From Candidatus Peregrinibacteria bacterium CG10_big_fil_rev_8_21_14_0_10_36_19 (GTDB taxonomy: Bacteria > Patescibacteriota > Gracilibacteria > UBA1369 > LOWO2-01-FULL-3), in NCBI GenBank assembly GCA_002772535.1, contig PFDP01000009.1, positions 1 through 32,048 of the forward strand: a DNA stretch of 32,048 bases. Reading direction: 5' to 3'. The notes under the pieces were generated by a model. The model ran no database searches. It was not told the DNA's origin and was given only the letters and a program-made list of their open reading frames with translations. This document shows positions 1-32,048 of the stretch, piece by piece. Both the position numbers and the translations under genes were made by a program. The first letter of the stretch is position 1. The number at the start of each line of letters is the position of its first letter.

Positions 1-6
1 TGTCAT
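1..6 (-). CDS. 5' end of a leftward gene (Met-Thr only)
   Basis: An ATG reading leftward occupies positions 6-4, followed by one more codon before the window ends. The coding part is too short to recognise. The call rests on what lies upstream: a sigma70-type promoter at 34-62 and a leader whose 15 nt (10-24) are identical to those before the leftward gene starting at 14637, at nearly the same distance from the ATG. An alternative reading is a rightward gene tail in frame 1 ending with TAA at 31-33, which I consider less likely. Confidence 0.4.
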
Positions 7-33
7 AAAATTTTAGGTTATGAAGTGCCCTAA

Positions 34-62
34 ATATTAGCAAAATTCTCCAGAAAAATCAA
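34..62 (-). promoter_or_regulatory. Leftward sigma70-like promoter
   Basis: On the minus strand, TTGATT (complement of 57-62) and TAATAT (complement of 34-39) are separated by 17 nt. Transcription would start near position 27, giving a leader of about 20 nt containing the TTCATAACCTAAAAT motif before the ATG at 6. Confidence 0.45.
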
Positions 63-255
63 GCCAAAATCCGCAGCAGAAAGCCAAAAATACATAGTTT
101 TTAACGCTGAGAATTCAACCCTAAAACACCATAAAAGCCCTCTGACGCGCGCCTACATTTCCCCACGAAAAAAACTCCAAAAAAATTGCCACCACCCATC
201 ACAGCCAAAATTCGCCATCCCCGGGGATATCATCGCCAAAAACCAAAAACCATTG

Positions 256-261
256 TATAAT
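256..261 (+). promoter_or_regulatory. -10 box (TATAAT) for the DUF4112 gene
   Basis: A perfect TATAAT lies 63 nt before the ATG at 325. No good -35 box is visible 16-18 nt upstream. The box sits inside the reading frame that would open at a TTG at 253, which argues that the protein begins at the ATG instead. Confidence 0.5.
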
Positions 262-324
262 CAACGCGCAGCAAAAAACAACCCCAAACCCACCAAACCC
301 ACCAATTCCATAACACCAAAAAAT

Positions 325-771
325 ATGTCTAATGAATCTATCTCAAAAAAAGCAAAAAAAGGCCAACTTTCTACACAAGAATTAATACAAATTGAAAAAG
401 GAGTAAAAAGAGCAGAAGCACTAGCAACAGTTTTAGATACAGGAATGGTAGATCCGCTTCTCGGCTTATTTGAAGGTGGTGGAGATATAGCAGCCGCACT
501 AGCAGGAGCGTATATAATTGACCAAGCAAAAAAAGCAGACATTTCTTACTGGGAATTATCAAAAATGCTTGGCAGACAAACACTAGATCTCACAGGTGGC
601 TCAATTCCAATCGTTGGTGATATCTTTGATTTTGCCTACAAAAGTAACAAAAAAAACGCCGAAGCCCTAAGAAAACATTTTGAAAAAATAAGAAAAACAA
701 CAATCAAAGCGCAAGAAAAAAATCGCACAAAACTAAAATCACAAGCAGAACGAGAAAGAATCAAAAACTAA
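325..771 (+). CDS. DUF4112-family protein
   Basis: A 148-residue protein of unknown biochemical function. The central part (roughly residues 35-120) matches the pattern I know from DUF4112: a D-x-G-x-x-D-P-L-L-G-L opening, a GGGD segment, a hydrophobic stretch, then a GGSIPIVGDIFDFAYKSN block close to the family's P-x-x-G-D-x-F-D-x-x-F-K-x-N signature. The C-terminal 30 residues are very rich in Lys and Arg. Two moderately hydrophobic stretches suggest membrane association. The frame is open back to a TTG at 253, but the TATAAT box at 256-261 overlaps that start, so ATG 325 is chosen. The stop overlaps the convergent fbp stop by 3 nt. Confidence 0.75.
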   Translation: MSNESISKKAKKGQLSTQELIQIEKGVKRAEALATVLDTGMVDPLLGLFEGGGDIAAALAGAYIIDQAKKADISYWELSKMLGRQTLDLTGGSIPIVGDIFDFAYKSNKKNAEALRKHFEKIRKTTIKAQEKNRTKLKSQAERERIKN

Positions 772-1667
772 GCCAACATCTTCTCACAACGTTCAACCTC
801 CAACTTACTACCAACAAATATTGGAGTTCTTTGAGCTAATTCAGAAATTTCCTTTTCTAAAATGCGCATTTTTCCGTCAGTAGCAGCGCCAGAAGCCTGC
901 TCAACAAGAAAAGCTACAGGGGCACATTCATACAGGAGTCTTAACTTTCCATCAGGAGCTTCATCATAACCAGGGTAACTAAAAATTCCCTTTCCTTTAA
1001 GTAAAATCTGACCAACATCCGGCACCATTCCACCAGAATATCTCAATGTATATTGCTCTTTAGTCCAGTAATTAACTAGTTCAAGATAATCAGCTCTGCT
1101 TTTACAAGCTCTCAAATTACCAGGAGCAAACATTTTTCCTTCACCAATTTCTAAATCACCATGGTGTAATAAAAAGTCACCACTTTCACTTAAAACAAAG
1201 TAATGAGTTCCTTTTCCTACAGTAACAAAAAGCCCAAGTTTTGGACCATAACACCCCAAAACGGCAGCAACTTGATCATCACCTTTTAATCCAAAAAAAG
1301 ATTTAGCTTTATAAACACCAAAAATACTACCAACACTTAAATTTACATCTAACAAAGATGATCCATCCAAAGGATCATGAGCCACCGCAAATTCACCATC
1401 TTCATTTAAAACTTTTTCATCTTCCATTTCTTCACTTGCCACTAAACCAACAAAATCATTTTCACTAAGCATTTCCATAACAATTTGATCCGCCCTTACA
1501 TCAAGTTTCATTTGTTGTTCACCAGAAGGATTCACTGTATCAACCTTTGTATCTTCTGTTTCCAAAATTGCCTCAGATATTTCCACCACACAATCAGCCA
1601 AAGAAAGAACAACCTCAGAAAGGCCCTCCTCTATCCCCGCCTTTGCTAAATATTCTTCTAATGTCAT
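768..1667 (-). CDS. fbp: Class I fructose-1,6-bisphosphatase
   Basis: Hydrolyses fructose 1,6-bisphosphate to fructose 6-phosphate and phosphate, the irreversible step of gluconeogenesis. The 299-residue protein carries the metal-binding D-P-L-D-G-S-S motif around residues 97-103, preceded by S-E-E-M-E (about residues 77-81), which supplies the acidic metal ligands. Further on it has Y-S-G-G-M-V-P-D-V and the cytosolic FBPase C-terminal pattern with E-Q-A-S-G-A-A-T-D-G. Its length is slightly short of the 330 usual for the family. The ATG overlaps the stop of the upstream GAPDH gene by one base (TAATG), so it is the third gene of the fba-gap-fbp operon and probably translationally coupled. 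Confidence 0.93.
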   Translation of the reverse strand: MTLEEYLAKAGIEEGLSEVVLSLADCVVEISEAILETEDTKVDTVNPSGEQQMKLDVRADQIVMEMLSENDFVGLVASEEMEDEKVLNEDGEFAVAHDPLDGSSLLDVNLSVGSIFGVYKAKSFFGLKGDDQVAAVLGCYGPKLGLFVTVGKGTHYFVLSESGDFLLHHGDLEIGEGKMFAPGNLRACKSRADYLELVNYWTKEQYTLRYSGGMVPDVGQILLKGKGIFSYPGYDEAPDGKLRLLYECAPVAFLVEQASGAATDGKMRILEKEISELAQRTPIFVGSKLEVERCEKMLA

Positions 1668-2665
1668 TATTTAAACCATTTAATTAAATCTACAACTCTA
1701 CTCACATACCCCCATTCATTATCATACCAACCAACAACCTTCACATAATCACCAGACAAAACCGAAGTACTCAACATATCAATAATGGCAGATCTTGAAT
1801 CCCCTCTATAATCCACAGAAACCAAAGGTTCATCACTAACACCAATATAATTTGGCATTTTTTTAGACCATTTTGTGTAAGCCTTATTAACCTCTTCAGC
1901 AGAAACTTTTTTCTTTAACCTGCAAACCATATCAATGCAAGAAACAGTCGGTACAGGGACTCTAAACGCCATACCGTCAACCTTACCCTCTAAAGACGGA
2001 ATAACGCGTGAGATCGCCTTCATAGCACCTGTAGTTGTAGGAATAATAGACTCAGTAGTAGCACGAGCTCTTCTAAAATCATCAGGGTTAGAATTATCCA
2101 AAAGATTTTGAGTATAGGTAAAAGCATGAAGAGTAGTAACAAAAGACATCTCCACACCAAACTCTTCATTCAAAACATAAAGCATCGGAGCCAAACAATT
2201 TGTAGTACAAGAAGCATTTGAAATAACCTTATAATCCTTAGAATTATAATCCTTATCATTTACCCCCATCACAATATTCGGAATTTCCTTATCTTTACAT
2301 GGAGCCGTAACCAATACCTTTTTAGCACCTGCAATTAAATGTTTTTCCACATCCTCCATCGCAGTAAATTTACCGGTAGATTCAATAACAATATCAATTT
2401 TATGCTTTTTCCATTCAAGCTTTGCCGGATCAGCAACTTGATAAACATAAACAGTTTTACCATTTACCACTAAATTTCCTCCTTCCACTTTAATATCAGC
2501 ATTACACTTTCCATACAAAGAATCATATTTCAATAAATGAGCATGAGACTCTGCATCAGATCTGCTATTAACAGCAACAATCTCGATCCCTTTTATATCA
2601 AGAAGTTGCCTATGCAAATCACGACCTATACGGCCATAACCATTAATTGCTATACGAACTGGCAT
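1667..2665 (-). CDS. gapB: Glyceraldehyde-3-phosphate dehydrogenase, NADP-signature (GapB-like)
   Basis: Interconverts glyceraldehyde 3-phosphate and 1,3-bisphosphoglycerate. The 332-residue protein has the Rossmann G-Y-G-R-I-G-R loop (residues 9-15), catalytic Cys153 in S-C-T-T-N and His180. The residue equivalent to the NAD-selecting Asp is Ser34 (V-N-S-R-S-D), and the Leu-Pro pair typical of NAD enzymes is Asn191-Ser192. In the GAPDH family these changes go with NADP use and an anabolic role, as in Bacillus GapB; cofactor choice here is inferred. ATG 2665 is chosen because the Rossmann fold begins at its M-P-V-R-I-A-I-N. It lies one base after the fba stop and overlaps fbp by one base. Confidence 0.9.
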   Translation of the reverse strand: MPVRIAINGYGRIGRDLHRQLLDIKGIEIVAVNSRSDAESHAHLLKYDSLYGKCNADIKVEGGNLVVNGKTVYVYQVADPAKLEWKKHKIDIVIESTGKFTAMEDVEKHLIAGAKKVLVTAPCKDKEIPNIVMGVNDKDYNSKDYKVISNASCTTNCLAPMLYVLNEEFGVEMSFVTTLHAFTYTQNLLDNSNPDDFRRARATTESIIPTTTGAMKAISRVIPSLEGKVDGMAFRVPVPTVSCIDMVCRLKKKVSAEEVNKAYTKWSKKMPNYIGVSDEPLVSVDYRGDSRSAIIDMLSTSVLSGDYVKVVGWYDNEWGYVSRVVDLIKWFK

Positions 2666-2666
2666 A

Positions 2667-3587
2667 TTATTTAGAGTTATCAAGCATATCTTGGAACTTG
2701 CTTGTCATTTCAATTGCTTCATCAAAATCTCTCTTCCACATATTTCTTCCAAAAATAAATCCATAACATCCAGCATCAATACAAGCTTCCGCATTTTCAA
2801 TTAGATCTTCATCACCAATTTGAGAACCACCACTAAATAAAACCGGAATTCCTTGAGCGGCATCTACAACTCTTTTCGCTCTTTCCCATTTTTGAGCTTT
2901 TGCGTCCATACCTTGTAATTCTTTTTCAACCTTTCTGTAATACTCAGGTACAGATGAATTATCAAAGAAATCAACCTTAGTAGCCACAGGCAAATTAGCT
3001 TTAATAACAGTAGCACCCATTTCAACCGCCATTCTCACAGCAGATTCAATTGCGTAACTACAATCCGCTCCACCTTTTGCAACCACAGCCACACCTCTTG
3101 GATAAGCCCAAACAACAAGTGGCATTCCATATCTATCACATTCTTCACGAACAGTTGCAAGTTGAGGTAAATCTTCAGTTTGTCTTGGAGATCCGTAATA
3201 CATAGTATAACCAACTCCAGCCGCCCCAAGTCTTACAGCATCTTCAACCCAAGAAGTATGTACACTTAAAGGTTCAGATTGATCTGGAAAAGAAGTTTTT
3301 CCATTTAGTTTTAATAAAAGTGGCACAGAACCTTGTAGTTTACTCCAATATCTTTTAGCTAAACCATAGTGAACAGCTACAGCATTGTATCCCCCAGCTT
3401 CAGCCAATTTACAAATATAATCAGGATTTGCAGCAGCCGGATTTGGCTCTACATGCCTATTATCATGCTCAATAAACTGATCATATGGAAGAATAAGAGA
3501 TGTTCCACTCTTTCTTGTCATTTGACGAAGACGAGTTAACTCACCTACTGAATAGCTTCTGTCCTGAAAAAATCGCATTTGTGACAT
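2667..3587 (-). CDS. fba: Class I fructose-bisphosphate aldolase, DhnA/DeoC type
   Basis: Cleaves or forms fructose 1,6-bisphosphate via a Schiff base. The 306-residue protein follows the archaeal-type (DhnA) class I aldolase layout: a (beta/alpha)8 barrel with Y-D-Q-F-I-E-H-D near residues 35-42, W-A-Y-P-R-G near 160-165, the likely Schiff-base Lys196 in V-I-K-A-N, and the phosphate-binding end F-S-G-G-S followed by G-F-I-F-G-R-N. ATG 3587 is preferred; a second ATG four codons in (3577) is possible. It is the first gene of a leftward operon with gap and fbp, so its in vivo direction is probably condensation toward hexose. Confidence 0.88.
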   Translation of the reverse strand: MSQMRFFQDRSYSVGELTRLRQMTRKSGTSLILPYDQFIEHDNRHVEPNPAAANPDYICKLAEAGGYNAVAVHYGLAKRYWSKLQGSVPLLLKLNGKTSFPDQSEPLSVHTSWVEDAVRLGAAGVGYTMYYGSPRQTEDLPQLATVREECDRYGMPLVVWAYPRGVAVVAKGGADCSYAIESAVRMAVEMGATVIKANLPVATKVDFFDNSSVPEYYRKVEKELQGMDAKAQKWERAKRVVDAAQGIPVLFSGGSQIGDEDLIENAEACIDAGCYGFIFGRNMWKRDFDEAIEMTSKFQDMLDNSK

Positions 3588-3620
3588 ATATATAAAAGTT
3601 AAGCCCTTAAATTCGCCCAA

Positions 3621-3649
3621 ATATTAAAGTAAAAACTATTTCTGTGCAA
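3621..3649 (-). promoter_or_regulatory. Promoter of the fba-gap-fbp operon
   Basis: On the minus strand TTGCAC (complement of 3644-3649) and TAATAT (complement of 3621-3626) are 17 nt apart. The predicted start is near 3614, giving a leader of about 27 nt that contains GCTTAAC and no Shine-Dalgarno. The promoter overlaps the 3' end of the FtsL-like gene. Confidence 0.6.
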
Positions 3650-3986
3650 TAGCCGTATCAGCGTGAACATAAGCCGTTTGACCAGGCCTAATCATCCTTC
3701 TAACCTTAGGTGATTGCTCAATGCGATTTAGAGCTCTTACCTCAGAAATTTGCATATCCATTTTGTTCCCCTCTCTAATTAATTCTTGATGCTCAACCTC
3801 AAGTGAACTTAATACATACCCCTTAGTAACTTGTCTTGCAGAAAACATTAAAGTTACAACAGTAACAAGACCAACAAAAAGTACTAAAGAAAAAAGTAAA
3901 AAATATGGACCTGCCTCAACAGAAGGAACAAATCTGCTAAAAAGATTTTTACGAGACAAACCGTTATTAAGAATTAATTGAGACAT
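3636..3986 (-). CDS. FtsL/DivIC-like septum protein
   Basis: A 116-residue bitopic membrane protein: a short cytoplasmic N-terminus, one transmembrane helix around residues 27-50 (P-Y-F-L-L-F-S-L-V-L-F-V-G), then an extracytoplasmic segment with heptad-like spacing (S-S-L-E-V-E-H-Q-E-L-I-R) that could form a short coiled coil. Size, topology and position 8 nt downstream of rsmH match FtsL in the dcw cluster, where it recruits divisome partners. FtsL sequences are poorly conserved, so the name rests mainly on context and topology. Confidence 0.6.
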   Translation of the reverse strand: MSQLILNNGLSRKNLFSRFVPSVEAGPYFLLFSLVLFVGLVTVVTLMFSARQVTKGYVLSSLEVEHQELIREGNKMDMQISEVRALNRIEQSPKVRRMIRPGQTAYVHADTAIAQK

Positions 3987-3994
3987 TTATATTT

Positions 3995-4939
3995 TTAAGA
4001 TTTATAAGGTTTTATTTTTTTATAAGCCCTTAAGCGTGCGCTTCGGCTTCTTGGGTTATCTTCAAGTTCAGCTTCAGTAGGTAAAACAGGTTTTTTATTC
4101 ATGGCTTCAACGATAGGATCTGAGAAATTGCTATAGATAGCTTCCTCACCTTCCGCTTCCGGCTTGATCAAGTCTTTAAAGAAGTGCTTAACAATTCTAT
4201 CTTCTAGTGAGTGATAAGAAATCACCACCACTCTTCCTCCAACTTTCAAAACTTCCATAGTCTGTTCTAAAACTTCTTTTAAAACATCTAACTCCTCATT
4301 CACTGCAATCCTTAATGCTTGAAACACCTTAGTTGCAGGGTGAGCTTTTGAACTTCGTCCAGAACGTTTTTTAGGAACTATATTTTCTATAAATTCTGCC
4401 AATTCAGTAGTAGTACTAAATTTTTGATCAGACCTCCTTTTACACATCGCCGATGCAATCTTTTTTGCAAACTGTTCTTCACCATAAACTCTAAAGATAT
4501 AGGTAAGATCAGATTCACTATAGTCATTAACAACATCAGCTGCAGTAAGCGGATTATCAAGGTTAAACCTCATATCAAGAGGCCCATCTTTCATAAAAGA
4601 AAATCCCCTTTCCGCCTCATCCACATGAGGTGAAGAAAGGCCTAAATCAAGCAAAATAGCATCAATTTCTTTAATTCCATTTTCCTGTAACCTACTTTTC
4701 AAGTAACGAAAATTATCTCTTACATAAACCACCTGATCGCACCCTTTTAACCTTCTCTTAGCCTCTTCTAAGTTTCTTTCATCTTGATCAAATGCAATTA
4801 ATTTCCCACTCTTTCCAATCTTTTTCACAATTTCTATACTATGACCTCCAAGCCCCAAAGTGCCATCAACTACGATGTCACCCTCATGCAAGTCCATAAA
4901 CTCTATAACCTCCCATTTTAGTACTGACTTATGCTCCAT
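3995..4939 (-). CDS. rsmH: 16S rRNA (cytosine-1402-N4) methyltransferase RsmH
   Basis: Methylates N4 of C1402 in the 16S rRNA decoding centre using S-adenosylmethionine. The 314-residue protein matches the family length and shows its motifs: an N-terminal H-K-S-V-L, the SAM loop V-D-G-T-L-G-L-G-G-H-S (about residues 24-34), A-F-D-Q-D for ribose binding, D-A-I-L-L-D-L-G-L-S-S, and the C-terminal S-Y-H-S-L-E-D-R-I-V-K. It is followed by the FtsL-like gene, the start of the usual dcw order. I found no convincing promoter in the leader. Confidence 0.95.
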   Translation of the reverse strand: MEHKSVLKWEVIEFMDLHEGDIVVDGTLGLGGHSIEIVKKIGKSGKLIAFDQDERNLEEAKRRLKGCDQVVYVRDNFRYLKSRLQENGIKEIDAILLDLGLSSPHVDEAERGFSFMKDGPLDMRFNLDNPLTAADVVNDYSESDLTYIFRVYGEEQFAKKIASAMCKRRSDQKFSTTTELAEFIENIVPKKRSGRSSKAHPATKVFQALRIAVNEELDVLKEVLEQTMEVLKVGGRVVVISYHSLEDRIVKHFFKDLIKPEAEGEEAIYSNFSDPIVEAMNKKPVLPTEAELEDNPRSRSARLRAYKKIKPYKS

Positions 4940-5226
4940 TCTTAATATTTAGTTCAAAAGTTGTGTACAAAATGTGTATAAATTTTTTATCTACTTCTTG
5001 CTATTCAATGTAAGGCTAGAGGTTTTCGGGGTCAATCACTTTTATTAAGAGATACATAAAAACACTAACGCATGTGGCAAATATTGCGCTACAGAAAAGG
5101 AAAAACGATGTATAACTTTTGTAGTCCTTTTATGTTGAACAAATTTCCATCTATTGTTTAATTTTTTTGCACACACTTTTAAAACTTCATCTTTACCAAT
5201 TTTTTTATAAAGAGTTAAATAAATAC
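4940..5226. other. 287-nt divergent intergenic region, no gene recognised
   Basis: Separates leftward rsmH from the rightward membrane-protein gene. It is AT-rich with T-tracts. A 62-codon leftward frame covers most of it but resembles nothing and overlaps the start of the next gene. No tRNA-like cloverleaf or strong terminator hairpin was seen. It presumably contains the promoters for both flanking genes, which I could not place confidently. Confidence 0.5.
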
Positions 5227-5694
5227 ATGCCACCAGAACTCACAGTATTTTTTTTAGCCATGACTCCATTTCTAGAGATAAAACTAGCAATTCCGCTAGG
5301 GCTCAAACTTGGACTCTCAAAAACAAGCACAATAGCTTTCGCAACCGCCGGAACAATAATTCCAGCAATGGTAGGCCTTGCAGCAGCAACACCAATCACA
5401 AACTTTCTTAGAAAAAACTCCCCAATAATGGATAAGTTTCTTACATTTTTATTCAATAAAACCAGAAAAGATCACAGCAAAAGTTTTGAAAAATACGAAG
5501 CACTTTTTATTTTTATGCTAGTTGCAACTCCACTTCCAGGAACAGGGGCCTCAGCAGGAGCTTTAATTGCCTATCTCTTTGGAGTTGAATACTGGAAAGC
5601 CTGCAGCCTATTTATACTCGGAACAATAGTCTCAGCACTGCTACTACTTACAGGAATAGAATCAATTTTTGCACTAACAAGCCTCTTCAATTAA
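5227..5694 (+). CDS. Small multidrug-export family membrane protein (COG2426-like)
   Basis: A 155-residue polytopic membrane protein. It matches the Sm_multidrug_ex family (PF06695 type): an N-terminal T-P-F-L-E-I-K-L-A-I-P-L-G, a second helix with G-T-I-I-P-A-M, a central charged cytoplasmic stretch (N-K-T-R-K-D-H-S-K), then P-L-P-G-T-G-A-S-A-G-A and a final hydrophobic helix. The family name is historical and the substrate unknown. The frame extends upstream to an ATG at 5167, but the family begins at M-P-P-E-L, so ATG 5227 is preferred. Its last 21 nt overlap the 3' end of the convergent tsaC gene. Confidence 0.8.
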   Translation: MPPELTVFFLAMTPFLEIKLAIPLGLKLGLSKTSTIAFATAGTIIPAMVGLAAATPITNFLRKNSPIMDKFLTFLFNKTRKDHSKSFEKYEALFIFMLVATPLPGTGASAGALIAYLFGVEYWKACSLFILGTIVSALLLLTGIESIFALTSLFN

Positions 5695-6261
5695 AAGACC
5701 ACCCTGCCTTAAAACCTCCACCCTATCACCATCCACTTTCACAATTGTTGAGGGCTGATTTTGTGAAAGCACACCTCCGTCAACCACTAAATCAATACCA
5801 TCAGAAAACTTAATAGCTTCATATAAGGGATCTTCACCTGCAACATTCGCACTTGTAGTCGTTATAGGCCCACCAAAGCGAAAAACTAAATCTTCACAAA
5901 ATGAATTTCCAGACCATCTAATAGAAACAAAATCTTCACCAGGGTTCAAAAAGTTAGGCAAGCTTCTTTTTCTAGGCACAACTATCGAAAGTGGACCCGG
6001 CCAAAACTTATGAGCCAACTGAAGTGCTTTATCAGAAAAAATTCCATATTCTTCAGCCATACCAAAGCCATCAACCAAAATACTTACTGGTTTATTAAAA
6101 TCCCTACCTTTAATGTTATACATTTTTTTCAGAGCTGATTCATTCAAAATATCAACCGCTAAACCATAACAGGTCTCTGTAGGATGCATAACAACACCGC
6201 CATTCTTAAGAACTTCCACAGCCTTCAAAAGCGTTTCTGAATCATTAACATTATGATGCAT
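5674..6261 (-). CDS. tsaC: L-threonylcarbamoyladenylate synthase (TsaC/Sua5, YrdC domain)
   Basis: Makes threonylcarbamoyl-AMP from threonine, bicarbonate and ATP, the first step of t6A37 modification of ANN-decoding tRNAs. The 195-residue protein is a single YrdC domain of TsaC length, without the extra C-terminal Sua5 domain. It shows T-E-T-C-Y-G-L near residue 28, the K-G-R-D-F-N-K-P motif (Lys51, Arg53, Lys57) and T-T-T-S-A-N for ATP binding. It follows the hypothetical gene at 6267 by 5 nt and is probably cotranscribed with it. Confidence 0.92.
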   Translation of the reverse strand: MHHNVNDSETLLKAVEVLKNGGVVMHPTETCYGLAVDILNESALKKMYNIKGRDFNKPVSILVDGFGMAEEYGIFSDKALQLAHKFWPGPLSIVVPRKRSLPNFLNPGEDFVSIRWSGNSFCEDLVFRFGGPITTTSANVAGEDPLYEAIKFSDGIDLVVDGGVLSQNQPSTIVKVDGDRVEVLRQGGLLIEEAC

Positions 6262-6266
6262 ATCTA

Positions 6267-6842
6267 TTAGATATCAGATATCTGTACTCTAGGAAACATA
6301 TCTTTTCTACGCTGATCTGCCACATTTCGCAACCTAGCCCTAAACTGAGCTACATCAGCATCTAGATCATAAATCAAAGCATCAGAGTATTGCACAATCG
6401 CCACAGCATCATCATAACTAATTGGTTCAACTTGAGCTAAACAAGAAGCCAAATCACTCCTTAAACTCGTAACAACATTACGAACCTCACCATACTGATC
6501 ATTTAAATACCCCACTAATCCCAAATCTCCAATTTTATGACCCATACGCTGCTTAAGATAAGAAACATCAGAACCACCCCTCAACACATCATACAAATCA
6601 TCAAATTCATCACCTACAGATCTCACCCCACCAGACTCTTCCGAAACTTTTGTAATAAGATCAAATGCAAATCTGTAAAAATCCAAAGCTACCAAGTTTC
6701 TCCTTATACGATTTGATAAAACTATAACTTCCCCCTTTTCAGCCCTATTACCAATAATTGCCCATTTAGACAATGGCGCATCAACAGAAGCCTTTCTCAG
6801 AGCATTATCAACAACTGGATGTGAAGGCACCGAATATTTCAT
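6267..6842 (-). CDS. Hypothetical 191-aa soluble protein
   Basis: I do not recognise this protein. It has no signal peptide or membrane segment and is predicted largely helical with mixed charge, with Arg-rich stretches near residues 45-50 (N-R-I-R-R-N) and the C-terminus (R-A-R-L-R, D-Q-R-R-K). It is the first gene of a two-gene unit with tsaC, driven by a near-consensus promoter at 6867-6894. The promoter strength and coupling suggest a housekeeping role, but no function can be assigned. Confidence 0.7.
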   Translation of the reverse strand: MKYSVPSHPVVDNALRKASVDAPLSKWAIIGNRAEKGEVIVLSNRIRRNLVALDFYRFAFDLITKVSEESGGVRSVGDEFDDLYDVLRGGSDVSYLKQRMGHKIGDLGLVGYLNDQYGEVRNVVTSLRSDLASCLAQVEPISYDDAVAIVQYSDALIYDLDADVAQFRARLRNVADQRRKDMFPRVQISDI

Positions 6843-6866
6843 AATAAATTCAATTTAGGATGGCTG

Positions 6867-6894
6867 ATTATATATATTTTCACGCAATTGTCAA
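6867..6894 (-). promoter_or_regulatory. Leftward promoter for the hypothetical-tsaC unit
   Basis: Minus strand: TTGACA (complement of 6889-6894), 16-nt spacer, TATAAT (complement of 6867-6872), both perfect consensus hexamers. Its -35 lies only 4 nt from the -35 of the divergent gapA promoter, so the two RNA polymerase sites probably compete. Confidence 0.8.
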
Positions 6895-6898
6895 CCAC

Positions 6899-7958
<1,060 letters not shown>

Positions 7959-7970
7959 GCATCTCAACTC

Positions 7971-8012
7971 TTGACTTCCAACCCCCTAGCACTCTATAAT
8001 AACGAGTGCTAA
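7971..8012 (+). promoter_or_regulatory. hrcA-grpE promoter with embedded CIRCE operator
   Basis: TTGACT (7971-7976), 18-nt spacer, TATAAT (7995-8000). The CIRCE inverted repeat, TAGCACTC-N9-GAGTGCTA, spans 7987-8011 and differs from the consensus TTAGCACTC arm in one outer base. The -10 box lies inside the 9-nt spacer of CIRCE, so HrcA bound here would directly block RNA polymerase. This makes hrcA autoregulated. Confidence 0.93.
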
Positions 8013-8031
8013 TAAATAACAACTAAAAAAA

Positions 8032-8751
8032 ATGTCAGAAGAGAGAAAAAGACAAGTTCTACTGGCTATAGTAAAAAATTTCATTGAAACTGCTGAGCCG
8101 GTTGGATCAAAAACAATTCTTGTAAGCTATAAGTTTCAGGTATCCCCTGCTACAATTCGTAACGATATGGCAGCTCTGGAACAAGAAGGTTACATTTCAC
8201 AACCTCACACTTCGGCTGGCCGCATTCCTACAACAAAAGGATACAGACTTTTTGTAGACGAAATGGCTGATTACAAAAAAGCCCGCCAAGAAGCTAAACA
8301 AACTATTCAAAAAATCACTAAAGACTACAATGTTCAAAAAGTAAGAGAACAGCTTTATGATGCCGTAAATCTTGCATCACGTGCTACAGGTCTTGCTAGT
8401 TTTGCAACCACTCCAGACAACCCAAGAACATTTTTCCTCGGAGCCTCAAACATGCTAAGACAGCCAGAATTCTCGCATGACACAGCACACGCCTGTGAAG
8501 TAATAGAAGTTTTTGAACAATCAGACAACTTCATCAAAACCCTACACCAGCTAGAAACAACTAAAAAAGTACGCACATTTATTGGAGAAGAAAATATTTT
8601 GCCTCAAACACAAAGTTGCTCCATAATCGTAGCCCAATATGAAAAAAATGGCTTCAAAGGATTCATTGGAATTCTAGGACCAAAACGCATGAACTATGCA
8701 TTCAACATTTCCATCTTGGAAGAAATTAAAAAATTACTTGAACAAGAATGA
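8032..8751 (+). CDS. hrcA: Heat-shock repressor HrcA (short form)
   Basis: Transcriptional repressor that binds CIRCE. The 239-residue protein has the N-terminal winged helix (R-Q-V-L-L-A-I-V then [10 protein letters not shown] and [15 protein letters not shown]), which is strongly conserved, and a C-terminal part ending in [10 protein letters not shown]. Typical HrcA proteins are about 340 residues, so the inserted regulatory region is much reduced. Two matching operators occur in the window, before hrcA and before dnaK. The leader has no Shine-Dalgarno. Its stop overlaps the grpE start (ATGA). Confidence 0.93.
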
Positions 8752-9224
8752 CAAACGAAAACACTCAAGATCCACAAGATCAAACTGAAGAAATATCACC
8801 ACTACAAGAAGAGCTAGCTCAAATGACAGAGCTGGCAAAAAGAGCAATGGCCGATCTACAAAACCTTAAGCGTCGCCAAGAAGAAGAGCGATCAAATTTG
8901 GTAATCTTCGCCAACGCCGACCTCATCAAAAAACTCCTCCCCCTTCTAGACAACCTCGATCGTGCAAAACAACACGTTCCAGAAGGAGCAGAAGAATGGT
9001 TTAAAGGCCTATCAATGAGTATAGAAAACGCCCACAAAACCCTAGAAGAAAGTGGACTCAAAGCAATAGAAAGCCTCGGACACCCTTTCAATCCAGACCT
9101 ACACGAAGCCATAACACAAGGCCCTGGAGAAAAAGACACAGTAGTAGAAGAATTCGAAAAAGGCTATACCATAGGATCAAAAGTAATCCGCCACGCAAAA
9201 GTTAAGGTAGGAAACGGAGAGTAA
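8748..9224 (+). CDS. grpE: Nucleotide exchange factor GrpE
   Basis: Releases ADP from DnaK. The 158-residue protein has an acidic Gln/Glu-rich N-terminus, a long helix (about residues 18-60, E-E-L-A-Q-M-T-E-L...L-K-R-R-Q-E-E-E-R), the core [11 protein letters not shown] and the C-terminal beta domain with [10 protein letters not shown] and V-I-R-H-A-K-V-K-V. It is translationally coupled to hrcA by a 4-nt overlap and followed by an intrinsic terminator. Confidence 0.95.
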
Positions 9225-9234
9225 CCTTTCCAAA

Positions 9235-9261
9235 AAAGAGCCCGCCAGATGCGGGCTCTTT
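9235..9261 (+). terminator. Intrinsic terminator after grpE
   Basis: Perfect 11-bp stem (9235-9245 with 9251-9261, sequence AAAGAGCCCGC / GCGGGCTCTTT) around a 5-nt loop. The stem is GC-rich at the loop end and closes with a T-rich arm, although only the arm itself supplies the T tract. It separates hrcA-grpE from the downstream genes. Confidence 0.85.
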
Positions 9262-9308
9262 ACATATACACAAAAATAACCTAAATTAACCTCCAATTAT
9301 TTTAGCAC

Positions 9309-9689
9309 ATGAAAAAACTAAGCATCGCAACAGCAGCACTAACAACATTAGTAAGCTGCACAAACTGGCAACCAGTAGAAGCACAAGCCCCAACGCCACA
9401 AATCCAACCACAACCAGAAAGATACATACATCCAAACAGAGAATCTGCCTATGTTGCCGCAGCAACAAGAATGAAAGCCATAGATGCAATTGGTGAATGT
9501 GAGACAGCCTGCAAAGAAAGTCCAGACAACATCCCAACAGAAACAGTCCAAAGTATTGCAAATGCAAAAGCAGAAACACAACTAGGATTCGACCCCTACA
9601 AAAACACCACAATCAGAGGAACAACTTGCGAAGATTTCCTTACACCCAGAGGAATATTTAAAATCTGCTGCGCAAAAGCCTGCAAATAA
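9309..9689 (+). CDS. Cysteine-rich putative lipoprotein
   Basis: A 126-residue protein with a short lipoprotein signal (M-K-K-L-S-I-A...L-V-S-C), the lipidated Cys being residue 17. The mature part starts with a Pro/Gln-rich linker, and the rest holds six more cysteines (E-C-E-T-A-C, T-T-C, I-C-C and A-C-K), suggesting disulfides or metal binding outside the membrane. I do not recognise the family. It lies between the grpE terminator and the dnaK promoter. A weak promoter (TTTACA 9259-9264, TAAATT 9282-9287) may drive it; the leader has two AACCT repeats and no Shine-Dalgarno. Confidence 0.7.
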   Translation: MKKLSIATAALTTLVSCTNWQPVEAQAPTPQIQPQPERYIHPNRESAYVAAATRMKAIDAIGECETACKESPDNIPTETVQSIANAKAETQLGFDPYKNTTIRGTTCEDFLTPRGIFKICCAKACK

Positions 9690-9709
9690 AATAATTACAA
9701 ATTTCACTC

Positions 9710-9750
9710 TTGACACCCTTACATTAGCACTCTAAAATAGAGAGTGCTAA
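9710..9750 (+). promoter_or_regulatory. dnaK promoter with embedded CIRCE operator
   Basis: TTGACA (9710-9715), 17-nt spacer, TAAAAT (9733-9738). A perfect CIRCE, TTAGCACTC-N9-GAGTGCTAA, spans 9724-9750 with the -10 box inside its spacer, the same arrangement as before hrcA. The 18 nt ending in the dnaK ATG (9755-9772) are identical to those ending in the hrcA ATG (8017-8034). Confidence 0.95.
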
Positions 9751-9769
9751 ATCTTAACAACTAAAAAAA

Positions 9770-11704
9770 ATGAGTAAAATTATCGGAATCGATTTAGGTA
9801 CAACAAACTCTTGTATTGCCGTAATGGAAGGTGGAGAAGCCACTGTAATCCCTAATGCGGAAGGTGCTCGCACTACCCCATCAGTTGTAGCAATCAAAGA
9901 CGGTGAACGCCGCGTGGGTGTTGCTGCCAAAAATCAAATGACAACAAATCCAGACAACACAATCTATTCTGCAAAACGCTTTATAGGTCGTCAGATGTCA
10001 GAATCTCAAGATGACATCAAAAAAGTTGGATACAAATGTGTAAAAGGTAAAAACGGCGAAGTAGAAATCATCTTAGACGGAAAAGAAAGAAGGCCAGCAG
10101 AAATTTCTGCCATGGTACTACAAAAAATCAAAGCCGATGCCGAAGCTTATCTAGGACACGAAGTTACAGAAGCTGTTATCACAGTCCCTGCCTATTTCAA
10201 CGATTCACAAAGACAAGCCACAAAAGATGCCGGAAAAATTGCCGGACTAGACGTAAAACGTATTATCAACGAACCAACAGCAGCAGCGCTTGCATATGGA
10301 ATAGACAAACACGGTGGCGACAAAAAAGTAGCTGTTTTCGATCTTGGTGGAGGAACATTTGATGTTTCAATTCTAGATCTAGGAGAAGGTGTATTCCAGG
10401 TATTATCAACAAATGGAGACACTCAACTAGGTGGTGACGATTTCGACCAACGCGTAATGCAATGGATCATCGACGAATTTAAAAAAGAACAAGGAATAGA
10501 TATTTCAGGCGACAAAATGGCAATCCAAAGAGTTAAGGAAGCCGCAGAAAAAGCCAAAATCGAACTATCTTCTCTACACGAAACAACAGTATCACTTCCC
10601 TACTTAACTGTAGACTCAAACGGTCCAAAAAACTACGAAGGAAAACTATCTCGTGCAAAATTTGAAGACTTGGTTGCAGACTTAATCGAAAAAACTGTTG
10701 AACCATGCCGCAATGCCATGAAAGATTCAAAAGTTTACGAAAGCGACATTGACGAAGTTATCCTAGTTGGTGGATCAACAAGAATCCCAGCCGTACAAGC
10801 AAAAGTTAAAGAAATTTTTGGAAAAGACCCACACCGTGGAATCAACCCAGACGAAGTAGTAGCTCTAGGTGCTGCAATCCAAGGTGGAATCTTAGCCGGA
10901 GATAGCAATGTAAAAGACATCCTACTTGTAGATGTAACTCCACTTTCACTTGGTCTTGAAACTATGGGTGGCGTACACACAATTTTGATAGACCGCAACA
11001 CAGCGATCCCAACCTCAAAATCACAAGTATTCTCAACTGCTGCCGACAACCAAACATCAGTAGAAATCCATGTTACACAAGGTGAAAGATCAATGGCTGC
11101 CGACAACAAATCACTAGGTAAATTTGTCCTAGACGGAATCCCACCAGCTCCACGCGGAGTTCCACAAGTTGAAGTAACTTTCGACATCGACTCAAACGGA
11201 ATCCTAAATGTTAAAGCGATGGACAAAGCCACAAACAAAGAACAACACATCACTATTACAGGATCATCAAATATGTCTAAGGATGATGTAGAAAAAATGC
11301 GTCAAGAAGCAGAAAAATATGCCGACGAAGACAAACAAAAGAAAGAAAAAATCGAAACACGCAACCAAGCGGAAACTTTGATTAACCAATCTGAAAAAAC
11401 CCTCAAAGACGCTGGCGACAAAGTAGCCGACGACATCAAACAACCAGTCCAAGAAAAAATAGACGAACTTAAAAAAGTTCTAGAAAACAAAGACGCCTCA
11501 ACCGACGAGCTAAAATCAGCAACAGAAGCTCTATCGGAAGCCATCCAAAAAGTTGGAGCCGAACTCTACAAAGCAGCCGGAGCCGCCGCAGGAACGCCAG
11601 AAGAAGGCAGCACAACAGAAGACGACGGCGTAAAAGTTACCCAAGCCGACGACGAACCAGTAGAAGCAGAAGTTGTAGAGGAAGATGATAAAAAGGAGGA
11701 ATAA
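9770..11704 (+). CDS. dnaK: Chaperone DnaK (Hsp70)
   Basis: ATP-dependent chaperone. The 644-residue protein is full length, with the [11 protein letters not shown] phosphate loop at residues 4-14, an A-Y-F-N-D-S-Q-R motif, the second phosphate loop [20 protein letters not shown], the substrate-binding domain beginning with D-V-T-P-L-S-L-G, and an acidic C-terminal tail ([10 protein letters not shown]). It is controlled by HrcA through the upstream CIRCE. The adjacent hrcA-grpE unit supplies its exchange factor; no dnaJ is in the window. The last codons double as a strong Shine-Dalgarno for the next gene. Confidence 0.98.
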
Positions 11705-12225
11705 TGACCACCTCTGAAATACACACATACCGAATTCGTGAGCATTCAAAAATACATTTTTGGATGCTCACGATATCGTACACATTTTTGACAGTATCAT
11801 TAGTACTTATACAGATAGCATCCTGGCAAACAAGTACAACAATGGATAAATTAATATATTATCTCATAATTGTAATCCTCATCAAAATAGCTTTAAGTGA
11901 AGTTTTCAACAAAATAGAAATAAACACTAAACAAAAAACTATCATTTTAAATTACACATTTTCCACAAAAACAATCCCCATAAACGAAATTAAAAAATGG
12001 GGAATAAGAAATCGTTGGCAAAATAAGAGCTTCTACACACAAAGCATTGAAATAAGATTAAAATCTGGAGAAATCATAGGCTACCCCCTAAGCGGCCTCG
12101 AATTTTCACAAAACACCACAAAAAACGAAAATTATTTTGCCAAACACATAGGAATAAAACCAACCAAATTAAAAACTTACAAATTTCGACTATTACCAGG
12201 GACATGGAGCTACTTTTGGCTTTAA
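11704..12225 (+). CDS. Two-helix membrane protein with PH-like C-terminal domain
   Basis: A 173-residue protein with two transmembrane helices (about residues 20-40 and 50-68) followed by a beta-rich segment (I-E-I-N-T-K-Q-K-T-I-I-L...K-T-I-P-I-N-E-I-K-K-W) that resembles the short bacterial PH-like domains attached to paired membrane helices. The function is unknown. Its ATG shares a base with the dnaK stop (TAATG), and AAGGAGG at 11693-11699 is one of the few clear Shine-Dalgarno sequences in the window, so it is translated as part of the dnaK transcript and probably heat-inducible. Confidence 0.65.
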   Translation: MTTSEIHTYRIREHSKIHFWMLTISYTFLTVSLVLIQIASWQTSTTMDKLIYYLIIVILIKIALSEVFNKIEINTKQKTIILNYTFSTKTIPINEIKKWGIRNRWQNKSFYTQSIEIRLKSGEIIGYPLSGLEFSQNTTKNENYFAKHIGIKPTKLKTYKFRLLPGTWSYFWL

Positions 12226-12256
12226 AACAAAAAACTTCCCATAACCACCCAAAAAG

Positions 12257-12281
12257 TGTATAGGCCGAAACGTTGTGTAAA
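12257..12281 (+). repeat. AACGTT-centred element, attC-tail-like
   Basis: The stretch GTATAGGCCGAAACGTTGTG shares the 11-mer GCCGAAACGTT with 14962-14972, and neighbouring bases (TA before, GT and AAAT after) also agree. The layout resembles the right end of an integron attC (core GTT-n-n-n-Y). It lies upstream of the SLH gene, where the accessory stretch begins. It could also be part of a different dispersed palindromic repeat. Confidence 0.4.
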
Positions 12282-12334
12282 ATGGCAAAATTATATAATC
12301 TAATTTCACAAGCATATTTCTTAAGCAACACAAC

Positions 12335-12883
12335 ATGAAAAAACTATCAATCAGCCTCCTCATAGGAATATTTTTTGGGGGAGCTATCACTGTATTTGCA
12401 AGTTCCACGTTCTCAGATGTGAATGGAGATGAATGGTTTGCTGGAAATCTTACAAATGTTTCAGAAAAGGGAATCATTAAAGGTTATCCAGATGGAACTT
12501 TCAAACCCTCAAACAATGTAAGTAGAGCAGAATTAGTTGTAATTATCGACAGAACACAAAATTATGAACACGCTCGTGAATTAGCTTTTGCTTTTCTAGA
12601 TTGGTCAAATGAACAACTTTATCCAGGAGCACATAAAACAGCTCCCCAAGAAATTTCAATTGGTGGTAATCAAATAATTACATCTGGGCCCAACTCAGGA
12701 AGCAATAGTGATCCTGAGCTAACAAATGGAGCCATCGATACTTTAATGAGCTTAATGGAAGGGAAAAGTGATGAATCAATTTACAATTGCCTCTACAGGC
12801 TTCAAAAAACAAATTTATTCCCATATGCTTGTGAAATTTTCGGTGACATAACAACTGAAGATACAGAATTTGGATTTGAGTAG
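12335..12883 (+). CDS. Secreted protein with one SLH domain
   Basis: A 182-residue exported protein. Residues 1-22 form a signal peptide with likely cleavage after V-F-A-S. A single S-layer homology domain follows (F-S-D-V-N-G-D-E-W-F then G-I-I-K-G-Y-P-D-G-T-F-K-P and R-A-E-L-V), spanning about residues 25-70. The C-terminal half has no recognised domain and holds two cysteines. SLH domains bind secondary cell-wall polymer or S-layer; CPR cells commonly carry S-layers. A TATAAT box at 12294-12299 gives a leader of about 29 nt without Shine-Dalgarno. Confidence 0.8.
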   Translation: MKKLSISLLIGIFFGGAITVFASSTFSDVNGDEWFAGNLTNVSEKGIIKGYPDGTFKPSNNVSRAELVVIIDRTQNYEHARELAFAFLDWSNEQLYPGAHKTAPQEISIGGNQIITSGPNSGSNSDPELTNGAIDTLMSLMEGKSDESIYNCLYRLQKTNLFPYACEIFGDITTEDTEFGFE

Positions 12884-12977
12884 AATTTTACCACATCTGA
12901 CAACAGAGACTATGCGACTCATTCGCTCCACCGCTTCGCTCCAAAAACAGTTTTAAGAAGGAGACAAAATTCAAGCA
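12884..12977. other. Intergenic spacer with partial copy of the dispersed element
   Basis: Positions 12886-12905 (ATTTTACC...TGACAACA) resemble one block of the elements at 14932-14951 and 16437-16457. It continues with two related CGCTCC stretches. No gene is seen. The similarity is short and could be fortuitous. Confidence 0.3.
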
Positions 12978-13006
12978 TTGACATATTTCACAAATATACG
13001 TAAAAT
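12978..13006 (+). promoter_or_regulatory. Consensus promoter of the HTH-repeat gene
   Basis: TTGACA (12978-12983), 17-nt spacer, TAAAAT (13001-13006). The predicted start near 13013 gives a 16-nt leader to the ATG at 13029. The apparent TTG start codon at 12978 is the -35 box itself, so that upstream start is rejected. Confidence 0.85.
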
Positions 13007-13028
13007 AAAAAGCTCTAATCACGCAAAT

Positions 13029-14105
13029 ATGGGACTGGAATCAGACACATCAGAACGTACAGCTTCGCAAATTGCTGCCATTCAAGCCGCTCAGAGATTA
13101 GCTAAACAGCTTATTGAAGAGAGACCGGAAATTGCCAATGACTATAGAAGTGGCCTAAATCAAGAAGAAATAGTCAAGAAATACGGGATTGATGAGTTGG
13201 CCCAGACCGCCCGTGTCGCAAGAACCGCTGTTTGTGAAGCATTGAAAGAACTACTTCCAGATAAAGATGAAAGAGCAAAACTGGCAGAAACAGTGACAAG
13301 GAGAAATGGCCAAGAATGTTTTGAACAAGGCAAAGGCATACACGGAATGGACACTGAAACAAGACGAGCAATATCGTCAAAAGCAGCTCAAGCATTAGTC
13401 AGAGACAAAAAAGGAATGTTTGCCTGGACAGTAGAAGAGTATAGAAAACATGGCGAAAGTCTACGAGAAAGAAGAATCGGCATACATGGCCTCACTACTG
13501 AACAAAGACGCCAAATTGGGAAAACTCTCCATAATGAAAGACGAGGAATTTTCGCACAAACCACGAAAGAATTAAGTGCCAACGGCCGTAAAGCACGAGA
13601 CATGGAAGTCGGAGTGCATGCAATGACCTTCGAAGAACGAAGTGAATTAGCAAGAAGAAACATGGCTGACGGAAAAGGAGTAACTGCCCAAAGTACCGAA
13701 GAATTGAGAGTAATCGGAAAAAGAGTACATCAAGAAGGAAAAGGCATTCACGGACTTACTCACGAAGAGCATGTTGCTCACGGTCAAAAGTCATATGAAA
13801 TGGGAGCCGGAATTCACGGTTTATCCGCAACGGAGAAAAAAGCAGCTTCACAAAAAGCCATCATCTCCAGAGGGCAAATTCCTTGGGAAAATCATATATT
13901 TGACCCGGAAACAGGATTGGACGAACATCATTACTGCCTACAATTGCTATCGGATCCAAAATTTCAAATTCAACGTGGAGACAAAAACCTTACAAATCTA
14001 CAAGCAATTGCAGATGAATTAAACAGAATATTCCACGGAGGCAAAACGGTACGAACAAGAAAAGGTATTTCAATGTTCAAAATCCAAAGAGTTAACAGAG
14101 AATAA
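13029..14105 (+). CDS. Helix-turn-helix protein with eight 22-residue repeats
   Basis: A 358-residue soluble, basic protein. Residues 35-75 look like a helix-turn-helix (N-Q-E-E-I-V-K-K-Y-G-I, then T-A-R-V-A-R-T-A-V-C-E-A-L). Residues 103-282 are eight tandem repeats, the first of 26 and the others of exactly 22 residues, consensus G-[IV]-[HF]-[GA]-x-T-x-E-E-x4-G-x8. Residues 290-358 form a separate C-terminal domain (D-E-H-H-Y-C...I-A-D-E-L-N-R...R-T-R-K-G-I), possibly a second DNA-binding fold. The repeats recall NUMOD-like modules of phage and homing-endonuclease proteins, but I see no nuclease motif. It has its own promoter and stands alone in the accessory stretch. A modular DNA-binding protein is the best guess. 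Confidence 0.7.
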   Translation: MGLESDTSERTASQIAAIQAAQRLAKQLIEERPEIANDYRSGLNQEEIVKKYGIDELAQTARVARTAVCEALKELLPDKDERAKLAETVTRRNGQECFEQGKGIHGMDTETRRAISSKAAQALVRDKKGMFAWTVEEYRKHGESLRERRIGIHGLTTEQRRQIGKTLHNERRGIFAQTTKELSANGRKARDMEVGVHAMTFEERSELARRNMADGKGVTAQSTEELRVIGKRVHQEGKGIHGLTHEEHVAHGQKSYEMGAGIHGLSATEKKAASQKAIISRGQIPWENHIFDPETGLDEHHYCLQLLSDPKFQIQRGDKNLTNLQAIADELNRIFHGGKTVRTRKGISMFKIQRVNRE

Positions 14106-14109
14106 AAAA

Positions 14110-14137
14110 AGAGGCTTTGCTATATAACAAAGCCTCT
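14110..14137 (-). terminator. Strong intrinsic terminator, mainly for the leftward gene
   Basis: Stem of 10 bp (14110-14119 with 14128-14137, AGAGGCTTTG / CAAAGCCTCT) with an 8-nt loop. On the minus strand it is followed by TTTTTTT (complement of the A-run 14103-14110), giving a canonical terminator 17 nt after the stop of the leftward gene at 14155. Rightward transcription from the HTH-repeat gene also meets the hairpin but without a T tract. Confidence 0.85.
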
Positions 14138-14154
14138 CAAATTAAAACATTAAA

Positions 14155-14637
14155 TTACTTAGTATATGAGAACTTCCAAGGTTTTGTAGTCAAAATTTCA
14201 CCCTTCAGCGCATTCCCAAAACGAGACTGAACATACCAGTTAGTATCAACTTGAGTACTTGAAGTCAAAGTTTTCATTTCGTCATTCATAAATCTCCAAT
14301 CAGCACCAGAAAGAGTCCAGTGATTTGAATTAGGAATCACACCTATACAAGCAAACTCTTGCGAATTATTTACATTTTCAAAACACAATTCATATTGAGA
14401 CCAATTATAACTAGAACAACCCGGGCCATTCCATTTAAAGCCTACAGCATCACCATATTTAGCTACTGTTCCAGGATTTGGATCAAAGTTTTCAAGCAAT
14501 ATGTTACATTTTATTGGAGCCTTAGAAAATCTATACAGCCTTCCTTGAAACATCTCCGAATTACCAGCATAAAATACAGTGCCAGCAACCACGACAACCG
14601 CAAGAAAAGCCGATAAAATTTTGTTTTGTTTTTTCAT
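14155..14637 (-). CDS. Membrane-anchored or secreted hypothetical protein
   Basis: A 160-residue protein with an N-terminal signal or anchor (M-K-K-Q-N-K-I-L-S-A-F-L-A-V-V-V-V-A-G). The exported part is beta-rich with many aromatics and four cysteines (K-C-N, G-C-S, L-C-F, A-C-I), and the pattern resembles an Ig- or fibronectin-type sandwich, although I cannot name a family. It is the only leftward gene in the accessory stretch, with its own promoter (14670-14698) and terminator (14110-14137). Its leader shares 15 identical nt with that of the leftward gene starting at position 6. Confidence 0.7.
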   Translation of the reverse strand: MKKQNKILSAFLAVVVVAGTVFYAGNSEMFQGRLYRFSKAPIKCNILLENFDPNPGTVAKYGDAVGFKWNGPGCSSYNWSQYELCFENVNNSQEFACIGVIPNSNHWTLSGADWRFMNDEMKTLTSSTQVDTNWYVQSRFGNALKGEILTTKPWKFSYTK

Positions 14638-14669
14638 TTTTATTTTAGGTTATGAATAAAACTAAATAT

Positions 14670-14698
14670 ATTATAACACACAAATCCACATATTGCAA
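14670..14698 (-). promoter_or_regulatory. Leftward promoter of the secreted-protein gene
   Basis: Minus strand: TTGCAA (complement of 14693-14698), 17-nt spacer, TATAAT (complement of 14670-14675). The leader of about 26 nt contains TTCATAACCTAAAAT (complement of 14642-14656) and no Shine-Dalgarno. Confidence 0.75.
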
Positions 14699-14851
14699 CT
14701 CAAATCGTGCGGGAAATGATAAGGATAAGGCGCTTTGGCTCGCACAATTCACCCCCTAACCCCCTCTTGTGCTCACCAAAACTGAAAAATCAAATTCTTA
14801 TTCCATTGAAAAAGTAATTTTTGAAAGAAATCAAAGAGAAAAATGTAGATC

Positions 14852-14976
14852 CGCTAACAAGGTATAAGCGATTACACTCAGTTACTTCCCTCCTTCACTT
14901 CACCAATATTGCACAGATGTGAGCCTTCGGCATATTTTACACCTGCCAAACGTTCGGCTATGCCGAAACGTTAAGT
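14852..14976 (+). repeat. attC-like structured element, copy 1
   Basis: The left end has CGCTAACAAGGTATAAGC and the right end GGCTATGCCGAAACGTTAAGT, which are partly complementary (TAAC/GTTA and ATA-n-GC/GCTAT), as R and L boxes of an integron attC would be. The 125-bp length fits attC sites. Inside, TTCGGCATA (14926-14934) and TATGCCGAA (14959-14967) form a perfect 9-bp inverted repeat. Blocks at 14852-14951 are homologous, in the same order and orientation, to 16375-16458. No integrase gene is in the window. Confidence 0.45.
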
Positions 14977-15081
14977 GAAATAACCAGAAATTTCTTAATT
15001 ACTAAAAAATTTTTGATAACGAATTGTACACTGGTCGAATAACTTAGTATATAATATAACTATATCTAAAACATTAACATT

Positions 15082-15465
15082 ATGAAAAAAACTTTTTGGA
15101 AAATTTATTTTTGGTTTCTTTTAATTGCTATAATTCCAACATATTTGTGGCAAGGGTTTTCAAGAATTTGGGAAGTTATTGATGTTATCCTAATGCTGGT
15201 AGCTATGCTAGGCTTATTCGCATTTTGTTGGCAAAAAAAATGGTTTAGCTCAATGTTCTGGAAAACATTCTTTTATGGTTATATAATCTGGAATATTTTC
15301 CAACAATATATTTTACCAATTCCACAAGTAGCTCAAGAGATAGTAGATAAAGATTTGGGTGGTTTGTCTCAACCTGTTATTGCCACAATTAATATTGTCA
15401 TATTTATTCCGCTATTTATTGCACTATACTTATACGCATTCAAGAACAAAGAAACCAAAAAATAA
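15082..15465 (+). CDS. Small polytopic membrane protein
   Basis: A 127-residue hydrophobic protein with about four transmembrane helices: W-K-I-Y-F-W-F-L-L-I-A-I-I (8-22), I-D-V-I-L-M-L-V-A-M-L-G-L-F (33-50), a third around 58-75, and V-I-A-T-I-N-I-V-I-F-I-P-L-F-I-A-L (98-118), ending in a Lys-rich tail. I do not recognise the family. Trp and Phe content is high. A TATAAT at 15050-15055 precedes it with no good -35; the leader contains TTAAC and no Shine-Dalgarno. It follows the attC-like element 14852-14976 and may be a cassette gene. Confidence 0.65.
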   Translation: MKKTFWKIYFWFLLIAIIPTYLWQGFSRIWEVIDVILMLVAMLGLFAFCWQKKWFSSMFWKTFFYGYIIWNIFQQYILPIPQVAQEIVDKDLGGLSQPVIATINIVIFIPLFIALYLYAFKNKETKK

Positions 15466-15518
15466 TAAAGGAATAGGAATTTTTACGAAACTTCAGATAC
15501 ACGCAAACGTTGTGCGAA

Positions 15519-15533
15519 GTGCTGACAAAAATT
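15519..15533 (+). repeat. Left arm of a 15-bp perfect inverted repeat
   Basis: GTGCTGACAAAAATT here is the exact reverse complement of 16356-16370. The arm lies just upstream of the promoter of the two-gene HEPN module (the -35 begins at 15533), and the other arm overlaps the HEPN stop codon, so the pair brackets the module. A GTTGTGC core with a flanking AACGTT palindrome (15506-15515) lies just outside. Confidence 0.7.
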
Positions 15534-15561
15534 TGTTGTAAAAAACAATGAGGTATATAAT
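15533..15561 (+). promoter_or_regulatory. Promoter of the HEPN module
   Basis: TTGTTG (15533-15538), 17-nt spacer, TATAAT (15556-15561). The predicted start near 15568 gives a leader of about 21 nt with TTAACCT (15573-15579) and no Shine-Dalgarno before ATG 15589. Confidence 0.7.
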
Positions 15562-15588
15562 CAGAGCAGAAATTAACCTATCAATAGA

Positions 15589-15759
15589 ATGCCACGAACA
15601 AAAACTGGACAATTTAAACAAAAAAGAGGCGATACACAAATGGGCACCATAGAAAAAATGTACGGAAAAGATTTTGGCGTAAGAAGTGATAAGCAGCTTG
15701 GCAATTATCTAAAAGAAAAAGGGTATAACTCGTTAAGCCAACTTCTTAAAAATGGCTAA
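15589..15759 (+). CDS. 56-aa basic protein, putative partner of the HEPN protein
   Basis: A small protein opening M-P-R-T-K-T-G-Q-F-K-Q-K-R-G-D-T, then T-I-E-K-M-Y-G-K-D-F-G-V-R-S-D-K and ending in a helical S-L-S-Q-L-L-K-N-G. It is rich in Lys/Arg and Gly with no signal peptide. It begins right after a good promoter and its last 8 nt overlap the start of the HEPN gene in another frame, so the two are translationally coupled. Order and size (small gene first, larger HEPN gene second) recall antitoxin-toxin pairs, but I recognise no antitoxin fold. The role as antitoxin or accessory DNA-binding factor is inference. Confidence 0.65.
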   Translation: MPRTKTGQFKQKRGDTQMGTIEKMYGKDFGVRSDKQLGNYLKEKGYNSLSQLLKNG

Positions 15760-16357
15760 AAAAAAGTTCCACAATTCCATAAAATTTGTCGAACTAGAGG
15801 ATCTGAAGAATAATAGATTCTCTTTTGTTCAAAATGAAATATTAAGAGAGAATATTGCCATAAAAATGCAATATATCGTTTTTTTGGTTTCACTAGAGGA
15901 AGAATATGAATTGCCTGGAGCGGTTACATATTCAACCTTCAAAACAGTGATAATTTTTACAGCATCAATTATTGAGGCTCTTGTGAATTACAAGATTCAT
16001 GAATTAATTGAAGAAGGAAAAGTAGATGAAACAAAAATTATGGGGAAAGATGCGAAATTATCAATTGTAAAAGAGTTTCAGAAAATATCAGCCACTGAGG
16101 AAATATGCGGCATCAAAAGAACAACAAAACCAAAAAAACTATCAGAAAGGATGGATTTTCAAGAATTAAATAGAGCAGCTAAAAGAAGTGGATTATTTAC
16201 CGAGGCAATATTCAAAAAGGCAGAAAAGATAAGAGAAACTAGAAATAGAATACATCCTTATGGTTTAAAAGAAGTTGACGACAAATATAGTAAGGATGAA
16301 ATCAACAACATTTTTTCTATGGCTAGCTCAATCATTGAGAGAGTAGAAAAGTATTAA
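15752..16357 (+). CDS. HEPN-like domain protein (possible RNase toxin)
   Basis: A 201-residue soluble, mostly helical protein. Residues 161-168 read R-E-T-R-N-R-I-H, followed by P: this fits the HEPN active-site pattern R-x(4-6)-H, with the R-N-x-x-H-P form common in the superfamily. Upstream helices (F-K-T-V-I-I-F-T-A-S-I-I-E-A-L) resemble the first HEPN helices. Many HEPN proteins are metal-independent RNases in toxin-antitoxin or defence systems, others are inactive. No nucleotidyltransferase (MNT) partner is nearby; the only linked gene is the 56-aa ORF overlapping its start. The stop codon lies in the right arm of the 15-bp inverted repeat. Confidence 0.65.
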   Translation: MAKKKFHNSIKFVELEDLKNNRFSFVQNEILRENIAIKMQYIVFLVSLEEEYELPGAVTYSTFKTVIIFTASIIEALVNYKIHELIEEGKVDETKIMGKDAKLSIVKEFQKISATEEICGIKRTTKPKKLSERMDFQELNRAAKRSGLFTEAIFKKAEKIRETRNRIHPYGLKEVDDKYSKDEINNIFSMASSIIERVEKY

Positions 16358-16370
16358 TTTTTGTCAGCAC
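16356..16370 (-). repeat. Right arm of the 15-bp perfect inverted repeat
   Basis: AATTTTTGTCAGCAC is the reverse complement of 15519-15533. It overlaps the HEPN stop codon by two bases and is followed within 5 nt by ACTTAAC, the left end of attC-like copy 2. Read from outside inward both arms are preceded by a GTT core (GTTGTGC on the left, GTTAAGT on the minus strand at the right). Confidence 0.7.
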
Positions 16371-16374
16371 AGCT

Positions 16375-16466
16375 ACTTAACAATGTATAGCCAAATCACT
16401 TTGCTCGCTGCAAATTGACCAAAGTGTCACCTTCGGATATTTCACCTTTGACAAAACATCGCACAC
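16375..16466 (+). repeat. attC-like structured element, copy 2
   Basis: Begins ACTTAACAATGTATAGCC, matching copy 1 (14852 onward) in TAACAA-n-GTATA and the following GC, and later in CCTTCGG (16430-16436), ATATTT (16437-16442) and CAAAAC (16452-16457), in the same order. ACTTAAC is an exact R-box pattern (R-Y-Y-Y-A-A-C). CACTTTG (16397-16403) and CAAAGTG (16419-16425) form an internal inverted repeat. The right end is degenerate, with no clear GTT core. Confidence 0.4.
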
Positions 16467-16559
16467 CCCCAAACCTTAACTGGGCTTTTTTAGTTTGTTC
16501 CTTCATAAAAACTAATGATAAAATTAATCAACAACTGTGTGAGAGATATAATCACCATT

Positions 16560-17273
16560 ATGAATAAATACATTGTCGCAATAGGCGGTGGAGAAATAGG
16601 ACAATTAAAAACATTAAAAATTGATAAAAAAATTGTTAGTTTAACAAAAAAGAAAAATCCAAATTTACTCTTCATTCCAACAGCAAGTGATGATTCCCAA
16701 AGCTACATTGAAACAGTCGAAAAAATTTATAAAAAAAAACTAGGATGTAATACAGACACACTTCTTCTAATAAATGAAAAACCTACCAAATCGGAAATCG
16801 AGAAAAAAATATTTTCTGCAGATATAATTTACGTGGGGGGAGGTAACACTCTAAAAATGATGAAGTTATGGCGACGACTCGGAATAGATAAAATGCTTAT
16901 ATCGGCTTACAACAAAGGCACAATACTTTGTGGTATCAGCGCAGGTGCAATTTGCTGGTTTCAATACGGTCACAGTGACTCAATGTCATTTTACAACCCC
17001 AACAGCTGGGATTATGTCAGAGTTAAAGGCACAGGCATCTTAAAAGGCACTATGTGCCCTCATTTTAATGGACAAACTCGCGGAATTAAACGCAAACAAA
17101 GTTTTTCTAAAATGATGCAAAGAAAAGGAGGCTTAGGCATAGCAATAGATAACTGTGCAGCAATAATCTTCTGCAATGAATCATTAAAAATAATAAACTC
17201 AAAAAAAGATGCAAAAGCGTATACACTATCAAAGAAAAGTAAAAAAATTATAACAACACCAATCCCCTCATGA
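16560..17273 (+). CDS. Peptidase family S51 (dipeptidase E-like)
   Basis: A 237-residue cytoplasmic protein of the S51 family, which includes Asp-specific dipeptidase PepE and cyanophycinase. Seen: an N-terminal Y-I-V-A-I-G-G-G, F-I-P-T-A-S-D-D near residue 38, I-Y-V-G-G-G-N-T near 90-97, and the nucleophile elbow C-G-I-S-A-G-A with Ser127. P-H-F-N may supply a further active-site residue. The frame opens at ATG 16515, but the family starts at M-N-K-Y-I-V, and TATAAT (16547-16552) ends only 7 nt before ATG 16560, so that start is chosen and the mRNA may be leaderless. Its stop overlaps the SMR-like gene (ATGA). Confidence 0.85.
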   Translation: MNKYIVAIGGGEIGQLKTLKIDKKIVSLTKKKNPNLLFIPTASDDSQSYIETVEKIYKKKLGCNTDTLLLINEKPTKSEIEKKIFSADIIYVGGGNTLKMMKLWRRLGIDKMLISAYNKGTILCGISAGAICWFQYGHSDSMSFYNPNSWDYVRVKGTGILKGTMCPHFNGQTRGIKRKQSFSKMMQRKGGLGIAIDNCAAIIFCNESLKIINSKKDAKAYTLSKKSKKIITTPIPS

Positions 17274-17587
17274 ACAAATTCATCCTCTACATCGCACTAA
17301 TCAATTTAATGGACTTAATAGCCATAATTTCAGCAAAATATTACAACATCACACAAAAACAAATCTTCCTTTACCTAACAATCCTCTTCTTTGGTGGCGC
17401 AGGATATTTCTTTGCAAAATCCCTAAAATTTGAAGGAATGGCTATTACAAATATCCTATGGATCGCAATTTCAGTCATCCTCATTTCAATCATTGGATAC
17501 TTCTTTTTTAAGGAAGAAATAACGCCAATACAAATAGCAGGAATCATCACAATTACGACTGGTTTAGTACTAATAAACTTAAAATAA
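17270..17587 (+). CDS. SMR/EmrE-like small transporter
   Basis: A 105-residue protein with four transmembrane helices. The C-terminal half (A-I-T-N-I-L-W-I-A-I-S-V-I-L-I-S-I-I-G then F-F-F-K-E-E-I-T and a final G-L-V-L-I-N-L) follows the layout of the small multidrug resistance family closely. Helix 1 has Asp (L-M-D-L-I) where EmrE has its essential Glu14, so coupling may differ or it may be a more distant EamA/SMR relative. It is coupled to the peptidase gene by a 4-nt overlap. The substrate is unknown. Confidence 0.7.
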   Translation: MNKFILYIALINLMDLIAIISAKYYNITQKQIFLYLTILFFGGAGYFFAKSLKFEGMAITNILWIAISVILISIIGYFFFKEEITPIQIAGIITITTGLVLINLK

Positions 17588-17606
17588 AATTTGCAAATCA
17601 CAATAT

Positions 17607-17634
17607 TTGACAAATCTTAAAGCCCCCTTATACT
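17607..17634 (+). promoter_or_regulatory. Promoter of the 114-aa protein gene
   Basis: TTGACA (17607-17612), 16-nt spacer, TATACT (17629-17634). The leader of about 16 nt contains TTAACCT (17644-17650) and lacks a Shine-Dalgarno. Confidence 0.75.
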
Positions 17635-17656
17635 GTGGGCAAATTAACCTAAACAT

Positions 17657-18001
17657 ATGTTACAAACACCTGCACCAGAACAAGCTGCACCAGAAAAAAC
17701 ACCAAGCCAAAGCCTTATCGTATCAAGAGATTTTGATAGCAAATTCGCTCAAAGAGGATTTAGAATTGAAGAAACTGGACAAATGCTAGAAGCCAAAGAG
17801 CCAGGAACAATACTAAATATAACAGCTCGTCTAAAAGGTAACCCTATAATTAAACAATTACTATTAGGAGATTTCAGAAAAAACCTTCTGTCATACTACA
17901 AACCATCATTACTATCTGCAGAAGAAATTGAAGCATTAAAATCTCAAATTACAGCAGTTACTTCAGCTACTGCCGCAGAAATTAGAGAATCAGTTAGATA
18001 G
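17657..18001 (+). CDS. Hypothetical 114-aa soluble protein
   Basis: Not recognised. A Pro/Ala/Gln-rich, probably unstructured N-terminus (residues 1-20) is followed by a mixed alpha/beta segment and a C-terminal helix pair (S-A-E-E-I-E-A-L-K-S...A-T-A-A-E-I-R-E-S). There is no signal peptide, cysteine or membrane segment. It has its own near-consensus promoter, suggesting good expression. A hairpin with T tract (18033-18077) lies 31 nt after the stop and may terminate it. Confidence 0.65.
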   Translation: MLQTPAPEQAAPEKTPSQSLIVSRDFDSKFAQRGFRIEETGQMLEAKEPGTILNITARLKGNPIIKQLLLGDFRKNLLSYYKPSLLSAEEIEALKSQITAVTSATAAEIRESVR

Positions 18002-18003
18002 TA

Positions 18004-18032
18004 TTGATCATCTCCTCCCCAACCAGTAAACT
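18004..18032 (+). promoter_or_regulatory. Possible promoter of the 18057 lipoprotein gene
   Basis: TTGATC (18004-18009), 17-nt spacer, TAAACT (18027-18032). The predicted start near 18039 lies within the left arm of the hairpin that spans the start codon, so transcripts from here would carry only part of that arm, while read-through from 17657 would carry all of it. Confidence 0.45.
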
Positions 18033-18077
18033 AAAAGTAGTTTTAATCAACCTCATATGAAAAAACTACTTTTTTTT
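18033..18077 (+). terminator. AT-rich hairpin with T tract spanning a start codon
   Basis: A perfect 12-bp inverted repeat, AAAAGTAGTTTT (18033-18044) and AAAACTACTTTT (18062-18073), is followed by TTTT. The 17-nt loop contains the ATG (18057) of the downstream lipoprotein. It has terminator form but only three GC pairs. It may end the 17657 transcript, attenuate the lipoprotein gene, or simply reflect its Lys-Lys-Leu-Leu signal-peptide codons. Confidence 0.5.
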
Positions 18078-18401
18078 ATCACAATTTTATCGCTAACAGC
18101 CTGCGGAAAAGTTAATGCTGGAAACACTTTTATGGACGCATATAAAATCTACAAAGATTCACCAGTTGCTCAAGAAGATTGGCCAAAGAATCCAACAGAA
18201 ATTGGTGCAGTAGAAGTAGATACATGTAGCAAAAACCCTCAAACTATTTGCACTTCCCTGCTTTCAATTATGCAGACAGATGAAAGTACTTTTTATATCA
18301 AAGAAAAAATCGGCACTTCAAGCAAATATTACGGACCCTTCAAAGGAGATATGCTAAAAATCGCCGAAGAGGCAAAGCAACTAAATACTATTAAAGAATA
18401 A
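18057..18401 (+). CDS. Putative lipoprotein
   Basis: A 114-residue protein with a lipoprotein signal: M-K-K-L-L-F-F-I...L-T-A-C, lipidated Cys at residue 16. The mature part of about 99 residues has two cysteines (D-T-C-S, I-C-T) that could form a disulfide and no recognised domain. Its start codon sits in the loop of the hairpin 18033-18077. It ends 14 nt before the transaldolase gene and is probably cotranscribed with it. Confidence 0.7.
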   Translation: MKKLLFFITILSLTACGKVNAGNTFMDAYKIYKDSPVAQEDWPKNPTEIGAVEVDTCSKNPQTICTSLLSIMQTDESTFYIKEKIGTSSKYYGPFKGDMLKIAEEAKQLNTIKE

Positions 18402-18415
18402 CCTAACCATTTCCT

Positions 18416-19060
18416 ATGAAATTTTTCCTAGACACCGCTAACATTGAAGAAATTAAAAAATATGCCGCTTGGGGTTTGGTTGATGGAGTAACAACAAACC
18501 CGTCACTAATCGCAAAAGAAGGAGTTTCATTTGAAAAAAGAATCAAAGAAATTGCCAAGGTTGTAGACGGACCAATAAGCGCAGAAGTTATTGGCAGCAC
18601 AGCAAAAAAAATGGTTCAAGAAGGATTAACTTACGCAAAATGGCACCCAAATGTATATGTAAAATTACCAATGACACCAGAAGGACTAATAGCCTGTAAA
18701 GAACTTACACAACAAGGAATCAAAACAAACATCACACTTGTTTTTTCACTCGGACAAGCCCTCATGGCAGCAAAAGCTGGAGCAACACTTGTCAGCCCAT
18801 TCGTAGGTAGACTCGATGACATTTCAGAAGACGGAATGGCACTAATTGCAGATATTGCTCAAGCCTACGACAACTACGGATACGAAACAGAAATACTTGT
18901 AGCCTCAATTCGTCACCCTCGCCATGTAATGGAGGCCGCCCTAATCGGAGCAGACATCTGCACAATGCCAGCAAAAATTTTCGACCAACTAGCGTCTCAC
19001 CCATTAACAGACGCTGGAATTAAAAAATTCATGGACGATTGGAAAAAAGCAAAAAAATAA
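18416..19060 (+). CDS. tal: Transaldolase, TalC/FSA-like short family
   Basis: Transfers dihydroxyacetone units between sedoheptulose 7-phosphate and glyceraldehyde 3-phosphate in the non-oxidative pentose phosphate pathway. The 214-residue length is that of the short transaldolase/fructose-6-phosphate aldolase family. Schiff-base Lys83 lies in [16 protein letters not shown] and V-T-T-N-P-S-L-I are diagnostic. Glu57 (S-A-E-V) and Phe129 (S-P-F-V) are the residues of true transaldolases, where FSA has Gln and Tyr, so transaldolase activity is favoured. The leader holds ATAACCTAACC overlapping the previous stop. Confidence 0.93.
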
Positions 19061-19121
19061 TTTAGAAAAATTTAATTTTTAGTTGATACCTTGGCTTAAG
19101 AATTAATTAACAAAAATAATA

Positions 19122-19457
19122 ATGAACACTTCTAATACAATAACCAACAACATACTCTACGATCTTTTAAAAGATTTTAAAAACGATGTAAACCGTCGAT
19201 TCGACGAAATGGAACGCAGATTTGATTTAGTAGATCAACGCTTCGAAAAAATTGATCAACGATTTGAAAAAATGGAAAACCGCATGACAAATAACGAATC
19301 AAAACAAATGAAGGATCACGAAATACTACTAGACCTTCAAAAACACAAAGGAAAATTAAAAATCACATATTCAAAACACCTAATAATCACAAACGCTGGG
19401 ATTGCAGCAATAACAGCATTATTAATTTCAACCGCATTCAACCTACTAACACAATGA
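19122..19457 (+). CDS. Coiled-coil tail-anchored membrane protein
   Basis: A 111-residue protein. Residues 18-55 form a coiled coil of near-identical 7-residue units (R-R-F-D-E-M-E, R-R-F-D-L-V-D, Q-R-F-E-K-I-D, Q-R-F-E-K-M-E). A single C-terminal membrane helix follows (L-I-I-T-N-A-G-I-A-A-I-T-A-L-L-I), so the coil faces the cytoplasm in a tail-anchored topology. Proteins of this build (DUF1640-like or hemolysin-XhlA-like) have no settled function. The stop overlaps pgi by 4 nt. Confidence 0.7.
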   Translation: MNTSNTITNNILYDLLKDFKNDVNRRFDEMERRFDLVDQRFEKIDQRFEKMENRMTNNESKQMKDHEILLDLQKHKGKLKITYSKHLIITNAGIAAITALLISTAFNLLTQ

Positions 19458-20632
19458 TCACTCTAAACACAGACAACAGCACAATTTCAGAAGTAGATTT
19501 TTCTTCAAAAACAAACTTACTAGATGAATATCTTAAAAAAATAGAAGCCCGTGATTTAGGATTCTACAAACTACACGAAGACAAAGAAACTCTAAAAAAA
19601 GTTCAAGAATTTGCAGATCAAAATCGCAACAAATATGATCACTTCATAGTACTTGGCATTGGAGGCTCTTCACTAGGAACAATTTGCCTACAACAAAGCC
19701 TTACACATTTATTCAAAGCTCCAAAACTTTTTGTTTTAGACAACATAGACCCAACAATGCTTTCTCAAATTGAAGATGTGATCGACTACTCAAAAACCCT
19801 TTTCATAATAGTAACAAAATCAGGAGGAACCCCAGAAACACTTTCACAATACTATTATTTCCGTGAAAAGGTGCCACAAGAAAATTTTGTTTTTATCACA
19901 GATCCTGAGAAAGGAATCTTAAGAGAAATCGCAAACAAAGAAAATATCCCAGCTTTTGAAATACCAGAAAATGTGGGCGGCCGGTTTAGTGTTCTTACGC
20001 CGGTAGGGCTCCTTCCGGCCGCCCTGCTAGGGCTAAATATAGCAGATTTACTACAAGGCGTAGAAGAAGCTTGGAATAACAAAGAGCTAGCTTTTAAACT
20101 AGCAACAACACAATATCTACTAAGCAAAGAAGGCAAAAACATCACAGTAATGATGCCCTATTCTCAAAGACTAATCCGTCTTGCAGATTGGTACAGTCAA
20201 CTCCTTGCAGAGTCTATTGGGAAAAATGAAAACACCGGAATAACCCCAGTAAAAGCACTCGGAGTAACCGACCAACACTCCCAACTACAGCTCTACAACG
20301 AAGGCCCAAAAGACAAGCTCTTAATTTTCATAGAAGTCTCAGATTTGGGCCCAACTCTTCAAATCCCAGAAAACCCTATAAGCTATCTCAAAGGAGTTTC
20401 ATTCAATAAATTAATGCAAACAGAGCTCGAGGCCACCCGCCAATCATTAACAAAAAACGGGCGCCCAAACATAACAATAAAACTGCCAGCAGTTTCAGAA
20501 AAAACCTTGGGCGCCCTCTTCCTACACCTCGAACTTTCAGTTGCTTTTCTTGGAGAATTTTATGGAATTGATGCCTTCAACCAACCAGGAGTAGAGCTAT
20601 CAAAAAACCTTACAAAAGAAATGCTGTCATGA
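19454..20632 (+). CDS. pgi: Glucose-6-phosphate isomerase (short form)
   Basis: Interconverts glucose 6-phosphate and fructose 6-phosphate. The 392-residue protein is shorter than common bacterial Pgi (430-550). It shows G-I-G-G-S-S-L-G (phosphate site), T-K-S-G-G-T-P-E-T, the first signature E-N-V-G-G-R-F-S, P-Y-S-Q-R-L, the catalytic-region D-Q-H-S-Q-L-Q, and the end signature G-V-E-L-S-K. It links the oxidative pentose phosphate genes downstream with fructose 6-phosphate metabolism. The codons for the G-G-R-F-S motif form an unusually GC-rich inverted repeat. Confidence 0.93.
   Translation: MITLNTDNSTISEVDFSSKTNLLDEYLKKIEARDLGFYKLHEDKETLKKVQEFADQNRNKYDHFIVLGIGGSSLGTICLQQSLTHLFKAPKLFVLDNIDPTMLSQIEDVIDYSKTLFIIVTKSGGTPETLSQYYYFREKVPQENFVFITDPEKGILREIANKENIPAFEIPENVGGRFSVLTPVGLLPAALLGLNIADLLQGVEEAWNNKELAFKLATTQYLLSKEGKNITVMMPYSQRLIRLADWYSQLLAESIGKNENTGITPVKALGVTDQHSQLQLYNEGPKDKLLIFIEVSDLGPTLQIPENPISYLKGVSFNKLMQTELEATRQSLTKNGRPNITIKLPAVSEKTLGALFLHLELSVAFLGEFYGIDAFNQPGVELSKNLTKEMLS
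19975..20024 (+). repeat. GC-rich 10-bp inverted repeat inside pgi
   Basis: GGGCGGCCGG (19975-19984) and CCGGCCGCCC (20015-20024) are exact reverse complements separated by 30 nt, in a gene otherwise AT-rich. The stretch encodes the conserved N-V-G-G-R-F-S...L-P-A-A-L region, so part of the composition is dictated by protein sequence, though synonymous AT-rich codons were available. Confidence 0.6.
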
Positions 20633-20973
20633 AAAAAAACTTCCTCCTTCTCATCACAGGAATTCTATTTTTAGCTTGTAGTACAATGCCAGCAGAATTA
20701 GAAAACACACCACTTGGCACGGATAAAGAAACTGTTTTAAAATTATTTCCAGAAGCAAGAAAAGTTAGTGAAGAAACAGTAAGAGGCACAAGACGCGACA
20801 TTGTATACTCAGATCTTTCAGACTGCTACATTGCCAATCGCACAGAAGAAAAAAAATACAAACAGTTCACACTTTGCTTTAACAACAAACAAGAATTTTC
20901 AACACTCTTATACAAAAAAGCCTCCAATTCAACATTTACAAGAAATGTTCAAAGAATAAATCTAAATTACTAA
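20629..20973 (+). CDS. Putative lipoprotein
   Basis: A 114-residue protein with a lipoprotein signal (M-K-K-N-F-L-L-L-I-T...L-A-C-S), the lipidated Cys being residue 17. The mature part begins near an N-T-P-L-G-T-D-K-E-T-V-L-K-L-F-P motif like those of small outer-surface SmpA/BamE-type proteins (L-G-x-s-x-e-e-V), plus two cysteines (D-C-Y, L-C-F) likely to pair. It is coupled to pgi by a 4-nt overlap and ends tail-to-tail with the leftward gene, stops sharing CTAA at 20970-20973. Confidence 0.7.
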   Translation: MKKNFLLLITGILFLACSTMPAELENTPLGTDKETVLKLFPEARKVSEETVRGTRRDIVYSDLSDCYIANRTEEKKYKQFTLCFNNKQEFSTLLYKKASNSTFTRNVQRINLNY

Positions 20974-22001
20974 GAGTTTTTCAAACCGTTAGCAACCATT
21001 TTCGCCTCAGCCAAAACCTGACTCGAATTTAAGTTTAATACGTCCACATACTTATCAAAATACTTAACTGCATCAGAAGGAGATTCTTTAGCAGCAAGTC
21101 TAATTACCCTAGCAGCAAAATCCTGATCAGCAAATTTGTCTGCATATTCCAAAGCAAAAGAAGGCATTTTTTTCGCAGCTAACTCAATAACATCAGCAGC
21201 AAATTTTTCCTCTTTATATACATTCGCAAATCTTAAAGCTAACCAAGGGGTAATTCCAGCAGCTTCTCTAACAATTTTTTCTGTCCAATTTGTGTCCGGC
21301 CATTTTACACTAACAATTTTATGTAAATTTTCAAAAGCCTCACCTGGAACATCAACAGCATGTTTATATAAAGCATTTCCTACAACATCCAAATTGTCAT
21401 CAAATTTTAAAAGCATATCGGTAAAAGAAAAAATTCTTCCACCTAAAGAAGACAAAGAATATTCTAAAATTTTCGCAGCTTTATCACTATTTTTATATTT
21501 TTCATAGTAAACAACAGCAGCCCAAGGAACATCAGTAGCTGCTTTCAAGAAAAGTCTATCCGCATATTTCTCATCCTCAATTAAATCTGCATGTTCAAAA
21601 ACTAACCACTTTCTAAATTCCATAGCTTTACTTAAAGCGCGCTTAAGTAAGCTACTCCCCCATCTTTTATCAGCAATCAAATCATATTTTTCAAAAAATA
21701 AAACTTCGTCATTTTTGGCCACTTTATCCATCAAATAATAAACATATTTTTCTCCCCAAACATTAATTCTTTCTTCTAAAATAGGCATAGCTTCACGACA
21801 CCTCCCCTGAGAAATTAAATTTTCACACTCAACAGCCTTACGCCATCTTTCGTTTTTACTTTCGTTTTGAACCGCCTCAGCAACTTCAGAAGAAAGCCCC
21901 TCTCTTTCACGAATTTTTTTATCAAAATTCAATAAAAGTTCAGATTTGTTAATCATTTTCTTTTTTCCGCTTTCATGGCCTCCAAATTTTTCTAAAGTCA
22001 T
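20970..22001 (-). CDS. Alpha-helical repeat protein
   Basis: A 343-residue soluble protein with no signal peptide after the chosen start. The C-terminal two thirds consists of degenerate helical-hairpin repeats of about 29 residues, clearest as F-A-A-D-V-I-E-L-A-A-K-K-M-P-S-F-A-L-E-Y then F-A-A-R-V-I-R-L-A-A-K-E-S-P-S-D-A-V-K-Y. This resembles HEAT/TPR-like scaffolds for protein binding. The frame is open to an ATG at 22052, but the promoter -10 box (22008-22013) lies within that extension, so ATG 22001 is preferred; M-I-N-K-S-E at 21956 is an alternative. No function is assigned. Confidence 0.65.
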   Translation of the reverse strand: MTLEKFGGHESGKKKMINKSELLLNFDKKIREREGLSSEVAEAVQNESKNERWRKAVECENLISQGRCREAMPILEERINVWGEKYVYYLMDKVAKNDEVLFFEKYDLIADKRWGSSLLKRALSKAMEFRKWLVFEHADLIEDEKYADRLFLKAATDVPWAAVVYYEKYKNSDKAAKILEYSLSSLGGRIFSFTDMLLKFDDNLDVVGNALYKHAVDVPGEAFENLHKIVSVKWPDTNWTEKIVREAAGITPWLALRFANVYKEEKFAADVIELAAKKMPSFALEYADKFADQDFAARVIRLAAKESPSDAVKYFDKYVDVLNLNSSQVLAEAKMVANGLKNS

Positions 22002-22007
22002 CACAGA

Positions 22008-22036
22008 ATTATACCACAAAAACAATAAAAAAACAA
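22008..22036 (-). promoter_or_regulatory. Leftward promoter of the helical-repeat gene, leaderless geometry
   Basis: Minus strand: TTGTTT (complement of 22031-22036), 17-nt spacer, TATAAT (complement of 22008-22013). Only six nt separate the -10 box from ATG 22001, so transcription would begin at or within a base of the start codon. Confidence 0.6.
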
Positions 22037-22088
22037 TGGACTTGAGCCACATATTCGTTGTAAACTGCCGACAAATAACTCAAAAAAC

Positions 22089-23996
22089 ATGAATCTTCCC
22101 ATCATAGGACAACCGCTAGAAACAGAACATATTGACTTACTAAAGGCATTTACAAAAGGTGCGCGTCATTCAATACTACAAATGGTTACCAATGCACAAA
22201 GCGGTCATCCGGGAGGATCTTTATCAACAATAGACTATTTTTCTACACTTTATGCCTTCTTAATCGGGCAAACTGGAGAAAAAGTAGTGGTTTCAAATGG
22301 TCACATTTCACCATGTGTATACGCCACACTTGCAGAAATGGGCTATATCCCAAAAGATGAAGTAGTTCAAAACTTCCGCAAAGCAGGATCAATTTATGAA
22401 GGTCATATTACAAGACACGTAAAAGGTATAGATTACGGAACAGGACCACTTGGAATTGGAGTTTCAGTAGCTTCAGCATTTGCTTTAGGAGCAAAGAAAA
22501 AAGGTAAAAATGAAAAAGCCTATTTTGTTATGGGAGACGGTGAAGCACAAGAAGGACAAGTTCATGAAATGATTCATTTCGCAAAACATCATAATCTCAA
22601 AAACTTAATAGGATTCATGGACTATAACAAAGTTCAATTAACAGCTAGCTTAAAAGACACCTTAGATATTGATGTAATCAAAACATTTGAGGCTGGACAT
22701 TGGAAAGTTATCGAATGTGATGGTCATGATTTTCAAGATATTTGGCGTGCATTGTCCGAAGCACAAAATTCTGAAAGCCCAGTGATAATTATTGGTCACA
22801 CTATAATGGGACAAGGATCAAATTTCATGCAAGCAGCTGGTGAAGCAAACAATCCAGAATGGCATGGAAAAGCACCAAAACCAGAAGACATAGCAGAAGA
22901 TTTAGCAACACTAACACTTACAAGCGAAGAAGAACTAACATTAGAAAATTTCCGCACAGCAAACATCTCATTTAAACCAGAATCAAACAAATATCCAGAA
23001 TTACTTAGTGAGCTAAATATCAACACTGGTACACCAATAACTTACACTTCAGAAACTCTCACAGACTGCCGCACTGCTTACGGAAAAGCCCTACTTGATC
23101 TCGCTAAAAACAACAAAGAAGTAGTTGCATTAACAGCAGACCTAAAAGGATCAGTAATGACAAAATTCGTTTCAGAAGAACTTCCAGAACAATACATAGA
23201 ATGTGGAATTGCTGAACAACACATGATATCCGCAGCAGGAGGTATGAGTTTAGATAACTTCATTCCATTTGCATCAACATTCGGAGCCTTCATTTCAAGC
23301 AGAGCAAAAGATCAAGCCAGAGTAAACGATATCAACTATTGTAATGTTAAAATGGTAGCAACTCATTGTGGTCTTTCTGTAGGAGAAGACGGCCCAACAC
23401 ACCAAGCAATAGATGATATGGGGTCATTCTTAGGACTATTTAACACTCATGTAATAGAACCAGCAGACCCAAATCAAACAGATCACATTATCCGCTACAT
23501 CGCATCACACTTCGGAAACTTCTATGTTCGCATGGGGCGTCATAAATTTCCAGTTATCACAAAAGAAGATGGCACACCTTTCTACAACGCAAACTATAAA
23601 TATGAATATGGTAAGTGTGATCTCATTCGCGAAGGATCAGATATCACAATCGCAGCCTCAGGAGCAGCAATCACAGAAGCCCTAAAAGCACGCGACATGC
23701 TAGAAGGTATTTCCGTAGAAGTAATTGCCGTAAGTTCAATCAAAAAATTCGACCAAACATTAATAAACTCAATTTCTAAAACTAAAAAAGTAATCACAGT
23801 TGAAGACCACAATCCTGTGTCAGGACTAGGCGGACAACTAGCTGCCCACCTAACAGAAAGCGGCTTAAATGTTGATTTTTTTGAAACAATAGGCGTAAGA
23901 GAATATCAACTTTCTGGAACACAACCAGAACTTTATAAAATTGCTGGAATTGACGCAGAGGCAATTACAGAAGTTGCAAAAAAAATAACTCAATAA
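22089..23996 (+). CDS. tkt: Transketolase (full length)
   Basis: Thiamine-diphosphate enzyme moving two-carbon units between pentose, tetrose and hexose phosphates. The 635-residue protein carries both halves in one chain: N-terminal H-P-G-G-S-L and the TPP/Mg motif G-D-G-E-A-Q-E-G-Q with the later D-Y-N-K, then the pyrimidine-binding domain with G-I-A-E-Q-H-M and H-C-G-L-S-V-G-E-D-G-P-T-H-Q, and the C-terminal domain. G-x-G-P-L-G and H-x-x-P active-site elements are visible. Some CPR genomes split transketolase in two; here it is fused. It stands upstream of the LOG-gnd-zwf-pgl run. Confidence 0.95.
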   Translation: MNLPIIGQPLETEHIDLLKAFTKGARHSILQMVTNAQSGHPGGSLSTIDYFSTLYAFLIGQTGEKVVVSNGHISPCVYATLAEMGYIPKDEVVQNFRKAGSIYEGHITRHVKGIDYGTGPLGIGVSVASAFALGAKKKGKNEKAYFVMGDGEAQEGQVHEMIHFAKHHNLKNLIGFMDYNKVQLTASLKDTLDIDVIKTFEAGHWKVIECDGHDFQDIWRALSEAQNSESPVIIIGHTIMGQGSNFMQAAGEANNPEWHGKAPKPEDIAEDLATLTLTSEEELTLENFRTANISFKPESNKYPELLSELNINTGTPITYTSETLTDCRTAYGKALLDLAKNNKEVVALTADLKGSVMTKFVSEELPEQYIECGIAEQHMISAAGGMSLDNFIPFASTFGAFISSRAKDQARVNDINYCNVKMVATHCGLSVGEDGPTHQAIDDMGSFLGLFNTHVIEPADPNQTDHIIRYIASHFGNFYVRMGRHKFPVITKEDGTPFYNANYKYEYGKCDLIREGSDITIAASGAAITEALKARDMLEGISVEVIAVSSIKKFDQTLINSISKTKKVITVEDHNPVSGLGGQLAAHLTESGLNVDFFETIGVREYQLSGTQPELYKIAGIDAEAITEVAKKITQ

Positions 23997-24041
23997 AAAC
24001 CAATTATATCATTAGATTTTTCAGCTACTAAGACTGCTTTT

Positions 24042-24050
24042 TGCTATACT
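24042..24050 (+). promoter_or_regulatory. Extended -10 element before the LOG gene
   Basis: TGCTATACT has the TGn extension plus a -10 hexamer TATACT (24045-24050). No good -35 is seen, which extended -10 promoters tolerate. The leader of about 18 nt contains CTAACCC (24059-24065). It would drive the LOG-gnd-zwf-pgl run. Confidence 0.55.
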
Positions 24051-24074
24051 AAAAAAAACTAACCCTCTTCCAGA

Positions 24075-24824
24075 ATGGCAAAAGAAAAATCAACTTCTGC
24101 AAAAGCAAAAAAAACTACAACCAAGAAAGCTGTAGTAAAAAAAGTAGTTACAAAAAAGAAACCACTTAAAAAAACTATAACTAAAAAATATCTTTCTACA
24201 GAACTGCATAAACACGACTTCAGAGTAACCATTTTTGGCTCAGCAAGAATTAAAAAAGAAGACAAATTATACAAACAAGTTTTTCAACTAGCAGAAGAAA
24301 TTGGTAAAGAAAAAATTGATATTGTTACAGGTGGCGGACCGGGTCTCATGGCAGCAGGCAATGCAGGACACCAAAATGGCGACAAAAACCACGAAGCAGA
24401 TTCAATTGGACTAATCATTAAACTTCCATTCGAAGCAAAATCAAATAAACATTTAGAAATTAAAAAAGAATTTGAAAAATTTTCTGATCGCCTAGATACA
24501 TTTATGGCACTTTCACACGCAATAGTTGTTATGCCAGGGGGTGTTGGAACTTGTCTTGAACTCTTTTACACATGGCAGCTTATACAAGTTGGACACATGT
24601 CACCATTGCCAATTATTCTTGTCGGAAAAATGTGGACGAAATTGATGAAATGGATAAAAAAATACCCAGTCAAAGATGGATTAATTAGTCCAGAAGATAT
24701 GAAAAATGTTTATGTTGTAAAAAACAACAAACAAGCAATGAAAATCATTCGCAAAACAAGAGATATGTATGAAAAAGATAGAATCAATTATTGGAAGAAA
24801 TTAAAAAAATACAAACTAGACTAA
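24075..24824 (+). CDS. LOG-family nucleotide 5'-monophosphate phosphoribohydrolase with Lys-rich tail
   Basis: LOG enzymes hydrolyse the N-glycosidic bond of nucleoside 5'-monophosphates such as AMP, releasing the base and ribose 5-phosphate. The 249-residue protein has the Rossmann opening V-T-I-F-G-S-A-R, the G-G-G-P-G-L-M-A-A loop and the hallmark P-G-G-V-G-T-x-x-E. Residues 1-42 are an unusual Lys/Thr/Ala-rich extension resembling histone-H1-like tails. It lies 1 nt before gnd in the oxidative pentose phosphate run. Older annotations call this family lysine decarboxylase, which is not supported by its motifs. Confidence 0.85.
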   Translation: MAKEKSTSAKAKKTTTKKAVVKKVVTKKKPLKKTITKKYLSTELHKHDFRVTIFGSARIKKEDKLYKQVFQLAEEIGKEKIDIVTGGGPGLMAAGNAGHQNGDKNHEADSIGLIIKLPFEAKSNKHLEIKKEFEKFSDRLDTFMALSHAIVVMPGGVGTCLELFYTWQLIQVGHMSPLPIILVGKMWTKLMKWIKKYPVKDGLISPEDMKNVYVVKNNKQAMKIIRKTRDMYEKDRINYWKKLKKYKLD

Positions 24825-24825
24825 A

Positions 24826-26208
24826 ATGAAAAAATCAGACATTGGATTAATAGGACTCGCTGTAATGGGGCAAAATTTTGCCCGAAATATTGCAAATAAG
24901 GGTAATAAAATATCTGTCTTTAATCGTACTACTGAAACCACAAATCAATTCATCAAAGATCATGGAAACGAAAACTTAGTCGGCACAAAAACTATCAAAG
25001 AATTTGTAAATACACTCGAAAAACCAAGAAAAATAATTGTACTTGTAAAGGCAGGTGAAGCTGTAGATTTAGTAATAAAATCACTACTCCCCCTTCTAGA
25101 AAAAAACGACATTATCATTGATTGTGGAAACTCAAATTTTGAAGACACAATTCGTCGAGAAAAAGAATTATCCACAAAAAAAATTCACTTCGTTGGTTGT
25201 GGAATTTCTGGTGGTGAAGAAGGCGCCTTAAATGGCCCAAGCCTTATGCCAGGTGGCAATAAAGAAGCCTACAAACAAATAGAACCTATCTTTAAAAAGG
25301 CTGCAGCAAAAGATTTCAACAATAAACCAACAATCGCACATGTGGGCGAAAATGGTTCGGGACATTTTGTAAAAATGGTGCACAACGGAATCGAATATGG
25401 AGTAATGCAATTAATTGCAGAAGCATATGAAATTCTCAGATCATTATACAAACTCAAACCAAACCAAATCGCAGATATTTTTGAAAAATACAACAAAGGC
25501 CCACTCAAATCCTACCTCTTTGAAATAGCAACAGAAGTCCTCAATAAAAAGGAAGGTCGCAAATTTGTAATAGATTTAATTTTAGACAAAGCTGGTCAAA
25601 AAGGAACAGGAACATGGACAGCAACAGAATCGCTAAACAGAGCGGTTGCCACTCCAACAATTACTCAAGCAGTTTTTGCAAGAATCATTTCCGGAGAAAA
25701 AGAAACCCGCACAAAACTTTCAAAAATTTATAAAACTAAAAACTTTAAAAGCTTCATTCCACTAAAAAAATTAATTCCAGTTTTAGAAGAAGCTTTATAT
25801 ACATCAATGCTCAGTTGCTACGCACAAGGTTTCGACTTAATCCAAAAATCCGAATGGAAAATAAATCTCTCAGAGATGTCTCGCATTTGGGAAGGTGGCT
25901 GCATCATTCGTGCAGATCTTTTAAATACACTTCACAAAGCGTACAAAGGAAACACTTCAAAACATCTTTTTGAAATTCCAGAACTAGCAAAGAAACTCAA
26001 AAAAACTTCACTATCATTAAGAGAAATCTGCGCCTACACAACTTTAAACGGAGTCCCTACCCCAGCCCTAACATCATCTCTAAACTATTTTGAATCTATG
26101 ACATCAGAAAAAGTTTCTGCAAACATGATCCAAGGATTGCGAGACTATTTTGGTGCTCACACATACGAAAGAGTAGACAAAAAAGGCTCATTTCATACAC
26201 AATGGTAA
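24826..26208 (+). CDS. gnd: 6-phosphogluconate dehydrogenase (decarboxylating)
   Basis: Oxidises 6-phosphogluconate to ribulose 5-phosphate and CO2 with NADP. The 460-residue protein has the Rossmann loop G-L-A-V-M-G-Q-N-F-A-R-N, the NADP-type V-F-N-R-T-T, C-G-I-S-G-G-E-E-G-A (substrate loop), H-N-G-I-E-Y-G with the catalytic Lys just before it (V-K-M-V-H-N), and the family signature D-K-A-G-Q-K-G-T-G-T-W. Its length is that of the long dimeric form. It follows the LOG gene by 1 nt and precedes zwf by 4 nt. Confidence 0.96.
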   Translation: MKKSDIGLIGLAVMGQNFARNIANKGNKISVFNRTTETTNQFIKDHGNENLVGTKTIKEFVNTLEKPRKIIVLVKAGEAVDLVIKSLLPLLEKNDIIIDCGNSNFEDTIRREKELSTKKIHFVGCGISGGEEGALNGPSLMPGGNKEAYKQIEPIFKKAAAKDFNNKPTIAHVGENGSGHFVKMVHNGIEYGVMQLIAEAYEILRSLYKLKPNQIADIFEKYNKGPLKSYLFEIATEVLNKKEGRKFVIDLILDKAGQKGTGTWTATESLNRAVATPTITQAVFARIISGEKETRTKLSKIYKTKNFKSFIPLKKLIPVLEEALYTSMLSCYAQGFDLIQKSEWKINLSEMSRIWEGGCIIRADLLNTLHKAYKGNTSKHLFEIPELAKKLKKTSLSLREICAYTTLNGVPTPALTSSLNYFESMTSEKVSANMIQGLRDYFGAHTYERVDKKGSFHTQW

Positions 26209-26212
26209 AAAT

Positions 26213-27631
26213 ATGAAACTATTTCAAATTAAAAATTCTTTTGTTCTTACAATTTTCGGAGCTTCCGGTGATTTAGCAAAACTAAAACTTTTTCCAGCAC
26301 TCTATTCCCTAGCAGAACAAAAACGTTTTCCAAAGGATTTCTATATCATTGGATATTCAAGAAGCCCACTTACTAGAAAGGAGTTTCAAAATGACTTTGA
26401 AAAATCCATCAAAAAAGCTCATCCAAAAGCCGACCTCAAAATAATCAAAAAACTTACAGACGCACTTTATTACTTTCAAGGACAATACAATCATAAACCA
26501 GACTTCGAGAAACTAAGAGATTTTATCAAAGAAATTAGCGGAAAAAATAGCCTTACAAACATGGCTTATTTTTCAGTTCCACCTCAAGTATTCAAAGATA
26601 TAATTCAAAATCTCGGTGAAACAAAACGCAGCAAAACAGAAGACCTTCGTCTCATAATTGAAAAACCATTCGGAGAAGACACACAATCTGCAAAAGAACT
26701 TTTCCACTTCGTAGCTCGTTATTTTGAAGAAGAAAATGTCTACCTACTAGATCATTATCTAGGAAAAACCGGAGTACAAAGCATCTTAAGTTTAAGACAC
26801 TCAAACCGCATTCTAAACACAATGATGAAAGGGCCAGAAGTTTCAAACATCCAAATCACAGCCTCAGAATCAATTGGTGTAACCAGCCGTGTTGGCTATT
26901 TCGATCAAGTTGGAACTTTAAAAGACATGGTGCAATCTCACCTTTTCCAAATCCTTGCTTTGATCGCAATGTCTATTCCTATCACAGACAAATCAGAAAG
27001 TCTTAAACGAGAAAAATACAACATCCTATCAGCACTCAAATTCAACGAATCCAATAAAAACATCACACTCGGACAATACGAAAGTTACAAAAACGAGAAA
27101 GAAGTTCCAAAAAATTCAAAAACGGAAACTTTTGCAGCATTAAGACTTTTTATAGACAGAGAAAGTTGGTACAAAACACCAATCTACGTTCGAACTGGAA
27201 AAAAGCTAGCAGAGAAAAAAACCTGCGTTGTAATTGAACTCAAAAAATTTGCCTTTCAATCAAAAGACGAAGAGCCAAATAGACTCATTTTCGAGCTACA
27301 ACCAGAAGAAAGAATAAACATTCAACTTGTAAATAAAAATGGACTCAGTTCAGAATACAAATCAATCACAACTTCAGAATCAATAGCCTGCAACGGAGAT
27401 GACTGCCTACCAGAACACTCTAACCTCCTACTAGATGTAATGCGCAAAAACCGTCTACACTTTTTAAGTTTCCAAGAAATTATTGCCAGCTGGGAAATTA
27501 CAGATTCAATTATAAAATTTGCCAAAAAAAGTAAAACCAAAATAGAACTTTACAAAGACGGCTCAGAAGGTCCAAAATCACAACATAAGCTCACAGAAAT
27601 GGACGGCTTTAAATGGTTTGACCTCAAATAA
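26213..27631 (+). CDS. zwf: Glucose-6-phosphate 1-dehydrogenase
   Basis: Oxidises glucose 6-phosphate to 6-phosphogluconolactone, the committing step of the oxidative pentose phosphate pathway. The 472-residue protein has the N-terminal coenzyme loop F-G-A-S-G-D-L-A-K, E-K-P-F-G-E-D (substrate and coenzyme site), and the signature D-H-Y-L-G-K with catalytic His nearby. Cofactor preference is not read here. Order gnd-zwf-pgl with 0-4 nt gaps indicates one transcript. Confidence 0.96.
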   Translation: MKLFQIKNSFVLTIFGASGDLAKLKLFPALYSLAEQKRFPKDFYIIGYSRSPLTRKEFQNDFEKSIKKAHPKADLKIIKKLTDALYYFQGQYNHKPDFEKLRDFIKEISGKNSLTNMAYFSVPPQVFKDIIQNLGETKRSKTEDLRLIIEKPFGEDTQSAKELFHFVARYFEEENVYLLDHYLGKTGVQSILSLRHSNRILNTMMKGPEVSNIQITASESIGVTSRVGYFDQVGTLKDMVQSHLFQILALIAMSIPITDKSESLKREKYNILSALKFNESNKNITLGQYESYKNEKEVPKNSKTETFAALRLFIDRESWYKTPIYVRTGKKLAEKKTCVVIELKKFAFQSKDEEPNRLIFELQPEERINIQLVNKNGLSSEYKSITTSESIACNGDDCLPEHSNLLLDVMRKNRLHFLSFQEIIASWEITDSIIKFAKKSKTKIELYKDGSEGPKSQHKLTEMDGFKWFDLK

Positions 27632-28219
27632 ATGCACATACAAGAATTTACAAATCAAGAAGAATGGGTAGCCGCCGGCCTCAAACTCATTCCGCAAAGC
27701 GGCAAAATTGCCCTCTCCGGCGGCACCACCCCTGCCCCTCTTTACAAACAACTTCCACAGTCCCCAACCTACTACCAAATAGACGAACGCTATGTTCCAA
27801 AAGCAGATAAAGACTCCAATCAAAAAATGATTCGTGAAGCCTTTTCTCCACAAAAATTCTACGCCTTCAACACTTCTCTCCCAATCGAAGAATCACTAAA
27901 AGAATACGAAAGCCACCTGCCAGAAAATTTTGACCTCACTATTCTAGGAATCGGAGAAGATGGACATTTTGCCTCACTTTTTCCCCACCAAAATCCACAA
28001 GGTAAAACTGCCCACACTCAAACAGAAAACTTTGCAATTAAAGATCGTCTCACTCTCACAGCAGAAACAATTTTGAAATCCAAAGCAATTCTTGTACTTT
28101 TAAAAAACAAAGGACAAGTTTTAGAAGAACTAAAAAATCCCACAAAATCACCAGAAGAATTCCCAGCACTAAAGCTCGTCAATCACCCCAACTTAAGCAT
28201 CCTATGTTTGAAAAACTAA
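27632..28219 (+). CDS. pgl: 6-phosphogluconolactonase
   Basis: Hydrolyses 6-phosphoglucono-1,5-lactone. The 195-residue protein, a little shorter than the usual 225-260, has the sugar-isomerase-like motifs A-L-S-G-G-T-T-P, I-D-E-R-Y-V-P, N-x-x-M-I-R-E and G-I-G-E-D-G-H-F-A-S-L-F-P, the last containing the catalytic Asp-Gly-His. Its start follows the zwf stop directly, and its last 16 nt overlap the next gene. Confidence 0.94.
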   Translation: MHIQEFTNQEEWVAAGLKLIPQSGKIALSGGTTPAPLYKQLPQSPTYYQIDERYVPKADKDSNQKMIREAFSPQKFYAFNTSLPIEESLKEYESHLPENFDLTILGIGEDGHFASLFPHQNPQGKTAHTQTENFAIKDRLTLTAETILKSKAILVLLKNKGQVLEELKNPTKSPEEFPALKLVNHPNLSILCLKN

Positions 28220-29241
28220 CCGCCATCAAAGAAGCAATCTCAAAACCATTTGAAAGTGGATTTATAAAACGCGCACTACTTGGACTCAAAATTCTCAACG
28301 AATCCATAGACGAAGAAAAAAAAGAAGTAAGTAAATCCACAGGAGAAAAAATATTCTCAATTCTCAAAAAGGTAATACAAAAATTTCTTCTACAAAACAA
28401 TTCCACAGAAGCACCAGAACAAATACCAGAAGGGTCAGCAATTTCAGAAAAGCAAATACAAAACTACCTAAACACAAACCCAAACCTCTCAGAAATAAAT
28501 AATTCATCAAAACCACAAGAAAATTTACTAAAGCTAATTGAAGAAGCAAAAAAATCCACAGCCTTGCCAGAAAAATTAAATCACAGATTCAACGCGCTCA
28601 AAGATCACAAAGACTATCCTGCTGGCAATGGTGAAAAATGCTGTGCCTTCACAGTAAGCACCTTCCTCGGACTCGGCGAGGACGGATCATCAACAAAAGA
28701 TAAAGTTGGATCAGTAAGAGGTCTTGCCACAAGACTAATAAAAAGAAATCTAGATCTACACAAAACACCAGGGGTTATTTTTGGATTTAATAATTACAAC
28801 AAAGGAGATGTAGTTATTTTCCGACAAGCTACAAAAGAAGGATCAGAAGAAAGATTTTCACACACCGCAATAGTCCGTTTTCGCAAAGAAATAAGCGTTT
28901 ACGATAAAAATGGAAATTTTGTTGGCAAAGAAGAGTACATCGCATTACAAGATGACGGCGAAGATCTACAAGCAACTCTAATCCCAGTAAATCCGAATTC
29001 TTCAACTCAAACAAAGCTAGCAGAAGCGTTAAACGACAACCCAAACAAAGAAGAGTACCTTGAAAAACATTATAAAAATGACACAGATATAATGGGGCTC
29101 TGGAAATTTCGCTCAAGCCACCCAGAAACATTCCGCACCCGCCCAAACAGAGATTGGTGGGGCGATACAGCAACAACACCAAACGGCCGCATAGCATTTG
29201 CAATCCGCACAGGAAAAATCAAAGAAAAAGCACTTACTTAA
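28204..29241 (+). CDS. Putative Cys-His amidase/peptidase (CHAP or NlpC/P60-like fold)
   Basis: A 345-residue protein with a helical, charged N-terminal region (1-125) and a C-terminal domain resembling papain-like amidases: E-K-C-C-A-F-T-V-S-T-F-L-G (Cys146 or 147 as nucleophile), G-D-V-V-I-F (201-206) and F-S-H-T-A-I-V (His220). This order, Cys, then G-D-x-V-x-F, then His, fits CHAP and NlpC/P60 enzymes acting on peptidoglycan. There is no signal peptide, so it may act in the cytoplasm or leave by another route. Its start overlaps pgl by 16 nt. Function is inferred from motifs only. Confidence 0.6.
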   Translation: MFEKLTAIKEAISKPFESGFIKRALLGLKILNESIDEEKKEVSKSTGEKIFSILKKVIQKFLLQNNSTEAPEQIPEGSAISEKQIQNYLNTNPNLSEINNSSKPQENLLKLIEEAKKSTALPEKLNHRFNALKDHKDYPAGNGEKCCAFTVSTFLGLGEDGSSTKDKVGSVRGLATRLIKRNLDLHKTPGVIFGFNNYNKGDVVIFRQATKEGSEERFSHTAIVRFRKEISVYDKNGNFVGKEEYIALQDDGEDLQATLIPVNPNSSTQTKLAEALNDNPNKEEYLEKHYKNDTDIMGLWKFRSSHPETFRTRPNRDWWGDTATTPNGRIAFAIRTGKIKEKALT

Positions 29242-30099
29242 TCAGTCACCAAGTCTATATTTCAAAGCAGTCACCTCAAGATCCAAAGATTCAATTTTAG
29301 CTCTTAAATTTTGATTTTCTACAACAAGTGCTTGAAAAGCCTCACCAGCAGGAGCGCCATTCAAACTAGCATTTAAGGCAATCATTAAAGTATTAACAAG
29401 TTCATTATCAGTCAATTCACTTTTAGGTTTTTTAAGAACATTCAAAGCCCTTTTCAAATCATTAAGTAGCTCAGCTCTCTCTCTATCAATACTATCTTCA
29501 TCAGATTTTTCATCTCCAACTAACTTTTTCATCCTTTTTCCCCTTCTAGAATGATTAACTCTACCTTTCAAAGTCGCTAGTCTATTAGTTTCCTTTACCA
29601 AAGCTTTACCGAGTCTTTCGTTTACATAAATATCTATATCGTTATTTATAGATAAAAACAAAACACCACCCCTATCCACTATTTTCACATTAGAATTACT
29701 TGAATTAAAGCTCGCATTAACATTATTAATAATATTCTGCAAGGCTGCTTCATCAAAATCAAAAACTCCTTTAATAGACTCCTTTTTTACACCTAGATAT
29801 TGATAAACCAAAGCCTTCACTACATATTCACTATTCACATCAAAAACACCAGATTTGATCATCCTACTAACAAAATCATGTCTACTTTTAACCAAAGTAC
29901 TAAAATCATCATTAAAAGTTAACATAACATTCTCTTCAACACTCCCACCTTTCTCCATAGCAGCTTCAATATCTTTTTGCACACCCACAACAATTTCAAC
30001 AACCCTTGCTCGCACAGGATCTTTTAAATAATCTGGCAAAAAACTCAGCTCTTTTTCAACATCCACAATTCTTATATTACCAGCATCTAATTTACTCAT
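29242..30099 (-). CDS. Hypothetical 285-aa protein with C-terminal coiled coil
   Basis: Not recognised. It is soluble with no signal peptide. The N-terminal 100 residues are helical, a middle segment (about 135-165) is beta-rich (V-K-I-V-D-R-G-G-V-L-F-L-S-I), a basic patch follows (S-R-R-G-K-R-M-K-K), and residues 255-285 form a leucine-spaced coiled coil (V-E-N-Q-N-L-R-A-K-I-E-S-L-D-L-E-V). It ends immediately next to the convergent gene at 29241, no bases between. Minus-strand TTGACA (complement of 30146-30151) lies upstream, but the -10 at 17 nt spacing is poor. Confidence 0.6.
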   Translation of the reverse strand: MSKLDAGNIRIVDVEKELSFLPDYLKDPVRARVVEIVVGVQKDIEAAMEKGGSVEENVMLTFNDDFSTLVKSRHDFVSRMIKSGVFDVNSEYVVKALVYQYLGVKKESIKGVFDFDEAALQNIINNVNASFNSSNSNVKIVDRGGVLFLSINNDIDIYVNERLGKALVKETNRLATLKGRVNHSRRGKRMKKLVGDEKSDEDSIDRERAELLNDLKRALNVLKKPKSELTDNELVNTLMIALNASLNGAPAGEAFQALVVENQNLRAKIESLDLEVTALKYRLGD

Positions 30100-30189
30100 A
30101 TTGTTTTTTTAAAAAGGAGCCTAGGCTACAAAATAAAAAAACATTTGTCAAACATTGCCTTTTATAGAAAAAAACATAATCATACAAAC

Positions 30190-31152
30190 ATGACAGACAA
30201 AGAAACCATCAAAAAACGAGCCTTTTACACACAAAAAATCCGCGACTTTTTTAATGCCCAAAATTTCACAGAAGTGGAAACCCCAATAATGGTTACAATC
30301 CCAGGCATGGAACCTCATCTCACCCCCTTCGAAACACAATTCACAGACCAAACAAAACTTTATCTAAATCATTCCCCAGAGCTTCAAATGAAAAAACTTC
30401 TTGCCCAAGGATTTGGCAATATCTTTAACATCACAAAAGTCTTCCGCAATGGCGAAATCGGAGGCAATACCCACAACCCAGAATTCACAATGATAGAATG
30501 GTATCGAGAAAATGCCAACTACCAAAACATCATGGAAGATTGCGAAAAACTCATCTCATCACTTGCACCGGAAATCACATATCAAGGTAATAAAATAGAT
30601 CTCAAATCCCCTTGGCCCCGCAAATCTGTACAAGAACTTTTTAAGGAATATTGCCAAATAGATCTCACCTCAGAAGACCCCTTCAAAAACCATGACACAT
30701 CAGGCTGCCACACTTGGGACGATAAATTTTTCAAAGTTTTCCTAAACGAAATAGAACCACACCTAGGCAAAAATAAACCGCTAATAGTTTACGATTATCC
30801 TTCATCTCAAGCAGCCCTCGCAAAAAAATCCACAAAAAACCCATTTTTTGCAGAAAGATTTGAACTCTATATCGCAGGAATTGAGCTAGCCAATGCCTTT
30901 TCAGAATTAACCGATGCCCAAGAACAAAGAGATCGATTAAAACAAGAACAACAAGAAAGAAAAGAGCTCAAAAAAACCGTATTTCCAATTGACGAAGAGT
31001 TTCTCCACAGTCTAGAATCAATCCAGTTTCCTTGTGCAGGCATTGCCTTAGGATTAGATCGCCTACTAATGCTACTCATGGATAAAAAATCAATTAACGA
31101 AGTTTTACTTTTCCCACTATGGCAACAACTACAACTATCTCACAAGGAATAG
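30190..31152 (+). CDS. epmA: EF-P--(R)-beta-lysine ligase-like (EpmA/GenX/PoxA)
   Basis: A 320-residue class II aminoacyl-tRNA synthetase catalytic domain without the anticodon-binding domain, the length and layout of EpmA, which lysylates a conserved Lys of elongation factor P. Seen: V-E-T-P-I-M (motif 1), F-R-N-G-E-I-G and H-N-P-E-F-T-M-I-E-W-Y-R (motif 2), and G-I-A-L-G-L-D-R-L-L-M (motif 3). The EF-P gene overlaps its 3' end, giving enzyme-substrate context. ATG 30190 is chosen over an in-frame TTG at 30145. No lysine 2,3-aminomutase (EpmB) is in the window, so the donor could be lysine or beta-lysine. Confidence 0.88.
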   Translation: MTDKETIKKRAFYTQKIRDFFNAQNFTEVETPIMVTIPGMEPHLTPFETQFTDQTKLYLNHSPELQMKKLLAQGFGNIFNITKVFRNGEIGGNTHNPEFTMIEWYRENANYQNIMEDCEKLISSLAPEITYQGNKIDLKSPWPRKSVQELFKEYCQIDLTSEDPFKNHDTSGCHTWDDKFFKVFLNEIEPHLGKNKPLIVYDYPSSQAALAKKSTKNPFFAERFELYIAGIELANAFSELTDAQEQRDRLKQEQQERKELKKTVFPIDEEFLHSLESIQFPCAGIALGLDRLLMLLMDKKSINEVLLFPLWQQLQLSHKE

Positions 31153-31676
31153 CAATCAAGTTTAAAGACCAAGCTTGGCTAGTTATTTCATCACAATTCG
31201 TAAATCCAGGTAAAGGCTCTGCTTTTACCCGTACAAAACTAAAAAACCTAAAAACAGAACAAATCGTTGAAAACACTTTCCGTTCAGGTGAAGCTGTAGA
31301 ACTTATCGACGTAGTTCGCAACAAATGCCAATTCCTATACAACGACGGCGAAGACTACTATTTCATGGATAACGAAACTTACGAACAATTCTCATTCACA
31401 AAAGCAACTCTTGGAGACGCTACAAACTACCTCGTAGAAAACACCGAATGTTACGCAATGTACTTAGACGGAGTGCCAGTATCAATTCAACTACCTGGAA
31501 AAATGTCATTCAAAATAGTTTCAACTCCACCAGGAGTTAAAGGCGACACAGCCACAGGCGGATCAAAAGAAGCAACATTAGAAACAGGAGCAATCGTAAA
31601 GGTTCCCCTATTTATTAAAGAAGGCGAATCAATCATCGTAAACACAGAAACAAACGAATACGTTAGCAAAGGTTAA
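31119..31676 (+). CDS. efp: Translation elongation factor P
   Basis: Relieves ribosome stalling at polyproline. The 185-residue protein is full length, with the KOW-like domain I carrying the modification loop N-P-G-K-G-S-A-F (Lys32, equivalent to E. coli Lys34), then domains II and III ending in G-E-S-I-I-V-N-T-E-T-N-E-Y. The Lys-type loop agrees with modification by the upstream EpmA-like enzyme. ATG 31119 lies 34 nt inside epmA in another frame; no later in-frame ATG would preserve domain I, so the overlap seems real. Confidence 0.95.
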   Translation: MATTTTISQGIAIKFKDQAWLVISSQFVNPGKGSAFTRTKLKNLKTEQIVENTFRSGEAVELIDVVRNKCQFLYNDGEDYYFMDNETYEQFSFTKATLGDATNYLVENTECYAMYLDGVPVSIQLPGKMSFKIVSTPPGVKGDTATGGSKEATLETGAIVKVPLFIKEGESIIVNTETNEYVSKG

Positions 31677-31704
31677 GTGTTAACATCCATCAGATGAAAA
31701 ACAG

Positions 31705-32048
31705 TCAGCCAGACCTATATTTTCTATAAAGTCCGTCGTAATACCCCACCTCTCTCCCCATTAGTCCGTTATGCGCATATTCATGGTGAACTTTACAAAG
31801 TGGGATCAGGTTTTTGTGGTTTCTCGTATGCGCAAAATAATCTACATGATGGAGGTTTTCGAAGGATTTTATGCAAGTTGGATAGGCGCATTTTCCGTTA
31901 GTTTTTGCGATGGTTTGTTTGCGGATTTTTACTGGAATATATCGTGAAACTGAAATGTGTTCTCCCGAAGGGGCTTTGATGGGGTGGCTTTTCGTTGGCT
32001 GTGCGTCTGCGGTATTTTTTCCTTCCGTAAGCTGTTTTTTGTTTTTAG
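31705..32048 (-). CDS. HNH endonuclease, 3' part (runs off the right edge)
   Basis: The minus strand is open from the window edge to a TGA at 31707-31705, giving 113 residues. The core reads G-K-C-A-Y-P-T-C, then L-H-H-V-D, H-T-R-N-H-K-N-L-I-P-L-C and K-V-H-H-E-Y-A-H: two Cys-x-x-x-Cys-type pairs around the histidines, the classic HNH/beta-beta-alpha-metal layout. The N-terminal part lies outside the window, so the role (homing, defence or repair nuclease) cannot be judged. It converges on efp with a 28-nt gap holding no clear terminator. Confidence 0.75.
   Translation of the reverse strand, partial: KNKKQLTEGKNTADAQPTKSHPIKAPSGEHISVSRYIPVKIRKQTIAKTNGKCAYPTCIKSFENLHHVDYFAHTRNHKNLIPLCKVHHEYAHNGLMGREVGYYDGLYRKYRSG

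Follow-up and report, generated by a model that had tools for sequence, protein, structure and literature searches.

An array of KGG-like units between putative DNA-binding domains of a nuclease-less Peregrinibacteria protein, and its relationship to viral GIY-YIG endonucleases

Here we describe P0001, the product of a rare gene in an ultra-small bacterium of Candidatus Peregrinibacteria, in which eight tandem units stand between an HTH-like and a Myb/SANT-like domain. The explanation that we favour, with restrained confidence, is that P0001 is a free-standing, nuclease-less DNA-binding protein whose KGG-like array touches DNA between two DNA-binding domains. Direct support is available for the array, its homologies, a model with one helix per unit, purifying selection and a conserved promoter. 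The gene lies in a window of 32,048 nucleotides (contig PFDP01000009.1), which is the whole stretch of DNA that was analysed. Claims made in an earlier sequence-only reading of this window are taken up where the results bear on them.

Results

The P0001 gene and its surroundings

The gene and its associated features are as follows.

13029..14105, + strand: coding sequence of P0001 (358 aa), with an HTH-like domain, an eight-unit array and a Myb/SANT-like domain
12978..13006, + strand: sigma70-type promoter TTGACA-17-TAAAAT, 11/12 matches, ending 22 nt before the ATG
12983..12997, strand not assigned: palindrome ATATTT-cac-AAATAT in the promoter spacer, a possible operator
14109..14138, - strand: intrinsic-terminator-like hairpin with a 13 bp stem, seen in the sequence

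The consensus promoter reported from the sequence is well founded, since it matches at 11 of 12 positions and is kept in the 78%-identical nearest ortholog despite diverged flanking DNA. Eight out of eight family genes have a sequence resembling a promoter just 5' of them, with 9-12 of 12 positions matching. The start ATG of P0001 is supported because of the ortholog and the sigma70-type promoter 22 nt upstream. The palindrome, perfect in the P0001 gene, is altered at one arm position in the ortholog. Its 19-nt motif has a single exact occurrence genome-wide and near matches in the genome are no commoner than for a reversed control. No regulon sites were found, and an operator with a regulon was rejected on these grounds. 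The hairpin at 14109-14138 serves the convergent gene because the T-run is on the - strand only.

The gene had been described as isolated and in an accessory region. It is indeed accessory, as it or a relative is present in 6 of the 89 genomes of the order, but it lies a little downstream of hrcA-grpE-dnaK. This dnaK neighbourhood was not found at the loci of homologs. No gene neighbourhood is conserved family-wide, with the exception of one neighbour common to the P0001 gene and its nearest ortholog. The - strand gene at 14155-14637, convergent with the P0001 gene, encodes a small protein that has a hydrophobic segment at its N-terminus. A 72% identical counterpart has the same placement beside the ortholog in the nearest genome, and no other genome of the order has the protein at full length. 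The P0001 gene and this neighbour may be moving or being inherited together. PADLOC gave no defence-system match, and a role as a defence system was rejected for this reason.

Structure of the repeat array

The eight units and their predicted helices (residue numbers of P0001) are listed below.

13335..13412, + strand: unit 1 (26 aa), GIHGMDTETRRAISSKAAQALVRDKK, predicted helix 109-125
13413..13478, + strand: unit 2 (22 aa), GMFAWTVEEYRKHGESLRERRI, predicted helix 135-147
13479..13544, + strand: unit 3 (22 aa), GIHGLTTEQRRQIGKTLHNERR, predicted helix 157-169
13545..13610, + strand: unit 4 (22 aa), GIFAQTTKELSANGRKARDMEV, predicted helix 180-191
13611..13676, + strand: unit 5 (22 aa), GVHAMTFEERSELARRNMADGK, predicted helix 201-214
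13677..13742, + strand: unit 6 (22 aa), GVTAQSTEELRVIGKRVHQEGK, predicted helix 223-235
13743..13808, + strand: unit 7 (22 aa), GIHGLTHEEHVAHGQKSYEMGA, predicted helix 245-258
13809..13874, + strand: unit 8 (22 aa), GIHGLSATEKKAASQKAIISRG, predicted helix 267-280

Residues 103-282 consist of one unit of 26 residues followed by seven of 22, exactly as had been read from the sequence. At lag 22 the BLOSUM62 autocorrelation sums to +119, whereas shuffles average -111 (sd 26); the observed value lies 8.9 sd above them and was reached by 0 of 5000 shuffles. Lag 44 gives an equal score. The units begin, in order, with GIHG, GMFA, GIHG, GIFA, GVHA, GVTA, GIHG and GIHG. The alternation of G-I-H-G and G-[IV]-[FT]-A starts that had been proposed therefore holds for units 1-6, as H against F or T, and fails in units 7 and 8, which are both GIHG. 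The T-x-E-E said to recur in a fixed place proves to be less strict, namely [TSD]-x-[EKT]-x. Pairwise identity between units is 14-41% in the protein and 32-58% in the DNA. Because repetition at the DNA level is nearly gone, the array is old rather than a recent expansion. The array is also the most basic part of P0001, with a pI of 10.1 compared with 8.2 for the C-terminal and 5.1 for the N-terminal domain. The C-terminal domain, earlier singled out as separate and basic, is separate but is not where the basic character is greatest.

AlphaFold assigns a single helix to every unit of the array, so that the model has a repeated fold, at low confidence (array pLDDT ~30-60). Seven of the helices begin at unit position 7, directly after the T/S/D at position 6, and one begins at position 8. 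The model gives no verdict on stacked versus separate helices, and folding on binding would be compatible with both helices and disorder. A PDB fold search with the full P0001 model returned nothing significant, as expected because model confidence is low.

No match to a known enzyme family was found over the repeats. A sub-threshold Pfam NosD score (20.5 bits, cut-off 23.6) and a sequence match to PDB 7o0y (E 0.0097), the best hits in Pfam and the PDB, raise the idea that the array folds as a NosD/CASH-type parallel beta-helix. The NosD score probably comes from the common ~22-residue G-I spacing; the predicted array has one helix per unit and no strands, and the homologs have no NosD match. 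The beta-helix, whose probability we regard as close to negligible, was rejected because the array model is helical.

The terminal domains

The array is flanked by two domains.

13056..13328, + strand: N-terminal helical HTH-like domain, residues 10-100, five predicted helices, pLDDT ~90
13875..14102, + strand: C-terminal Myb/SANT-like domain, residues 283-358, predicted helix, beta hairpin, helix, helix

The N-terminal helix-turn-helix of the sequence-only reading is borne out as an HTH-like domain of five predicted helices, the pattern of which is conserved family-wide. One homolog has a weak match to HTH_38 (E 0.004). The domain has no solved relative in the PDB and no Pfam relative of its own. 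PDB 8vd6, a repeat-protein chain matched by the N-terminal profile (E 1.3e-7), was not accepted as a homolog, as the match arises from a single helix-turn motif present in five weak copies. A nuclease remnant at the N-terminus was also rejected; residues 1-102 are all-helical and unrelated to GIY-YIG.

The C-terminal domain is modelled with a core pLDDT of 83-88. Its nearest solved folds are the TEA domain of TEAD4 (E 0.31) and the Myb domain of ZZZ3 (E 5.9), neither of which is significant. Compared with the Myb-type domains of distant homologs it reaches an hhalign probability of 98% (E 1.2e-13), a relation that is not fully independent because four of the six rows of the comparison set, which includes L057, were found with the C-terminal profile. 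Two genuine Pfam Myb domains are present in L057 (E 1.8e-11), which was found via the N-terminal profile. By this transitive argument the C-terminal domain may be classified as Myb/SANT-like. Pfam Myb has no match in P0001 even at E 10, and P0001 stays below the threshold of every Pfam model for HTH, Myb and KGG. As in Myb/SANT and TEA domains there is a conserved W at the start, an IA-x-x-LN helix and an R-rich third helix, and the three modelled helices may form a comparable trihelical fold; unlike them, the C-terminus has a beta hairpin inserted between helices 1 and 2. L057 itself is a Patescibacteria protein, in an open frame from position 1429 (+), and has T-x-E-E-R repeats between its domains.

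Relationship to viral GIY-YIG endonucleases

When searched against phage and CPR proteins the repeat was found in phage GIY-YIG endonucleases. A profile built only on P0001 units finds gp294 of Synechococcus phage B23 with a score of 74 bits (E 1.7e-22), which 0 of 200 shuffles reach. Both gp294 and its relative from S-SRM01 (QPX48056.1) have at their start a GIY-YIG-like region that resembles a Seg-like homing endonuclease, and in PHROGs the viral array family corresponds to homing endonuclease (PHROG 314, E 6.7e-11). IMG/VR contains at least 210 relatives of the array-bearing phage endonucleases, including dozens of uncultivated viruses, and no direct viral relatives of full-length P0001. 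Two to seven units follow the nuclease in the 63 distinct viral GIY-YIG-type proteins examined. A profile of 247 viral units scores P0001 at 96 bits (E 3e-29). Run against 380 Patescibacteria genomes, the viral-endonuclease profile found only the array of P0001 (E 1.4e-15) and that of its ortholog (E 6.8e-17). For a kinship of units read from sequence, this reverse search is the decisive specificity control.

The cyanophage Seg-like endonucleases share with P0001 the tandem 22-residue unit and the order G-[IV]-[HF]-[GAS]-x-[TS]-x-E...G-K-K, and carry their array in the position of the DNA-binding region. Their N-terminal domain is a nuclease and their C-terminal motif a short W-x-C..TG, where P0001 has its HTH-like and Myb/SANT-like domains, respectively. 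The GIY-YIG nuclease domain is absent from P0001, which has no Pfam nuclease match. These comparisons support the modular array without a nuclease domain that had been proposed from the sequence, nucleic-acid binding itself being what we infer. In I-TevI a long linker joins the nuclease to an extended DNA-binding region with a minor-groove helix and an HTH (PMC1564403, PMC2988022). In the viral enzymes this place is occupied by the KGG-like array.

Viral unit spacings of up to 40 residues are 26, 30, 22, 34 or 38, and thus 2 modulo 4 in 164 of 164 cases, which come from related proteins and so are not independent events. It is as if the helices grow by whole turns. In the viral arrays (L071-L149) units come in lengths of 22 + 4n residues, with four-residue insertions of the GKIG type.

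Relationship to KGG and NUMOD3 repeats

The P0001 unit appears to be a KGG-type repeat, distantly related to the motif of stress proteins. Aligned with KGG (PF10685) repeats, the units give an hhalign probability of 95% (E 4e-8), with columns 1-20 on columns 1-20, in register. The family profile scores six of six KGG proteins above all 200 shuffles of each, and in a background control of 199 ORFs the top score is a distant family member itself. A KGG profile of 14 units, drawn from six proteins, is by itself too narrow to detect P0001 (7 bits); it is with the family profile as query, and in the profile-profile comparison, that the relation is seen. Pfam KGG has no match at E 10 in P0001 or in the whole genome. 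In the viral arrays it reaches sub-threshold scores in two of six members, the best E being 0.0019, and one array scores 17 bits where 20.4 are required. The literal K-G-G tripeptide is missing from P0001 and present in its homolog L005 and in 44 of the 63 viral proteins.

Proteins with the KGG motif (GsiB, YciG, YmdF, con-10) share with P0001 a 22-position unit and the T/D-x-E...G-x-K-G-G register, and Gemmobacter KGG units have the same spacing of 22. They are small free-standing stress proteins with few units, whereas in P0001 the tripeptide is lost and a globular domain stands at either end. The enterobacterial KGG proteins have been described as disordered (PMC7161692). Among the papers searched, which included few subscription ones, none was found that names both the KGG domain and GIY-YIG nucleases.

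This homology, together with the position a little downstream of hrcA-grpE-dnaK, would suit a stress protein (hydrophilin) of the KGG/GsiB/YciG kind, in which the DNA-binding ends serve only for nucleoid localisation. We consider such a role very improbable: P0001 has neither a literal KGG nor a Pfam KGG match, its promoter is of the plain sigma70 type, and the dnaK neighbourhood is not common to the homologs.

The earlier suggestion that the units are like the NUMOD modules of phage proteins is apt with regard to position and role but not to homology. NUMOD3 (PF07460) has no match in the genome, its hhalign probability against the P0001 units is 1.6% as opposed to 95% for KGG, and the scores of NUMOD3 proteins do not rise above those of their shuffles. 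NUMOD3 kinship was rejected on this evidence. With no sequence relation found, NUMOD3 offers a works-like analogy: in I-TevI-type endonucleases its modules are short DNA-binding helical elements placed between the nuclease and the C-terminal domain.

Distribution and conservation of the family

The relatives with names belong to Candidatus Peregrinibacteria. In the sample of 380 Patescibacteria genomes, which spans the phylum, the full protein is present in two and one of the end domains in six to seven. Homologs keep the end domains and family members have arrays of 0-8 units, with eight in P0001 and L003, about seven in L004 and L005, about five in L006 and about four in L015; the short paralogs L032 and L031 have 0-1. 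The gene at L006:1492-2685 (-) encodes two copies of the C-terminal domain with a partial unit between them. Compared with the ortholog, dN/dS is ~0.19 overall and 0.24 over the array, which points to purifying selection; the figures are rough because synonymous sites are well diverged. The best-conserved pair among homologs is units 4-5, with up to 15 of 22 residues identical in unit 5.

The main rival to a DNA-contacting array is a flexible, largely disordered basic tether, with the end domains binding two DNA sites and the repeats setting the reach. The low pLDDT of the array and the variable unit number among homologs are both consistent with it. A tether, however, needs no kept unit length, sequence or single-unit conservation. 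The 22-residue length and the sequence are strictly kept, and all 164 phage spacings of up to 40 residues fall on 22, 26, 30, 34 or 38; the array is under purifying selection, and single units, 4-5 above all, are conserved one by one across distant homologs. This alternative is therefore disfavoured, and we regard it as unlikely, if worth serious attention.

One homolog gene (L013:3152-4416) lies exactly between two tRNA-Met genes, and a tRNA gene is found within ~1.2 kb of the family genes L006, L053, L056 and L057. Insertion of family genes linked to tRNA genes is possible. That several family genes adjoin tRNA genes, one of them between two, could also be taken to mean that P0001 binds RNA, for example tRNA or the ribosome; basic helical repeats are also compatible with RNA. 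Both end domains nevertheless resemble DNA-binding types, and in viruses the array is joined to homing endonucleases that act on DNA, which makes binding to RNA rather than DNA quite improbable.

Discussion

Returning to a DNA-binding P0001 with a DNA-contacting array, we infer the binding, the role of the units and the regulation along the following lines. Sequence contacts would come from the N-terminal HTH-like and the C-terminal Myb/SANT-like domains. Each unit would supply one short basic helix with a T/S-x-E cap, and the G-[IV]-[HF]-[GAS] turn would act as a joint. Lying along the DNA, the array could extend the contact, much like the elongated linker and minor-groove helix in GIY-YIG homing endonucleases, and how long the DNA footprint is would be set by the number of units, which ranges from 0 to 8 across the family. 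Because it has no nuclease, P0001 is read as a regulator or DNA-organising protein; its likely role would be that of a transcription regulator or a DNA-organising protein of accessory origin. P0001 might also regulate itself via the palindrome in its own promoter.

What appears new is the link between the unexplained KGG motif of stress proteins, the arrays of phage endonucleases and the nuclease-less P0001. We tentatively propose, as a possibility short of a likelihood, that the KGG motif is a modular nucleic-acid-binding helix, arrayed in up to eight units both on the homing endonucleases of phages and, in Peregrinibacteria and with no nuclease, between HTH-like and Myb/SANT-like domains, with unit number setting the footprint. 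The presence of a KGG-like unit both on phage DNA endonucleases and between domains of DNA-binding type provides a direct and testable hypothesis for the function of the KGG motif. If the arrays bind DNA unit by unit, they would constitute a compact modular DNA-binding scaffold.
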